Part shown: one piece after another, positions 1 to 64,000 of the stretch
How positions within the stretch are numbered: position 1 is the stretch's first letter
Layout of the letters: every line of letters starts with the position of its first letter
Assembly (NCBI GenBank): GCA_002841355.1
Contig: PHFB01000010.1
Location: 1 to 64,000 of the forward strand
Direction of reading: 5' to 3'
Length of the DNA stretch: 64,000 nucleotides
DNA from: Actinobacteria bacterium HGW-Actinobacteria-1
Lineage (GTDB): Bacteria > Actinomycetota > Coriobacteriia > Anaerosomatales > Anaerosomataceae
Made by a program: the position numbers and the translations under genes
Notes under the pieces: generated by a model
The model's input: only the letters and a program-made list of their open reading frames with translations
What the model was told of the DNA's origin: nothing
Database searches by the model: none

Positions 1-74
1 GAGCATGACCGACCGGAAAGCAAGCGACCGAGACGTTAGCACCCGGGGCCCCGACGTTGGAAGGGGCCACCACA

Positions 75-1439
75 GTGGTAGAGTACGACAGCATTATCGC
101 AGACGATCGTGAGTACACCGATGAGGAGATGCACGCTCTCATCGACGGCACCATCACCGATTTCGACGACGGTGACCTGGTAACCGGAACCGTCGTGCAG
201 GTCGAGCGGGACGAAGTCCTCCTCGACATCGGCTACAAGTCCGAAGGCGTCATCCCGGCCCGTGAGCTCTCCATCCGCAAGGATGCCGACCCGAGCGAGA
301 TCGTGAAGCTCGGCGACGAGATCGAGGCTCTGGTCCTCCAGAAGGAGGACAAGGACGGCCGTCTTATCCTTTCCAAGAAGCGCGCGGCGTACGAGCGCGC
401 ATGGGTTCAGGTCGAGGAGAAGTTCACCTCGGGCGAGAACGTCGAAGGCGAGGTCATCGAGGTCGTCAAGGGCGGTCTCATCCTCGACATCGGCCTGCGC
501 GGCTTCCTGCCGGCATCGCTCGTCGACCTTCGCCGCGTGAAGGATCTCCAGGCGTTCATCAACACGCGCCTCGAGTGCCGTGTCATCGAGATGGATCGCA
601 ACCGCAACAACGTCGTTCTCTCGCGCCGCGTGGTGCTGGAGGAGGACCGCAAGCAGGAGCGCCAGGACATTCTCGGCAAGCTCGTCAAGGGCATGATCCT
701 GCCGGGCGCCGTCTCCTCGATTGTCGACTTCGGCGCATTCGTCGACCTCGGCGGCATCGACGGTCTGGTCCACATCTCCGAGCTCTCCTGGAGCCACGTC
801 AATCACCCGTCCGAGGTCGTCTCGGTGGGCGATAAGGTCGAGGTTCAGGTCCTCGAGGTCGACCTCGACCGCGAGCGCATCTCCCTCGGTCTCAAGCAGA
901 CCCAGGACGATCCGTGGAAGCAGCTCGTCAAGGGCTTCGAGATCGGTACGCTCGTGAGCGGCAAGGTCACCAAGATCGTTCCGTTCGGCGCATTCGTCGA
1001 GATCGGCGACGGTGTCGAGGGTCTCGTCCACATCTCCGAGATGGCCAAGGGCCACGTGGAGAAGGCCGAGGATGTTGTGGCCGTGGGCAAGGAAGTCCAG
1101 GTCAAGATCATGGACGTCGACGTGGAGCGCCGCCGCATCTCGCTGTCGCTTCGTGCGGCGAACGAAGAGCTCGGCATCGAGGAAGAGGAGCTTCCCGCTC
1201 CGTCCGGCGATGAAGACGCTGAGTCCCCCGAGGCCGTTGAGGCTGTCGAGGAGAACGAGGCCATCGAGGCCATGGCAGTCGAGGACGGCGCCGAGCCCGA
1301 GGAAGTCGCAGAGGTCGAAGGTGCCGATGAGACCGAGGCCGTCGAGGCTGAGGTAGAGGTCGCCGAGGAGGTTGTCGAAGCACCGGAGGCCGTTGAGGCT
1401 GAGGTCGCCGAGGACGCCGCCGAGGAGACCGCCGAGTAA
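75..1439 (+). CDS. rpsA: 30S ribosomal protein S1
   Basis: RNA-binding protein of the small ribosomal subunit that helps mRNA dock for initiation. Four S1 (OB-fold) repeats are visible, starting at about residues 35, 120, 207 and 292, each with a GxV...FGAFV or similar core and an LVHISE-type strand in repeats 3 and 4. The last ~80 residues are an acidic tail made mostly of Glu, Ala and Val. Four repeats is typical for Gram-positive S1, against six in E. coli. I chose GTG at 75 because GGAAGGGG (59-66) sits 8 nt upstream; an in-frame TTG at 57 overlaps that ribosome site and is less likely. Confidence 0.95.
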   Translation: MVEYDSIIADDREYTDEEMHALIDGTITDFDDGDLVTGTVVQVERDEVLLDIGYKSEGVIPARELSIRKDADPSEIVKLGDEIEALVLQKEDKDGRLILSKKRAAYERAWVQVEEKFTSGENVEGEVIEVVKGGLILDIGLRGFLPASLVDLRRVKDLQAFINTRLECRVIEMDRNRNNVVLSRRVVLEEDRKQERQDILGKLVKGMILPGAVSSIVDFGAFVDLGGIDGLVHISELSWSHVNHPSEVVSVGDKVEVQVLEVDLDRERISLGLKQTQDDPWKQLVKGFEIGTLVSGKVTKIVPFGAFVEIGDGVEGLVHISEMAKGHVEKAEDVVAVGKEVQVKIMDVDVERRRISLSLRAANEELGIEEEELPAPSGDEDAESPEAVEAVEENEAIEAMAVEDGAEPEEVAEVEGADETEAVEAEVEVAEEVVEAPEAVEAEVAEDAAEETAE

Positions 1440-1473
1440 TACCGGCTCTCGCCGGGACGTTACAGTCACGCAC

Positions 1474-1509
1474 GGGGCCGGACCGCCGCTTCTGCGGAAG
1501 TCCGGCCCC
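1474..1509. terminator. GC-rich hairpin between rpsA and coaE
   Basis: GGGGCCGGAC (1474-1483) pairs perfectly with GTCCGGCCCC (1500-1509), with further CCGC/GCGG pairing inside. No T-run follows, so it may be a weak terminator, an attenuator or an mRNA-stabilising end for rpsA rather than a classical intrinsic terminator. Confidence 0.6.
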
Positions 1510-1538
1510 GAGTCGTCTGAAGTGTTGGAGGTACGCAG

Positions 1539-2150
1539 GTGTACGTGCTCGCGCTCACTGGGGGCATCGGATCGGGTAAGTCGACGGCGTCGGAGTACTT
1601 TGCGTCGCTCGGCGCGGTCGTGCTCGACCTCGATGACATCGCGAAGCGACTTCTCGAGCCAGAGATGCCGATGCATGCGGCGGTCGTGGAGGTTCTCGGT
1701 CCCGAGATCCTCGCCGCTGACGGCCGAATCGACACCGCGGCGCTCGCCGAGCGCGCATTCGTGTCGCCTGCGACCGCCAAGATGTTGAACGACGCCGTGC
1801 ACCCCGCCGTCTACAACGTGGTTGCCGGTGCGCTCGACGCGCTCGCGCTTCAGGCCGAGCCGCCGCGCTTCGTGGTGCTCGACGTGCCGCTGCTGGCTGA
1901 GTCACCCGAGTTCGCCGACCTCGCCGACGCCGTGCTCGCACTCTCCTCGGATGAGGATGCACGCATCGACCGCTTGGTTGCTCGAGGCATGGCCGAGCAC
2001 GACGCCGAGCGCCGCATGGCGTGCCAGGCTTCCGACGCCGAGCGCCGCGACATCGCCGACTACGTCATCGAGAACGATGGCGACCTGCTCGACTTCCGTG
2101 CTGCGCTCTCGCAGTTCTTCGAGGAGGAGGTGGCGCCGCGTGTCGCGTGA
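1539..2150 (+). CDS. coaE: Dephospho-CoA kinase
   Basis: Catalyses the last step of coenzyme A synthesis, ATP-dependent phosphorylation of dephospho-CoA in the cytoplasm. The P-loop GGIGSGKS lies at residues 8-15, followed by the DLDDIAK region and the conserved HPAVY and VPLLAES segments typical of CoaE. At 203 residues it is normal length. GTG at 1539 is preceded by GGAGG a few bases upstream. Its stop overlaps the GTG of the next gene, so the two are probably translated together. CoaE next to rpsA and uvrB is a common actinobacterial order. Confidence 0.95.
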   Translation: MYVLALTGGIGSGKSTASEYFASLGAVVLDLDDIAKRLLEPEMPMHAAVVEVLGPEILAADGRIDTAALAERAFVSPATAKMLNDAVHPAVYNVVAGALDALALQAEPPRFVVLDVPLLAESPEFADLADAVLALSSDEDARIDRLVARGMAEHDAERRMACQASDAERRDIADYVIENDGDLLDFRAALSQFFEEEVAPRVA

Positions 2151-2724
2151 GCATCCGCTCTCGCTGCACCGCGCCCTGCCCGTCATCATCATCGTCGCGC
2201 TGGGGCTGGTGCTCCTGCTGGCGTTTCGCGGCCCCATCTGGTGGCAGCGGACGTATCACCCGCTGCGCTATGAGTCGGCAATCGCCGCGTCTGCCGAGAA
2301 GAACGGCCTCGACCCGTATCTGATCGCTGCGGTCATCAACGCCGAGTCGGGTTTCGACCGCACCCAGGTCTCCGACGCAGGGGCCACTGGCCTCATGCAG
2401 CTCATGCCGGCTACCGCGACAGAAGTCGCAGCCGCCGAGGGCATCAGCCAGCGCATCGACACTGAAGCGCTCAAGGATGCTGAGTTGAACATCCAACTCG
2501 GTTCGCGTCACCTCGGCGACCTTCTTGGCAGGTACACCGATACGGAGACTGCGCTTGCTGCCTACAACGCCGGTTCTGGCAACGTGGACCGCTGGATGTC
2601 AGAGCAGGGTGGTACAACACTAACGGCGGCGGGATTCTCGGAGACGCGCGCGTACGTGGAGCGCGTACTGTCGGAACGCGCACGCTATGCGAAGCTGTAT
2701 CCGGACGCGTTTGCCGGCAAGTAG
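2140..2724 (+). CDS. Membrane-anchored lytic transglycosylase (SLT domain)
   Basis: Likely cleaves peptidoglycan glycan strands outside the membrane. A single N-terminal transmembrane anchor (about residues 14-30) is followed by a Slt70-type domain with the catalytic Glu69 in NAESGFD, then the [10 protein letters not shown] and [13 protein letters not shown] motifs characteristic of the family. The 194-residue length suits a minimal SLT protein. GTG at 2140 was chosen because GAGGAGGAGG (2121-2130) lies 9 nt upstream; a longer in-frame reading back to 1822 lies over coaE and is an artefact. It overlaps the coaE stop by 11 nt. Confidence 0.9.
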
Positions 2725-2737
2725 GGAAGGGAGCGGG

Positions 2738-4804
2738 ATGACGGAACTCAAGGTCGTCTCGGGGTACGAACCGGCGGGCGATCAGCCGAAGGCGATCGAG
2801 AAGCTGGCCGAGGGCATCCGCGCGGGCATGAGCGATCAGACGTTGCTCGGTGTCACGGGCTCCGGCAAGACGTTCACGGTCGCGAAGCTTGCCGAGGCGG
2901 TCGGCAAGCCTACGCTCATCCTTGCCCCCAACAAGACGCTCGCCGCACAGCTCGCTTCCGAGATGCGCGACATCATGCCGGACAACGCGGTCGTGTACTT
3001 CGTGTCGTACTACGACTACTACCAGCCCGAGGCGTACGTGCCGTCCTCGGACACGTATATCGAGAAGGACGCCTCGATCAACGAAGAGGTCGAGAAGCTG
3101 CGGCATGCTGCCACGGCTGCGTTGCTCTCGCGCAGAGACGTCGTTGTCGTGGCGAGCGTGAGCTGCATCTACGGCATCGGCTCGCCCGAGGACTACGCGG
3201 GCATGGCGGTCTTCCTGGGCGTCGGAGCCGACTACGATCGCGACAAGCTCATCCGCGACCTCATCGAAGTCAACTATGACCGCAACGACTACGACCTCAC
3301 CCGCGGCACCTTCCGGGTGCGTGGCGACGTCGTCGACATCTTCCCGCCGTACGCGGACAACCCGGTGCGTGTGGAGCTCTTCGGCGACACCATCGAGGCG
3401 CTCACCGAGGTCGACATGGTCACCGGCGAGGTCGTCTCGCCGTTCGACTCGCTGCCGATCTGGCCGGCCACCCACTACGTCACGCATCCGGATCGCATCT
3501 CGGAGGCGCTCGATGGCATCCGCGACGAGCTGCAGCAGCGGCTCGCGCAGCTCAAGAGCGAAGGGAAGCTCCTGGAGGCGCAGCGCCTCGAGATGCGCAC
3601 CAGCTACGACCTCGAGATGCTCGAGACGATGGGGTACTGCAACGGCGTGGAGAACTACTCGCGCCACCTTGACGGCCGCAAGCCGGGAGAGCCGCCGCAT
3701 ACGCTCATCGACTACTTCGGCAAGGACTTCCTCTGCGTTATCGACGAGTCGCACGTGACCGTCCCGCAGCTGCACGGCATGTACGAGGGTGACCGCTCCC
3801 GCAAACTCACGCTCGTGGAGCACGGGTTCCGGCTCCCCAGCGCGCTCGACAACCGGCCGCTGCGCTTTGAGGAGTTCCGCGCGCGCATCCCGCAGACGGT
3901 GTTCGTCTCGGCCACCCCGGGGGAGTACGAGATTCGCTCCAGCCAGCAGGTGGTTGAGCAGATCATCCGCCCGACAGGGCTCGTGGACCCGAAGGTCGAA
4001 GTGCGCCCCACGCTCGGGCAGATCGACGATCTCATCGCCGAGGTGCGCGAGCGCGCCGACCGTGACGAGCGCTCGCTCATCACCACGCTCACCAAGAAGA
4101 TGGCCGAGGACCTCACCGAGTACCTCTTCGAGCACGGCATCAAGGTCCGCTACCTGCACAGCGACATCGGCACGCTCGAGCGCGTGGAGATCCTTCGCGA
4201 CCTGCGCGCTGGCATCGTTGACGCCGTCGTGGGCATCAACCTGCTGCGCGAGGGTCTCGACCTGCCGGAAGTCTCGCTCGTGGCGATCCTCGACGCCGAC
4301 AAAGAAGGCTTCCTGCGCAACCACCGCAGCCTCATCCAGACGATCGGGCGCGCCGCCCGCAACGTCTCGGGTGAAGTCATCCTCTACGCCGACAAGGTCA
4401 CCGACTCGATGCGCACCGCCATCGACGAGACCGATCGCCGCCGCGCCATCCAAACCGCGTACAACACCGAGCATGGCATCGAGCCGAAGACGATCCGCAA
4501 GGTCATCCACGACATCGCGCAGTACGTGCGCGAGACGGAGGTCGGCCTGGAGCCGAGCGTCTCTGTGGCCGAGGAGCTCGGCAAGCTCCCGCACGCGGAG
4601 CTTGCGCGCATCATCGCCACGATGGAAGAGGACATGCATGGCGCCGCCGAGGCGCTCGACTTCGAGACTGCCGCGCGCCTGCGCGATCAGGTCGTGAAGA
4701 TCAAGGCCGAGGTGGAGTCATCGACCGCCGATGAGGTCCTTGCACGCCTCAAGCAGGGCGCGCGCAAGGGCTCGGCGCACGGGGTCCGCAAGCGCAAGCG
4801 ATAG
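2738..4804 (+). CDS. uvrB: Excinuclease ABC subunit B
   Basis: DNA damage verification subunit of nucleotide excision repair. It carries the Walker A GVTGSGKT at residues 38-45, the [12 protein letters not shown] beta-hairpin that clamps DNA, the DESHV Walker B, the helicase VI segment QTIGRAARN and a C-terminal UVR motif for UvrC contact. At 688 residues it is full length. ATG 2738 has AGGGAAGGGAG upstream. No LexA box is seen directly before it; it appears to be transcribed with coaE and the transglycosylase. The partner genes uvrA and uvrC lie about 17 kb downstream. Confidence 0.97.
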
Positions 4805-4813
4805 CGCGGAATC

Positions 4814-5521
4814 CTACGGCTCGTAGTAGGGGTCTCTCGGCTGTTCTTCAAGCTTCGTGCACACGTCGTTCGTGACGGTGAACCAGTAGTAGCGGTTGCG
4901 CAGCGATTTCGTGTCGCCGTACATGTAGATCTCATCGTAGAACTCACCGAAGCCGACGTTTTGCGGTGTCATGCTCGAACCGTAGAAGCCGGGCGCAGGA
5001 GTGTTCGGCCAGGTGTACATCACAACCTTCACCTTCGTCTGGGCACTTGACGAAGGCAGGTGGTACGACGTGACGGCCGCACCCTCCTGTCGCACATACC
5101 AGTACTTGGCGTTGTAGAAGTCCTGGTCGCCGATGCTCGTAAGGTAGTCGAGCGCCTTCTGCCCGGTGAGGAAGTCGGCGGTGTCGATGTCGATCCACAG
5201 ATCGGTCCACGCTCCGCCGCTCTCGTCCCGAATGCCCTTGAGCTGCCCGAAGACGCGGTTGTCGGGCTTTGGTGCGGGCGTTGACGGGGTCGGCTGTTTC
5301 GTTGGCGGTGGAGTGACCACGACGACATCGACGGTCTCGGTCGGCACCGCGGTACCGGTTGCGTCAACGGTCGCGGTCGCTTCCGGCAGCGTGCCGACGA
5401 TCGTGGCCGGTTTCTCGGTGCGAGATAGCAGCACGGCGGCGGTCACGCCAGCGCCGACAAGCAGGCAGGCGCCTCCGATGATCGCGTACTGCACACCCGG
5501 TTTGAGCTCGGACCACTTCAT
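4814..5521 (-). CDS. Membrane-anchored protein of unknown function, paralogue A
   Basis: Not recognised as a named family. The 235-residue protein has one N-terminal transmembrane helix (about residues 13-32), a Thr/Pro/Val-rich linker to about residue 85 (PPPTKQPTPSTPAPKP), then an extracytoplasmic domain of about 150 residues. That domain contains DIDTADFLTGQKALDYL and a run of aromatic residues. The next gene (5545-6177) shows the same architecture and a matching D-x-A-x-x-LTGQ-x-A block, so the two look like a duplicated pair. Convergent with uvrB, 9 bp apart. Confidence 0.75.
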   Translation of the reverse strand: MKWSELKPGVQYAIIGGACLLVGAGVTAAVLLSRTEKPATIVGTLPEATATVDATGTAVPTETVDVVVVTPPPTKQPTPSTPAPKPDNRVFGQLKGIRDESGGAWTDLWIDIDTADFLTGQKALDYLTSIGDQDFYNAKYWYVRQEGAAVTSYHLPSSSAQTKVKVVMYTWPNTPAPGFYGSSMTPQNVGFGEFYDEIYMYGDTKSLRNRYYWFTVTNDVCTKLEEQPRDPYYEP

Positions 5522-5544
5522 GGCTGGCTCCTTTGCTCGTGCTC

Positions 5545-6177
5545 TTAAGGCAGGTACTGCTCGGCGATGATCGTGATGGTGCCGTCCTTGATGGTGATCC
5601 AGAACGGCTGACGGCTGAGATCGGGGCCGGATACCACGCCGGTGAAAATGTTCTGGAAGTCGCCGAAGGGAACCGAGTAGCCCTCGGGCTTCACGCCTTG
5701 AGCCGTCGATGTCAGTGTGACGTTGATGGCGGTGTCCACGGGGAACTCGCGCAGCTTCTTGTTGTTGTTGCTGATGAAGTAGTCGTTGGGCGGTGGCGAT
5801 TCCTCGCCTGCGGCGGCGGCTGCGTCGGCGGCCGCCTGGCCGGTGAGCATCTCTGCGTAGTCGACGGTGATATACGTCCCGCCGTTCTTGTCCACGATCG
5901 TCTTGATGTAGGCGAAGTGCTTGCCGTCCTCAGCCGTGGAGGCAGCCGGCGTGCCCGGGTCGACCACGGCGGGCGTTGTAGGCTCCGCTGAGGGGGTGGG
6001 CTCGACAGGTGCCGAGGATTCCGCGGCTGCAAGCTGCTGTTCTGCGCGCTCAGCGCGGTCAAGCGCGTCCTGCACGGCGGGTCCGCGCAGGAGGAAGCCG
6101 AGCAGCCCTCCGGCAAGTCCGATGACGAGTGCCCCGCCCACGAGCATCGCGATGGTCTTCTTCGAACGAAGGTCCAT
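5545..6177 (-). CDS. Membrane-anchored protein of unknown function, paralogue B
   Basis: A 210-residue protein with an N-terminal transmembrane helix (about residues 9-29), a short charged heptad-like stretch (DALDRAERAEQQLAAAE), a Pro/Thr linker and an outer domain of about 120 residues with TVDYAEMLTGQAAADAAA and DYFISNNNKKLREFPVD. The LTGQ block and overall order match the neighbour at 4814-5521. It probably acts at the outer face of the membrane. Function unknown. It is transcribed before paralogue A with 23 bp between them, consistent with one operon. Confidence 0.75.
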   Translation of the reverse strand: MDLRSKKTIAMLVGGALVIGLAGGLLGFLLRGPAVQDALDRAERAEQQLAAAESSAPVEPTPSAEPTTPAVVDPGTPAASTAEDGKHFAYIKTIVDKNGGTYITVDYAEMLTGQAAADAAAAAGEESPPPNDYFISNNNKKLREFPVDTAINVTLTSTAQGVKPEGYSVPFGDFQNIFTGVVSGPDLSRQPFWITIKDGTITIIAEQYLP

Positions 6178-6241
6178 GATGCGCCCCTTTCGCAGCGTCC
6201 CCTGGGGTCATCATACCCGCGCGCTTCGTGAGGCGTCACGC

Positions 6242-7468
6242 TCAGCGCCCGGGGCATGTCTCCAACGGCTTGAGCATGCGCCCGGCGATGCCAAGCGCCA
6301 GCGCCGAGAGAAGCATGAGCGCTGCGCTCAGGACAAACGGCGCGCTGTGGCCCACGGTGTCCCACAGGATGCCCGCCACCGCGCTTGATGGCAGCGCCGC
6401 AAGGCCGAGGACGAACGTGTAGCTGCCCACAGCCGTCCCCCGGCAATCCGGGCCAACGAGATCGACGACGAATGCGCGCGCCATCCCCTCGGTCATGGCG
6501 TACGGGATGCCGTAGGCGGCGAAGAGCAGCCACGGCGCCCACGTCTGCGATGCCAGCGCGAAGCCTGCGTACACCACGCCGTAGAGCGCGAAGCCGGCAG
6601 TCAGCATGCGACGACGGCCGATGCGATCCGAGAGGATGCCCGCAGGTGTGGCCACGAGCGCTCCAACGATGTTGAAGAGGAAGTACATGAGCGGCACGAT
6701 CGCTGTTGCCGTCCCCAGATCCTTTGCGCGCAGAATGAGCATCGCGTCAGAGGAGTTCCCGAGCGCGAAGACCGCCGAAATTGCCGTGAACACACCGAAC
6801 GGCACCCCGAGATGCTTGAAGCCGAGCGGCGGCCGCGTCCCGGCCGGCTGCTGCGGACGCCGTTCGCGCACCGCGAAGAGCAGCACGATCACCGCCGCCG
6901 TCCCCGGAATCGCCGAGATGAGGAACACCGTGCGGAATCCGGCCGCGCCATCCACGAGCGAGAGCGTCGCCCACGCCACGAGCGGGCCGATCGCCGCGCC
7001 GAGCGTGTCGAGCGCGCGGTGAAGCCCGAATGCCTTGCCGCGTACCTCGGGTGGCGCCGAGTCCGCGATGAGCGCGTCTCTTGGCGCGGTGCGGATGCCC
7101 TTGCCGAAGCGGTCGGCGAACCGCAGCGCGAGCACCGCCGGCCACGTCCCGGCGATCGCCAGCACCGGCTTCATGAGGTTGGAGAGGCCGTAGCCCACCA
7201 GGATGAGCGGTCTGCGCTTGCCGACGCGGTCGGAGAGCCAGCCCGAGAAGACTTTCATGAGCGACGATGTCGCCTCGGCAATGGACTCGATGACGCCGAT
7301 GACCGCCACGGGCGTGCCGAGCACGCTGGAGAGGAAGAGCGGCAGGATCGGGTAGATGGCCTCGGAGGAAGCGTCGGTGAGCAGGCTCACGATGCCGAGC
7401 GCCTTCACGTTGCGCAGCGATGTGTCGGGTGCGGGCTCGGTGGTGCGTGTCAGGGGTTCGTCGGGCAT
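6242..7468 (-). CDS. MFS transporter
   Basis: Proton-driven major facilitator protein with about 12 transmembrane segments in 408 residues. The first helix region (SLLTDASSEAIYPILPLFL) and the loop 2-3 motif GWLSDRVGKRRP are the MFS signatures, and GILSDRIGRRR repeats the motif in the second half. The substrate cannot be read from sequence; exporters of drugs or small metabolites are the nearest type. ATG at 7468 is preceded by GAGGAGGAAT; a longer in-frame reading to 7531 lacks a ribosome site. Divergent from the metal ATPase, with a 70 bp shared promoter region. Confidence 0.85.
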   Translation of the reverse strand: MPDEPLTRTTEPAPDTSLRNVKALGIVSLLTDASSEAIYPILPLFLSSVLGTPVAVIGVIESIAEATSSLMKVFSGWLSDRVGKRRPLILVGYGLSNLMKPVLAIAGTWPAVLALRFADRFGKGIRTAPRDALIADSAPPEVRGKAFGLHRALDTLGAAIGPLVAWATLSLVDGAAGFRTVFLISAIPGTAAVIVLLFAVRERRPQQPAGTRPPLGFKHLGVPFGVFTAISAVFALGNSSDAMLILRAKDLGTATAIVPLMYFLFNIVGALVATPAGILSDRIGRRRMLTAGFALYGVVYAGFALASQTWAPWLLFAAYGIPYAMTEGMARAFVVDLVGPDCRGTAVGSYTFVLGLAALPSSAVAGILWDTVGHSAPFVLSAALMLLSALALGIAGRMLKPLETCPGR

Positions 7469-7526
7469 CGATTCCTCCTCGGCATACCGCACGATGATAC
7501 TCCTGCTCGCGGGCGCAAGCCTCGGG

Positions 7527-7532
7527 TACACT
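7527..7532 (+). promoter_or_regulatory. -10 element giving a leaderless ATPase mRNA
   Basis: TACACT ends 6 nt before ATG 7539, and no Shine-Dalgarno sequence lies between them. If this is the -10 hexamer, transcription would start at or next to the start codon. I see no good -35 at the usual spacing, so this is tentative. Confidence 0.35.
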
Positions 7533-7538
7533 AGCGGA

Positions 7539-9896
7539 ATGACTCCAACGGCATCAGAGACGTTCCAGTTGCAAGCGCTCCTTCCCGCGCCGTACTACTG
7601 CCTGGGCTGTGCATCGCGCGTGTGCGACGCCGTTCGCTCGATAGCGGGCGTCACCGAGGCGCTCTGCGCCGCCGAGGAAGGCGCGCTCGACATCACCTAC
7701 GATCCGCTCGCGCTTTCCGCCGAGCAGCTCGCCGCGCGCGTTCGGGAACTCGCGCTCTCGATCACGGGCGCCGTGGGGCACGCAGTCTTTCGGCTCACCG
7801 GCCTCGATTGACCTGACTGCGCACGCGCCGTGGGCGCGTCGGTGGCCGGGGTCGAGGGCGTGTTCTCGGCCGACGTGAACTTCGCGAGCGGACTTCTCAC
7901 CTTCGAATACGACGCAGCGGTGGACCCGCGCGAGACGGTCGCGACCCTTGTGCGCGGCACCGGTCACGGCGTGGAGCCGCTCGGCGAGGCCGCGGGCGGG
8001 GAGGCGCCGCCGCAGACGTGGTGGCAGCGCAACCGCACGACCGCCGCGATGGCCGCAAGCGGGCAGCTGATCGCGACGGGCTGGGCGCTTGGTGTTGTGG
8101 GCGCGCCGGAGATCGTCTCGACCGTGCTGTACGCGCTCGCGATCGTGGCGGGCGGCCTCATCACGTGGCGCCGCGCCTGGGTGTCGCTCAAGGCGCGCAT
8201 GCTCGACATGAACGTGCTCATGACGATCGCGGTCATCGGCGCTGCCGCCATCGGTGAGTGGCAGGAGGGCGCGACCGTCATCTTCCTCTTCGCGCTTGGC
8301 GGCTGGCTCGAGTCACGCTCGCTCGAGCGCACGCGCCGTTCCATCCGCGACCTGCTCGCCTTCGAGCCGGAACTCGCGCGCGTTGTGCGCGCCGGAGCCG
8401 AGGTACTCGTGCCGCCTGCCGAGGTGCTTCTCGGCGAGACGCTTATCGTGCGGCCGGGTGAGCGCGTGGCACTCGACGGCATCATCGCAGTCGGCGCGTC
8501 CGCGCTCGATGAGGCGCCCATCACCGGCGAGTCGGTGCCCGTCGACAAGGCCGAGGGCGACCGCGTCTTCGCCGGCTCGCTCAATACGAGCGGCCTGCTG
8601 CAGGTGGAGGTGACCGCGCTTGCGGCGGACTCCACACTCTCGCGCATCATCTTTCTGGTGGAGGAAGCGCAAGCCGCCAAGGCGCCCGCGCAGCAGCTCG
8701 TCGACCGCTTCTCGCGCCTGTACACGCCCATCGTCGTGTGGCTCGCCGTCGGCATCGCGACCGTTCCGCCGCTCGCCGCCTGGGTTCTCGGCGCCGAGTG
8801 GGGCAGCTTCGCGTCGTGGCTCTACCGCGCGCTCGTGCTGCTCGTCATCAGCTGCCCGTGCGCGCTCGTGATCTCCACGCCCGTGGCGATCGTCTCGGCC
8901 ATCACGCGTGCATCGCGCGACGGCGTGCTCGTGAAGGGCGGTGCGTTCCTCGAGGTCGCTGCGAAGGTTCGCGCGATCGCGTTCGACAAGACCGGCACGC
9001 TCACGCACGGCCGCCCCGCCGTGGTGGAGGTCGCCGCCGAGAACCACCACGAGTTCCTTGCGCTTGCCGCATCGCTTGAGGCGAACTCGAACCACCCGCT
9101 GGCGCGAGCGGTCGTCGCGCACGCGGAGCGCGAGGGAATCGCAACGCGTGCGGTCTCGGGCTTCGAGGAGCTTCCGGGTCGCGGCGTGGGTGCGATGATC
9201 GCAGACCGCCACATCCGCCTCGTGAGCCCCGCTTTCGCTGCCGAGATCGGCGACGTCCGCGAGCCGCTCGCGTCGCGCATCACGCTTGCCGAGGAGGCCG
9301 GGCGCACCGTGCTCGTGCTGCTGGATGAGGGTGTGCCGCTCGGCTACATCGCTGTGGCTGATGAGGTGCGTTCGACTGCAGCGGGCGTGATGGACGCGCT
9401 TCGCTCGGCGGGCATGCAGCATCTCGTGATGCTCACCGGTGACAACGAGCGCACCGCGTCGGCTATCGCGGCCGATGCTGGCCTCACCGAGAGTCGCGCG
9501 CGTCTGCTCCCGGGCGACAAGACCACCGCGATCGCCGAGCTGCGCGAGCGCTACGGTGCTGTCGCGATGATCGGCGACGGCGTGAACGACGCGCCCGCGC
9601 TTGCGGCCGCTGATCTCGGCATCGCGATGGGCGCTGCCGGGAGCGACACGGCGGTGGAGACGGCAGACGTCGCGCTCATGCGCGATGACCTCTCGGCGCT
9701 GCCGGGCTTCTTCGACCTGGGTCGCCGGACGGTCGCGAACATCCGCCAGAACGTGGCGCTCTCCATCGTGGTGAAGCTTGCCGTGCTCGTGCTGGCGGTC
9801 TTCGGCAAGGCCACGCTGTGGATGGCCGTCTTCGCGGACACCGGCGTGGCGCTTATCGTCATCGCGAACGGACTGCGGCTGCTCAAGAAGCGGTAG
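7539..9896 (+). CDS. zntA: Heavy-metal P1B-type ATPase with in-frame TGA (candidate selenoprotein)
   Basis: Exports soft divalent metals (Zn, Cd or Pb by its motifs) using ATP. Two N-terminal HMA domains are followed by the ATPase core: TGES, CPC (residues 439-441) in the metal channel, the DKTGT phosphorylation site (D483), the SNHPLA nucleotide site, GDGVND, and a last-helix ADTG motif typical of Zn/Cd/Pb pumps. HMA1 has CLGC (C21, C24). In HMA2 codon 91 is TGA (7809-7811) exactly where the first Cys of GLDCPDC is expected; Cys94 and all later motifs remain in the same frame. Without readthrough it would split into a 90-residue HMA protein (7539-7811) and a pump restarting at GTG 7830 with a broken HMA2. 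Selenocysteine insertion, a nonsense mutation or a base error are the alternatives. Confidence 0.8.
7809..7839 (+). promoter_or_regulatory. Candidate bacterial SECIS element after in-frame TGA
   Basis: After TGA (7809-7811), ACGCGCC (7823-7829) and GGCGCGT (7833-7839) form a perfect 7-bp stem with a GTG loop (7830-7832). Bacterial SECIS hairpins lie just after the UGA, with a small loop holding an early G about 16-37 nt away; here the distance is 18 nt. In DNA this GC-rich, such a stem can arise by chance. Confidence 0.5.
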
Positions 9897-9901
9897 CGCG
9901 G

Positions 9902-10282
9902 CTAGAACATCCGCCCGACGACCACGCCGAGCGCGACGGCCGCAAGTCCGATAAGCCCGCTGCCGAACATGTTCGCCACGCCCGCGACGGTGCTTCCCTC
10001 GGCGATGAGGGTAATGCTCTCGTAGGAGAGCGTGGAAAACGTGGTGAACCCGCCAAGGATCCCGGAGCCGAGGAACAGCCGCCACGACAGGCTGACGCCG
10101 CCGCGTCCCAGCGAAACCGCCATGAGCACGCCGAGGAGGAACGCGCCGCCGGCGTTGATGACGAGCGTGTGCCAGGGGAACGACGTGCCCCAGCGGTCGG
10201 TGAGCCAGCCGCCGAGCAGATACCGGGCGCCGGCACCGAGCGCGCCGCCGAGCGCCACCAATAACAGGTGTGTCATCTTCAT
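9902..10282 (-). CDS. crcB: Fluoride channel CrcB/Fluc
   Basis: Small dual-topology membrane channel that lets fluoride leave the cell. The 126-residue protein has four hydrophobic helices, GGALGAGARYLL in helix 1 and GGFTTFSTLSYE, the family signature carrying the pore Phe and Thr residues. ATG 10282 is taken; a second ATG six bases in (10276) is possible, as neither has a clear ribosome site. A much longer in-frame extension to 11092 lies antisense to the next genes and is rejected. I looked for a fluoride riboswitch upstream and did not find one. Convergent with the ATPase. Confidence 0.92.
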   Translation of the reverse strand: MKMTHLLLVALGGALGAGARYLLGGWLTDRWGTSFPWHTLVINAGGAFLLGVLMAVSLGRGGVSLSWRLFLGSGILGGFTTFSTLSYESITLIAEGSTVAGVANMFGSGLIGLAAVALGVVVGRMF

Positions 10283-10372
10283 AGGGGGCAGTGTAGCGTA
10301 AACCTCGGATAGGGACGGGACCGACGCGGTCGGGTTCCGTGGGATGACGGCGAACGATGGGGGAGATGCCCG

Positions 10373-10720
10373 ATGACCGACGACGTGATGCGCTTCTTCG
10401 CAGCATGGATGCTCACACATGAGGCAGCCGATGAGGGGCTGAAGGCCGCGGTGCTCCGCGGCGATGAGGGCGGAGCCGACGGCATGAGCGGCGGCCCGGA
10501 CGCCTTCGTCGACGGCCTCGCCGCGATGGTCGCCGAGGAGAAGGAGAAGCTCAAGCGAGACCTGGAAGCCCGCGCTCGCGGCGAGGAAGTCTCGATCGAG
10601 CAGACGCCCGATCCCGCGATGGAGGAGCTCCGCTTCGAGGTCGGCGAGCTGCGGGGGCGGCTCGACAACATCGAGTCGCTGCTCGAGACGCTCGTGCGTC
10701 GCACGACCGCGGGGAAGTAG
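10373..10720 (+). CDS. Small acidic protein of unknown function
   Basis: A 115-residue soluble, acidic protein with no family I recognise. The first ~25 residues are helical and hydrophobic-aromatic (MTDDVMRFFAAWML). The middle is rich in Glu and Lys, and the last 40 residues (MEELRFEVGELRGRLDNIESLLETL) show heptad spacing of a coiled coil, so it probably forms an oligomer. GGGGGAG lies a few bases before ATG 10373. It is 6 bp upstream of the ubiB-like gene and likely co-transcribed, so a helper role to that kinase is possible but not shown. Confidence 0.75.
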   Translation: MTDDVMRFFAAWMLTHEAADEGLKAAVLRGDEGGADGMSGGPDAFVDGLAAMVAEEKEKLKRDLEARARGEEVSIEQTPDPAMEELRFEVGELRGRLDNIESLLETLVRRTTAGK

Positions 10721-10726
10721 CCCGCC

Positions 10727-12085
10727 ATGGCATCCAGACGACTCACCATCGCCGGGACTGTGGCGAAGCGGCTTGTCGCGGCGCTCCCGGCTGCGGGATT
10801 CGGCCTTGCCACCGCCCACCGACGCCGCGCGGCGTTCGCGCGTGCCTGGCGGCTCGCTTTCGAGGACCTTGGCCCCGCGTTCATCAAGCTCGGGCAGCTC
10901 ATCTCGGTGCGCCCAGACGAGTTCTCCGACGAGCTCGTAGCCGAGATGCAATCGATGCAGGACGCGGTCCCGCCGCTTCCCGCCGAGGCGATCCGCGCCG
11001 TGATCCGCGAGGAGTTCGCGCGCGAGCCCGAGGAGCTGTGGGCGACGTTCGATGACACGCCGGTCGCCTCGGCATCGATCGCGCAGGTGCACCGTGCCAC
11101 GCTGGCGCGCGCGTACAAGCCCGTGTGGGGCGCGGAGTTGCCCGCCGGAACCGCGCTTGCGATCAAAGTGGTGCGCCCCGGCGCCGCCGACTCGATCCGC
11201 GCCGATGTCGCGATCGCCCGCTCGCTTGCCGAGCGCGTGGCGCGCATGCGGGTTTCCCGGCGGTTCGACCCGGTCGCGCTGCTGGATGAGTTCGCGGCAA
11301 CCGTCGACCGAGAACTCGACTTACGGCAGGAAGGCCGCTTCGCCGACCGGTTCACCTTCGACTTCCGCGACGACCCCAAGGTGGTTGCGCCGCGGATCGT
11401 GTGGCCCACCTCGACCGCACGCGTGCTCACCATGGAGTTCATGACCGGCTGGCGTCTCAACCAGCTCGACGAGGCCCGCGCCGGTGGTGTGGACTGCTAC
11501 GCGCTTGCCGTGCACGGCGCAACCGCGTTCATGCGACAGGTGTTCGTCTACGGCCGCTACCATGCCGACCTGCATCCTGCGAACCTCTTCGTCACGCCCG
11601 ATAACACCATCGCGTACCTGGATTTCGGCATCGTGGGATTCCTCACACCCGAGGAGCGCATGAACATCACCCAGGTGATGGCCGCGCTCGTCTACCGGGA
11701 CCCAGAGCGCGCGCTCACGTACTCGGCGAATCTGGGCGTGCACGTGCCTGCCGAGAAGATCGCCACGGTCCGAGAAGGTCTCGGCGAGCTTCTTTCCGGG
11801 ACATTCAGGCCGGACGGCACGCGGGACTTCGCGCACTTCGGCCTGGGATTCCTGAAGCTGCTGGGTGAGAACAACGTGCAGATCCCAAGCGGGTACGGGC
11901 TGCTCATCAAGTCGCTCGCAACGGTGGAAGGCGTTGCCCGCGCGCTCTATCCCCAGATCGATATCGTGGAGACGGCGAAGCCGTTCACCACACGGATCCT
12001 GGGGCAGGCGATGGGCGACCCGGCGCGCCTCTACGAGCGCATTCCTGCTGCGATACGTGCCGCGCTGCGGGAGCTGGTCGCGTAG
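10727..12085 (+). CDS. ABC1/UbiB-family atypical kinase
   Basis: Member of the AarF/ABC1/UbiB family, atypical protein-kinase-like ATPases tied to isoprenoid quinone metabolism. Key pieces are the KxGQ-type helix FIKLGQLISVRPDEF, the Ala-rich loop PVASASIAQVHRA that replaces the glycine-rich loop, the lysine in AIKVVRPG, the catalytic YHADLHPANLF and the metal-binding DFG in LDFGIVGFL. It has 452 residues and lacks the C-terminal transmembrane pair of many UbiB proteins. ATG 10727 has GGGGAAG 9 nt upstream. The true substrate is unknown for most of the family. Confidence 0.88.
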   Translation: MASRRLTIAGTVAKRLVAALPAAGFGLATAHRRRAAFARAWRLAFEDLGPAFIKLGQLISVRPDEFSDELVAEMQSMQDAVPPLPAEAIRAVIREEFAREPEELWATFDDTPVASASIAQVHRATLARAYKPVWGAELPAGTALAIKVVRPGAADSIRADVAIARSLAERVARMRVSRRFDPVALLDEFAATVDRELDLRQEGRFADRFTFDFRDDPKVVAPRIVWPTSTARVLTMEFMTGWRLNQLDEARAGGVDCYALAVHGATAFMRQVFVYGRYHADLHPANLFVTPDNTIAYLDFGIVGFLTPEERMNITQVMAALVYRDPERALTYSANLGVHVPAEKIATVREGLGELLSGTFRPDGTRDFAHFGLGFLKLLGENNVQIPSGYGLLIKSLATVEGVARALYPQIDIVETAKPFTTRILGQAMGDPARLYERIPAAIRAALRELVA

Positions 12086-12088
12086 CGG

Positions 12089-12913
12089 TCAGCTTGACTG
12101 GGGGTTCTGCTCGGCAGCGGTGAGCAGGTCGTTCAGGCTGCCCGAGCGGTACCCTTCCAGGTCCTGCGCGGCGAATGCGAACCCAGCGGCCTTGATGGCC
12201 TCGGAGACCTGGTCGCGCAGCGTCCAAGCGCGCTCCATCTCCTCCGGATCGACCTCGAGCCGGGCGACGTCGCCGTGCGAGCGGACGCGGAACTGTCGCA
12301 ACCCGAGCGCGCGGAGGCCCGCCTCGGCGGTGCGGACGCGCTCGAGGCCCTCGTCGGTGATGGGCACGCCATATGGGAACCTGCTGGCGAGACACGCCAT
12401 CGAGGGCTTCTCCCAGGTGGGGAGGTCGAGCATCTGCGACAGCTCCCGGATCTCGTCCTTGTGCAAGCCGACCTCAAGGAGCGGGCTTACAACGCCGTAC
12501 TCGATCGCGGCCTTGCGACCGGGCCAGTGGTCGGACACGTCGTCCGCATTCGTGCCGTCGAGCACCCACTTGATGCCGCGTGTCTGCGCGACCGCGCGGA
12601 ACAGCCCGAACATCTCGGACTTGCAGTAGTAGCAGCGGTCCGGCGGATTCACCAGGAAGCGCGGATCCGAGAGTTCGTAGGTGTCGACCTCGTAGAGCCT
12701 GAAGCCGAGCAGCGCCGCGGTCTTGCGTGCATCCTCGACCTCATTGGCGGTGTGGACGTCGGACGTTGCCAGCACCGCGAGGCAGTTATCGCCGAGAACC
12801 GCGTGCGCCGCGAACGCCACCAGGGTAGAGTCGACGCCCCCGGAGTACGCGACGAGCGCGCTGCCGAGGTTTGCGAGGCGATTCCTGAGACTGTCGTATT
12901 TGCGGGCGAGCAC
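12089..12913 (-). CDS. larE: LarE-type ATP-dependent sacrificial sulfur transferase
   Basis: PP-loop enzyme of the LarE/NAD-synthase fold. LarE donates a cysteine sulfur to the nickel-pincer nucleotide precursor of lactate racemase-type enzymes. The PP-loop SGGVDS is at residues 24-29, a CYYC pair at 94-97, and the KPSMACLASRFPYG segment holds Cys174, which matches the sacrificial or cluster cysteine region of LarE. GTG 12913 gives 274 residues and has GGGGG just upstream. No larA, larB or larC is present in the window, so the job of this copy is inferred from family only. Convergent with the UbiB-like gene, 3 bp apart. Confidence 0.85.
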   Translation of the reverse strand: MLARKYDSLRNRLANLGSALVAYSGGVDSTLVAFAAHAVLGDNCLAVLATSDVHTANEVEDARKTAALLGFRLYEVDTYELSDPRFLVNPPDRCYYCKSEMFGLFRAVAQTRGIKWVLDGTNADDVSDHWPGRKAAIEYGVVSPLLEVGLHKDEIRELSQMLDLPTWEKPSMACLASRFPYGVPITDEGLERVRTAEAGLRALGLRQFRVRSHGDVARLEVDPEEMERAWTLRDQVSEAIKAAGFAFAAQDLEGYRSGSLNDLLTAAEQNPQSS

Positions 12914-13025
12914 AGGTCCCCCTGACCGTGCGGGGTGAGGTACCGTCCATCCTGCCACGTCCGACGCGAGCTTTGTAGGGGCTGAACGGGAAAAGACCTA
13001 GTAAGCCGACGAACGGAGGTTACGT

Positions 13026-15014
13026 ATGCCCGATGAGCAGCAGGACCACGGCATAGAGAGGCTGAGCGGCGAGGGAGCGGTGGTGCAGCCGCAACCGGAG
13101 TTCGCCGAGCACGCTGTCATCGGTGGGCGAGACGCGTATCTGGAGCTCTACAAGCGCTCACTTGATGACCCCGACGGCTTCTGGGGAGACATGGCCCGCG
13201 AGAAGCTTGCGTGGATGACGCCGTTTACGCAGGTGCGCTCGGGCGGGTTCGACGACCTCGACTACACCTGGTTTGCCGGGGGCACGCTCAACGTGAGCGC
13301 GAACTGCCTCGATCGCCATCTCGATACCTGGCGGCGGAACAAGGCGGCGCTCATCTGGGAGGGTGATGACGGCTCGTCTCGGACGTTCACGTACCAGCAG
13401 CTGCACTACGAGGTCTCCAAGTTCGCCAACGTCCTCAAGAAGAAGGGCATCGAGCGCGGTGACCGCGTCGCCATCTACCTGCCGATGATCCCAGAGCTTC
13501 CCATCGCGATGTTGGCGTGCGCACGCATCGGCGCCATCCACTCGGTGGTGTTCGGCGGCTTCTCGGCAAGCGCGCTTCGGGAGCGCATCCAGGACTGCGG
13601 AGCGAAGCTCCTCATCACCTCGGACGAAGGCATCCGGGGCGGCCGCAAGGTGCCGCTCAAGGCGGCGGCCGACGAGGCGCTCTTCGAGTGTCCCAGCGTT
13701 GAGGCATGCGTGGTCGTGAAGCGCGGCGCTGGCGATGTGGACATGGAGCCGGGGCGCGACACCTGGTGGCACCAAGAGATCAGCGCGCCCGAGGTCCGCA
13801 AGCCCTGCGCGCCGGTGCCGATGGATGCCGAGGACCCGCTCTTCATCCTGTACACGTCGGGTTCTACCGGCAAGCCGAAAGGCGTGCTCCACACGACGGC
13901 CGGTTACCTGCTCTACACGGCGCTCACGTTCAAGACGGTCATGGACTACCGCGATGAAGACGTGTACTGGTGCACCGCCGATATCGGCTGGGTCACCGGC
14001 CACAGCTACATCGTCTACGGCCCGCTTGCCGAGGGCGCGACATCGCTTATGTTCGAAGGCGTGCCCACGTACCCGGATCCCGGCAGGTTCTGGGCGGTCG
14101 TCGAGAAGTACCGCGTGAACATCTTCTACACCGCGCCGACGGCGATCCGTGCATTGATGCGGCACGGAGCCGGCTGGCCGCAGCGTTACGACGTCTCGTC
14201 GATTCGGCTCCTCGGCACGGTAGGCGAGCCGATCAACCCCGAGGTCTGGAGCTGGTATCGGGACACCATCGGACGCAGCGAGGTGCCGATCGTGGACACC
14301 TACTGGCAGACCGAGACAGGAGGCTTCCTCATCACGCCGTTCCCGGGTGCAACGCCGCTCAAGCCGGGTTCCGCGAGCTGGCCGTTCTTCGGCATCGAGC
14401 CCGAGGTTCTGCGTGAGGACGGCAGTCGGGCCGAGCCGGGCGAGGGCGGCTACCTCACCGTGAAGCGGCCCTGGCCGGGCATGCTGCGTGGCACGTGGGG
14501 TGACCCGGAGCGCAAGCGCATGCGCGAGGTGTACTTCGAGCGGTTCCCCGGGCGGTACTTCACCGGTGACGGTGCGCGCGTGGACGCTGACGGCGACTTC
14601 TGGCTCCTCGGCCGCGTGGACGACGTCATCAACGTGAGCGGCCACCGCCTCGGCACTGCCGAGATCGAGAGTGCGCTCGTGAGCCACGACGCCGTCAGCG
14701 AGGCGGCCGTCGTCGGCTTCCCGCATCCGGTGAAAGGCGAGGGCATTCACGCGTACGTGGTGCTTCGCGACGGGCAGTTCCCGAGTGATGACCTCATGAC
14801 GATTCTCAAGGGCCACGTGCGTAAGGTCATCGGGCCAATCGCGCAACCGGACGTCATCCAGTTCTCGCGTGATCTTCCCAAGACGCGTTCGGGCAAGATC
14901 ATGCGGCGCATCCTGCGGAAGATCGCGGCGGGCGAGCGTGAGATGGAGGCGTTCGGCGACATCTCGACGCTACAGGATCCGAAGGTCGTGAAGGACCTCC
15001 TCGCAGGCGTCTAG
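13026..15014 (+). CDS. acs: Acetyl-CoA synthetase (AMP-forming)
   Basis: Activates acetate to acetyl-CoA through acetyl-AMP in the cytoplasm. It shows the adenylate-forming motif [12 protein letters not shown], the A5-like YWQTETGG, and the C-terminal [11 protein letters not shown] whose Lys624 is the catalytic lysine that acetylation inactivates in this family. With 662 residues it is full length. ATG 13026 is preceded by GGAGG with good spacing. It is transcribed alone and ends at a strong hairpin shared with glnD. Confidence 0.96.
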
Positions 15015-15036
15015 CGCAGACGCGACTCGTACGCTT

Positions 15037-15074
15037 CCGGCCGGTCCAGGGGTGAGCACCCCCGGGCCGGCCGG
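15037..15074. terminator. Bidirectional terminator between acs and glnD
   Basis: CCGGCCGGTCC (15037-15047) pairs with GGGCCGGCCGG (15064-15074), one T-G wobble, and GGGGTG/CACCCC pairs inside. It sits between the convergent acs and glnD stops. Only a short TTG follows, so termination may depend on the very strong stem. Confidence 0.75.
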
Positions 15075-15084
15075 TTGATGTACG

Positions 15085-17370
15085 TCAGCTGTTCTCGGCG
15101 ATACGCGCCAGGCGTTCCCGCACCCGCATTGCGAGGTGCCCCAGCTCGCCTGGATCGCGGGGCGCAAGGCCCTCGGCATCCACGATGTGGAACGTGTCGT
15201 GCGCGCGTCCCTGGCGCGTGCGGGCGTTCACCCGCGCGATCTCGAATCCTGCCCGTGCGACCTCGTCGGCGATATCGAAGAGTAGGCCCGGACGATCGGG
15301 GGCGCTCACGTCCAGCGCTGTCGCGAAGGTCGAGTCAGTGCGCGTCGCGATGCGCGCCCTGCCGTTCGATCGCGAGGGGTAGTGCCGACGTCGCTCTGCA
15401 AGGCGCACTCGGAGGTCGAGGTGCCCTTCGACGGCTGCCGTGAGGTGGCGCTCCAGCGTCGTCCACGTCTCCGGTCCGATCTCGGCAAGCGTAGCCGAGG
15501 TCACGGTGAAGGTGTCCAATACGGTTCCGCTCGGTCCCGGAAACGCCGTGGCGCCCAGGATGTCCAGGCCGGCCAGCGCGATCGTTCCGGCCAGAAGCGC
15601 GAAGGCGCCGGGGCGATCGTACGTCGCGATCGTCACGCGATGCGCACCGGGAGTGTCCGCCAGAGACACGCGGAGAGAGGATTGGGTGCGGGAGCCGCGT
15701 GGGCCGAGACCTGCCAGGAGTCGGGCATCCGCGGTCGCCTCGGCAGGAGTGCGTCCAATGAAGTAGCGGACGGTGGCGCTCCTGAGGATGGATGCAACCG
15801 CACCGTCCCCCGCAAGCGCAAGCGCCGCGCCGCGCACCGATTCCGCCGCCGCGACCATGCCCGCGCCATCGACGTCGTCTGCAAGTGCGGCGTCGGCCCG
15901 CGCGACAAGCGTGCGCACGAGCGACGCGTGCCACGCGTCCCAGGTGCTGGGACCAGTCGCCATGCTGTCGGCGGCGGTGAGCGTGTAGAGAAGAACAAGC
16001 AGATCGCGGTCACCGATTCGGGCGGCGACGCGCAGGACGACATCTTCGTCGTCGATGTCGGAGCCGGAGGCGGTCTCGGCGAGCAGCAGGTGTTCGCGTA
16101 CAAGCACGCCTGCGGCGGACGCGGTGTCGCGTTCGGCGCCCATCGCGAGTGCCGCGGTCACGGCGGCCGGCTCACCACGTTCCGCATGGCCCGGGCCCGC
16201 CAACGTCTTGCCGGCATCGTGCATCAGCGCGGCCGCGACAAGCGCCAGCGGCAGGTCACCCGCTGAGCGACCGGAGGTGGCAATCGCGTCGGTCGCCGGC
16301 AATTCGATCGCGAGCGCTGTGGTGAGCAGAGAATGCGCGCCCACGGTCAGGCGGTGCGAGAGTGCCGGTCGTCGCAGCGTCATGAGTTCGGCGATACCGG
16401 GTGCGAGCGTTTCGAGGGCGCCTCGGCGGGCCGCGCATTCGAGTCGCGGCAGCATCACGGTGCCGCGGGCGAGCAGCCGCGTCAGATCGCGCGTGCTCCA
16501 GGGGGCGGGGTGCAGATCCTCGAAGGTCAGTTCGCCACGTGTGGCGAGGAGCAGCTCGTGCACTGTGGCGAGCGATTCGTGCAGCGCGCTACCGCCCGAA
16601 GGGGTCGTCTCGGCCGAGTCGATGTCGAGCACCGCCTCCTTGCGACGGGCCGAGCGGTGGAGTGCCCACCGTGCCGCCGAGATGCGGTCCTGCGCGACGG
16701 CCAGGTCGCCAAGCTCGGCATCGCCGAGCACCCCCGGCGCTGCCTCGGCGCCGGGTTGTGAGACGGGCTCGCCGCGGTCGACGGCAGTGCGCCATGTGAG
16801 CTCATCGATGTCGCGCTGGCCGCCCACTCCCTCCTTGAGGTTCGGCTCGAGGTCGTACGGCGAGCCCGTTCGCTCGCGACTCCCGAGCGTGCGCAGCAGT
16901 GACGTCCGACGCTTGCGTGCAAGTGACGCAACGGCTGTGAGCGTCTCGGCGGTGAGCGCGGCATCGCCGGCAAGGTGGCGGCCGGTGAGCGTGGCCGTGA
17001 GCGTCTCGGTATCGTCAGTGCACGCACGCAGGTGTTCTTTGCGGGTGCGCACGGCGTGACCGACCTCGAAGCCGGCGTCCCAGAGCGGGTAGAGGAGCGC
17101 TTGCACCGGCTCGCGTGCCGCGCGAGGGTCCGCCGAGACGATCACGACCAGGTCGAGGTCCGAGAACGGCAGCAGGCGTCGAGACCCGTACGCGCCGAGC
17201 GCAAGAAGGCCCCATCGGATTCCGGACGAAGCGAAGGCCGCCTCCGCAAGAGCGGAGACGGCCTCATCGGTCAGATCGGATAGCGCACGTGTCGCGGCAG
17301 TGCCCGGCTCGGCGCTGTCGATGAGCTCGACGCGCCGTGCGATGAACTCCGCCAGCGACCCGTCGCCCAT
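15085..17370 (-). CDS. glnD: [Protein-PII] uridylyltransferase/uridylyl-removing enzyme
   Basis: Nitrogen sensor that adds or removes UMP on PII according to glutamine. The nucleotidyltransferase motif GAYGSRRLLPFSDLDLVV lies near residue 60, followed by the GlnD signature YDLEPNLKEGVGGQRDID, an HD domain around HRLTVGAHSLL...ALMHDAGKT, and two C-terminal ACT domains (PGAFALLAGTIALAGLDILGA and PGLLFDIADEVARAGFEI). At 761 residues it is somewhat shorter than E. coli GlnD (~890). ATG 17370 lies 4 bp after the glnB stop; the longer frame to 17514 overlaps glnB and is rejected. Last gene of the amt-glnB-glnD operon. Confidence 0.93.
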   Translation of the reverse strand: MGDGSLAEFIARRVELIDSAEPGTAATRALSDLTDEAVSALAEAAFASSGIRWGLLALGAYGSRRLLPFSDLDLVVIVSADPRAAREPVQALLYPLWDAGFEVGHAVRTRKEHLRACTDDTETLTATLTGRHLAGDAALTAETLTAVASLARKRRTSLLRTLGSRERTGSPYDLEPNLKEGVGGQRDIDELTWRTAVDRGEPVSQPGAEAAPGVLGDAELGDLAVAQDRISAARWALHRSARRKEAVLDIDSAETTPSGGSALHESLATVHELLLATRGELTFEDLHPAPWSTRDLTRLLARGTVMLPRLECAARRGALETLAPGIAELMTLRRPALSHRLTVGAHSLLTTALAIELPATDAIATSGRSAGDLPLALVAAALMHDAGKTLAGPGHAERGEPAAVTAALAMGAERDTASAAGVLVREHLLLAETASGSDIDDEDVVLRVAARIGDRDLLVLLYTLTAADSMATGPSTWDAWHASLVRTLVARADAALADDVDGAGMVAAAESVRGAALALAGDGAVASILRSATVRYFIGRTPAEATADARLLAGLGPRGSRTQSSLRVSLADTPGAHRVTIATYDRPGAFALLAGTIALAGLDILGATAFPGPSGTVLDTFTVTSATLAEIGPETWTTLERHLTAAVEGHLDLRVRLAERRRHYPSRSNGRARIATRTDSTFATALDVSAPDRPGLLFDIADEVARAGFEIARVNARTRQGRAHDTFHIVDAEGLAPRDPGELGHLAMRVRERLARIAENS

Positions 17371-17374
17371 CGTC

Positions 17375-19074
<1,700 letters not shown>

Positions 19075-19390
19075 GAAACCCCTCCTCCTGTGCTGACCTC
19101 CGTGCGGCGCCCAGCTGACACCGCCGCTATCGTTCTCTGCACGGTACCGGCGCCGTGTTTCGCGTTCATTTCAGGAGCGTGTCTGGCGTGGGAAGGTTTT
19201 CCGGCATGTTTCATGTGCAAAGAGGATCTGAGTGCAGACCATCTCTCGTTCGTGTCTTCACAAACGGCGGTCTAGACAACACCAATGGCGGGAGCTACGC
19301 GGGCGCTGTTGGAAGCGTCTGTCACGAGTCGTACGTTGAGCGTAAGTGAATCAGGGCTGCGGATGCCCTGTACGAGTCGAAGGGGGATCG
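19075..19390. other. Intergenic region between divergent amt and surface-protein genes
   Basis: About 316 bp without a credible gene. It must hold the promoters of amt (leftward) and the CWB2 protein (rightward). I see no clear -35/-10 pair, no sigma-54 site in either direction and no strong hairpin. Its base composition is somewhat less GC-rich than the flanking coding DNA. Confidence 0.5.
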
Positions 19391-21457
19391 ATGCGTACAA
19401 AACGTTTGGTAGCGCTCGTAGTGCTCGTGGCGATGGTGATCGCCGTAACGCCGATTGCGACCGGGGGAGCCGCTCCGGTATTGGGGGAGGCGTTCCCAGT
19501 CTGCACGGCCGATTACGGTCAGGTCCAACCCGATATCGACTACCCGTGGATCGTCTGGAAGGACGAACGGGAGAGTACTAGCAGGGACGACACCGACATC
19601 TACGCGTACAATTTCCAGACTGGCGAGGAGTCGGTGGTGTGCACCGCCGCGGGTGAGCAGTCGAACCCAAGCGTGTCGGGCGATTGGGTCGTGTACTCTG
19701 ACGACCGCGCTGACGACGGCTACTGTGACATCTACGCGTACAACCTGGTCACGAAAGAGGAGCGGCTTGTCGCAGGTGGTGGCAATATCTACCGCGGCAA
19801 CCCGGCCATCGACGGTGACATCATCGTTCACAACTACTGGGACAACACGGATTCAGCGCACTACGGTGACATCTGGGCGTACGACCTATCGACTGACGAG
19901 GGATGGGAACTTTGCGGACTCCCCGGCCAGCAGCGTGAAGCGGAAATCGCCGATGGTTGGGCTGTGTGGCGGGATGAGCGGGCGCCGGGGTACTCCATCG
20001 GGGGCTATGACTTCGCCGGCAGCGAAGTGACGACCATAGCGCAGAGCTACTACAACGCCGCGGATGACTACGCCTACTACACGGATCCCTCCACCGATGG
20101 AGGACTCGTAGTTGCGGAGAAGCACGGGGTCTGGGGCGAGGACTCCAGCAGCCGGACAGCCATTGTGCTCATCGACACTGAGACGATGGAGGAAGTCATC
20201 ATCTCCCAGGAGACGCAGGAGGGCGATCGCAGGCATCCGGTCATCAGTGACGGCTTCGTGACATGGCATGATTCCCGCGTTGGCGTGTACGAGGTCTACT
20301 GCTATGACATCGTTGCCGAGAAGGAGGCCTGCATCGTGCCTGCTGTCTGGGACGAAGCGGCTGGGGACGGAGGCGAGTGGGTCTCCTGGGCCGGTCGTAC
20401 GACCACCGGCGATGGCATCGTCGCATGGCACGATCATCGGGTCGAAGACCCAGCCGTGAACGAGGACGCCACCGGCTACGACGACCTGTACGCGATGTAC
20501 CTGCACCCGCTCGAGACCGTCCAGAACCCGGTCGAAGGCGAGGACCGGTACGGCACGTCAGTGCAGGTTTCGGAGCAGACGTTCCCCGAGGGCGCCGATA
20601 CCGTAATCGTGACGACCGGCGCAAACTGGCCGGATGCGCTTGCGGCAGCATCGCTGGCTGGCGCGTACGGCGCACCAGTGCTGCTCACTCGCCCGACCGA
20701 ACTTCCCGAGGACATCGCGGCTGAGATTGAGCGCCTCGGCGCCACCGACGCGTTCATCCTTGGAAGCACGAGTGCGGTCTCGAACGCCGTGAAAGCCGAG
20801 GTCGAGGCCGTCATCGGCGGGCCGGCGACACGCCTTGGGGGCGCGAATCGCTACGAGACCGCGAACCTGATCGCGGAAGAGACCGTCGACATGCTCGGCG
20901 GAGACTGGGATGGCACGGCGTTCGTAGCGACCGGGAACAACTTCCCTGATGCGCTGGCGGCCTCGCCGCTCTCGTCGTTCACCGGGTATCCGATCTTCCT
21001 TGCGAACGCCGACGGCATCAGCGACGAGACGCAAGCGGTCATGGACGACCTCGGCGTCGCGGATGTCTACCTCCTCGGTAGCCCGGGAGTCCTTCCGGCA
21101 GCTGCCGAGGCCCAGGTGAAGACCGCAGGTGCGATCAAGGTGACCCGCATCGCCGGTGACACGCGGTACGAGACCGCGGTCGGCGCTGCCACCTTCGGCG
21201 TCGAAGAGCTCGGAATGTCGTGGTCGCAGCTTGCGATCGCCACAGGTGAGAACTACCCGGATGCACTCTCAGCCGGTCCCGCGCAGGGGCTGAAGGGGAG
21301 CGTCATGCTGCTTACCACGCCACTCACGCTGCACGGCGCGACGGCTGCCGCAATCGAAGCGAACCAAGCCGCGATCTGGCAGGTGGACTGGGTCGGCAGC
21401 ACGGCGGCCATTAGCCAGGCTGTTCGCGACGCCGTCGAGGCCATCTTCGCCCTGTAG
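19391..21457 (+). CDS. Secreted surface protein with beta-propeller and CWB2 repeats
   Basis: A 688-residue exported protein. A signal peptide (MRTKRLVALVVLVAMVIAV) leads into about 350 residues of TolB-like beta-propeller blades, seen as repeated W-x-V/SD-x-R/DIYAYN units. Then come three cell-wall-binding-2 repeats (PF04122 type), each with an NxPDAL core (NWPDALAAASL, NFPDALAASPL, NYPDALSAGPA) and an ILG/LLGS strand. CWB2 repeats anchor proteins noncovalently to cell-wall polymers in Gram-positives. ATG 19391 has AGGGGGAT before it. The ligand or enzymatic role of the propeller is unknown. Confidence 0.88.
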   Translation: MRTKRLVALVVLVAMVIAVTPIATGGAAPVLGEAFPVCTADYGQVQPDIDYPWIVWKDERESTSRDDTDIYAYNFQTGEESVVCTAAGEQSNPSVSGDWVVYSDDRADDGYCDIYAYNLVTKEERLVAGGGNIYRGNPAIDGDIIVHNYWDNTDSAHYGDIWAYDLSTDEGWELCGLPGQQREAEIADGWAVWRDERAPGYSIGGYDFAGSEVTTIAQSYYNAADDYAYYTDPSTDGGLVVAEKHGVWGEDSSSRTAIVLIDTETMEEVIISQETQEGDRRHPVISDGFVTWHDSRVGVYEVYCYDIVAEKEACIVPAVWDEAAGDGGEWVSWAGRTTTGDGIVAWHDHRVEDPAVNEDATGYDDLYAMYLHPLETVQNPVEGEDRYGTSVQVSEQTFPEGADTVIVTTGANWPDALAAASLAGAYGAPVLLTRPTELPEDIAAEIERLGATDAFILGSTSAVSNAVKAEVEAVIGGPATRLGGANRYETANLIAEETVDMLGGDWDGTAFVATGNNFPDALAASPLSSFTGYPIFLANADGISDETQAVMDDLGVADVYLLGSPGVLPAAAEAQVKTAGAIKVTRIAGDTRYETAVGAATFGVEELGMSWSQLAIATGENYPDALSAGPAQGLKGSVMLLTTPLTLHGATAAAIEANQAAIWQVDWVGSTAAISQAVRDAVEAIFAL

Positions 21458-21482
21458 GCGCTCAAGCACCACGAAGTACGGA

Positions 21483-21512
21483 GGGGCTCCGCTTCGGCGG
21501 GGCCCCTTCTTC
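21483..21512. terminator. Intrinsic terminator after the CWB2 gene
   Basis: GGGGCTCCGC (21483-21492) pairs with GCGGGGCCCC (21497-21506) around a TTCG tetraloop, one wobble pair, followed by TTCTTC. This is a good intrinsic terminator for the upstream gene. Confidence 0.85.
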
Positions 21513-21536
21513 GTGCGTCACAAACTCGTGTGACAT

Positions 21537-21550
21537 CGAACGTGCGTTCG
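21537..21550 (+). promoter_or_regulatory. LexA (SOS) box upstream of uvrA
   Basis: CGAACGTGCGTTCG is a perfect match to the Gram-positive/actinobacterial LexA consensus CGAAC-N4-GTTCG. It lies 74 bp before the uvrA start and just upstream of a -10-like TAGAAT (21565-21570), so bound LexA would cover the -35 region. This predicts damage-inducible uvrA-uvrC expression. Confidence 0.8.
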
Positions 21551-21623
21551 CTTCCTCGCGGGGGTAGAATAGAACATTGCAGGAATTACCCTCTCGGCCC
21601 GCACAGGAAGGTTCACTCTCACA

Positions 21624-24482
21624 ATGTCTCTCGACCGCATCTCCATCCGTGGCGCGCGCGAACACAACCTCAAAGGTTTTGACCTTGAGCTTCCACGTGA
21701 CCGCCTCGTCGTCATAACCGGGCTCTCCGGCTCCGGTAAGTCCTCGCTCGCCTTCGACACCATCTACGCGGAGGGGCAGCGCCGCTACGTCGAGTCCCTC
21801 TCGGCATATGCGCGGCAGTTCCTCGGGCAGATGGACAAGCCTGATGTCGATCACATCGAAGGGCTCTCGCCGGCAGTCTCCATCGACCAGAAGACGACGT
21901 CGCGCAACCCGCGCTCCACGGTGGGTACCGTCACCGAGATCTACGACTACCTCCGGCTCCTGTTCGCACGCATCGGCGTACCGCACTGTCCGATCTGCGG
22001 CAAGCGCATTGAGAAGCAGAGCGCCGAGCAGATCGTCGACGCGATCCTTGCGCTGGGCGAGGGAACCAAGTTCCAGGTGCTCGCGCCGGTCGTGAAGGGC
22101 CGCAAGGGCGAGTTCGGGAAGCTCTTCGAGGAGCTTCGCGCCGAGGGGTTCACGCGCGTTCGCGTAGACACCGAGGTCCGCACGCTTGATGAAGAGATCA
22201 AGCTCGACAAGAAGTTCAAGCACACGATCGAGGTCGTGGTGGACCGACTCGTCCTCAAGGAAGGCGTGCGGACCCGCCTTGCCGAGAGCGTCGACATGGC
22301 GCTCAAGCTCGCAACGGGCACGCTCACGGTCGCGGTCACCGACGGCGAGGAACTCGTGTTCTCGCAGGCGCTCGCGTGTCCCGATCACGGCGTCTCGATG
22401 GATGAGCTCGCCCCGCGCGACTTCTCATTCAACGCGCCGTACGGTGCGTGTCCCGAGTGCGCCGGTCTCGGCAGCCGGCTCGAAGCCGATCCCGAGCTCG
22501 TGGTGCCGGATCCCGACAGGACGCTTGCCGAGGGCGCGATCAAGCCGTTCTCGGGCAACCTGAACTACTATCCGCAGCTTGTTGAAGCGGCGGCGAAGCA
22601 CCTCGGCGCGGATATCGACACGCCATGGAAGGAACTGCCCAAGAAGGTGCAGGACGCGCTCCTGAACGGCCTGGGTGACGAGCGCATTCGGATCGACTAC
22701 ATCACGCGCGACGGTCGCGAGACGTACTGGTACACCAAGTACGAGGGCGCGCTGCACTCGGTCATGCGCCGGTACGACGAATCGGAATCCGAGCAGGTCA
22801 AGGACAAGCTTCAGGAGTACATGGCGCTCATCCCGTGCAAGAGTTGTCACGGTGCACGTCTCAAGCCGGAGATCCTCGCGGTCACCATCGGCGGCAAGAA
22901 CATCCACGATGTCACGGAGCTGTCTGCTCAGGACTCGCTCACGTACTTCGAGGGTCTCGACCTCACCGATCGCGAGCGCCAGATCGGCGACCGTGTCATC
23001 AAGGAGATCCTCGAGCGCCTGCGATTCCTGGTGGACGTCGGACTCGACTACCTCACGCTCGGGCGCACTGCTGCCACGCTCTCCGGTGGCGAGGCACAAC
23101 GCATACGACTCGCCACGCAGATCGGGAGCGGCCTCATGGGCGTGCTCTACATCCTCGACGAGCCGTCCATCGGCCTTCATCAACGCGACAACGCGCGCCT
23201 GATCGGCACGATGGAGCGTCTGCGCGAACTGGGCAACACCGTGATCGTGGTCGAGCACGACGAGGAGACCATCCGCGCAGCGGACCACGTCGTCGACATG
23301 GGCCCGGGAGCGGGGGAGCACGGTGGCGAGATCGTCTGCCAGGGAACACCCGAGGACATCCTCGCGTGCGAGGACTCGCTCACGGGCGCGTACCTCTCGG
23401 GCAGGAAGAGCATTCCGGTGCCCGAGACACGCCGTCCCGCCGAGCGGGGCAGCGTGAAGATACTGGGCGCCGCCGAGCACAACCTCAAGGGTATCGACGT
23501 CGAGATCCCGCTGGGCAATCTCGTGTTGGTCACCGGCGTGAGCGGATCGGGCAAGAGCTCGCTTGTTGCCGACACGCTCGGCCCGGCGCTCAGCAACGCC
23601 GTGTACCGCACGCGGCACCGTACCGGGAAGCACGGCAAGATCGAGGGACTCGGTGCCATCGACAAGGTCATCGCCATCGACCAGTCGCCGATCGGTCGCA
23701 CACCGCGCTCGAACCCGGCGACGTACACCGGACTCTGGGACGACGTGCGGTCGCTCTTCGCGTCAACGCCCGAGGCGAAGGCTCGCGGCTACGCGCCGGG
23801 CCGCTTCTCCTTCAACGTGCATGGCGGTCGCTGCGAGTCGTGCAAGGGCGATGGCCAGATCAAGATCGAGATGCACTTCCTGCCGGACATCTACGTGCCG
23901 TGTGAGGTGTGCAAGGGCAACCGGTACAACCGAGAGACCCTGCAGGTCACGTACCGAGGCAAGAACGTGAGCGAGATCCTCTCGATGTCCGTGGAGGAGG
24001 CGCTCAGCTTCTTCGAGAACATCCCGCCGATTCGGCGCAAGCTGCAGACGCTCTTCGATGTGGGTCTCGGCTATGTGAAACTCGGTCAGCCGGCGACTAC
24101 GCTCTCCGGCGGTGAGGCGCAGCGCGTGAAGCTCGCCAGCGAGCTGCAGCGCCGGAGCACGGGACGCACCTTCTACATCCTCGACGAGCCGACGACCGGC
24201 CTGCACTTCGACGACGTGCGCCAGCTTCTGGCGGTGCTGCAGCGTCTCGTCGACGCGGGCAACACGGTCCTTGTCATCGAGCATAACCTGGACGTCATCA
24301 AGAACGCCGACCACATCATCGACCTCGGACCCGAGGGCGGCGACCGTGGCGGCGAGATCATCGTCACCGGCACGCCAGAGCAGGTGGCCGCCGAGCCCCG
24401 CTCGCATACAGGCAGGTTCCTGAAGCCGGTGCTCGAAGGACGCGGCGCCACCGTGCAGCCGGAGGTCGGGCAACAGCCATGA
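21624..24482 (+). CDS. uvrA: Excinuclease ABC subunit A
   Basis: Damage-recognition ATPase of nucleotide excision repair. It has two ABC ATPase halves, each with a Walker A (GLSGSGKSS near residue 34 and GVSGSGKSS in the second half), a split insertion, a signature LSGGEAQR and Walker B ILDEP. Zinc-module cysteines are seen in CPICG, CPECAG and CESC...CEVC. At 952 residues it is full length. ATG 21624 has AGGAAGG upstream. Its TGA overlaps the uvrC ATG, and the promoter carries a LexA box. Confidence 0.98.
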
Positions 24483-26353
24483 CGCTCGACGCCTCAGGCG
24501 CTTCGCTTCCCGGGGTTCCAGACAGCCCCGGCGTCTACCTGTGGAAAGGCGCCGGTGGCGAGGTGCTCTACGTCGGCAAGGCGAAGTCGCTTCGCAAGCG
24601 CATGCGACAGTATGTGAGCGGGCACGACGACCGCGAGAAGATCCCGATGATGATGGAGCATGTCGCGAGCTACGACTACGTCGTCACCGACAACGAGGTC
24701 GAGTCGCTCATCCTTGAGGCGAATCTCATCAAGCAGTTCGATCCGCCGTTCAACGTGGACTACCGCGACGGTAAGACGTACCCGTACATCGCACTTACGA
24801 CGGGTGACCCGTTCCCGGCGATCAAGTACACGCGCGAGCGGCATCGCCCGGGCACGCGGTACTTCGGCCCGTATACCGATGCCCGCGGTGCGCGCGAGAC
24901 GATTGAAGTGGTTCGCCGCGTGTACCCGATCTGCCGGGCTACGTGCGTCGAGTGGAAGCGTCTCACCGCGAAGGGTGGCGAGCCCACCGGCAAGCCGTGC
25001 TTCGACTATCACGTGGGCAAAGGACCGGGACCGTGCGTGGGCGCCATCACACCCGAGGAGTACGCCGAGCGGGTCAACGACGTCTCGGCGTTCCTTGAGG
25101 GACGACGCGGCGGCATAGCGAGCGACCTCGAGCGTGCGATGCGCGCAGCGTCGGCCGACCTCGACTACGAACGCGCTGCCCGGCTCCGCAACTCGCTCGA
25201 CGCGGTTCGAAGCGTTCTCGAGAAGCAGAAGGTCGTCTCGGACCGGCCGCTCGACATGGACGTCATCGGCGTGGAGCGCGAGGAGACCATCGCCGGCGTG
25301 CACGTCTTCCTGGTGCGCGAGGGGCGCGTGCTCGCGGGCAACGAGTTCGTGCTCGACAAGGGGCTCGACGTGCCGGAGTCCGAGCTCATCGAAGGCTTCC
25401 TGTTGCGCTACTACGGCGAGACGTCGTATGTCCCGAAGGAGATCATCGTCCCGATGCTGCCCGAGGAGCCCGAGGTGGCCGAGGAGTGGCTGTCGCGTCT
25501 TCGCGGCACGCGGGCCCGACTGTCGGTGCCGCAGCGCGGCGAGAAGCGGGCGCTCTCCGAGCTCGCATGCACGAACGCCCGGCACACGCTGGCGCGCTAC
25601 AAGCACCGCACGCGCTACGACGAGGAGCGCCTGAACCGCGCGCTGCTCGAACTTGAGAGCGCGCTTGCGCTGCCGGCGCCGCCGCTCAGGATCGAGTGCT
25701 ACGACATTTCCACCTTGCACGGGCGCTTCTCGGTGGGGTCGATGGTCGTGTTCTCGGGAGGACGCGCCGACAGGGCATCGTACCGCCGCTTCAAAGTGCG
25801 GCTCGACTCGGCCGAGGCGAACGACTTCGCGATGATGCAAGAGGTGCTGTCGCGGCGCTTCGCTCGGGACGCTGCGGGGGACTCGCGCTTCGGGTCTCGG
25901 CCCGACCTTATCGTCATCGACGGCGGAAAGCCGCAGCTCACGGCTGCCACCGCGGTTGCCGCCGAGCTTGGCATCACCGTGCCGATCGTGTCGCTCGCGA
26001 AGCGCGAGGAGGAGCTCTACGTGCCCGAGTGGGAGGAGCCGGTAACCCTACCGGCGGGCTCGTCGTCGCTCTATCTCGTGAAGCGGCTGCGGGACGAGGC
26101 ACACCGTTTCGCGATCGAGTACCACCGCACGATCCGCGACAAGGCGATGACCGTCTCGGCGCTCGACGATATCCCGGGCGTCGGCCCCAAGCGGCGCAAA
26201 GCGCTCATCAAGGCGTTCGGCTCGGTGCGCAAGCTTCGCTCGGCCACGGCCGAGGAGATCGCAGCGGTTCCGGGCATTCCCGCTGAACTCGCGCGCGACA
26301 TCGTCCGCTTTGTGTCACCATTGGCCGAGGAGGACGCCTCGGCGTCCGAGTGA
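24479..26353 (+). CDS. uvrC: Excinuclease ABC subunit C
   Basis: Makes both incisions around the lesion. In order: the GIY-YIG nuclease (PGVYLWKG...[13 protein letters not shown]) at residues 15-95, a UVR motif ([17 protein letters not shown]) near residue 220 for UvrB, the RNase H-like nuclease in the middle ([11 protein letters not shown] and VIDGGKPQL), and C-terminal helix-hairpin-helix repeats ([18 protein letters not shown]). 624 residues. The ATGA overlap with uvrA indicates translational coupling and the same SOS control. Confidence 0.97.
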
Positions 26354-26375
26354 CGCGTGCGACCTGGGGGAGCGG

Positions 26376-29342
26376 ATGTACGAGCGGGAATGGTCTGAGC
26401 TCGGGAAGGTGGACTTCTTCCTTGAGCACCTTGCACGCGCGGTCGAGCGAGGGGAAGTCCCGCGTTCGTCATACGACTCAATCGCACCGCGCTATCTTGA
26501 GCGCCGAGCCGACCTTGCAGCGGTACTGGAGCGAGGAGCGGCGCGGGCGCCAGTTGCGAGTGCTCCTGCGGGCGCGCCGGACGTGACCGTTTCCACGCAG
26601 GTGCTGCCAGTGGCGCCGACACCGGTCGAGAGACCATCAGTCTCGGGTATGCCGATTCCGGGTGTGCCTGTTCCCGTGGCGCCCTCGCGAACTCCTCTCA
26701 GCTGGACGACTGTCCTCATCGCCACTGGTGCCTTGCTTGTCATCGTGGCGGCCGCGGTCTTTGCTATCGCCGCCTGGCAGCTGGTGAGTCCGGTACTTCG
26801 CTTCTTGTTCCTCGGCGCACTCACCTTCGGCTTCTACGTGGCGGGCGAGCGCGTACGCTCCAAGCTGGATCTGTCGACCGGCGGAGTCGCGCTTACTGTC
26901 GTCGGTTCAGCGATGCTGCTCTTTGACGGCTGGATTCTGATCGACGGCTACCAGCTCACCGGGCCGTTGCCGTTTGCCGGTTGGTTCCTGTTGTGCTCGG
27001 TCGTTTACTGGCTCACCGAGCTACGGCTGCGGAGCAGATTCTTCGGTATCACCGGTGCTGCAGCCCAGATCGCGTGGTGGTGGCTACTCGGCGAGGGTCT
27101 CGGATGGGCGGTCGAGCCGCGCCTCGCGGCGATCTCGGTCGTGCTTGCGATATGGGCGATCGTTGCTCGAGGCGTGGACGAAGATTCGCCGTTTGCTTCG
27201 CTCGCAGGCATGTTGCGTCTGGCAGCGCCGATCGGCGCGGTGGCTATCGTGTGGGCCTTTATGGCGCAGTTCGGTGGCGGCGACGCGACCGCATTCGTTT
27301 CGGCGACCCTCGTGGGAATCTCGGTCTCGGTGATCGTTGATGCGCTCGATTTGCCGGGGGTCAGTGGCGCTTTCGGCTATCTGCCCTTGATGCTGCTCGC
27401 CGGCGGCCACGTCCCGAGCGAGTGGTGGCAGGTCGTGCTGTTCGGCGGGCTTGGCGTGACGCATATCGGAATCGAGCTCCGTCGCGGTCGCGGCGCCTAT
27501 GGAGTCCTTGGATTGCTGTGGACCGCAATCGCGCTGTTCGCGCTCGGTGGCGCACTCGATCTCAGCGATCGAATGCTCGTCGCGCTCTTCATCGCCCTCG
27601 CGTTGGTCTGGTCCGGAATCGCATTCAGCATGCGACGCATGAAGATCGCCGAGGAGTACCGCGCCGAGCGGGTGCGCGTCATGGCGCTCACGTTCGAGTT
27701 CGGCGGTTGGACGCTTCTGGCAGGCGCGTCTATCGCGACGTTGTTCGTGACGCGTGCGTTCCCGGTAGTCGGTCTTGCGGCGACCCTCTCGGACGCTGTT
27801 CTCGTATTGTTTGCGGCTGCTGCCATTCTCGGCGCGTCGGTACTGCATCGCCGACCTGCCGTAGTGGGCGCGATGATTGTCTCGCTCTACGGCTTGTGGA
27901 TTCTTCTCGATGTTGCGGCACCAGCACTTCGTGCGCCGCTGCGGGCTATCTGGCTGATCGTTGCGACCGGAGCGTGGTACCTCGCCGCGAATGTACTCGA
28001 GCGGGTGACCGGCGCCGAGCGCGCTCTCACACGGATGGCTGCTCGGTTGTCCGTCGCGCTGCTGTTCATGACGGCGGTCTTACTGGACGCATGGTACGTC
28101 GGGCTTCCAACCTGGCAGAGCGCTGCGCTTCTTGGTGCGCTCGCCATGTGGTTCCTGGCTGACGGTCTGCTCGATCGTACGGCCGTCTACTTCGGGGTGG
28201 CAGGAGCGGCAGCGGTTGCCGCCATCGCGATGTGGGGTGGTTGGCACGCGGACGGCGGCTTCGCCGCGATGGTCGGTTCGCTTGCTGCGCTCGGCATCGC
28301 CGCAGTAGGTTTGCTCGTACGCCGCGTTCGCGGCCTGGCGGTTTGGGCGCCCTGGGCAGCCGTCGCCGTCGCAGTCGTCGTCGCTCCCGTCGCGTGGTCA
28401 GACGCCGGTGCGCTTGCGTTCGGCCTGGCCGCGTGTGCAGCAGCAGCGTCTGTCGCAGCCTTCTCGAGCGGTTGGATCGAAGGCGTGCTCATCGCGGGTG
28501 TGCTGGCCGCGTCGGCGATGCTCGCCGCGCTTGCGAACGCCAACGTCACCGCCTGGTCGACCACCGGCGCCATGATTGCTCTTGCGGCGGTGATGCTCCT
28601 GCCATCGTTCGTCCTGGACACCGATGAGAAGTCGGTCGTCGGCAGGACGGTGCGCGCGCTCTGTGCTGCAGGTGCGATCAGTATCGTCATGCTGGTAGCC
28701 GTGGGAATCGGTGCTCGCGATTTGTGGTATGACGTCCCGGCGTGGATGGCGCTCGACAGGAATGCTCTCGCTGTCTCGGTTGCCACGCTCGGTGCATATG
28801 TACTCGGCGCATCGGTCGCGCACGATCTTGAGAACGGGCTCTTCGTTGGCGTGTTCTTCCTGCTCAGCGCGTACTGGCTGAAGCTTGGGGATCTCGACCG
28901 GCCGCCGATCGAGTACTTCACGGTGCCTGCAAGCGTGTACGTCGCCTGGTGCGGCTATCGTTGGGCGCGACTGCATCCTTCTCGGCCGTTCCCGGTACTC
29001 TGCGATGTCGGTGCCGCCGCACTGTTGCTCATGCCTTCGGCGTACGCGCTGAACGCCATAGGGATTAGCGCTGCACTCGCGTGGCAGCACACGCTATGGG
29101 GAATCGGCCTGGCAATCGCGGGTATCGCACTTGGCGTTGTCCTGCGGGTACGCGTCTACTTCCTCGGAAGCGTGTTCGCGCTCATCTACATTGCTTTCGT
29201 CCGTACCTGGACATACCTGGTGGAGTACTGGTGGGTCGTGCTGGGAGTGGTCGGCATCGGAATGATCATCGTTGCGCTTGCACGTGAACTCCGGCGACAG
29301 ATGGTCACCGGTGTGCGGGATGTACTGGAAGGCTGGCGGTAA
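26376..29342 (+). CDS. Very large polytopic membrane protein of unknown function
   Basis: A 988-residue protein. The first ~100 residues are soluble (MYEREWSELGKVDFFLEHLARAVERGEV, helical, then a Pro/Val-rich linker). The rest is almost continuous hydrophobic helix, which I estimate at 25 to 30 transmembrane segments. The architecture recalls the actinobacterial SCO7613-type/DUF2157-like membrane proteins, but I cannot confirm the family. Unlike transporters it shows few charged residues inside helices. ATG 26376 is used because TGGGGGAG lies just upstream; an earlier in-frame start overlaps uvrC. Possibly cotranscribed with the uvr operon, 22 bp away. Confidence 0.8.
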   Translation: MYEREWSELGKVDFFLEHLARAVERGEVPRSSYDSIAPRYLERRADLAAVLERGAARAPVASAPAGAPDVTVSTQVLPVAPTPVERPSVSGMPIPGVPVPVAPSRTPLSWTTVLIATGALLVIVAAAVFAIAAWQLVSPVLRFLFLGALTFGFYVAGERVRSKLDLSTGGVALTVVGSAMLLFDGWILIDGYQLTGPLPFAGWFLLCSVVYWLTELRLRSRFFGITGAAAQIAWWWLLGEGLGWAVEPRLAAISVVLAIWAIVARGVDEDSPFASLAGMLRLAAPIGAVAIVWAFMAQFGGGDATAFVSATLVGISVSVIVDALDLPGVSGAFGYLPLMLLAGGHVPSEWWQVVLFGGLGVTHIGIELRRGRGAYGVLGLLWTAIALFALGGALDLSDRMLVALFIALALVWSGIAFSMRRMKIAEEYRAERVRVMALTFEFGGWTLLAGASIATLFVTRAFPVVGLAATLSDAVLVLFAAAAILGASVLHRRPAVVGAMIVSLYGLWILLDVAAPALRAPLRAIWLIVATGAWYLAANVLERVTGAERALTRMAARLSVALLFMTAVLLDAWYVGLPTWQSAALLGALAMWFLADGLLDRTAVYFGVAGAAAVAAIAMWGGWHADGGFAAMVGSLAALGIAAVGLLVRRVRGLAVWAPWAAVAVAVVVAPVAWSDAGALAFGLAACAAAASVAAFSSGWIEGVLIAGVLAASAMLAALANANVTAWSTTGAMIALAAVMLLPSFVLDTDEKSVVGRTVRALCAAGAISIVMLVAVGIGARDLWYDVPAWMALDRNALAVSVATLGAYVLGASVAHDLENGLFVGVFFLLSAYWLKLGDLDRPPIEYFTVPASVYVAWCGYRWARLHPSRPFPVLCDVGAAALLLMPSAYALNAIGISAALAWQHTLWGIGLAIAGIALGVVLRVRVYFLGSVFALIYIAFVRTWTYLVEYWWVVLGVVGIGMIIVALARELRRQMVTGVRDVLEGWR

Positions 29343-29397
29343 GCTCGCTGCTATACTTGAACGAGCCAGCTACCGACTCACCCCCCGGGAGGACGCG

Positions 29398-29760
29398 ATG
29401 AAGTTCATCCTGCGTATGCTTGTATCAGCGGCGGCGCTCTTTGGTGTGGCATACCTCACCGGTGGCGCACTTCTGCAAGTCGACACGTTCTGGCCGGCTG
29501 CGGTGATCGCGGCCGTGGTCCTCGCCGTAGTGAACGCGCTGATCAAACCGATCGTTCACTTCCTGGCGTTTCCGGTGACCGTGCTCAGCCTCGGGCTGTT
29601 CTCGCTCGTGATCAGCGCGCTCATGCTCTACATCGTTGCCGCCGTGGTGCCCGGTATCGAAACGACTGGCTTCCTCCAGACCGTCGTCGCGAGCATCATC
29701 ATCTCGATCGTCAGCTCGATCGGCGGCAAGCTTGTGGATCCGGAGTCCGACCGTGGCTGA
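29398..29760 (+). CDS. Phage-holin-4 family (DUF360) membrane protein
   Basis: A 120-residue protein with four hydrophobic helices, matching the bacterial family named after mycobacteriophage holin 4 (PF04020 type). The ALIKPIVHFLAFPVTVLSLGLFSLVI segment is the family hallmark. Its function in chromosomes is unknown; despite the name there are no phage genes nearby. GGGAGG sits before ATG 29398, and a TATACT at 29352-29357 could be its -10 element. The stop overlaps the rapZ start, tying it to the rapZ-yvcK-whiA operon. Confidence 0.85.
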   Translation: MKFILRMLVSAAALFGVAYLTGGALLQVDTFWPAAVIAAVVLAVVNALIKPIVHFLAFPVTVLSLGLFSLVISALMLYIVAAVVPGIETTGFLQTVVASIIISIVSSIGGKLVDPESDRG

Positions 29761-30679
29761 TGCCTCAGACATGATCCCTGCCGAGGACGTCACCGTCGAT
29801 CCTGGGGAGCGCGAACTCGTCGTCATCACCGGCATGTCGGGCGCGGGGCGCTCGGAGGCGATGCACACCTTCGAGGATCTCGGCTACTTCTGCATCGACA
29901 ACATCCCGCCGGCGCTCATCTCGCAGCTCGTGGCGCTCACCGCGCTGCCCGGCAGCCGCATCCGCCACGTCGCGGTCGTGTGCGACGTGCGCGGCGGGTC
30001 GTTCTTCTCGGAACTCTCAGCAGCACTGGCCGCGCTCGATGAGTCCGGCCACCCGCATCGCCTGCTGTTCCTCACGGCCGATGACCGCACCCTGGTGCAG
30101 CGCTTCAAGGAGACGCGGCGCCGGCATCCGCTGGCGGACGACCGCTCGCTGAGCGACGGTATCCGCGCGGAGCGCAAGCTGCTCGAGCCGTTCGAGCGCG
30201 TCGCCGACCTCATTGTGGATTCAAGTCACCTGCGCCCGCAGGAGCTTCGGGCGCTCATCAGGCAGCGGTTCCTCTCGGGCACCGAGACGGAGTCGCTCAC
30301 GGTGACGGTCTCGTCATTCGGTTTCAAGTACGGCGTGCCGATCGATGCGGACATCGTCATCGATGTTCGTTTCCTGCCGAACCCGTACTACATGCCGAAG
30401 CTTCGCGAGAAGACCGGACTCGACAAGCCGGTGCGGGCATTCGTGCTTGGACGTGTCGAGACCGAGGAGTTCCTGCGCCGTTGGTTCGACATGCTCGATG
30501 TGCTGCTTCCCGCATACTCGGCCGAGGGCAAGGCACAACTGCACATAGCGCTCGGATGCACGGGCGGCATGCATCGCAGCGTCGTCCTCGCCGAGCAGAC
30601 CGCCGAGCACCTGCGGCGTCACGGTGAACTCGTGAACGTATCGCATCGCGACATCGGCAAAGACAAGGGCCGTTCGTGA
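29753..30679 (+). CDS. rapZ: RNase adapter / nucleotide-binding protein RapZ (YvcJ)
   Basis: P-loop protein of the RapZ/YvcJ family. It has GMSGAGRS at residues 27-34, the DIPPALI-like segment (CIDNIPPALI), and the C-terminal IALGCTGGMHRSVVLAE that is diagnostic for the family. In E. coli RapZ steers small RNAs controlling GlmS; in Gram-positives YvcJ affects competence and cell-envelope metabolism. GTG 29753 (308 residues) overlaps the upstream stop; an ATG at 29771 is an alternative. First of the conserved rapZ-yvcK-whiA trio. Confidence 0.95.
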   Translation: MADASDMIPAEDVTVDPGERELVVITGMSGAGRSEAMHTFEDLGYFCIDNIPPALISQLVALTALPGSRIRHVAVVCDVRGGSFFSELSAALAALDESGHPHRLLFLTADDRTLVQRFKETRRRHPLADDRSLSDGIRAERKLLEPFERVADLIVDSSHLRPQELRALIRQRFLSGTETESLTVTVSSFGFKYGVPIDADIVIDVRFLPNPYYMPKLREKTGLDKPVRAFVLGRVETEEFLRRWFDMLDVLLPAYSAEGKAQLHIALGCTGGMHRSVVLAEQTAEHLRRHGELVNVSHRDIGKDKGRS

Positions 30680-31602
30680 GACGCGCGGTCGCCATCGGCG
30701 GCGGCACGGGACTCCCGGTCGTGCTGCGGTGCCTCGCATCCTGGGAGTATGACGTCACGGCAGTCGTCACGGTCGCTGACGACGGCGGCTCATCCGGCAC
30801 GCTCAGGCGCGAGCTCGGCGTACTGCCACCGGGTGACATCCGGAATTGCCTCGTTGCCCTGGCTGCGCCGGATTCGGCGCTCGCCGAGGTCTTCCAGTAC
30901 CGCTTCCCAGCAGGGGAGGGCCTCGTCGGCCATGCGCTCGGCAATCTCATCATCGCGGCGCTTGCCGAGATGCGCGGCGGTTTCGCCGAGGCCATCGAGG
31001 GTGCCTCGCAGTTGCTCGGCGTTCGCGGCCGGGTGCTCCCGTCAACGCTTGCGGACGTCGTGCTCTTCGCCGAGGACGACACCGGCGAGCGCGTCGTGGG
31101 CCAGGAGAATGTCGCGCACAGCGCCGCACGTGTGTGCAGCGTGCACCTCGAGCCAGCGGCGCCGCCGGCATACGCGCCGGTGCTCGACGCGATCCGTCAG
31201 GCGGACGTGGTCGTTCTCGGTCCCGGGAGTCTCTACACGAGCATCATGCCGAACCTGCTGATAGATGGTGTGGCCGAGGCCCTGCGTGCCACGAAGGCAC
31301 GCGTCATCTACATCTGCAACGTCGCAAACCAGCGCGGTGAGACAACGGGGCTCGATGCTGTCGGGCATGTCCTCGCGCTCGAAGAGCACGGGTTGCGCGG
31401 CGCTATCGACGTGGTGCTCGTGCACGACTCGGATGCGGCACCGCTTCCGGACGACATCTCGCCGGTCGACGGCGGTGCAAACGCCCGAGCACGGATAGAG
31501 GCGCACGGTATCACCGTCGTCGTGACCGATCTCGTCGACAGGAGCGCGCCGATGCATCACGATCCAGACCTGCTCTGCGCGGCGCTGAGGGGGTTGGCGT
31601 AG
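30676..31602 (+). CDS. yvcK: Gluconeogenesis factor YvcK/CofD-like
   Basis: Rossmann-like protein of the YvcK family (CofD superfamily), needed for growth on gluconeogenic carbon sources and for cell shape in Bacillus and mycobacteria (CuvA). It contains GGGTGLPVVL at residues 8-17, VADDGGSSGTLRRELGVLPPGDIRNCL and VLGPGSLYTSIMPNLL, all family signatures. The 308-residue length is normal. Its GTG overlaps the rapZ stop by 4 bp and its TAG abuts the whiA GTG, so the three are translated in series. Confidence 0.95.
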   Translation: MRRAVAIGGGTGLPVVLRCLASWEYDVTAVVTVADDGGSSGTLRRELGVLPPGDIRNCLVALAAPDSALAEVFQYRFPAGEGLVGHALGNLIIAALAEMRGGFAEAIEGASQLLGVRGRVLPSTLADVVLFAEDDTGERVVGQENVAHSAARVCSVHLEPAAPPAYAPVLDAIRQADVVVLGPGSLYTSIMPNLLIDGVAEALRATKARVIYICNVANQRGETTGLDAVGHVLALEEHGLRGAIDVVLVHDSDAAPLPDDISPVDGGANARARIEAHGITVVVTDLVDRSAPMHHDPDLLCAALRGLA

Positions 31603-32526
31603 GTGTCATTCACTGCCGAGGTCAAAGACGAACTGTCGCGGGTCGAGCCGAAGCGCAAGTGCTGCCCACGCGCCGAGCTCTCGGCTCTCGTTCGCGTGGA
31701 AGGCACCCTGCACTTCACCGGCAACGAACGCTTTCGTCTGGAGATCGCCACCGAGACGGCTCCGGTGGCGCGCAAGGCGATCAAGTTGCTGCACAGCATC
31801 TACGAACTTACGACCGAACTCACGGTCCGCCGCTCGGTGCTCCACAAATCGAACAACTACCTCATCACAGTGCCCGCGCAACCGAAACTCGCCCAGGCGC
31901 TGCACGACTTAGGCATCCTCGACGACGCACTCACGCCCAGCCACGGTATTCCGCGCTGGCTTGTGAAGAAGGACTGCTGCGCGATCTCGTACCTGCGTGG
32001 CGCGTTTCTTGGCGGCGGCTTCGTGGCGGATCCGCACGGCGACTTCCACTTCGAGCTTACCGCCGAGTCCGAGCAGGTGGCCGAGGACCTCACTGCGATC
32101 ATGGCCCGCTTCGACATCAACGCGCGCATCACGCAGCGGCGCGGCACGTACGCGGTCTACCTGAAGGGCGCCGAGCCGATCGTCACGTTCCTCGCGCTGG
32201 TCGGCGCTCACCACGCGCTGCTTCGCACGGAGGACGTGCGCATCATCAAGGGCGTCCGCAACGACGTGAATCGCCTCGTGAATGCGGAGACCGCCAACCT
32301 CCAGAAGAGCGCCGAGGCGGCCATGACGCAAGTCGAGGCCATTCGACGACTCGCATCGTCGCGCGGTCTGGAGAGTCTGCCGCCAGCGCTGCAGGAGCTT
32401 GCGGCGTTGCGCCTGGAGCATCCCGACGCGAGCCTGCGTGAGCTCGGCGAGCTTGCAGAGCCGCCGCTCTCAAAGTCCGCCGTCTATCACCGTATCCGCC
32501 GGCTGGAAGAGCTCGCCTCGGACTAA
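31603..32526 (+). CDS. whiA: DNA-binding protein WhiA
   Basis: Sporulation and cell-division regulator combining a degenerate LAGLIDADG homing-endonuclease fold (CCAISYLRGAFLGGGFVADPHGDFHFEL at about residues 125-155) with a C-terminal helix-turn-helix (LRELGELAEPPLSKSAVYHRIRRL). It is conserved in non-sporulating Gram-positives as well, where it affects chromosome segregation and division. 307 residues, GTG start at 31603 directly after the yvcK stop. Confidence 0.96.
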   Translation: MSFTAEVKDELSRVEPKRKCCPRAELSALVRVEGTLHFTGNERFRLEIATETAPVARKAIKLLHSIYELTTELTVRRSVLHKSNNYLITVPAQPKLAQALHDLGILDDALTPSHGIPRWLVKKDCCAISYLRGAFLGGGFVADPHGDFHFELTAESEQVAEDLTAIMARFDINARITQRRGTYAVYLKGAEPIVTFLALVGAHHALLRTEDVRIIKGVRNDVNRLVNAETANLQKSAEAAMTQVEAIRRLASSRGLESLPPALQELAALRLEHPDASLRELGELAEPPLSKSAVYHRIRRLEELASD

Positions 32527-32631
32527 CGGCCGCACGGGGGTGCTGTTGCGTCGCTGTTTCGGCTACTATTCGAGGCGTGGCCCGTAGCGGCCCGGCATTT
32601 GTCCGTTCGGGTTATGAGGAGGGGTTGGCTC

Positions 32632-33633
<1,002 letters not shown>

Positions 33634-33647
33634 CTCGATCTCACCTG

Positions 33648-33673
33648 CAGCGGGCGCGGAAACGCGCCCGCTG
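33648..33673. terminator. Perfect hairpin between gap and pgk
   Basis: CAGCGGGCGCG pairs perfectly with CGCGCCCGCTG around a GAAA tetraloop. No T-run follows. In the middle of a glycolytic operon this probably stabilises the gap mRNA or partly attenuates, giving more gap than pgk. Confidence 0.6.
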
Positions 33674-33704
33674 TCGTGTCCGGTACCAAGTATGTGGAGG
33701 GGCG

Positions 33705-34898
33705 ATGTTCTCCAAGAAGACCGTGAAAGACGTCGACGTCCGCGGCAAGCGCGTTCTCGTGCGCGTCGATTTCAACGTCCCGCTCGCCGAGGGATCGGTC
33801 ACCGATGACACCCGGGTGCGTGCGGCGCTGCCGACGTTGCGCTACCTGGTCGACCATGGCGCACGCGTCATCGTCATGAGCCATCTCGGCCGCCCCAAGG
33901 GTGAGCCCGACCCGCAGTACAGCCTCCGTCCGGTGCGACGCGTGCTTCAACGCCTGCTTGGCCGCAATGTCGTCTTCGTCGACGACATCGTCGGTGCCGA
34001 GGCGCACGAGGCCGTCGACCGCATGGTCGACGGTGAGATCATCATGCTCGAGAACGTCCGCTTCAATCCCGGCGAGAAGGCGAACGATCCCGAGTTCGCA
34101 AAAGCGCTCGCATCGCTCGCGGACATCTACGTGAACGACGCGTTCGGCGCGGCGCACCGCGCGCATGCATCGACGGCCGGCGTAGCACAGTACCTGCCTG
34201 CAGTCGCGGGCCTGCTGCTCTCGCGCGAGGTCGAAACGCTCACCTCGATGCTCACCGATCCCGAGCGCCCGTTCGTTGCGATCCTCGGCGGGTCGAAGGT
34301 CTCGGACAAGATCGGTGTCATCGATCGCATGCTCGACTGCGTCGATTCGCTGCTTATCGGTGGCGGGATGTGCTTCACCTTCCTCGTCGCCAAGGGCGTG
34401 GACGTCGGCCGTTCGCTCGTCGAGGAGGAGTGGATCGAGCCAGCCAGGCAGATGATGGAGAAGGCGCTCGAGCGTGACGTCGAGATCATGCTCCCCGTCG
34501 ACTTCGTCGTCGCCGAGGCCATCGAGCACGACTCCGAGACGAAGGTCGTTGGCCGAGAGGAGATCCCCTCGGACATGATGGGCCTCGACATCGGACCGAC
34601 CACGAGCGAGCTCTTCAAGGGCGCTATCGGTATGGCGCGCACCATCTTCTGGAATGGTCCCATGGGCGTGTTCGAGATGAAGCCGTTCGAGACCGGTACG
34701 CGCGAAGTCGCCATGGCGGTCGCGCGCAACAACCGCGCGGTCTCCGTCATCGGCGGTGGCGATTCCGTTGCAGCGCTCAAGAAGTTCGATCTTGAGGAGC
34801 GCGTCACGTTCGTCTCCACAGGCGGTGGCGCTTCGATGAAATTGCTCGAGGGCACGACGCTTCCTGGCGTCGAGGCGCTCATGGACAAAGACGCGTAG
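33705..34898 (+). CDS. pgk: Phosphoglycerate kinase
   Basis: ATP-generating glycolytic kinase. It shows the N-domain RVDFNVPL, SHLGRPKGEPD, the FGAAHRAHAST substrate loop, and the C-domain nucleotide site GGSKVSDKIGVI plus the closing STGGGASMKLLEG. 397 residues, normal. ATG 33705 has GGAGGGG 5 nt upstream. Preceded by a hairpin separating it from gap, and 20 bp ahead of tpiA. Confidence 0.97.
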   Translation: MFSKKTVKDVDVRGKRVLVRVDFNVPLAEGSVTDDTRVRAALPTLRYLVDHGARVIVMSHLGRPKGEPDPQYSLRPVRRVLQRLLGRNVVFVDDIVGAEAHEAVDRMVDGEIIMLENVRFNPGEKANDPEFAKALASLADIYVNDAFGAAHRAHASTAGVAQYLPAVAGLLLSREVETLTSMLTDPERPFVAILGGSKVSDKIGVIDRMLDCVDSLLIGGGMCFTFLVAKGVDVGRSLVEEEWIEPARQMMEKALERDVEIMLPVDFVVAEAIEHDSETKVVGREEIPSDMMGLDIGPTTSELFKGAIGMARTIFWNGPMGVFEMKPFETGTREVAMAVARNNRAVSVIGGGDSVAALKKFDLEERVTFVSTGGGASMKLLEGTTLPGVEALMDKDA

Positions 34899-34918
34899 CA
34901 CTCGGAAAGGGGAGCGCC

Positions 34919-35698
34919 ATGGAGCGCCGAATGATGGTCGCCGGCAACTGGAAGATGTACACCACTTCGGGTGAGGGTGCGGTGCTCGTCCAGGACATCG
35001 CCGAGGAGCTCGAGCGGGAGCTCGACGACAATGCGCTCGACGTGGTCGTGTGCCCGCCGTTCACCGGCATCAAGGCCGTCTCGACCGTGGTCGAGCTCGA
35101 TCATCTCAATATGGGCCTCGGCGCGCAGGATATGTTCTGGGAGGCTGAGGGCGCTTTCACCGGAGCCATCTCGGCACGCATGCTCACCGAGCTGCGGTGT
35201 ACGCATGTGATCGTCGGTCACTCGGAGCGTCGCGAGTTCTTCGGCGAGACCGATGAGACCGTCAACAAGAAGGTACATGCGGTGTTCGCCGCCGGAATGA
35301 CGCCGATCATGTGCTGCGGCGAGACGCTGGCGACGCGCGATGCGCTGGAGACCGACTCGTTCATTCGCTCCCAGATTGTGGCGGGCGCTGCCGGGCTCTC
35401 AGCAGAACAGGCCGCTCGGCTCGTGATTGCATACGAACCGATTTGGGCCATCGGTTCCGGTCGTACGCCTACCCCCGAGTCCGCCAACGACGTAACTCGC
35501 GCCATCCGCGCGACTATCGGCGCGATGTACGGCCCGCCCGCCGCAATGCAGGTCCGCGTGCTCTACGGCGGCTCGGTGAAGCCGGAGAACGCGAGCATGT
35601 TCTTCTCGGAGCCCGACATCGACGGCGCGCTTGTCGGCGGCGCCGCGCTCAAGGCCGACTCGTTCGCTGCAATTGCGAAGGCGGCATGCGGGAAGTGA
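34919..35698 (+). CDS. tpiA: Triosephosphate isomerase
   Basis: TIM-barrel isomerase of dihydroxyacetone phosphate and glyceraldehyde 3-phosphate. It shows N-K (AGNWKMY), catalytic His in VGHSERREFFGET, catalytic Glu in IAYEPIWAIGSG, and the phosphate-gripping YGGSVKPEN. 259 residues. A GGAAAGGGGAG ribosome site precedes ATG 34919. The 3' end overlaps the gpmI start by 13 bp. Confidence 0.97.
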   Translation: MERRMMVAGNWKMYTTSGEGAVLVQDIAEELERELDDNALDVVVCPPFTGIKAVSTVVELDHLNMGLGAQDMFWEAEGAFTGAISARMLTELRCTHVIVGHSERREFFGETDETVNKKVHAVFAAGMTPIMCCGETLATRDALETDSFIRSQIVAGAAGLSAEQAARLVIAYEPIWAIGSGRTPTPESANDVTRAIRATIGAMYGPPAAMQVRVLYGGSVKPENASMFFSEPDIDGALVGGAALKADSFAAIAKAACGK

Positions 35699-37221
35699 CA
35701 ACGCCTGTCGCGCTCGTGATCATGGATGGCTTCGGACTCGGCGCGCCGGGTCCCGGCAACGCCATCACCGAGGCGAACACGCCCAATCTCGACCGGCTCT
35801 TCGCCGAATGCCCGTGGGCACCGCTTGAGGCGTCGGGCGAGGCTGTGGGTCTTCCCGATGGCCAGATGGGCAATTCCGAGGTCGGACATCTCAACATCGG
35901 CGCCGGCCGCGTCGTCTACCAGGAGCTGACCCGCATCTGCAAGTCCATCGAGGACGGCTCGCTCGTCGAGAACGAGGTGCTTGCGACCGCCATGGATGCG
36001 GCCATCGCGGCCAACGGAGCCGTGCACTTCATGGGGCTGCTCTCGGACGGCGGCGTCCACAGCCACCAGGATCACCTGTACGCGCTCGTCCGCATGGCCG
36101 CGTCGCGAGGCGCGAAGCGCGTCTTCGTGCATGCGTTCCTGGACGGCCGAGACGTTCCTCCGCACAGCGGCCTCGGCTTCATCGAGAAGCTGGAAGTCGT
36201 TCTTGCCGAGGTGGGCGTCGGCCGCATTGCGACCGTCATGGGCCGCTACTACGCCATGGACCGCGACAAGCGGTGGGAGCGGGTCGAGCAGGCGTGGAGC
36301 GCGATGACCCTGGGTATTGGCGTGCACACGCCGTCGGCAACGGCAGCCCTCTCGGCGTCGTACGAGGCCGGAGTCACCGACGAGTTCGTGGCGCCGACAG
36401 TCGTCTGCGACGGCGACCTGCCGATCGGCACGCTTGCCGACCATGACGCGCTCGTCTTCTTCAACTTCCGACCGGACCGCGCACGTGAGATCACGAGGGC
36501 GTTCGTGGATCCTGCGTTCGATGGGTTCGTTCGCTCGGTCCAGCCGAAGCTCCATTTCGTGTGTCTGACCGACTACGACCCGACGATTCCTGCGCCGGTC
36601 GCCTTCGCGAAAGACCTCCCATGTTGCGTTCTGGCGGATGTACTCTCGGAAGCGGGTCTGCGGCAGCTGCACATCGCTGAGACGGAGAAGTACGCACACG
36701 TGACGTTCTTCTTGAACGGTGGCGCAGAAGCGCCGAAGGACGGCGAGGAGCGCGTGCTCGTGCCGAGCCCGCACGTCCCGACGTACGACTCGCAACCCGA
36801 GATGAGCGAGCCCGAGGTGACGCGGCTGCTCGTGGAGGCCATCGAACAGCAGCGCGCCGACTTCTACGTGGTCAACTACGCGAATTGCGACATGGTCGGG
36901 CATACGGGTGTCTCTGAGGCGGCAATCCGCGCTGTCGAAGCCGTCGACGACGGAGTCGGCCGCGTCGCCAGGGCCATCTCGGCGTTGGGCGGTGCGCTCA
37001 TCGTGACCGCCGACCATGGGAATGCAGAGCGGATGATGGAACCGGACGGCAGCCCGTTCACCGCTCACACGACAGACCCGGTGCCGTTCATCTGCTGCGG
37101 TGGAGGCGTCACACAGGTGCGTGATGGAGGAATCCTCGCCGATGTGGCCCCGAGCGTTCTCGACCTGCTCGGCATCGACCCGCCCGCCGAGTGGACAGGG
37201 GAGACGCTGCTCGGGCGCTAG
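35686..37221 (+). CDS. gpmI: 2,3-bisphosphoglycerate-independent phosphoglycerate mutase
   Basis: Manganese-dependent mutase of the alkaline phosphatase fold. Metal-binding MDGFG (Asp14), catalytic Ser64 in MGNSEVGHLNIGAGR, HAFLDGRDVPP, NFRPDRAREI and the C-terminal metal sites YANCDMVGHTG and TADHGNAE are all present. 511 residues. ATG 35686 overlaps tpiA; GTG 35695 is a possible alternative. It is the last enzyme of the glycolytic run. Confidence 0.96.
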   Translation: MREVTTPVALVIMDGFGLGAPGPGNAITEANTPNLDRLFAECPWAPLEASGEAVGLPDGQMGNSEVGHLNIGAGRVVYQELTRICKSIEDGSLVENEVLATAMDAAIAANGAVHFMGLLSDGGVHSHQDHLYALVRMAASRGAKRVFVHAFLDGRDVPPHSGLGFIEKLEVVLAEVGVGRIATVMGRYYAMDRDKRWERVEQAWSAMTLGIGVHTPSATAALSASYEAGVTDEFVAPTVVCDGDLPIGTLADHDALVFFNFRPDRAREITRAFVDPAFDGFVRSVQPKLHFVCLTDYDPTIPAPVAFAKDLPCCVLADVLSEAGLRQLHIAETEKYAHVTFFLNGGAEAPKDGEERVLVPSPHVPTYDSQPEMSEPEVTRLLVEAIEQQRADFYVVNYANCDMVGHTGVSEAAIRAVEAVDDGVGRVARAISALGGALIVTADHGNAERMMEPDGSPFTAHTTDPVPFICCGGGVTQVRDGGILADVAPSVLDLLGIDPPAEWTGETLLGR

Positions 37222-37250
37222 TTGAGCAACCAGCCTCGTGTCGGTATACT
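37222..37250 (+). promoter_or_regulatory. Sigma-70-type promoter for secG
   Basis: TTGAGC (37222-37227), a 17-bp spacer, then TATACT (37245-37250). This is a good housekeeping promoter that starts right after the gpmI stop and would give secG a leader of about 60 nt. Confidence 0.75.
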
Positions 37251-37319
37251 GGCACGGTTCGACTGAGACATGCCGATCGTCCTGAGAGTCCCGAGGGGCG
37301 GCGTTTTCGAGGAGTTGTA

Positions 37320-37565
37320 GTGACTGTCTTCGCATACATCGTCATTGCTATTCACAGTATATGCGCTATTGGCCTGATTCTATTCGTCCTTCTGCATTCA
37401 GGTAAGGGCACGGGCCTTTCCTCCATGCTGGGCGGTGCCGTGCCTACCACGTCGAGCGGCAGCGGTATCATCGAGAAGAACCTCGACCGCATCACCGTTG
37501 GTTTCGCTGCTGGTTACGCGGTCACGGCTCTGTTGCTCATGATCATCTACCGACCAGGTCTGTAA
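37320..37565 (+). CDS. secG: Preprotein translocase subunit SecG
   Basis: Small two-helix component of the SecYEG channel in the membrane. The 81-residue protein has two transmembrane segments (residues 3-25 and about 57-76) separated by the conserved loop GKGTGLSSMLGGAVPTTSSGS. GTG 37320 is preceded by GAGGAG. SecG directly after gap-pgk-tpiA-gpm is a widespread Gram-positive order. It is followed by a strong terminator. Confidence 0.93.
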   Translation: MTVFAYIVIAIHSICAIGLILFVLLHSGKGTGLSSMLGGAVPTTSSGSGIIEKNLDRITVGFAAGYAVTALLLMIIYRPGL

Positions 37566-37593
37566 GCGCTCGAGACGACCGGTCCTGCAAGAC

Positions 37594-37630
37594 AAAGCAA
37601 CGCCCGCCATCTTGGCGGGCGTTGCTTTTT
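37594..37630. terminator. Strong intrinsic terminator after secG
   Basis: A 15-bp perfect stem (37594-37608 with 37614-37628) around ATCTT, rich in GC and ending in a T-run on the + strand (A-run on the other arm). This is a textbook rho-independent terminator and could act in both directions. Confidence 0.95.
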
Positions 37631-37851
37631 GCGTGCCGAAGCACGGTGCGTGAAGGTGTCTGCGCTTGCCTTTCTATGCAAAGAGCGGGAGTATTAGGTG
37701 TTCGTTCCACGTCCGCAAAGGAACACTAGAAGAAGGCATCGGCCTGTGCGGCCGAGTTTGATCGCCAGGGAGGGATGAACGCGCGCGATCGTTGGACTAT
37801 TTGGCAGTGTATACATGCAAGTACGCACGGTTTCCGGAGGGAGGCTGAACA

Positions 37852-39519
37852 TTGTCTAGTCGAATTCGTAAGAGCATGGCTGTCGCTTTGGCCCTTGTCA
37901 TGGTCGTTGCGGTTGCGGGTCTCGGTGGTTGTAAGGCCAAGACCGATACTGGCACTGGCACTGACACGGGCAGCACGGGCGCAACCAAGGGCGGTACGCT
38001 GAGTTTCTACATCAACGAGCCTGCGTTTATCGACCCCGTGAACGCTCAGGAATCTGAGGGTATGCAGGTCGTCAACTCGGTCTTTGACAGCCTGGTCGAC
38101 TTCGATCCGGCCACGTCTGAGATCATGCCTTCAGCGGCGGAGAGCTGGGAAGGTAACGCGGACGCAAGCGTTTGGACGTTCAAGCTTCGCAAGGGTGCGA
38201 AGTTCCACAATGGCCGCGAGGTCACGGCTCAGGACTTCAAGTACGCCTGGGAGCGCATCTGCAATCCCGAGAACAAGTCCGAGATCTCCTACCACCTCGC
38301 AGCAGTCAAGGGCTTCGACGAGATGGCAGCCGGCACCGCTAAGGAGCTGTCTGGCGTCAAGGTCGTCGATGACTACACCCTTGAAGTGACCCTCTCGTAT
38401 CCTTTCGGTGACTTCGAGTATGTCGTTGGTCACCCGGCCCTGGGCCCGGTCCCGGCCGAAGAGCTCGACACGCCCGACAAGGTCAAGGCGTTCCTTGATA
38501 TGCCGATCGGCAACGGCCCCTTCAAGATGGCTGAGCCGTGGTCGCACAACCAGGGCATCAAGGTCGTTCGCTTTGACGATTACTATGGCGACACCGCTCT
38601 TCTCGACGGCGTCGACTTCAAGATCTTCAAGGACGAAGAGACCGCATTCCTCGAGTTCAAGGCCGGCAACCTGGACTTCACCAGCATCCCTGGTGGCCAG
38701 ATCGAAGCCTCGATCCAGGAGTACGGCGAGAGCGCTGACGGTTACACGATTGAGCCTGGCAAGCAGGTTCTGACCGGTTCCGAGCTCTCCACCTACTACA
38801 TGATCTTCAACACCAAGGACGCCACGCTCAAGAACGCAGACGTCCGCCGTGCTATCTCGATGGCGATCAACCGCGAGGCAATCGTCACGAGCGTGTACGA
38901 GGGCACTCGTAGCCCTGCCACCGGCATCGTTCCCAAGGGCATCGTCGGCTATCAGGACGGCGCGTGGCCGTATGCGAAGTACGACAAGGAAGGCGCCATC
39001 GCTCTGCTGGAGAAGGCCGGATATCCGGGCGGCAAGGGTCTCCCCGAGATCAGCCTGTCGTTCAACTCCGGCTCAGGTCATGAGCCTGTCATGCAGCTCA
39101 TCCAGTCCGACCTCAAGGCCATCGGCGTGAACGTCAAGCTCGACGGCCAGGAGTGGGCGCAGTACCTGGACAAGCTGGATGCTGGCGAGTTCCAGTTGGG
39201 TCGTCTCGGCTGGCTTGCCGACTACCCGATCATGGACAACTTCCTGTATCCGCTGTTCTACTCCAAGAGCGCTGACAACCACTCGTTCTACAACGACCCC
39301 GCGATGGACACCGCAATCCTGGACGCCCGCAAGGTCACCGACCCTGCCGCGCGTGTAGAGGCCTATCGCGCGATCGAGAAGACCATCGGCGAAGCCGCCC
39401 CGGTCGCCCCGATCGTCGGGTACAAGCACCAGCGTGTCGGCTCGGCACGTATCCGTGACTTCGTCTTCAGCCCGATGAGCCTTGCGGCTCTCGACAAGGC
39501 CTGGATCGAGACGAAGTAG
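37852..39519 (+). CDS. oppA: Oligopeptide ABC transporter substrate-binding lipoprotein
   Basis: Peptide-binding lipoprotein (SBP family 5) on the outer face of the membrane. The signal peptide ends in a lipobox VAGLGGC with Cys27 as the lipid anchor, followed by a Thr/Gly-rich linker. The mature domain contains the family-5 features WTFKLRKGAKFHNGREVTAQDF and the MAINREAIV and GYPGGKGLPEI segments. 555 residues. TTG 37852 was chosen because GGAGGGAGG (37836-37843) lies 8 nt upstream. First gene of the opp operon; a 221-bp leader region after the secG terminator holds its promoter, which I could not locate. Confidence 0.92.
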   Translation: MSSRIRKSMAVALALVMVVAVAGLGGCKAKTDTGTGTDTGSTGATKGGTLSFYINEPAFIDPVNAQESEGMQVVNSVFDSLVDFDPATSEIMPSAAESWEGNADASVWTFKLRKGAKFHNGREVTAQDFKYAWERICNPENKSEISYHLAAVKGFDEMAAGTAKELSGVKVVDDYTLEVTLSYPFGDFEYVVGHPALGPVPAEELDTPDKVKAFLDMPIGNGPFKMAEPWSHNQGIKVVRFDDYYGDTALLDGVDFKIFKDEETAFLEFKAGNLDFTSIPGGQIEASIQEYGESADGYTIEPGKQVLTGSELSTYYMIFNTKDATLKNADVRRAISMAINREAIVTSVYEGTRSPATGIVPKGIVGYQDGAWPYAKYDKEGAIALLEKAGYPGGKGLPEISLSFNSGSGHEPVMQLIQSDLKAIGVNVKLDGQEWAQYLDKLDAGEFQLGRLGWLADYPIMDNFLYPLFYSKSADNHSFYNDPAMDTAILDARKVTDPAARVEAYRAIEKTIGEAAPVAPIVGYKHQRVGSARIRDFVFSPMSLAALDKAWIETK

Positions 39520-39546
39520 CACAGGAACCAAGAGAAACATGGTGAC

Positions 39547-39576
39547 GTGGGAGGATGCCGCAGGGCATCCTCCCAC
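39547..39576. terminator. Attenuating hairpin between oppA and oppB
   Basis: A perfect 13-bp stem, GTGGGAGGATGCC (39547-39559) with its complement (39564-39576), around GCAG. No T-run. Such a hairpin after a binding-protein gene commonly protects the oppA mRNA and lowers expression of the membrane genes that follow. Confidence 0.7.
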
Positions 39577-39636
39577 CGATTCCACCACACGCGTCTCTCG
39601 CAACTTGGCCTATCCCGAACCCAGTTAGGCGCCGCT

Positions 39637-40614
39637 ATGCTCAAGTACATTCTTCGTCGAATTCTCCAGATGATTCCGGTCTTCATCGGAGTGACGATCC
39701 TACTCTTCATACTCAAGGCCCCGGGAATCTTGCCCGGCGACCCGATTCGCATGATCACAGGTGAGAAGGAAATCTCGCCCGTGCTGTACCAAACGCTTAT
39801 CGAAGAGAACGGGCTCGACAAACCGCTCGTTCAGCAGTACTTCATCTACCTTGGAAAACTCACACACGGCGATCTGGGCAAGTCATACCAGAAAGATCGT
39901 CCTGTGACCGAGCTCTTCGCGAACACGTATCCCAACACCATCAAGCTGGCGTTTGCAGCAATTGTGGTCGAGATACTCATTGGCGTTGGCGCCGGCATTA
40001 TCTCGGCTATCAAGCAGTACTCGTTCTGGGACGTGCTCGTCACTTTATCCACGTCCATTCTTGTGTCGGTTCCGGTCTTCTGGCTGGGCATGGTGCTCCA
40101 GGTCATCTTCGGCATCGAGATGAAGAAGTGGACCGGAGGAGCGTTCTTCCTACCGATCTCCGGTATGTCGGGTGACCAGTTCCCCGCCTGGGTGCATCTG
40201 ATCTTGCCCGCCGTGACGCTGGCATCGGTCTCCACGGCGTATGCCGCACGCATCATGCGCAGCCAGCTGCTTGAGGTCATGGGCCAGGACTACATCCGCA
40301 CCGCAACGGCAAAGGGCCTGCGGCACAGAAGTGTGGTCTTCAAGCATGCGCTCAAGAACGCGCTTATCCCTGTCGTCACGTTCATCGGCTTGGACCTTGG
40401 GGCCATGATGAGCGGAGCGATCCTGACCGAGACCATCTTCAACTGGCCCGGCGTCGGACTTGAGATCTACCTCGCGATCGGGCAGCGTGACTGGCCTATC
40501 GTCATCGGCGGCGTCATCATCGTGGTGTTCGCTGTCATGATCATCAACCTCCTCGTCGACATCAGCTACGCCTTCCTGGATCCGCGGATCAGGTATGGCG
40601 GAGCGGCAGAGTAG
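39637..40614 (+). CDS. oppB: Oligopeptide ABC transporter permease OppB
   Basis: First permease subunit of the peptide importer. 325 residues with an N-terminal helix (ILRRILQMIPVFIGVTILLF), a periplasmic loop and five further helices. The cytoplasmic EAA loop is visible in DYIRTATAKGLRHRSVVFKHALKNALIPV, where it docks to OppD/OppF. ATG 39637 matches the family start; an earlier in-frame start would include the intergenic hairpin. Confidence 0.93.
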   Translation: MLKYILRRILQMIPVFIGVTILLFILKAPGILPGDPIRMITGEKEISPVLYQTLIEENGLDKPLVQQYFIYLGKLTHGDLGKSYQKDRPVTELFANTYPNTIKLAFAAIVVEILIGVGAGIISAIKQYSFWDVLVTLSTSILVSVPVFWLGMVLQVIFGIEMKKWTGGAFFLPISGMSGDQFPAWVHLILPAVTLASVSTAYAARIMRSQLLEVMGQDYIRTATAKGLRHRSVVFKHALKNALIPVVTFIGLDLGAMMSGAILTETIFNWPGVGLEIYLAIGQRDWPIVIGGVIIVVFAVMIINLLVDISYAFLDPRIRYGGAAE

Positions 40615-40622
40615 GGGCGACC

Positions 40623-41612
40623 ATGACAGACAGACACATACACGATCCCCTTCGCGAAGAGGGTCACCCCATCAAGGACTACCGGAGCGGTATCCCCGCG
40701 ACGCCTCCGTCCGAGGATGTCACGAATGCGGATCTCTCTTCGGCCGCGAGCCGGACATTGTGGGGCGACGCCTGGCGGCGCCTGCGTCGCAACAAGCTCG
40801 CTATGGCCGGTCTCATCTGGGCGATTCTCATTGTCGTGGTCGCGTTGTCTGCGGACCTGTGGGTGCCGCAGCGTTATGGCGATCCGGAACTCATCGACTC
40901 GACAACGGTCGTTGAGCGCATGCTGCTCAAGCCGAGCGTCGAGCATCCGTTCGGAACCGATCGTCTCGGGCGCGACATTCTTGGCCGCGTCATCTATGGT
41001 GCCCGTGTCTCGCTTGCGGTCGGCATCGTCGCCGAGTCTATCTCGGTGATCATCGGCCTCATTCTCGGGGCGCTCGCCGCCTACTACGGCAAGTGGTGGG
41101 ATACGCTGATCATGCGATTGGCGGACATCTTCCTTGCGTTCCCGTACATCCTGTTCGCCATTGCGCTCATCGCGGTACTCGGCAGGGGCTACATCAACGT
41201 CTTCATCGCCATCGGCATCCTTGGGTGGCCGACGATCGCCCGTGTCTTCCGCAGCTCGATACTCTCCGTCAAGGAGAACGAGTACGTCGACGCCGCCCGC
41301 GCGCTGGGAGCATCAGACTTGCGGATCATGTCACGGCACATCATGCCGAACGCCGTTGCGCCCATCATCGTGTACTCGACGATGAGCGTCGGTGGCGCGA
41401 TCCTCACCGAGGCGGCGCTGTCCTTCCTCGGCATGGGCGTTCAACCGCCGACTCCGTCGTGGGGACTGATGCTGTCCGAGGCACGCGCGTACCTGTTCAC
41501 GGCTCCGTGGCTCATGATCTACCCGGGCGCCGCAATTCTGACGACCGTCCTGGCCTTCGTCTTGCTCGGTGACGGCCTTCGGGACGCACTCGACGTGAAG
41601 CTGAAGGACTAG
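40623..41612 (+). CDS. oppC: Oligopeptide ABC transporter permease OppC
   Basis: Second permease subunit, 329 residues. A soluble N-terminal segment of about 60 residues precedes the first helix (LAMAGLIWAILIVVVALSA). The PFGTDRLGRDILGRVIYGARVSL block and the EAA loop EYVDAARALGASDLRIMSRHIMPNAVAPIIV are typical of OppC/DppC. It starts 9 bp after oppB and ends 3 bp before oppD. Confidence 0.94.
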   Translation: MTDRHIHDPLREEGHPIKDYRSGIPATPPSEDVTNADLSSAASRTLWGDAWRRLRRNKLAMAGLIWAILIVVVALSADLWVPQRYGDPELIDSTTVVERMLLKPSVEHPFGTDRLGRDILGRVIYGARVSLAVGIVAESISVIIGLILGALAAYYGKWWDTLIMRLADIFLAFPYILFAIALIAVLGRGYINVFIAIGILGWPTIARVFRSSILSVKENEYVDAARALGASDLRIMSRHIMPNAVAPIIVYSTMSVGGAILTEAALSFLGMGVQPPTPSWGLMLSEARAYLFTAPWLMIYPGAAILTTVLAFVLLGDGLRDALDVKLKD

Positions 41613-41614
41613 CC

Positions 41615-42622
41615 ATGGAAACCCTACTCAGCGTGAAAGATCTCAAGACGTACTTCACGACCCGAGACGGGATCGTGAAGGCGGTTGACGGTGTTTCGTT
41701 CGACCTGCATCCCAGCGAGACGCTTGGCGTTGTCGGGGAGTCGGGATCGGGCAAGTCCGTGACGGCTATGTCCATCATGCGTCTCATCCAGGGTCCGCAA
41801 GGCAAGATCGAAGCTGGTTCGATCACCTTCCGTGACCAGGACGTTCTGGCGATGGACGAGGAAGAGGTCCGTCACCTTCGTGGCGACCGCATCGCGATGA
41901 TCTTCCAGGACCCGATGACGTCACTGAACCCGGTCTTCCGGGTGGGCGACCAGATAGCCGAGTCGCTCATCATCCACAAAGGCATGAACAAGAAGGAGTC
42001 ATTCGCCAGGGCCATAGAGCTGCTTGAGCTCGTCGGTATTCCGAAGCCCGAAAGCCGCGCGAAGGACTATCCCCACCAGTTCTCGGGCGGTATGCGGCAG
42101 CGCGCGATGATCGCTATGGCGCTCGCCTGCGATCCGGACATCCTCATCGCCGACGAGCCGACGACAGCGCTCGACGTCACGATTCAGGCTCAGATTCTCG
42201 AGCTCATGATGGAGCTGCAGCGCAGGACCGGCTCGGCGATCATCATGATCACACACGACCTGGGCGTCGTGGCTGACATGGCAGACCGTGTGCTGGTCAT
42301 GTACGCCGGCCGCCCTGTCGAGTTCGGCACAGCGGACGAGGTCTTCTACAAGCCGCAGCATCCGTACACCTGGGGGCTCCTGGACAGCCTGCCAAGGCAC
42401 GATATCGATGAGAAAGGCAACCTGTGTCCGATCCAGGGTCAGCCGCCAAGCCTCATCAACGTTCCCACGGGCTGTGCGTTCAATCCGAGATGCCCCTATG
42501 CAAAGGACAGGTGTCGGACAGAGGTGCCTCAGATTCGTGATATCGAAGGGAAGCATGGCGCCGCGTGTCACTTCGCAGGTGACGTGGACTTCTTCCGTGG
42601 ATGTGCGGGGGTGACCTCGTGA
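41615..42622 (+). CDS. oppD: Oligopeptide ABC transporter ATP-binding protein OppD
   Basis: ATPase subunit with Walker A GESGSGKS near residue 43, Q-loop [10 protein letters not shown], signature FSGGMRQR, Walker [12 protein letters not shown] and the switch His in ITHDLG. The C-terminal extension has [15 protein letters not shown], the cysteine cluster that binds iron-sulfur in many OppD/DppD proteins. 335 residues. Its TGA overlaps the oppF GTG. Confidence 0.95.
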
Positions 42623-43659
42623 GCACGATTCTCTCAGTCAAAAACCTGAAGAAGTACTTCCCGGTCAGCCAGGGTCTCCTGATGTCGAAGCTCGGCGCTC
42701 ACGTAAGCGCCGTCGATGACATCTCCTTCGACGTCGAGCAGGGCGAGACGCTCGGCCTGGTCGGCGAATCAGGCTGTGGCAAGTCCACTACCGGTCGGTG
42801 CGTCATCCGACTGCTCGAGCCGACTTCGGGTTCCGTCGAGTTCGAGGGTACTGATGTCGGTGCACTGCGCGGCAAAGCTCTGAAGGCATTCCGCCGAGAA
42901 GTGCAGTTCATCTTCCAAGACCCGTACGCCTCGCTCAACCCGCGCATGACGGTCGGCGAGATCGTGTGGGAGCCGCTGGTCATCCACAAGATCGGCACAC
43001 CTGAAGAGCGCCGAGAGAAGGCACGCGAGCTTCTCGAGGTCGTCGGGTTGAACCCTGAGCATATCAACCGGTATCCGCACGAGTTCTCGGGCGGTCAGCG
43101 CCAGCGGATCGGCATCGCGCGTGCGCTCGCGCTCCGGCCGAAGCTCATCATCTGCGACGAGCCGGTCTCAGCGCTCGACGTCTCCATCCAGGCCCAGGTC
43201 ATCAACCTTCTCGACGAGCTGCAGGACAAGTTCGGGCTTACGTACCTGTTCATCGCTCACGACCTGTCCGTGGTCCGGCATATCTCGGACCGCATCGCAG
43301 TCATGTATCTCGGCAAGATCGTGGAGATCGGCGATTGGAAGGGTCTGTACGACGAGCCCTACCATCCGTACACGCAGTCGCTGCTGTCTGCTGTTCCGGT
43401 GCCCGATCCCGAGAAGCAGCGTGCCAGGCGCAGGATCATCCTTGAAGGTGACGTCCCGAGCCCGATCAATCCGCCGTCAGGCTGCCGCTTCCATACGCGG
43501 TGCCCGATCGCGCAGCCGATTTGTTCACAGCAGGAGCCGGAACTGAAAGAGGTTGCACCCGGTCACAGAGCCGCGTGTCACTTCGCTGCGGTCAATCCGA
43601 TCCCTGTTGACCGTCAGCGGGTTTCGACGACTGCTGAGGATAGTGGCGCTACGGGCTAG
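42619..43659 (+). CDS. oppF: Oligopeptide ABC transporter ATP-binding protein OppF
   Basis: Second ATPase subunit pairing with OppD. Walker [11 protein letters not shown]-loop [12 protein letters not shown], signature [15 protein letters not shown], Walker [12 protein letters not shown], switch FIAHDLSVV. The C-terminal cysteine motif [15 protein letters not shown] is present. GTG 42619 (346 residues) follows GCGGGGG; an ATG at 42601 in frame is possible but lies further into oppD. End of the opp operon, just before the tRNA promoter. Confidence 0.94.
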
Positions 43660-43685
43660 GCAGGGCGCGAAAGCATTGCTATACT
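43657..43685 (+). promoter_or_regulatory. Promoter of tRNA-Leu
   Basis: TAGGCA (43657-43662; 4 of 6 to TTGACA), a 17-bp spacer and TATACT (43680-43685). Transcription would begin about 25 nt before the mature tRNA. Confidence 0.6.
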
Positions 43686-43717
43686 TCCGTTCGCTGCCCT
43701 TCGGGGCAACGATGTAT

Positions 43718-43803
43718 GTCGAAGTGGCGGAACGGCAGACGCGCTAGGTTGAGGGCCTAGTGAGGGCAACCTCGTGAGGGTTCAAATCCCTCCTTCGACA
43801 CCA
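43718..43803 (+). tRNA. tRNA-Leu (anticodon GAG)
   Basis: Acceptor arms GTCGAAG (43718-43724) and CTTCGAC (43793-43799) pair fully; discriminator A43800, then encoded CCA. The anticodon stem CTAGG/CCTAG encloses TTGAGGG, anticodon GAG, reading CUC/CUU. The long variable arm (GAGGGCAACCTC) and GAGGG-TTCAAAT-CCCTC T-arm are typical of a class II leucine tRNA. Confidence 0.97.
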
Positions 43804-43815
43804 TGATAGTTACCG

Positions 43816-43842
43816 GGAGCCCCCTACTGCAGGGGGCTCCTT
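43816..43842. terminator. Terminator between tRNA-Leu and the convergent PP2C gene
   Basis: GGAGCCCCCT (43816-43825) pairs perfectly with AGGGGGCTCC (43831-43840) around ACTGC, followed by TT. It can serve the tRNA and the leftward phosphatase gene. Confidence 0.85.
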
Positions 43843-43853
43843 GCATTCCCGGA

Positions 43854-45887
43854 TCAGTGAGGCGGAATCAGCGCAGCCGCAACTATCGCGATGTCGTCGG
43901 TGTGCACGTCCTGAGAGAACGTCACCACCTCGGTCATCAGCGTATCCACGATGAGCTGCGGATCTGCATCGCGCATCATGTCGAGCGTCTGGTGGATACG
44001 TTCTTCCCCGAAGAACTCCTTCCCGCGGCGTGCATCGGGAAGTCCATCGCTGAAGATGACGAACGCATCGCCCGGATTGAGGGCGATGCTGAATTGCTCG
44101 AACGTGGCGTCGGACCATATGCCGAGCGGACGGTTCCGCAGGGCATCGTGTCTGATGCACCCCGTGGGGGTGCACACGTACGGATCCGGGTGACCTGCGC
44201 TACAGAGATCGACGATTCCAGTGCGGGTGTCGATGACGGCGTACGTCGCCGTCGCGAAGATGCCCTCCGGGAGCAGCCGCACGAGCGCCTCGTTTGCAGA
44301 CGCAAGAGTAGTGGCCGGTGTTGCATCGATCAAGCTGAACGCGTGCAGCGTCGTCCTGACGATGGAGCTCGTCGCAGCCGCTTCGATGCCCTTGCCGGAT
44401 ACGTCGCCGAGAACGATCGCTATGCGGCCCTCGTCGACCTGGAAGGCGTCGTAGAAGTCGCCGCCGATCTTCGCAAGCTCGTCAGCCGACCGATAGCCGT
44501 GCCCGAGCGCCAGCCCCGGGAGCTGCTCCGGGAACGTCAGCATCGCTCCCTGGAGCGTATCGGCGATCTCGCGCTGTGCCGCGTACTGTCGCGCATTCTC
44601 GAACGCCAGGGCGAGGGAAATCGCGAGTCGTACCGCGAACTCGCGATCGGTGTCCCGGAACTCGCGGTCGGCCCTCTGAAGGTGGAAGCTCAGGATGCCA
44701 AACACCTTGCCGGCGCTCGAGAGCGGCACCGTGAGAAGCCCCCTGATTCCGAGACGGATCGCGAAGTCGGTGTCTACCCGGGTATCCTCAAGCGCGTCAC
44801 GAACGACGAGTGGGGTGTTGGATTCCGCCGCGATGTCCAGATGCCGAGCAGTGGCTGTATCGAGCAGGGTGTCGATCGAGCTCTCGGGCAGTCTGTAGAT
44901 GTGCTTCACGCGCCAGCCGTTGTCTTCGCGGAGGCTGATAGCCGCGGAATCCGCGTGTACCGCTTGGGCGGCTCCCAGAAGCGCTCGCTCGAGAATCTCA
45001 TCGAGGTCAAGCGTGGAGTTCACAGCGGTGTCGATCACCGAGAGCGTCTGCGCGAGCTCTGCTTCGCGTCGAATACGCGACTCGCGCTCACTGAGCGCGG
45101 CATTCGTCTCGGCTAACTCGCGGAACAGCACTTCATGCGGCTCGGTGAGCGCAGTCTCGATGATGGCCTTGTAGAGCAGGTAGACGGCGAGGATTCGGGT
45201 GTAGTGGCCCACGAGGTTGAGTACTCCGTAGGCGTCCGAGTACAGCGTGAAGCTAAGTTCCGAAACGATGGTCACTGCGATTGACCATGACAGGAAGCCA
45301 AGCACGCGCGGTTGGAATCGTGCGGCGTTGCGTCGCAAGAGGAACATCGCGACAAGGAAGACCGTGCAGATCGCGTACTCGGCGCCGATCTTGAAGGGCG
45401 TGAGCCCGTTTGCATTCAGGCAATGCGGAAACACTCGCCACCAGAAGACCATCGCGAATACGAGCGCGACTGCCACGGCCCAAGCGCCGACCACGCGCCG
45501 CAGGTTGAGTCCCTTCCCAAGCATCCACGGCGCAATCACCAGCGCGATCGCCTGCATGGTGCGCGCGGCAATCCACAGCTGCGTGGGCGTATCGAGCGTT
45601 GTGCCTGCAATGATACCGACGCCCTTGTAGGTGAAGAGGTGCGCCGCGTCCACGCAGCCGATGGCGAGAGATGCAACGCCAAGGAAGAGCAGATACTCGT
45701 TCTGGACGAATCGCCGACTGTTCCAGATGACCATGAACACACACGCTGACACCACGATTGCGAAGAGCTCCGCGATGCTGTGGAAGAGCAGGTAGCTTCC
45801 GACACGCGCCAGATAGAGCAGTGCGAGCACGCACGCGGCAGCAAGGGCTCCGACCACGGACTCTCGCGATGGGCGTCGTATATCCAT
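43854..45887 (-). CDS. MASE3-like/GAF/PP2C (SpoIIE-type) signalling phosphatase
   Basis: A 677-residue membrane sensor. About seven to eight N-terminal helices (residues 12-250) resemble a MASE3 module (AAHLFTYKGVGIIAG). A GAF domain follows (about 285-430: LSVIDTAVNSTLDLDEILERALLGAAQAV), then a SpoIIE/RsbU PP2C phosphatase with metal-binding GGDFYD, VLGDVSGKGIEAA, LCSAGHPDP and FSDGLPDA. Such proteins usually dephosphorylate an anti-anti-sigma factor, but no STAS or RsbW gene is in the window. A TAGAAT lies only a few bases before the start, so its leader may be very short. Confidence 0.88.
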   Translation of the reverse strand: MDIRRPSRESVVGALAAACVLALLYLARVGSYLLFHSIAELFAIVVSACVFMVIWNSRRFVQNEYLLFLGVASLAIGCVDAAHLFTYKGVGIIAGTTLDTPTQLWIAARTMQAIALVIAPWMLGKGLNLRRVVGAWAVAVALVFAMVFWWRVFPHCLNANGLTPFKIGAEYAICTVFLVAMFLLRRNAARFQPRVLGFLSWSIAVTIVSELSFTLYSDAYGVLNLVGHYTRILAVYLLYKAIIETALTEPHEVLFRELAETNAALSERESRIRREAELAQTLSVIDTAVNSTLDLDEILERALLGAAQAVHADSAAISLREDNGWRVKHIYRLPESSIDTLLDTATARHLDIAAESNTPLVVRDALEDTRVDTDFAIRLGIRGLLTVPLSSAGKVFGILSFHLQRADREFRDTDREFAVRLAISLALAFENARQYAAQREIADTLQGAMLTFPEQLPGLALGHGYRSADELAKIGGDFYDAFQVDEGRIAIVLGDVSGKGIEAAATSSIVRTTLHAFSLIDATPATTLASANEALVRLLPEGIFATATYAVIDTRTGIVDLCSAGHPDPYVCTPTGCIRHDALRNRPLGIWSDATFEQFSIALNPGDAFVIFSDGLPDARRGKEFFGEERIHQTLDMMRDADPQLIVDTLMTEVVTFSQDVHTDDIAIVAAALIPPH

Positions 45888-45971
45888 ATTCAGGATTCTA
45901 GCAGGTGGTTCTCAAGGTCCGGTACGTGGCGGCTATACTGGTCTCTGTGTTCCAGGAGACGGGGGAGGCCC

Positions 45972-46646
45972 GTGATAGAGGTTGTTCGCATCGACATCGG
46001 TTCCGGGGGGCTCCCTTCGTGCTCGCGTTGCGGCACGCCAAGCGCGGCGACATTCCATTCTCCAACTGACGTGATCGCAAGAATCGCGAAGGCCGGCGTC
46101 GATTCCAACGCCGTACTGATGTTGAGCGGAGCCGAGGCATTCGGGCACGCGGCGCTGCCCGAGATCATTGGGACTGCCGTTGCCGCCGGATGGCGTCGAA
46201 TCGGGCTGCAGACCGCGGGCGGGCTTCTGACTGTGGGCGGAAACGCACCGGGAGTCCTTCACGCAGGTGTGCGGCACTTCGAGGTCGTCATCGTGCCGAG
46301 CGACTCATCTACCCTGGCTGGCGACGGACCTGCGCCGCTTGACGGCATTCGCGAACTCGTCGCGGCGGCATCGGCCGCCGACGTGCGCATCGCCGTGACT
46401 GCCGTCCTTCCGACCTGTCGCCACGGCGTCGCGGCGCTCCCATCCGCGGTGGCCGCTCTTGCTGCCGCCGGTGTCGGTTCCATACACATCGTCGCAGAGT
46501 CCGAGGCGTGCAGCGGGCCTCGAGCGCTCGCGGCAGTGGTCGCCGCGTGCGACACGGGAGTCGTGAACGCAGTCTGGGTGGACGTAAGCGGCGTCGATCT
46601 TCCCCTCGGGCATGCGATGCACCGCGCGACAGAGGTGGTCTCGTGA
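45972..46646 (+). CDS. Degenerate radical-SAM-like protein lacking the cluster motif
   Basis: A 224-residue protein that reads like the TIM-barrel part of a radical SAM enzyme: MLSGAEAFGHAALPEIIGTAVAAGWRRIGLQTAGGLL corresponds to the usual GGEP...TNG strands. Yet the CxxxCxxC iron-sulfur motif is absent; only CSRC (Cys17, Cys20) stands near its place, so cluster chemistry is doubtful. GTG 45972 has GGGGAGG upstream, and TATACT at 45934-45939 may be its -10. Its TGA overlaps the GTG of the genuine radical SAM gene that follows, so the two probably work together. Function unknown. Confidence 0.7.
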   Translation: MIEVVRIDIGSGGLPSCSRCGTPSAATFHSPTDVIARIAKAGVDSNAVLMLSGAEAFGHAALPEIIGTAVAAGWRRIGLQTAGGLLTVGGNAPGVLHAGVRHFEVVIVPSDSSTLAGDGPAPLDGIRELVAAASAADVRIAVTAVLPTCRHGVAALPSAVAALAAAGVGSIHIVAESEACSGPRALAAVVAACDTGVVNAVWVDVSGVDLPLGHAMHRATEVVS

Positions 46647-47911
46647 GCGACGTGCTGAAGGTCGCGCTGCTCGCGATGAATGCGCCTGGCTATCAGTCGC
46701 TCGCGCTCGGGTATCTTCGTGCGTACGCGCAGGCTGACGACCGGCTTAAAGGCCGAGTCGGCTTTCAGACGCTTGACCTGACCACCGACATCGACCCCTG
46801 GTGGGCGGCGTACCGTGTTCTCGAGCTGCAGCCCGACGTGCTTGGCGTCTCCGTCACGTGTTGGAGTGCCCGAGCAGTCTACGACTTGTGTCGCGTGGTG
46901 AAGTCCGCGCAGCCCCACGTCCGTATCGTGCTTGGCGGTCCCGAGGTGGGCCCAATCGCGCCGCACGTGCTGGAGTCGCACCCCGAGATCGACGACGTGG
47001 TTCGCGGTGAAGGGGAGGTCACCTTTGCCGAGTACCTCCGTGCAGTCGCGACGAATCGAGATGTGTGGCGTGTCGAGGGCGTCACGGCCCGCAGAACCGA
47101 CGGCGCGATCATCTCGGCGCCTGATCGGGCGCTCATCGCCGACCTGGACTCGATCCCTTCACCGTACCTGACAGGCGTGATGACCCCGGTGGACGGCGCC
47201 GGCTACATAGAGAGTTACCGGGGCTGTCCGCATCGGTGCGGCTACTGTTTCGAGGGCAAGGGGTACGGCCGCATCCGATCGTTCTCAGAGGCGAGGATCG
47301 AGGCGGAGATACGTGCGCTCGTGGAGACTCACGACGTTACGTCGTTCTCCTTCATAGATCCGGTGTTCAACCTCACGGACGAGCGCCTCGCGTTCCTCTC
47401 GGCAACGCTTGCACCGTACGCGCAGCGGGGCATTCGGCTTCACACGGTCGAGGTCGACATCGAGCGAATCGACGACGCCGGTGCTGCGTTGCTTGCCGAG
47501 GCAGGTGTCGCTTCGGTCGAGACCGGTCCGCAGAGTGTCGGCGTCGCAGCGCTCGCAGAGTGCCACCGCCGCTTCGACGCCGAGCGCTTCTCGGCAGGAG
47601 TTGCGGCGCTCCGTCGTCACGGGATATCGGTCGAGTGCGATCTGATCGTGGGGTTGCCGGGCGACACCGTCGAGGACTTCTTCGACGGAATGCGATTCTG
47701 CTTCGCGCTTGATCCGGGCAAGGTGCAGACATCGACGCTTCACGTTCTGCCGGGCACCGACCTGTGGCAGCGTGCCGAGGAGCTCGGACTCGTCTTCGAC
47801 GCCGAGCCTCCGCACGAGATCATCGCGACGGCGACGATAGGGTACGCCGATCTGCGGCGTGCTGAAGTGCGCGCGACATGGCTGCAACGCCAGTACGAAT
47901 CGCGTATCTAG
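46643..47911 (+). CDS. B12-binding domain radical SAM protein
   Basis: A 422-residue enzyme with an N-terminal cobalamin-binding Rossmann fold (VLGVSVTCWSARAVYDLCRVVK...VLGGPEVGPIAPHVLE) and a radical SAM domain with the cluster motif YRGCPHRCGYC (CxxxCxxC) near residue 195. ETGPQS and the LIVGLPGDTVEDF strand are typical of the B12-dependent class (BchE/methyltransferase group). The DXHXXG cobalamin motif is not seen, as in many of this class. Reaction unknown. It overlaps the degenerate partner upstream and is followed 10 bp later by an aminotransferase. Confidence 0.88.
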   Translation: MSDVLKVALLAMNAPGYQSLALGYLRAYAQADDRLKGRVGFQTLDLTTDIDPWWAAYRVLELQPDVLGVSVTCWSARAVYDLCRVVKSAQPHVRIVLGGPEVGPIAPHVLESHPEIDDVVRGEGEVTFAEYLRAVATNRDVWRVEGVTARRTDGAIISAPDRALIADLDSIPSPYLTGVMTPVDGAGYIESYRGCPHRCGYCFEGKGYGRIRSFSEARIEAEIRALVETHDVTSFSFIDPVFNLTDERLAFLSATLAPYAQRGIRLHTVEVDIERIDDAGAALLAEAGVASVETGPQSVGVAALAECHRRFDAERFSAGVAALRRHGISVECDLIVGLPGDTVEDFFDGMRFCFALDPGKVQTSTLHVLPGTDLWQRAEELGLVFDAEPPHEIIATATIGYADLRRAEVRATWLQRQYESRI

Positions 47912-47921
47912 AGGAGGGCTT

Positions 47922-49079
47922 GTGGACGAGGTTTCCCGCAGGGCGAGAGCGATACGCCCGTTCGTAGTCATGGATGTCGTCGCGCGCGCCAAGGAGCTTG
48001 CTGCTTCCGGGCGCGACATCGTTCGGATGGAGATCGGCGATCCTGACTTCCCGACGCCCGATGTCATCAAGCGCGCTGCCGAGGCGGCCATGGAGGCAGG
48101 CGACACGGGATACACGCAGTCAGCCGGCCTTCCCGACTTGCGCGATGCGATTCGCGATCACTACGCGGCAGCGTACGGCGTCACGATCGATCCCGAGGAT
48201 GTGATCGTCACACAAGGCACATCCCCGGCAATGCTCCTGCTGTTCGGCGCGCTGCTCGATCCAGGCGATGAGGTGATCATCTCCGATCCGTGCTATCCAG
48301 CGTACTCGAATTACATTTCGTTCCTTGGCGGCGTGCCTGTGCCCGTTCGTGTCCGGGCCGAGGAGGGATTCCGTTTCCGGATCAGCGAAGTCCGCGATGC
48401 GATCACGCCTAGAACCAAGGCGATCATGATCAATTCGCCAGCGAATCCCATGGGAACGGTGCTTGGGCCCGAGGACCTCGCTGCACTGGCGACCCTCGCC
48501 GAGGAGACCGGCATATGGATCGCGAGCGATGAGATCTACCACGGTTTGCAGTTCGACGGTCCATCCAGGTCGATTCTCGAGTTCACCGACCGCGCGTTTG
48601 TCTTGAACGGCTTCTCAAAGGCGTATGCGATGACGGGATGGCGACTCGGCTATCTCATCGCGCCCCGCCAGTTCGTTCGCCCTGCCGAGGTCATCCAGCA
48701 GAACTTCTTCCTGTGCGCGAATCACTTCGTGCAGGTTGCTGGTACGGTGGCGCTGCTCGAGGCGCAGGGGGAGGTTGCCCGCATGCGCGACGAGTACGAC
48801 GCGCGCCGCCGGTACCTGGTTCCCGCGCTCAGGGAGGTCGGTCTCTCCATCGCCGTTGAGCCGACGGGCGCATTCTACGTGTTCGCTGATGCGCGATGCT
48901 GGGGGAGCGACTCGCTAGCGCTGTCGGGTCGGTTGCTCGAGGAGGCAGGCGTTGCCGTCGCGCCTGGCGTTGACTTTGGCCCCGGGGGCGAGGGATTCCT
49001 GCGCTTCAGCTACGCAACATCGCTCGACCGGCTCCAGGAGGGCGTGCGTCGCCTGAAATCCTGGGCGCAACAGCTCTAG
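47922..49079 (+). CDS. Class I/II pyridoxal-phosphate aminotransferase
   Basis: Fold-type I aminotransferase of 385 residues, close to aspartate or alanine aminotransferases of the subgroup I-gamma type. MEIGDPDFPTPD binds substrate, INSPANPMGTV is the NPxG motif, SDEIYHGLQFDG holds the Asp and Tyr for PLP, and the Schiff-base lysine is in LNGFSKAYAMTGWRLGYL. The C-terminal Arg for the carboxylate lies in FLRFSYA. GTG 47922 has GAGGAGGG immediately upstream. Likely in one operon with the radical SAM pair; the exact amino acid is not readable. Confidence 0.92.
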   Translation: MDEVSRRARAIRPFVVMDVVARAKELAASGRDIVRMEIGDPDFPTPDVIKRAAEAAMEAGDTGYTQSAGLPDLRDAIRDHYAAAYGVTIDPEDVIVTQGTSPAMLLLFGALLDPGDEVIISDPCYPAYSNYISFLGGVPVPVRVRAEEGFRFRISEVRDAITPRTKAIMINSPANPMGTVLGPEDLAALATLAEETGIWIASDEIYHGLQFDGPSRSILEFTDRAFVLNGFSKAYAMTGWRLGYLIAPRQFVRPAEVIQQNFFLCANHFVQVAGTVALLEAQGEVARMRDEYDARRRYLVPALREVGLSIAVEPTGAFYVFADARCWGSDSLALSGRLLEEAGVAVAPGVDFGPGGEGFLRFSYATSLDRLQEGVRRLKSWAQQL

Positions 49080-49113
49080 TGTCCACCAACACGACAGAGG
49101 ATGGGGTGTAGAC

Positions 49114-49554
49114 ATGCGTTTGGGGTCGGATGGTGGCTCGATGGCCACGTACGCGGACGGGGATGTCATCTTCGCCGAAGGCGATGATGGGCTCTACCTG
49201 TACATCATCATCAGCGGTGCCGTGCTCATCCGGAAGGAGGGCGACATCGTCGCCACGGTCGTTGCGGAGCTTGCACCCGGCGAGATGTTCGGGGAGTCGG
49301 CGATCATCGAGCAGCGCCCGCGTTCGGCAACGGCTGTCGCTCTCGGCGACACCGAGCTTGCCTGCTACGATCGCGAATCGTTCCTCGCAGCGCTTGCCGA
49401 CGATCCCGAGCTGGCGCTACGGGCGATGTCGGCGCTTATCGAGCGCCTGAGGGTCACGACCGGGCGGCTTCAGCATCTTGCAACGCAGCACGTGCTCGAT
49501 CGCGCGGAAATGGCGCTCACTGAGCGAGCTATACTTGAGAGCGAGCTCTCCTGA
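49114..49554 (+). CDS. Stand-alone cyclic-nucleotide-binding domain protein
   Basis: A 146-residue protein made of one cNMP-binding fold: YADGDVIFAEGDDGLYLYIIISGAVLI, then the phosphate-binding cassette GEMFGESAIIEQRPRSATAVA. The Arg of RSA and Glu of FGES needed for cAMP-type ligands are present. There is no helix-turn-helix; the C-terminus is only helices (ALIERLRVTTGRLQHLA). It is therefore a sensor or effector subunit rather than a CRP-type regulator. Start ATG 49114; an internal ATG at 49141 is possible. Confidence 0.82.
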   Translation: MRLGSDGGSMATYADGDVIFAEGDDGLYLYIIISGAVLIRKEGDIVATVVAELAPGEMFGESAIIEQRPRSATAVALGDTELACYDRESFLAALADDPELALRAMSALIERLRVTTGRLQHLATQHVLDRAEMALTERAILESELS

Positions 49555-49643
49555 GCCGATATAGGAGATAGTGGGGTTCCAAGCGGTATGGAAGTTGCTC
49601 TTCCATCTGCGACCGGTAGTACGTTTGCATCAGGGGGTACCAC

Positions 49644-50360
49644 GTGAATGAGGTCTGGAGCAAAGCGGACCTGCACATACACTCGAACCACAGTGATGGT
49701 CTTGCGAAGATTCCTGAGATCATGGAGTACGTCGCTACCAAGACGGATATCTCTGTCATCGCGATCACGGATCACAACACCATCGAAGGCGCGCTCTTCG
49801 CGCAGTCGTTGCAGGAGATGTATGGCATAGAGGTCGTAGTCGGCGAGGAGATCTCGTCGAAGTCCGGGCACATCATCGGCTTGTGGCTGCAGGAGGCGAT
49901 TCCGCCGAACCTGTCTGCCGCGGAGACCGTGTCCCGCATCAATGAGCAGGGCGGCATCGCCGTCATCGCGCATCCTTTCGCGAACCGCGCATTCGGGCCT
50001 TTCGGCCTCGAGAGCGTGGGGCAGGCGATCTACGACGTCGCATTCCATGCGCTTGAGGTATACAACTCGTCGCCTTACCTCATCTACGCGAACAGGCTTG
50101 CGGCCAAGGCGTTCGCAGGCGGTCAGGGGGTTGCGGCAACCGGCGGCTCGGATGCGCACGTCCTGAAAGCTGTCGGCAAAGGGTACACGCTCTTCCGCGG
50201 TAGGACGGCTGCCGATCTGCGACTCAGCATCGAGAATCTCGAGACTCGCGCAGAGGCTGCTCGCGGTGGGCTGTCTGTCGCGCTCAGATATGCGTTTCGC
50301 TATCCGCAGATCCGGCGGCTGCAGGCGTGGAACTGGGAGCGCTGCAAGGCCACCAAGTAG
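49644..50360 (+). CDS. PHP-domain metal-dependent phosphoesterase
   Basis: A 238-residue PHP domain protein with the metal motifs in order: DLHIHSNHSDG, AITDHNTIEG, GEEISSKSGHIIGL, IAHPF and GGSDAHV. This set matches YciV/TrpH-like phosphoesterases acting on small phosphorylated nucleotides. ATG 49644 follows CAGGGGG. A small hairpin (49588-49606, ATGGAAG/CTTCCAT) lies in the upstream gap, and a TATACT at 49530-49535 inside the previous gene may be its -10. The last 30 residues are basic. Confidence 0.9.
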   Translation: MNEVWSKADLHIHSNHSDGLAKIPEIMEYVATKTDISVIAITDHNTIEGALFAQSLQEMYGIEVVVGEEISSKSGHIIGLWLQEAIPPNLSAAETVSRINEQGGIAVIAHPFANRAFGPFGLESVGQAIYDVAFHALEVYNSSPYLIYANRLAAKAFAGGQGVAATGGSDAHVLKAVGKGYTLFRGRTAADLRLSIENLETRAEAARGGLSVALRYAFRYPQIRRLQAWNWERCKATK

Positions 50361-50363
50361 GCG

Positions 50364-51584
50364 CTACGGTTCCAGCAGCTGAAGCGAGGCGCGGATGGCG
50401 TCTGCTGTTGCCCGCACCATCGCGCGATCGTCTCCCCACGGTGTCATCGTTACGACGCGAACATCATCGCCGAGCCTCGCGGAATCGACCGCGTGCTTGA
50501 GATCGAGCGCGCTCGCCAGTGTGATGTGCGGCAGGGTCGCCGGCGCGATGATGATTCGACGACAGCCCAGCGCCGCAAGATGACGGGTCGTTTCCGTCAC
50601 GTCGGGCGTCTCCCATTCGAGCCATCCGATTCGGATGTTCGATTCCCGGATCCCGCGTTCAACAAGCATGAGTCGCACGCGCTGGTTGAAGTAGTTCTCG
50701 TGCTCAAGCCAGCCGCCTTCGGCCTCTGACCACGCCGGGGGCTCGCCTTCGCCGACCAGCACAACGCCGACATCATCCAACGTTGCACTGTTCGTCAATT
50801 CGATGATGCGGTCCACAAGCCGAGAGGCGAGCACATCGGATCGCCAGATGCTGGGCGCACGCACGAGTCGGATGCCTACTGAATCTGCGGCCCGCTGCGC
50901 TTCGTGCAATGGCTCAAGCGACCGAAACGAGTCGTCCGGTCCAACGGTCACCAGCACTGCATCGCGATGCCCCATCTGGCCCAGTTCGTCGATGACTTCC
51001 GCCAGGCTCGGCGATCCGTCGCACCACGCGATCGCGACATTGCTGATCAGCCCGTCAAGTTCCCTGGTGGCTTCTTCCGCAACTGCGGATGTCGTGGCGC
51101 GTGCGGGGTTGTACCCGCCCAGCGCGTGGTAGCGGGTCTTCTCGCTCAGGAATACGAATGGCAGCGTGCTTGCGGGCAGTCTAAGCGCGCCACTTGTCAC
51201 GAGGCGCTCGATCACGCGTGCGGTGGAGGCGATTCTGTACCGGGGCGCCTCGGCACAGGAGAGGATGGCCACCGCGGGCCTATCTGGGTGTATCGCGGAG
51301 GTGGCCGATTCGAGGTGTCGTTGCCGAGGAATCGCATGCGGGAGTGCTGCGGCCGCGCTCCAGTATCCGCCCGCGACGCCTGCTGCGACGAAGAATATCG
51401 CCAAGCCGATAGCCTCGGCGTTCGTGGATCGGGCTATTGCCGAGAACATCCGAATCACCAACACCACGCCGCCGCTCATTCCCGCCACCGCGATGAACAG
51501 GCTGCGCCGTGGGGCGACGAGGGCACCGACGAGGCATGCCCCGAACGCGATGCTTCCAGCGAGCAATCCCAGCCACGGCGCCAC
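50364..51584 (-). CDS. Membrane-tethered ferrochelatase-like protein
   Basis: A 406-residue protein with three N-terminal transmembrane helices (within the first ~85 residues) and a soluble part that follows the two-lobe ferrochelatase/CbiX plan. YHALGGYNPARATTSAVAEE resembles the HemH Y-x-x-IGG-x-SP region. GEGEPPAWSEAEGGWLEHENYFNQRVRLML resembles the HGLP...Y..Q region, and the PATLPHITLASALDL strand resembles the C-terminal end. The catalytic HG histidine of HemH is replaced by GEGEPP. A chelatase role is therefore uncertain. GTG 51584 has AGAGGA upstream; GTG 51599 is an alternative. Confidence 0.65.
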   Translation of the reverse strand: MAPWLGLLAGSIAFGACLVGALVAPRRSLFIAVAGMSGGVVLVIRMFSAIARSTNAEAIGLAIFFVAAGVAGGYWSAAAALPHAIPRQRHLESATSAIHPDRPAVAILSCAEAPRYRIASTARVIERLVTSGALRLPASTLPFVFLSEKTRYHALGGYNPARATTSAVAEEATRELDGLISNVAIAWCDGSPSLAEVIDELGQMGHRDAVLVTVGPDDSFRSLEPLHEAQRAADSVGIRLVRAPSIWRSDVLASRLVDRIIELTNSATLDDVGVVLVGEGEPPAWSEAEGGWLEHENYFNQRVRLMLVERGIRESNIRIGWLEWETPDVTETTRHLAALGCRRIIIAPATLPHITLASALDLKHAVDSARLGDDVRVVTMTPWGDDRAMVRATADAIRASLQLLEP

Positions 51585-51651
51585 GAACGTTCCTCTCACT
51601 GCAGACGACCGTTCGACAATAGCGGCACACGTGGGGGAATCGCAAATCGTC

Positions 51652-51681
51652 TTGCATGAGAAATACCCCATGGGGTATACT
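51652..51681 (+). promoter_or_regulatory. CsoR/CstR-type operator and promoter of thioredoxin
   Basis: The perfect palindrome ATACCCCATGGGGTAT (51663-51678) lies between TTGCAT (-35, 51652-51657) and TATACT (-10, 51676-51681; 18-bp spacer), overlapping the -10. It matches the TACCCC...GGGGTA operators of CsoR-family repressors and two further copies in this window. Confidence 0.8.
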
Positions 51682-51713
51682 ACTCGTGTAGTCACCCGAA
51701 CAAGGAGTCGAAC

Positions 51714-52034
51714 ATGAGCGCAGGTGTGAAGGAAATAGCGGAGTCGGAGTTCCAGGCCGAGGTACTCGAATCTGCCGAGCCGGTTGTCGTTGACTTCTGG
51801 GCGCCCTGGTGCGGCCCGTGCCGCATGGTTGGACCCGAGATCGAGAAGCTTGCCGCACGTACCGATGGTGTCAAGTTCGTGAAGGTCAACGTCGACGAGA
51901 GCCGTGAAGTCGCGGTTCGCTATGGTGTCATGAGCATCCCGACGATCGCCAAGTTCGAGAGTGGTACTCTGGTTTCGCAGGTTGTAGGTGCTCGCAGCGC
52001 GGACGCGCTCGGCCGCGAGTTCGGTCTGGTCTGA
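51714..52034 (+). CDS. trxA: Thioredoxin
   Basis: A 106-residue cytoplasmic thioredoxin with VVDFWAPWCGPCRMVGPE (active Cys33 and Cys36), buried Asp27 and the cis-proline in MSIPTIAKF. AAGGAG sits before ATG 51714. Its promoter carries a CsoR-type operator, unlike a housekeeping trx, so it may act in persulfide, thiol or metal stress. FmdB starts 7 bp after its stop. Confidence 0.95.
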   Translation: MSAGVKEIAESEFQAEVLESAEPVVVDFWAPWCGPCRMVGPEIEKLAARTDGVKFVKVNVDESREVAVRYGVMSIPTIAKFESGTLVSQVVGARSADALGREFGLV

Positions 52035-52041
52035 CGCTGCC

Positions 52042-52236
52042 GTGCCAACGTATGAACTGAAATGTGTCGATTGTGGGAGCCGCTTCGAGCGATTCCTGAT
52101 GCGCTTGCTCCGCGAGACGGACAAAGTATGTCCCGTTTGCGGCTCGCAGAACGTGTCAGCGGGCGTGGGGGGCGGTATCCTTGGAAAGAAGTCGAATACG
52201 GGTGCATCGTGTGGCCCGGTCGGAGGTTTCGGCTGA
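52042..52236 (+). CDS. FmdB-family zinc-ribbon protein
   Basis: A 64-residue protein opening with VPTYELKCVDCGSRFERFL, the FmdB-type regulatory zinc ribbon, with the second pair CPVCGS. The tail is Gly-rich. FmdB members were first linked to formamidase/amide control, but most have no known role. GTG 52042 is in the thioredoxin operon. It is a small gene easily missed. Confidence 0.8.
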   Translation: MPTYELKCVDCGSRFERFLMRLLRETDKVCPVCGSQNVSAGVGGGILGKKSNTGASCGPVGGFG

Positions 52237-52282
52237 GGATGATGGACCGGCCCGGCGGGTCGGATCACTCGGACGGTGGCGG

Positions 52283-52654
52283 ATGGACTTTTCGTACAAA
52301 CGATTCTGCCAGATGACCTTTGTAGATGCGGTTGAAGCCGTGGAGCGCTGCGTGCGCTCTCACGGCTTCATCGTTGAACGGGCCCATGACCTTCAGGCGA
52401 CGCTTGCATCCAAGGGATTCGAGATCCAGCCGCTACGTATCTACGAGCTTCAATTCGCCAGCGATGAGCCGCCGTTCACCGGCGTCGACGGGGAATTCAG
52501 GCGCTGCCGAGTGCAAGTGTACGTCGAGGGGGATGCCGTGTTCGTCTCGGCGATCAGGTCGACCGTGCTTATGGATGCCGAGGACGACTCACTGGCGTGC
52601 TTCGAGGAGATCGAGCACAGGGTCGCAGAGCTCGTGGATGAGATCGCAGGGTAG
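52283..52654 (+). CDS. DUF302-like protein
   Basis: A 123-residue soluble protein resembling DUF302: an N-terminal FVDAVEAVERCVRSHGFIVERAHDLQATLASKGF, then a beta strand IYELQFAS and an acidic helical end. The family has been linked to sulfur and thiol chemistry by context only. ATG 52283 starts 46 bp after FmdB, probably in the same transcript from the thioredoxin promoter. It ends 4 bp from the convergent CsoR-family gene. Confidence 0.7.
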   Translation: MDFSYKRFCQMTFVDAVEAVERCVRSHGFIVERAHDLQATLASKGFEIQPLRIYELQFASDEPPFTGVDGEFRRCRVQVYVEGDAVFVSAIRSTVLMDAEDDSLACFEEIEHRVAELVDEIAG

Positions 52655-52658
52655 GGTC

Positions 52659-52961
52659 TTACTGGACGCAGCTGGAGTACTTGAGGAAGACCTTGATTGC
52701 CTCGTCGATGAGCTCATCGCGAGTCTTGTCGCCATCTTCCACCAGGCACGTCTTCATCGAGTACCCGATGATGTGAAGTCCAACCTGGTTCAGCGCTGAC
52801 TTCGCGGCCATTATCTGAGTCAGAACGGCTTCGCAGTCCTTGCCGGACTCGATCATCGTCTGAAGTCCGCGAACCTGTCCCTCAAGGCGCTTGAGCCTGT
52901 TCACGATCTTGCGGCGCTCTTCTTCGTTGCCGATCGATTCGCTAAGTGATGTCTCGTTCAA
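52659..52961 (-). CDS. CsoR/CstR-family (DUF156) repressor, persulfide-sensor-like
   Basis: A 100-residue all-helical tetrameric repressor: RLKRLEGQVRGLQTMIESGKDCEAV, with IMAAKSALNQVGLHIIGYSMKTCL. The two conserved cysteines are Cys43 and Cys72. The copper-binding His of CsoR (four residues before the second Cys) is Ser68 here. Copper CsoR needs Cys-His-Cys, while CstR uses only the two cysteines to form di- or trisulfide bridges with persulfide, so the residues favour a CstR-like sensor. A third Cys98 is near the end. Its own start lies by a perfect operator (53018-53034), implying autoregulation. Confidence 0.85.
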   Translation of the reverse strand: MNETSLSESIGNEEERRKIVNRLKRLEGQVRGLQTMIESGKDCEAVLTQIMAAKSALNQVGLHIIGYSMKTCLVEDGDKTRDELIDEAIKVFLKYSSCVQ

Positions 52962-53017
52962 GGTGACTCCCTTGCGTAAGGAGTTGGTTGCCCTACAATG
53001 ATTAGGTTTGAGTCACT

Positions 53018-53034
53018 ATACCCCCAGGGGGTAT
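53018..53034. promoter_or_regulatory. Shared operator for divergent csoR-like and CDF genes
   Basis: ATACCCCCAGGGGGTAT is an exact 8+1+8 palindrome. Leftward it lies between TTGCCC and TATAGT (18 bp apart); rightward between TTGAGT (53008-53013) and TATGCG (53032-53037), again 18 bp. One bound repressor would block both promoters. Confidence 0.85.
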
Positions 53035-53058
53035 GCGGGGGCAAGCTGAGGGGTGCGC

Positions 53059-54000
53059 ATGGGCTACACCAAGTCGCGAACCGGACCTGACGGTTCTCGG
53101 GCAACCGAAATCAAGCGAGTCCTCTGGATCATCCTTGGGCTCAACCTTCTCGTCGCGTGCGCGAAGCTTGCATATGGGCTGATCTCCCGTTCGGTCGGCA
53201 TGACCGCGGACGGGTTTCACTCGATGTTCGATGGAACCTCGAACGTGATCGGTCTCCTCGGCATGGGCATCGCTGCCAGACCGGCCGATGATGATCACCC
53301 GTACGGGCACTCCAAGTACGAGACGTTCGCGTCCGTGGTGATCGGCGCGATGCTACTTCTAGCGGCGTGGCGCGTCGGTACGTCCGCGTTCGACCGCCTG
53401 ATGAATCCCGGAGTGCCCGCGGACGTCAACTGGATCTCGTTCGCCGTCATGCTCGGCACGCTGTGTATCAACATCTTCGTGACGCGCTACGAGCGCAGAG
53501 TCGGCGAGCGACTCGGCAGCGAGATCCTGGTCGCAGATGCCAGCCATACGGGCAGCGACGTGCTTGTCAGCATCGGCGTCATCATCGGACTGATCGCCGT
53601 CAAGCTCGGCTTCCCGATCGCCGACCCTATCGTCGGTCTGGTCGTCGCCGGCTTCATCCTGGTGGCGGCGGTCCGCGTCTTTCGCTCGGCGAACGAGACG
53701 CTATCCGACAGAGCCCGCATCGCACCGGAGGAGATTCGCGGTGTCGCGTTGTCGGTACCTGGCGTGCTCGGCTGCCACGAGGTGCGAACGCGTGGCCCTC
53801 TTGCTGAGGTGTACGTGGACCTACACATCCAAGTCGATGCCTCGGTCAGCGTTGCCGAGGGGCACGCGATCGCCGAGCGGGTGGAGAAGACCATCTGCGA
53901 AAGCCTCGGCCAAGTGACGGACGTCATCGCACACCTCGAGCCGCTGGATGAGTATCAGAAGAGCAAGACGGCCATGCAGGACGCAGAAGGCGCGGTCTGA
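53059..54000 (+). CDS. Cation diffusion facilitator (zinc-type)
   Basis: A 313-residue CDF exporter with six transmembrane helices and a C-terminal cytoplasmic ferredoxin-like domain (residues ~215-295, VPGVLGCHEVRTRGPLAEVYVDLHIQV). The transport site is HSMFD in helix 2 and HTGSD in helix 5, an HxxxD-HxxxD pair typical of zinc or cobalt members. ATG 53059 was chosen because GAGGGG ends 5 bp before it; GTG 53053 overlaps this site. Its promoter is the shared CsoR-type operator. Confidence 0.9.
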   Translation: MGYTKSRTGPDGSRATEIKRVLWIILGLNLLVACAKLAYGLISRSVGMTADGFHSMFDGTSNVIGLLGMGIAARPADDDHPYGHSKYETFASVVIGAMLLLAAWRVGTSAFDRLMNPGVPADVNWISFAVMLGTLCINIFVTRYERRVGERLGSEILVADASHTGSDVLVSIGVIIGLIAVKLGFPIADPIVGLVVAGFILVAAVRVFRSANETLSDRARIAPEEIRGVALSVPGVLGCHEVRTRGPLAEVYVDLHIQVDASVSVAEGHAIAERVEKTICESLGQVTDVIAHLEPLDEYQKSKTAMQDAEGAV

Positions 54001-54003
54001 CGG

Positions 54004-54984
54004 ATGGAGCCGTCGAGCGCAGAGCGCGACCGAACTGATCGCGCGATGGGCTACGGACTTGCCGGCCTGGCTGCCGCGTGCTGGGCGACCGGAGGGTTGG
54101 CCGCCAAGTGGCTGTTCACGCCACTGAATGCCGAGACGGCCGGCTGGCCGTTCCCGCCGCTTGGAATCGCGATCGACCCGGTGATGCTGTCGGCATGCAG
54201 GGCGCTGCTCGCGTTCGGCATGCTGTTCACGTATCTCGTGATCGCTCGTCGGGATGCCTTGCGGGTGAGGGGCAAAGACCTGCCGTTCCTGATGTTCTTC
54301 GGCGTCGTCGGCCTCGCGCTCGTTCACTTCACATACTTCAAGACGATATCCCTGACGAATGTGGCGACGGCCATACTGCTCGAGTACCTGGCGCCCGTGC
54401 TTGTGCTCGCGTTCTCCGTGACGGTCCTGCGCGATCGGCTGACGTGGTCATTGCCCGTATCGGTCACCATGTCCGTCACAGGATGTGCGCTCGTCGTAGG
54501 GGCGGTCGGCGGCTCGGGACTCAAGGTTTCGACAGCGGGCCTTATGTGGGGATTGAGTTCAGCTGTCTTCTTCGCCGGCTACACGCTTATGGGTCGCTGG
54601 GCTGCCCACAAGTTCTCCTCCTGGACGCTCCTCACCTACGGGCTTGGTGCGGCAACGCTCTTCTGGTTCGTCGTCCTCGGCGGTCCAGCGCCCGTCTTCG
54701 CGGCGCTTGGAAATCCCCGAACGCTGGCCGCGGTGACGTTCATCGCATTCACCAGTACGGTTGTGCCGTTTGGCGCATTCCTGAAGGCGCTGCGGCATAT
54801 CCGTGCCACTGAGGCCTCCGTCACTGCAACCCTCGAACCGGTGTTGGCCGCGGTGCTTGCCTGGCTCCTCTTCAGGGAATCGCTCGGGACCGCACAGATG
54901 CTCGGCGGCCTTCTCGTGATAGGCGCCATCGTGGTTTCCCAGATGCGCACGACGGTCGCCTCAGAGCTGCCTCCCGCGGCCTAG
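54004..54984 (+). CDS. EamA-family drug/metabolite transporter
   Basis: A 326-residue protein with ten transmembrane helices in two EamA repeats. The first repeat has TNVATAILLEYLAPVLVLAFSV, the second RATEASVTATLEPVLAAVLAWLLFRESL, the two classic end-of-repeat motifs. Substrate not readable. It starts 3 bp after the CDF gene and so is likely under the same operator. The rpoN promoter elements lie just past its stop. Confidence 0.9.
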   Translation: MEPSSAERDRTDRAMGYGLAGLAAACWATGGLAAKWLFTPLNAETAGWPFPPLGIAIDPVMLSACRALLAFGMLFTYLVIARRDALRVRGKDLPFLMFFGVVGLALVHFTYFKTISLTNVATAILLEYLAPVLVLAFSVTVLRDRLTWSLPVSVTMSVTGCALVVGAVGGSGLKVSTAGLMWGLSSAVFFAGYTLMGRWAAHKFSSWTLLTYGLGAATLFWFVVLGGPAPVFAALGNPRTLAAVTFIAFTSTVVPFGAFLKALRHIRATEASVTATLEPVLAAVLAWLLFRESLGTAQMLGGLLVIGAIVVSQMRTTVASELPPAA

Positions 54985-54991
54985 GATCAAC

Positions 54992-55007
54992 TGGTACGAA
55001 CCTTGTT
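54992..55007 (+). promoter_or_regulatory. Degenerate sigma-54 element upstream of rpoN
   Basis: TGGTACGAACCTTGTT matches the TGGCACG-N4-TTGCW consensus except T for C at position 4 and GT for the essential GC at -12. It lies 34 bp upstream of a better element and shares CTGGTACG with it. It may be a weak promoter or a sigma-54 holding site. Confidence 0.35.
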
Positions 55008-55025
55008 TTCGTGGGAATATGCTTC

Positions 55026-55041
55026 TGGTACGTAGTTTGCT
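55026..55041 (+). promoter_or_regulatory. Sigma-54 (-24/-12) promoter of rpoN
   Basis: TGGTACGTAGTTTGCT fits TGGCACG-N4-TTGCW at every defined position but one (T for C). The GG and GC dinucleotides have the correct spacing. It would start transcription about 35 nt before the rpoN ATG. Confidence 0.65.
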
Positions 55042-55087
55042 AAGGGCGGCGCTCCTTGGCAGCACAGTGTGCGTGCCGGAGGCGATA

Positions 55088-56482
55088 ATGGAACTCACTC
55101 AACGGCCGGAACTCAGGCAAAAGGTCACCCTCTCGCCCCAGGTGTATCAGGGGCTTACGATTCTTGCGATGCCCGTCGTGGAGCTTCAGTCGCTCATCGA
55201 GACCGAGCTGCTCGAGAATCCGGTACTCGAACTCGAGGAAGACGAGCTCGAGCCCGCTGAGGAGAGCGACGACCGGACTGAGGATATCGAGGAAGAACGC
55301 GCGTGGGATGACTGGCTCGATCAATACGACGATCTTGAGAGTCTCGATTCCAGCGCACCGCGTGATCCCAACCAGGAGGAAGTGAACTCCGACGAATTCG
55401 TCGGAGGCGTGCAGACCTTCGACGACTACCTCCTGGACCAGCTTGGGATGATGGACGTCTCCGATGACGTGGCGCGCGCGGCGCGTGCAATCATCGGGAC
55501 GCTCGATGATGACGGTCTGTTCGTCGGCACGTGCGCGGAGATAGCGGCAATCGCAGGGGTCTCAACCTCGATCGCCGAGCAGGCCCTCGCGGTTGTCCAG
55601 CAGCTTGACCCTCCCGGTGTGGGTGCTCGCAGCGTCCGCGAGGCGCTGAAGATACAAGCCGCATTCCTTGGCATCGACTCGCCGCTGGTGGTCGCGCTGA
55701 TCGAGCGGCATCTTGACGCGGTGGCTTCGAGTCACACCAGGAAGATCGCCCGCATCGAGCGTGTCTCGGAGGACGAGGTACGCGAGGCGGTCGAGCTGCT
55801 CAAGCAGCTGAATCCCAGACCTGCCGGGTCGTTCTCGCCGGGCCAGGCGCCGTCGTACGTGGTGCCCGACCTCACGCTGCGCCGATTTGGCGACGAATGG
55901 CTGATCATCCCGAACAACGAGGCGGTCCCCACGCTCAAGGTGAGCCCGAAGTATCGCCAGATGCTTCGCTCTCAGTCGAAGGTGGATGACGAGACTCGCA
56001 AGTACCTGAAGGACAAGATCCGCTCGGCGGAATCGTTCTTGCGCAATGTCGATCGGCGTCGCGATACGGTCAGCCGTATCGCCGAGATAATCCTTGAGAC
56101 GCAACGAGACTTCTTCGAGGATGGCAAGGGCGATATGCGACCGCTCCGGCTTGAGGATGTCTCATCCGAGATCGGCGTGCACCTGAGCACTGTGAGCCGG
56201 GGGGTCACCGGCAAGTACATGGCCACCCCGTACGGCTTGTTCGAGCTAAAGCATTTCTTCTCGGGCGGCTACAGGACATCGAGTGGCATGGACGTGGCGG
56301 CAACCACCGTCAAGCGCCGGATCCGTGAGCTCCTGGATGCAGAGGATGCCGCGAGACCGCTGTCGGACCAGAAGCTTGCCGAGGCGCTCTCTGCGGAAGG
56401 GGTCGACGTCGCGCGGCGCACAGTCGCCAAGTACCGTGAGGAGATCGGCATCGAGCCATCTTGGGCGAGGAAACGTCGATGA
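55088..56482 (+). CDS. rpoN: RNA polymerase sigma-54 factor
   Basis: Alternative sigma factor that needs an AAA+ activator to open promoters. Region I (MELTQRPELRQKVTLSPQVYQGLTILAMPVVELQSLIETELLENP) is Gln/Leu-rich, followed by an acidic stretch, the core-binding domain, the HTH (LEDVSSEIGVHLSTVSRGVTGKYM) and the RpoN box ARRTVAKYRE at residues 442-451. 464 residues. ATG 55088 has GGAGG upstream. Its TGA overlaps the next ATG, forming a three-gene operon with the kinase and activator. Confidence 0.97.
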   Translation: MELTQRPELRQKVTLSPQVYQGLTILAMPVVELQSLIETELLENPVLELEEDELEPAEESDDRTEDIEEERAWDDWLDQYDDLESLDSSAPRDPNQEEVNSDEFVGGVQTFDDYLLDQLGMMDVSDDVARAARAIIGTLDDDGLFVGTCAEIAAIAGVSTSIAEQALAVVQQLDPPGVGARSVREALKIQAAFLGIDSPLVVALIERHLDAVASSHTRKIARIERVSEDEVREAVELLKQLNPRPAGSFSPGQAPSYVVPDLTLRRFGDEWLIIPNNEAVPTLKVSPKYRQMLRSQSKVDDETRKYLKDKIRSAESFLRNVDRRRDTVSRIAEIILETQRDFFEDGKGDMRPLRLEDVSSEIGVHLSTVSRGVTGKYMATPYGLFELKHFFSGGYRTSSGMDVAATTVKRRIRELLDAEDAARPLSDQKLAEALSAEGVDVARRTVAKYREEIGIEPSWARKRR

Positions 56483-58023
56483 GCGCCGAGCGGTCGGATT
56501 CGCAACGCAGGGCAACTGAGGCCCGCTCCGATGAGACGCTGATGTCGAGCGGGCGCAGCGAGGCGCGTGACGTCGCGCTCATCGTCGTGCTCCTCGGTGC
56601 CATCACTGTGCTGCACCTCTTCACGTCGACGTCGCCACAAGCGATGCCGATGCATCTGCTGTACCGCAAGCTCTTCTACCTGCCGGTGATGTTCGCGGGC
56701 TTCGTGTTCGGCCGAAGGGGAGGTTTCATCACTGCGGTGGCCGCCAGCCTGCTGTTCGCGCTGCATGCGACGGTGTCACTCGGTGGTCTGCTCGGTGAGC
56801 ATATCGACAACCTCTACGAGATCGTCATGTATCTTGCGGTCGGCATTATGTTCGGTTGGCTTCGAGACCTCTCGGAAGTGAAGACGACCGATCTTCGTCA
56901 GCTCAGTCGTCAGCTTGAGGATGCCTACAGGAAGCTCGAAGAGCGCGCAATCCAGCTAGTGAACATCCAGGACTACACGCAATCGATCCTCAGGTCGATC
57001 ACATCGGGCGTCGTAACGGTCGGTCCGGACGGCTCGGTTGCGACGGCGAATCCCGCCGCGGAGCGCATGCTCGGGGTTCGTGAGGTCGATATCGTGCCCC
57101 GGCGGATAGGCACCCTCTTCGCGGACGACTCTGGACTGGATGAAGAGGTCGCGAAGGTCCTGAAAGGCCGCATTCCGAAGTCGGTCAAAGACATGCGGCT
57201 TGTGACGAGGGCAGGGAAGATCCTGCATGTTCAGGCGTCGACCTCGCGGATGCGAGACGTCGACGGTCGGATTCTCGGCGCGGTCGTCACGATCGAGGAT
57301 GTGTCAGAGGTCAAGGCGCTCACCGACCAGCTCATTCGGGCGGACCGCCTGGCCGCGATGGGCGAACTCACCGCCGGCGTTGCGCACGAGGTGCGGAACC
57401 CGCTCGGCATCATCCGGGCCTCTGTCCAACTGGTTGAGGAGTCCGGGTGCGATCGAGAGCGCGTCCTTGAGGCGACGAGTGTCATCAAACAGGAGATTGA
57501 CCGACTGGATCGCGTGATCAAGGCACTTCTGGACTTCGGACGACCGTCCAAGCCGTATCTCCGGCTGACGGATATCGGCGAGGTGATCGAGGACGTGGTG
57601 TTGTTCACGCGTCGCTTTGCCGGCCAGTCGAAGGTTACGATATCAGCCCAGGGCGTCGGTTCGCTGCCGAAGGTCATGGCCGATCCGGACCAGTTGAAGC
57701 AGGTGTTCGTGAACCTCATCTCGAATGCCGTGCAGGCAATGGACCCGGCCGGCGGTCTCATCGTGTTGCAGGGGAGCAGCGAGGACGGGTTCCTCTCCGT
57801 GCAGGTCTCGGACAACGGGCCGGGTATTCCGGCGTCGGACTTGAAGAAGGTGTTCGACCCGTTCTACTCGACTCGCGATGCTGGAACCGGTCTCGGGTTG
57901 ACGATCGTGCACCGCATACTCGATGAACATGACGGTCATATCGAAGTTGCGAGCGTGCCAGGGCAGGGTACGACCTTTACTGTGTCGCTCCCGGTGTTCC
58001 AGGCAGGCGAGGAGGACAGATGA
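56479..58023 (+). CDS. NtrB/AtoS-type sensor histidine kinase
   Basis: A 514-residue sensor kinase. The N-terminus holds about four transmembrane helices (residues 35-130) without a large outer loop, so it likely senses inside the membrane or cytoplasm. A coiled helix leads to a PAS domain (ILRSITSGVVTVGPDGSVATANPAAERMLG, about 170-280). The H-box GELTAGVAHEVRNPLG has His303, followed by the N box NLISNAVQAM, DNGPGIP and GTGLGLTIV. It overlaps rpoN and the response-regulator gene, and its partner is clearly the latter. Confidence 0.92.
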   Translation: MSAERSDSQRRATEARSDETLMSSGRSEARDVALIVVLLGAITVLHLFTSTSPQAMPMHLLYRKLFYLPVMFAGFVFGRRGGFITAVAASLLFALHATVSLGGLLGEHIDNLYEIVMYLAVGIMFGWLRDLSEVKTTDLRQLSRQLEDAYRKLEERAIQLVNIQDYTQSILRSITSGVVTVGPDGSVATANPAAERMLGVREVDIVPRRIGTLFADDSGLDEEVAKVLKGRIPKSVKDMRLVTRAGKILHVQASTSRMRDVDGRILGAVVTIEDVSEVKALTDQLIRADRLAAMGELTAGVAHEVRNPLGIIRASVQLVEESGCDRERVLEATSVIKQEIDRLDRVIKALLDFGRPSKPYLRLTDIGEVIEDVVLFTRRFAGQSKVTISAQGVGSLPKVMADPDQLKQVFVNLISNAVQAMDPAGGLIVLQGSSEDGFLSVQVSDNGPGIPASDLKKVFDPFYSTRDAGTGLGLTIVHRILDEHDGHIEVASVPGQGTTFTVSLPVFQAGEEDR

Positions 58024-59369
58024 AGCGGCGCGTATTGATCGCCGATGATGAGAAGAACATGCGGTGGGTTCTCGGCCAGGCATTGAGTGCCGAAGGCTAT
58101 GAGATCATCGAGGCGGCGGACGGCAAAGAGGTACTCGCTGCGATCAGCGAACAGCCGCCGGACCTCATGGTGCTCGACCACAAGATGCCCGCCCCTGATG
58201 GCATGGAAGTGCTTCGTCGGCTCAGGGCAAAGGGGCATACGTTCCCGATCATCATGCTCACCGCGCATGGGAATGTAGCAAGCGCGGTCGAAGCCATGAA
58301 GGCGGGAGCGAGCGAGTACCTGACGAAGCCGTTCGATCTTGAGGAGCTCAAGCTCAGTATCGAGAAGGCGCTCAAAGTCGGCGACCTCGCCGCTGAGGTC
58401 ACGCGATTGCGCGAGGAACTCGACCGGGACTATGACGTGTCCGGGATCGTCGCTGCGGACCCCGCGATGCTCAACATCATCGAGACGACGAGGAAGGTAG
58501 CACCCACCAGCGCCACGGTCATGATCTACGGAGAGTCCGGCACCGGCAAGGAGTTGGTCGCTCGGGCCCTTCACACGCTTTCAAATCGCGCCAGCAAGCC
58601 GTTCGTGTCAGTCAGTGCCGGGGCGCTGCCGGAGACGCTCCTTGAGAGCGAGCTGTTCGGCTATGAGAAGGGTGCTTTCACCGGAGCGATGCAGGCGAAG
58701 CCCGGTCGGTTCGAGCTCGCCAACGGCGGAACGCTCTTCCTCGATGAGATCGGCGACATCAGTCCTGGCGTTCAGGTGAAGCTGCTTCGCGTGATGCAGG
58801 AGCGGACATTCGAGCGGCTTGGCGGCACGCGACCGATAGAGGTCGATGTGCGCGTGGTTGCTGCGACGAACCGGGATTTGCAGCAGTTGATCGCCGACGG
58901 CGCATTCCGAGAGGACCTGTACTACCGTCTCAACGTCGTCCCCATAACGCTGCCTCCGTTGCGTCAGCGACCGAGTGAGATTCCGCTGCTGGTCGCGCAC
59001 TTCCTCGAGAAACAGAAGGCCGGCTCAAAGCACATCTCGGCTGAGGCCATGAACCTGCTCTCGGAGTATCAGTGGCCCGGCAATGTCCGTGAACTCGAGA
59101 ACACCATCGAGCGAATAGCGATTCTGTCGCGCAATGACGAGATCGGTGTTGAGGACCTGCCTGCTGAAGTTCGGGCGGGCGTGGCGATGTGCTCGCCGGG
59201 GGAGCGCTGCTTCGTGCTCCCGGAGGCTGGCGTCGATCTTGAAGAGGTCGAGCTTGAGTTCGTCAAGCAGGCCCTCGAACGCACCGGTGGAACGACACCG
59301 AAAGCCGCCAAGCTTCTCGGCCTGACGACTAAGACGCTTGAGGCGAGGATGGAGAAGTACGGCCTGTAG
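58020..59369 (+). CDS. NtrC-family sigma-54-dependent response regulator
   Basis: A 449-residue activator with three domains. The receiver has acidic Asp9/Asp10, the phosphoacceptor Asp53 in LMVLDHKMP and the Lys in LTKPF. The AAA+ domain has Walker A GESGTGKE (171-178), the sigma-54 contact loop GAFTGA (218-223), Walker B TLFLDEIGD and the sensor region. The C-terminal Fis-type HTH is GGTTPKAAKLLGLTTKTLEARMEKYGL. Its gene overlaps the kinase gene and lies 28 bp before a perfect sigma-54 promoter. Confidence 0.95.
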   Translation: MKRRVLIADDEKNMRWVLGQALSAEGYEIIEAADGKEVLAAISEQPPDLMVLDHKMPAPDGMEVLRRLRAKGHTFPIIMLTAHGNVASAVEAMKAGASEYLTKPFDLEELKLSIEKALKVGDLAAEVTRLREELDRDYDVSGIVAADPAMLNIIETTRKVAPTSATVMIYGESGTGKELVARALHTLSNRASKPFVSVSAGALPETLLESELFGYEKGAFTGAMQAKPGRFELANGGTLFLDEIGDISPGVQVKLLRVMQERTFERLGGTRPIEVDVRVVAATNRDLQQLIADGAFREDLYYRLNVVPITLPPLRQRPSEIPLLVAHFLEKQKAGSKHISAEAMNLLSEYQWPGNVRELENTIERIAILSRNDEIGVEDLPAEVRAGVAMCSPGERCFVLPEAGVDLEEVELEFVKQALERTGGTTPKAAKLLGLTTKTLEARMEKYGL

Positions 59370-59396
59370 CGCCCTGCACCGCAGCCTGTCAACCTT

Positions 59397-59412
59397 TGGC
59401 ACGACGCTTGCA
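59397..59412 (+). promoter_or_regulatory. Perfect sigma-54 promoter before the zinc-ribbon membrane gene
   Basis: TGGCACGACGCTTGCA matches TGGCACG-N4-TTGCW at every defined base. It starts 28 bp after the activator gene and about 40 bp before ATG 59453. It predicts that the zinc-ribbon/HMA pair is a direct target of the upstream RpoN system. Confidence 0.88.
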
Positions 59413-59452
59413 ACATTAACGCGCCGCGAATACACCGTCGCAAGGTGGGGGC

Positions 59453-59806
59453 ATGCAGCAGCAACGCAACCGGAATACGATCATCGTGGCGGCAGGAGTC
59501 ATCGCCGTCACTGCACTCGTCGCCGGTCTGGTGCTGATCGTCAATACTGAGGCCGGCTATGCCTGCACCGGTGCCGCCGAATTCGGCTGGCTCGCTCCGC
59601 TTTTCGCCGCGACAATCATCGGCGGTCTGGCGTGGGTGCTTCTGAGCCAGGACCCTCGTACTCCCGATGACACGGACTCGACACCGCACGCAGAGTGCCC
59701 AGAGTGTGGACGGTCGGTGCTTGGGCAATGGCGTATGTGTCCGTACTGCGGCGAGATGCTCGACGCCCGTCATCCCTCTCGATTCGCCGCCACACACGGC
59801 AAGTAG
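59453..59806 (+). CDS. Two-helix membrane protein with C-terminal zinc ribbon
   Basis: A 117-residue protein of no family I can name. Two transmembrane helices (about residues 10-30 and 43-63) are joined by a short outer loop containing Cys38, then a cytoplasmic tail ends in a zinc ribbon CPECGR...CPYCGE (two CxxC pairs, 11 residues between them). It sits behind the perfect sigma-54 promoter and 23 bp before the HMA gene. A role in metal or redox sensing or trafficking is only an inference from this context. Confidence 0.78.
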   Translation: MQQQRNRNTIIVAAGVIAVTALVAGLVLIVNTEAGYACTGAAEFGWLAPLFAATIIGGLAWVLLSQDPRTPDDTDSTPHAECPECGRSVLGQWRMCPYCGEMLDARHPSRFAATHGK

Positions 59807-59829
59807 ACGTTCCCTCAAGGAGGCACACC

Positions 59830-60054
59830 ATGGCCGAATCCGTAACCACTCGTTTCGTCACCACGGGGATGCACTGTCATTCCTGTGCGATGCTCATCCA
59901 GCTCACCGTGTCCGATATGACTGGAGTCACTGCGGTCGACGTCGACAACGCGGCGGGCATGACTGTTGTCACGTACGACCCGGCGAAGGTCACGCCGGAG
60001 GGGATCATCGGGGAGATCGTTGCGGCGGGGTATGGTGCCGAGGTCGCCAGCTAG
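59830..60054 (+). CDS. HMA-domain metallochaperone (CopZ-like)
   Basis: A 74-residue beta-alpha-beta-beta-alpha-beta protein with the metal motif TGMHCHSCAMLI (CxxC at Cys16 and Cys19). The remaining VDVDNAAGMTVVTYDP strands fit the HMA fold. It probably carries copper(I) or another soft metal. CAAGGAGGC precedes ATG 59830. Likely in the sigma-54 transcript with the zinc-ribbon protein, and 122 bp before ccdA. Confidence 0.88.
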   Translation: MAESVTTRFVTTGMHCHSCAMLIQLTVSDMTGVTAVDVDNAAGMTVVTYDPAKVTPEGIIGEIVAAGYGAEVAS

Positions 60055-60061
60055 TCGCCGA

Positions 60062-60092
60062 TTGGACGAGAAATACCCCCTGGGGGTATAGT
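60062..60092 (+). promoter_or_regulatory. CsoR/CstR-type operator and promoter of ccdA
   Basis: ATACCCCCTGGGGGTAT (60073-60089), an exact 8+1+8 palindrome, sits between TTGGAC (60062-60067) and TATAGT (60087-60092; 19-bp spacer). Third copy of the same operator in the window. Confidence 0.8.
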
Positions 60093-60105
60093 ATGTCGAG
60101 CAACG

Positions 60106-60130
60106 AAGAGACCGCTTCGGGCGGTCTCTT
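60106..60130. terminator. Hairpin at the 5' end of the ccdA transcript
   Basis: AAGAGACCGC (60106-60115) pairs perfectly with GCGGTCTCTT (60121-60130) around TTCGG, followed by TC. It starts roughly 7 nt after the predicted transcription start. It could end readthrough from the HMA gene, attenuate ccdA or protect the mRNA end. Confidence 0.65.
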
Positions 60131-60176
60131 TCGTAGGCGGATCGTCTGATAGCGGTTCTGACGGATTGGACATGCT

Positions 60177-60923
60177 GTGCCGGATGTCACTGTGAGCTAT
60201 TTCAGCGCGTTTCTCGGAGGACTTCTCTCATTCCTGTCGCCGTGCGTGTTACCCCTTATTCCTGGCTACCTGTCCTTCATGACGGGACTGAGCGCAGGCG
60301 ACTTGCGAAGCGGGGAGTCGAGCGTTCGGCGCATTCTGCTTCCGGCCGGATTGTTCACACTCGGTTTCTCTGTCGTCTTCGTGCTTCTTGGGGCTGCCGC
60401 CGGCTTTGCAAGCGCCGCACTTCGGCCATTCATGATCAGGTATGAGAGCACCATCGGTGTCGCAGCGGGAATCATCATCGTGCTCGTCGGCGTGTTCCTG
60501 CTCGGCGTGATCAAGCTGCCATGGCTGTACGGCGAGGCCCGGTTCGAGTTGTCGAAGTCGAAGCGCTTCGGCCGGGGAGCGTCATTCGTGATGGGCCTTG
60601 CATTTGGATTCGGTTGGACGCCCTGCGTCGGTCCCATTCTCGCAGTGATCCTTGGGATGGCTGCACAGACCGGGAATGCCGCCCAGGCCGCGCTGATGCT
60701 GGCGGTGTACTCTCTCGGGCTGGCCACGCCATTCCTGTTGACCGCGGCGTTCTTCGGCAAGCTCACAGGTACGCTGAGCTGGTTCAATCGCCATTCGCTT
60801 GCTCTTTCTAGGAGCGCCGGCGTGATTCTTATCGCGATGGGTGTGCTGATTGCGACCGGTCAGCTCGGCAAGCTGTCAGCGATCATAATCCGCGCTCTGC
60901 CGTTCCTTTCTCGGCTTGGGTGA
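60177..60923 (+). CDS. ccdA: Cytochrome c biogenesis / thiol-reduction membrane protein CcdA
   Basis: A 248-residue six-helix protein that passes electrons from cytoplasmic thioredoxin to thiols outside the membrane. The two hallmark cysteine helices are FLSPCVLPLIPGYLSF and GWTPCVGPILAVILG. GTG 60177 is used; no strong ribosome site is visible. The operator in its promoter links it to the thioredoxin at 51714, which is the natural reductant of CcdA. No ccmG/ResA-type partner is in the window. Confidence 0.92.
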   Translation: MPDVTVSYFSAFLGGLLSFLSPCVLPLIPGYLSFMTGLSAGDLRSGESSVRRILLPAGLFTLGFSVVFVLLGAAAGFASAALRPFMIRYESTIGVAAGIIIVLVGVFLLGVIKLPWLYGEARFELSKSKRFGRGASFVMGLAFGFGWTPCVGPILAVILGMAAQTGNAAQAALMLAVYSLGLATPFLLTAAFFGKLTGTLSWFNRHSLALSRSAGVILIAMGVLIATGQLGKLSAIIIRALPFLSRLG

Positions 60924-60994
60924 TAAGCGTCTGACTGGTATGCCGTGCCGCTTGAGGATAGGATTAACCCACGCGAACAGGCAGGCGGTAGGCG

Positions 60995-63900
60995 ATGTCG
61001 GGTCCCTGGCCGATCAAGCGGAGTCTCGCGAACGGATACACGCTGCTGGTAGCGGTGTTGGTGGCGCTGACGACGCTCATCCTTGCGAGCGCGCTGGCCC
61101 GCGGTGTGTACTCCATGGCGCTGCGCGAGGAGACGGCGCGACAGCGCGCGCAAAGCGACCTCGTCGTCCGCGATGTCTCATCCCGGCTGCTCGCCTCATA
61201 CCGCGTCTTGCGCACGCTAGCCGATCGGGACGTGATCAGGGGCGTTGACGATCGCGCTGTGGGAAGGGCGCTCGCGAGCGCCTACGTCGAGAATGCCGAG
61301 TACCTCCGCGGTATTGCGCTGGTCGACCTCGACGGTACGGCCCGAATCGCGTATCCAGCCACGAGCCAGCTCCCTCCAGACGAACTGGTCCGGTCCGCTG
61401 ACCTGACGCAAGGAGTCGCGTACCTCTGGGTTGATGCGACCGATGACGCGCCGGGTGCGTTGTGGGTCGTTGTGCCCACGCGTCGCGCAGACGGGCATGA
61501 CGCGGTCTTGGTGGGCGTCGCGCGGACCGGCTTCATCGACGAGGCACTCAAGCAGGTCAGCTTCTCGGAGAAGCGTCCGACCGCACTTGTGGCTGATGAC
61601 AAGAGCAGGAGTGTCTTCACGGCCGGTGATCCGCAGGCCTACCTGGACTCAAGCATCACCTTCGAGCCATCGCTCGAAGATGCGTCCCTTGGCTCGGTTC
61701 TTATCACCTCAGCCGAGGGTCAGCGCTTCACCGGAGTATTCGCCACCATCCCTGGTTTGCCGGGGCTGGACTGGCGGGTGTTGGTGGCTGAGCGGGAGAG
61801 CGTGGTCGCCGCCGAAACGTGGCAGGCGCTCAGACCTGCGGTGCTTGCCTGGGGTGCCTCGTCGTCGCTTGCCATGTTGCTGGCGCTCGTCTCCGTCACC
61901 TTTCTCTCGAGACCACTACGCCTCCTGGACGAGCGCGCACGCGCAGCGGCATCTGGCGTGATGCTCGAACCCCTACCCGTGAAGCGCAACGACGAGATAG
62001 GTCGACTGATCGCGTCATTCAACTCGGTCGTGCTCCGGCTCAACGGCATGCACGACATCAGCCAGTTGTTGGCGAGTGCATCAGACATCGACGAGGTGCT
62101 CGACAGGATCCTTGTTTCGCTCTCACACATCCTTGGCGCGCGCGACGTGGACATCTTGTTGCTCGAGGACGATGGGGCTTCGCTTCGTCTGGCGCGTGCA
62201 TCCGGTTCTGTCGTCGATGCGGTGGGTGCTCGGATCTCTCCGTCGGAATCCGCATGGCTTGCCGAGGCGGTGGCGTCCGGCGAATTAGAGCAGTTCTCGG
62301 GGGACGGGCGTGCCGACCCATTGCTACGTCTGCATCGTCCGAGTGCGACCGATACCTGCGCGCTGGCGGTTCCTCTGGCGAAGGGCCGGTCGGTACTCGG
62401 CATCGTGGCGATTGTCTGCGACGCGCGACAGCCCTTCACGGATGCCGAGATCGAGGTCGCGCGCTCGTTCGCCGCGCAGGCTTCCGTCGCGCTTGATAAC
62501 GCTCGCCTGTTCGACGACGAGCGTCGCTCGCGCCGCGATGCCGAGGCGCTCCAGCAAGTCGCCGAGATCATGAGCGGATCAGCTGCGTTGCTGGAGTCAT
62601 TGGAGTCCATCGCATCGATTGAGGCGGACTTATTGGGAGCGGATCGCTCATGGGTGTTCCTCGATAGCTCGACGGTTGCATCGCAGGATGTAGGGGAGAT
62701 ATCTCGCAGCTGCTTCGCGCTGTGGCGGAAGCTTCAGTCCGAGCGTCGAGTGTCAGCATTTGCGCTGCCAGTCGCATTCTCCGCGGACGACGAGGACGGA
62801 GATGTCCGATCGCTGCTCAAGATGCTAGCGGTGCAATCCGCCGTGATCACGCCGATCTCGATTCATGGCGACCTCGCTGGACTGCTCGTCATGGGGTGGT
62901 CTGGGAGGACATTCACGCTCGATCGGCACGGTATCGAACTCGGGTCTGCAATCGGACAGCAGGTGGCGCTCGCGTTGGACAACGCAAGGCTGTTCGAGGA
63001 GGCGCGTACGCGTGCCGACAACCTTGAGACCATATTCCGAATCTCCCAGGCAGTGAGCTCGTCGCTGCAGAGCAAGGTCGTCCTCAATCGAGTGCTCGAC
63101 GTCGTGCAGAAGATTCTCTCTGCCGACGCGGTGATGCTCATGACCCTCGACACGGATCGCTCGCTGATGGTGGTTCCGATGGCGCGGGGGATTCTGAATC
63201 CGGAGATGCTGAGGATGGAGTTCCGTGCCGGGGAGGACGTGCCCGGCGAGGTGTTCGAGCGACGTGAACCTGTCAGTGTGCCGGATCTCTCTGATTCGGA
63301 TTCGCCACTGTCCCGCATAGCCGCCCGACAGAAGCTTGGCTCGGCCGTATTCGTGCCGTTGTTGGCGCGTGGACGATCGATCGGCGTATTGGCGGTCTTC
63401 GCCCAAAGCAGGAGCGCCTTCACGGAATCCGATGTGGAACTGCTTCGGACGTTCGCGACGCAGGCTGCGCTAGCGATAGACAACGCCGATATGTTCAGCC
63501 GTGAACACCACGTGGCCACGGTTCTCCAGCACAGCATCTTGCCGACCCGCTTGCCCACGATAGACGGAATCGAATCTGCGAGCGTGTATGTTCCGGCCGG
63601 ATCCGAGGTCGAGATCGGAGGAGACTACTACGATCTGTTCCTTGCACCCGACGGACGGGTGGTCGTTGCCATCGGTGACGTGTGCGGCAAGGGAGTCGAG
63701 GCCGCCACCAAGACGTCCATGATCAAGTACTCCATCAGGGGAATGATCGCAGCGGGAGCGGCACCCTCGTCCGTTCTCGCCGAGCTGAATACTGCACTGG
63801 TGAGTGCGGGCGATCCATCGGACATCGTCACGTTATGGCTCGGGATGCTGGAGATCGACAGCGGGAAGCTGGAATGGGCGAATGGGGGTCATCCTCCGGC

Positions 63901-64000
63901 GATGCTTCTGCAGCCAAGCACTGGAGAAATCGTACGGCTGGGGACCACGGGTGCGCTTCTTGGCGCGATTCGAGATGCCGCGTACAGTGACTCCAGCATC
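60995..64000 (+). CDS. Cache-like/HAMP/GAF/PP2C sensor phosphatase (3' end outside window)
   Basis: At least 1002 residues; the frame is open to the last base. An N-terminal helix (residues ~9-30) and a second one (about 290-310) enclose an extracytoplasmic sensor of about 250 residues. A HAMP segment follows (SRPLRLLDERARAA...NDEIGRLIASFNSVV), then three GAF domains (about 360-510, 520-670 and 680-835), and a SpoIIE-type PP2C domain with GGDYYD, AIGDVCGKGVEAA and WANGGHPPAML. It is the second phosphatase of this class in the window. ATG 60995 follows GGCGG. It carries all the metal-binding Asp residues seen so far. Confidence 0.88.
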   Translation, partial: MSGPWPIKRSLANGYTLLVAVLVALTTLILASALARGVYSMALREETARQRAQSDLVVRDVSSRLLASYRVLRTLADRDVIRGVDDRAVGRALASAYVENAEYLRGIALVDLDGTARIAYPATSQLPPDELVRSADLTQGVAYLWVDATDDAPGALWVVVPTRRADGHDAVLVGVARTGFIDEALKQVSFSEKRPTALVADDKSRSVFTAGDPQAYLDSSITFEPSLEDASLGSVLITSAEGQRFTGVFATIPGLPGLDWRVLVAERESVVAAETWQALRPAVLAWGASSSLAMLLALVSVTFLSRPLRLLDERARAAASGVMLEPLPVKRNDEIGRLIASFNSVVLRLNGMHDISQLLASASDIDEVLDRILVSLSHILGARDVDILLLEDDGASLRLARASGSVVDAVGARISPSESAWLAEAVASGELEQFSGDGRADPLLRLHRPSATDTCALAVPLAKGRSVLGIVAIVCDARQPFTDAEIEVARSFAAQASVALDNARLFDDERRSRRDAEALQQVAEIMSGSAALLESLESIASIEADLLGADRSWVFLDSSTVASQDVGEISRSCFALWRKLQSERRVSAFALPVAFSADDEDGDVRSLLKMLAVQSAVITPISIHGDLAGLLVMGWSGRTFTLDRHGIELGSAIGQQVALALDNARLFEEARTRADNLETIFRISQAVSSSLQSKVVLNRVLDVVQKILSADAVMLMTLDTDRSLMVVPMARGILNPEMLRMEFRAGEDVPGEVFERREPVSVPDLSDSDSPLSRIAARQKLGSAVFVPLLARGRSIGVLAVFAQSRSAFTESDVELLRTFATQAALAIDNADMFSREHHVATVLQHSILPTRLPTIDGIESASVYVPAGSEVEIGGDYYDLFLAPDGRVVVAIGDVCGKGVEAATKTSMIKYSIRGMIAAGAAPSSVLAELNTALVSAGDPSDIVTLWLGMLEIDSGKLEWANGGHPPAMLLQPSTGEIVRLGTTGALLGAIRDAAYSDSSI

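Follow-up and report, generated by a model that had tools for sequence, protein, structure and literature searches.

Two-component control of copper genes through sigma-54 is known from Myxococcus xanthus (CorSR/curA; PMC3707914), and a zinc-ribbon protein is linked to sigma-54 in Helicobacter pylori, where FlgZ (HP0958) protects RpoN from turnover (PMC3372290). A survey published in 2025 described Actinomycetota as effectively without functional RpoN, for which it offered genome GC content as an explanation (PMC12316311). In contrast to that survey, the GC-rich actinobacterial order Anaerosomatales (class Coriobacteriia) has rpoN in 66 of 69 genomes (the remaining three are 73–91% complete), together with a compact and conserved promoter set. 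We analysed a window of 64,000 nucleotides (the whole stretch of DNA under study) from one member of this order, Actinobacteria bacterium HGW-Actinobacteria-1. A sequence-only reading of the window had singled out a small zinc-ribbon membrane protein (here called ZR) and an HMA chaperone encoded behind a sigma-54 promoter.

The rpoN gene block and the zinc-ribbon protein

The genes of interest stand in the order trx, csoR (minus strand), CDF, EamA, rpoN, HK, RR, ZR, HMA, ccdA and GAF/SpoIIE. On the plus strand of the window, they code for a thioredoxin (trx, 51714–52034; WCGPC, assigned by domain match and residue check), a cation diffusion facilitator (CDF, 53053–54000; domain match), sigma-54 (rpoN, 55088–56482; TIGR02395 401 bits against a cut-off of 277, with the start taken at MELTQ), a membrane histidine kinase with a PAS domain (HK, 56461–58023; start uncertain), an NtrC-class response regulator (RR, 58020–59369), ZR (59453–59806), a CopZ-like HMA protein of 74 residues with the motif GMHCHSC (59830–60054) and a CcdA-like membrane thiol-electron carrier (ccdA, 60177–60923; DsbD_TM), whose Cys23 and Cys150 are both kept in 38/38 orthologs. 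The ZR and HMA reading frames are thus present as first proposed; immediately ahead of the pair come rpoN (from 55088) and the two-component system (56461–59369), and the csoR-family repressor gene (52659–52961, minus strand) is 7 kb upstream of it.

A ZR homolog was found in 56 of the 61 genomes searched, and 11–20 kb around the gene were taken from 40 of these 56. The neighbourhood of ZR, whose conservation the sequence-only reading had left to a comparison of related genomes, recurs as the same gene block in these 40 relatives, which belong to ~16 families of Anaerosomatales, and the order is largely kept wherever the contig reaches. There are local losses or insertions (a match to CDF, EamA or trx is absent from some loci); moreover, HMA was undetected in two loci (L042 and L065) and ccdA is missing from another (L048). 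A second scan, of named genomes, showed the same arrangement at 31 loci, with many genomes shared between the two sets, and assigned the ZR-bearing group to Coriobacteriia/Anaerosomatales. Downstream of ccdA, a protein with GAF and a SpoIIE-type phosphatase (60995–64000 in the window) is found in nearly all relatives.

ZR had been described as a 117-residue two-helix protein with a cytoplasmic zinc ribbon, and the reading frame, the Pfam match (Zn_ribbon_3 at 27.2 bits, where the cut-off is 27) and the topology predictions agree on this. Two transmembrane segments and a net-positive N-terminus were predicted in 41/41 orthologs; therefore, the orientation is probably N-in/C-in, with the ribbon (CPEC-x10-CPYC) on the cytoplasmic side. 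The AF2 model (helices 2–32 and 43–65 plus a small beta ribbon; pLDDT 73, pTM 0.35) agrees with this topology in outline, and is to be taken with moderate confidence. Across the 41 orthologs, W93, P97, G100 and all four cysteines of the ribbon are invariant and R94 is present in 39; the extracytoplasmic cysteine is not conserved. DUF164 was absent from the Pfam matches of ZR up to E = 1. In a profile search, full-length ZR was found only in Anaerosomatales, the rest of the class giving only weak, short matches to the ribbon (E from 1e-3 to 1e-6). Distant matches in Alicyclobacillus, Bacillota bins, Anaerolineae and Acidobacteria were rejected, as they concern a generic ribbon only and have no rpoN, HMA or ccdA nearby. 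Occurrence of the gene apart from HMA, ccdA and rpoN would have spoken against the sequence-only reading; full-length ZR was found only in this neighbourhood, albeit with a constancy of neighbours that suffers the exceptions listed above for HMA and ccdA and, from the other side, the existence of rpoN-HK-RR without ZR in other families. We regard ZR as an undescribed family of membrane zinc-ribbon proteins.

Outside the order, only 16 genomes of the class, all from one family, exceeded the rpoN cut-off; in a phylum-wide sample, 18 of 396 genomes did. Exactly one strong sigma-54 activator was detected in 31 of 41 genomes, two in seven, and a partial one or none in three fragmented genomes; in most genomes the single activator is the RR encoded beside rpoN. 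This regulator has the make-up of a sigma-54-dependent two-component system, namely a receiver, an AAA+ domain with GAFTGA, an HTH_8 domain and a paired kinase, and -24/-12 promoters precede the target genes (see below). His 52, 65 and 102 and Met 123 in the membrane region of the kinase are conserved in about 90% of orthologs and could form a metal or haem site. The rpoN-HK-RR triad without ZR exists in other actinobacterial families; in four such loci (L222–L225, families f43 and f91), HMA, ccdA and the small RNA discussed below are lacking as well, and the regulator is ~60% identical. The second strong activator in the genome of the window is NifA, encoded beside nifD (L132, G000:C21:257000–274900), and nitrogen fixation is probable in this actinobacterium. 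Its position beside nifD ruled out NifA as a rival activator of the ZR, rpoN and small-RNA promoters.

Sigma-54-type promoters and an associated small RNA

The promoter claimed for ZR and HMA is a perfect -24/-12 sigma-54 site (TGGCACGACGCTTGCA, 59397–59412, plus strand). Such a site might be a chance match, with ZR-HMA being read through from the RR gene; indeed, there are two perfect sites in this GC-rich genome of 2.4 Mb, and the reversed pattern yields as many or more. Sites with at most one mismatch are no commoner genome-wide than those of the reversed-pattern control, and the counts are consequently uninformative on the size of the regulon. What makes the ZR promoter significant is its conservation rather than the perfect match alone: TGGCAYRNNNNTTGCA occurs directly before ZR, at the same position, in 40/40 relatives from ~16 families, and it is also present in the 31 loci of the second, overlapping scan. 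Furthermore, the site is missing exactly where ZR is missing. In G040 and G047 both are gone, HMA directly follows RR and the rpoN promoter is retained; in G051, the locus lacks ZR, HMA, ccdA and every sigma-54 site, and no small RNA was detected in the genome. Since gene and promoter were lost together in three lineages (G040, G047 and G051), the promoter is tied to ZR, and conservation and co-loss argue strongly against a chance match, which we reject as very unlikely.

A second sigma-54-type promoter (TGGTACGTAGTTTGCT, 55026–55041, plus strand) is located 62 bp before the start of rpoN, and TGGTAY...TTGCW is found at −40 to −75 before rpoN in 38 of 39 loci, an apparent self-activation loop as judged from the promoter. 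The regions upstream of HK, RR, GAF, CcdA, CDF and Trx rarely contain anything close to a sigma-54 site. Perfect sites were also seen upstream of hemA in two genomes that share a genus (L117 and L118) and, in another, upstream of a multihaem cytochrome-like gene (L121); these may be due to chance.

Other perfect sites led to an intergenic element of roughly 100 nt, composed of two hairpins with C-rich loops and a terminator. A covariance model detected it in 67 of 69 Anaerosomatales genomes, usually in two copies, and gave only two weak matches among the 177 remaining genomes of the class. Of 21 consensus pairs, 17 show one or more two-sided changes that preserve pairing, in a set of sequences that is small and related. 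The two copies in the genome of the window (the L096/L202 pair; G000:C20:38246–38343 and G000:C21:190968–191069, both on the minus strand) lie outside the window and behind a -24/-12 site. A -24/-12-like element at near-constant spacing precedes the RNA in 30 loci picked by the model and in 20 further copies, a few promoters deviating at one conserved base. Because the copies behind the model had been located through their promoters, a fair test of promoter association is provided by those left out of the building; these carry the promoter too. A search for a regulator binding site, in the form of an upstream activator dyad shared by the ZR and small-RNA promoters, revealed nothing convincing. 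No Rfam family exceeded its gathering threshold with the small RNA. The known family 6C RNA (RF01066, actinomycetes) was rejected at a best score of 30.9 bits against a gathering value of 47: it is similar in having two hairpins, loops with roughly six C or more and a length of about 100 nt, but the RNA found here differs in this sub-gathering score, its sigma-54-type promoter, its usual presence in two copies and its occurrence in Anaerosomatales. We regard it as an unlisted family.

Copper genes of the ZR operon and the CstR-like regulon

The pairing of ZR with a CopZ-like HMA chaperone stands: the HMA domain is clear (Pfam HMA, 49.6 bits), orthologs keep an M/LxCxxC motif, and the protein combines, as CopZ-type proteins do, the HMA fold with MxCxxC. 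Nevertheless, it scores below the CopZ equivalog cut-offs, and the profile does not fix the identity of the metal. The window's own family has an operon of ZR and HMA only; for this reason, the case for copper depends on other families. In several of these, the ZR promoter leads a longer operon, in which the stretch from ZR to ccdA encodes a DsbD_2-cupredoxin membrane protein, a CopZ-like protein, a membrane cupredoxin and an ATPase of CopA type (610.7 bits with TIGR01511, whose cut-off is 397), or a selection of these. At another place in two genomes (L106 and L123), a sigma-54 site precedes genes for a small secreted Cys-rich protein, a DsbD_2-cupredoxin protein and CopA (domains checked for L106). 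These two gene sets, with their CopA, cupredoxin and DsbD_2 domains, are the best clue to copper, or a like metal, as the object of the target set, while the several P-type ATPases encoded elsewhere in the genome of the window count against a copper reading of the operon. Thus, the chaperone and ribbon, originally taken as the sigma-54 target, are a genuine part of it and not the whole, both because other families add CopA, cupredoxins and DsbD_2 and because sigma-54-type promoters also precede rpoN and two small RNAs.

Copper sensors of the CsoR family bind the metal through Cys-His-Cys ligands. The repressor encoded in the block keeps both cysteines (Cys43 and Cys72) and has Ser68 at the position of the copper-ligand His; as judged by alignment with solved CsoR proteins, the residue there is Ser in 36 and Ala in 3 of the 39 orthologs. 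These residues led us to reject a copper-sensing CsoR. Retention of both cysteines without this His is the established fingerprint of the persulfide sensor CstR, and the repressor is thus predicted from its residues to be CstR-like, a thiol or persulfide (sulfur) sensor. As the sequence-only reading had it, ccdA stands behind a CsoR-type operator, a perfect palindrome (ATACCCCCTGGGGGTAT, 60073–60089); the implied copper system falls with the missing ligand. Further operators are found between csoR and CDF (53018–53034) and, with a 2-bp spacer, upstream of trx (51663–51678). Within one mismatch, ATACCCC-N3-GGGGTA occurs in the whole genome only at 60073–60089 and 53018–53034. The csoR/CDF operator is present in 39/39 relatives whose contig reaches there, the trx operator in most relatives, and the ccdA operator, at a score of at least 12/14, in 23/40. 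The ccdA gene looks like a unit separate from the ZR-HMA pair. Two control systems do meet at ccdA, as had been suggested, but the second appears to be of thiol/sulfur type. The probable ccdA leader contains, between the operator and the gene, a GC-rich hairpin followed by T (60104–60134); strong hairpins of this kind are present in several relatives, and a terminator or an attenuator are both possible.

A proposed metal-stress circuit and its relation to known systems

Our best explanation, which we hold to be rather probable, is an order-wide Anaerosomatales circuit of metal stress under a sigma-54 two-component system, standing beside a thiol regulon of persulfide type. It is built on gene order, promoters, operators, the RNA family and residues read from sequence; from these we infer the signal, the phosphorelay, the activation, the function of ZR and the RNA targets. 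The kinase would respond to a thiophilic metal, with excess Cu(I) as the likeliest candidate, or to the consequences of that metal for the envelope, and would phosphorylate RR, upon which sigma-54 RNA polymerase would turn on the metal-trafficking operon; the signal could alternatively be redox, haem or envelope stress. The rpoN, HK and RR genes would be switched on by sigma-54 as well, giving positive feedback, as would the small RNAs, which could cover Shine-Dalgarno sequences with their C-rich loops. ZR may serve as an adaptor, its zinc ribbon tethered to the cytoplasmic face of the membrane, that either cooperates with CopZ/CopA or exerts feedback on the sigma-54 machinery. The CstR-like system, in answer to sulfur or thiol stress, would supply thiol reductant (from thioredoxin to CcdA), and through this supply the two systems would meet on the cysteine chemistry of the envelope. 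Whether sigma-54 is nearly single-purpose and self-activating, with a core regulon of rpoN-HK-RR, ZR plus copper genes and usually two small RNAs, the thiol regulon beside it and ZR as a new type of adaptor or feedback protein, is a proposition that we rate as evenly balanced.

There is an alternative reading of ZR: it could be a regulatory partner of the sigma-54 machinery that tunes RpoN, the kinase or the regulator, the metal genes being passengers. ZR always stands directly behind rpoN-HK-RR, it is absent together with its promoter in three lineages, the ribbon alone is invariant, and FlgZ sets a precedent (PMC3372290) as a zinc-ribbon protein linked to RpoN. FlgZ, however, is a DUF164 protein, whereas ZR has two transmembrane helices and no DUF164 match; the constant operon partners of ZR are CopZ, CopA and DsbD_2; and rpoN-HK-RR persists without ZR in G040, G047 and other families, so that ZR is not needed for RpoN there. 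We judge such a role for ZR to be unlikely. The presence of ccdA, trx and the CstR-like repressor in the same conserved block, and of several DsbD_2 genes, would also fit a circuit answering envelope thiol/sulfur stress or general envelope stress, with the CopZ- and DsbD-like proteins serving cytochrome or disulfide maturation. The recurrence of a copper-type ATPase, CopZ-like proteins and cupredoxins, in the sigma-54 operon and again behind another sigma-54 site, argues against this, and we consider it improbable.

The original observation is borne out and proves far more general: the proposed circuit reaches beyond ZR and HMA to rpoN, copper genes and a pair of small RNAs. It resembles a natural minimal sigma-54 system, in most genomes with a single activator, probably self-activating and with only a few promoters, in which the purpose of retaining sigma-54 becomes directly testable. 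It adds a membrane zinc-ribbon family and a small RNA family with sigma-54-type promoters to those described, and it is a case of metal and thiol control systems that have remained physically linked across ~16 families.

Parts of this arrangement have counterparts elsewhere. The repressor shares with the CstR regulon the two conserved cysteines, the absence of the copper-ligand His and targets of sulfur/thiol type (trx and ccdA), but its targets here are trx, CDF and ccdA, in place of the sulfide-oxidation genes of Staphylococcus. In several families the operon recalls CopZ/CopA systems by its HMA protein with MxCxxC, its cupredoxins and its CopA-type ATPase, the difference being that these are found here behind a sigma-54 promoter and the ZR gene and not under CueR or a copper CsoR. 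That no described system has this layout holds within the literature searched, with the reservation that sigma-54 control of copper genes as such is known from CorSR (PMC3707914). CorSR of Myxococcus differs in belonging to a proteobacterium with many activators, in having rpoN outside the operon and no ZR, in a periplasmic kinase sensor domain, in an ECF factor partner described by the authors and in that no small RNAs are described (PMC3707914). Yet its response regulator is likewise a sigma-54 activator, and its copper operon contains cupredoxin and CopA genes with putative sigma-54 promoters (PMC3707914); CorSR is the nearest described system.
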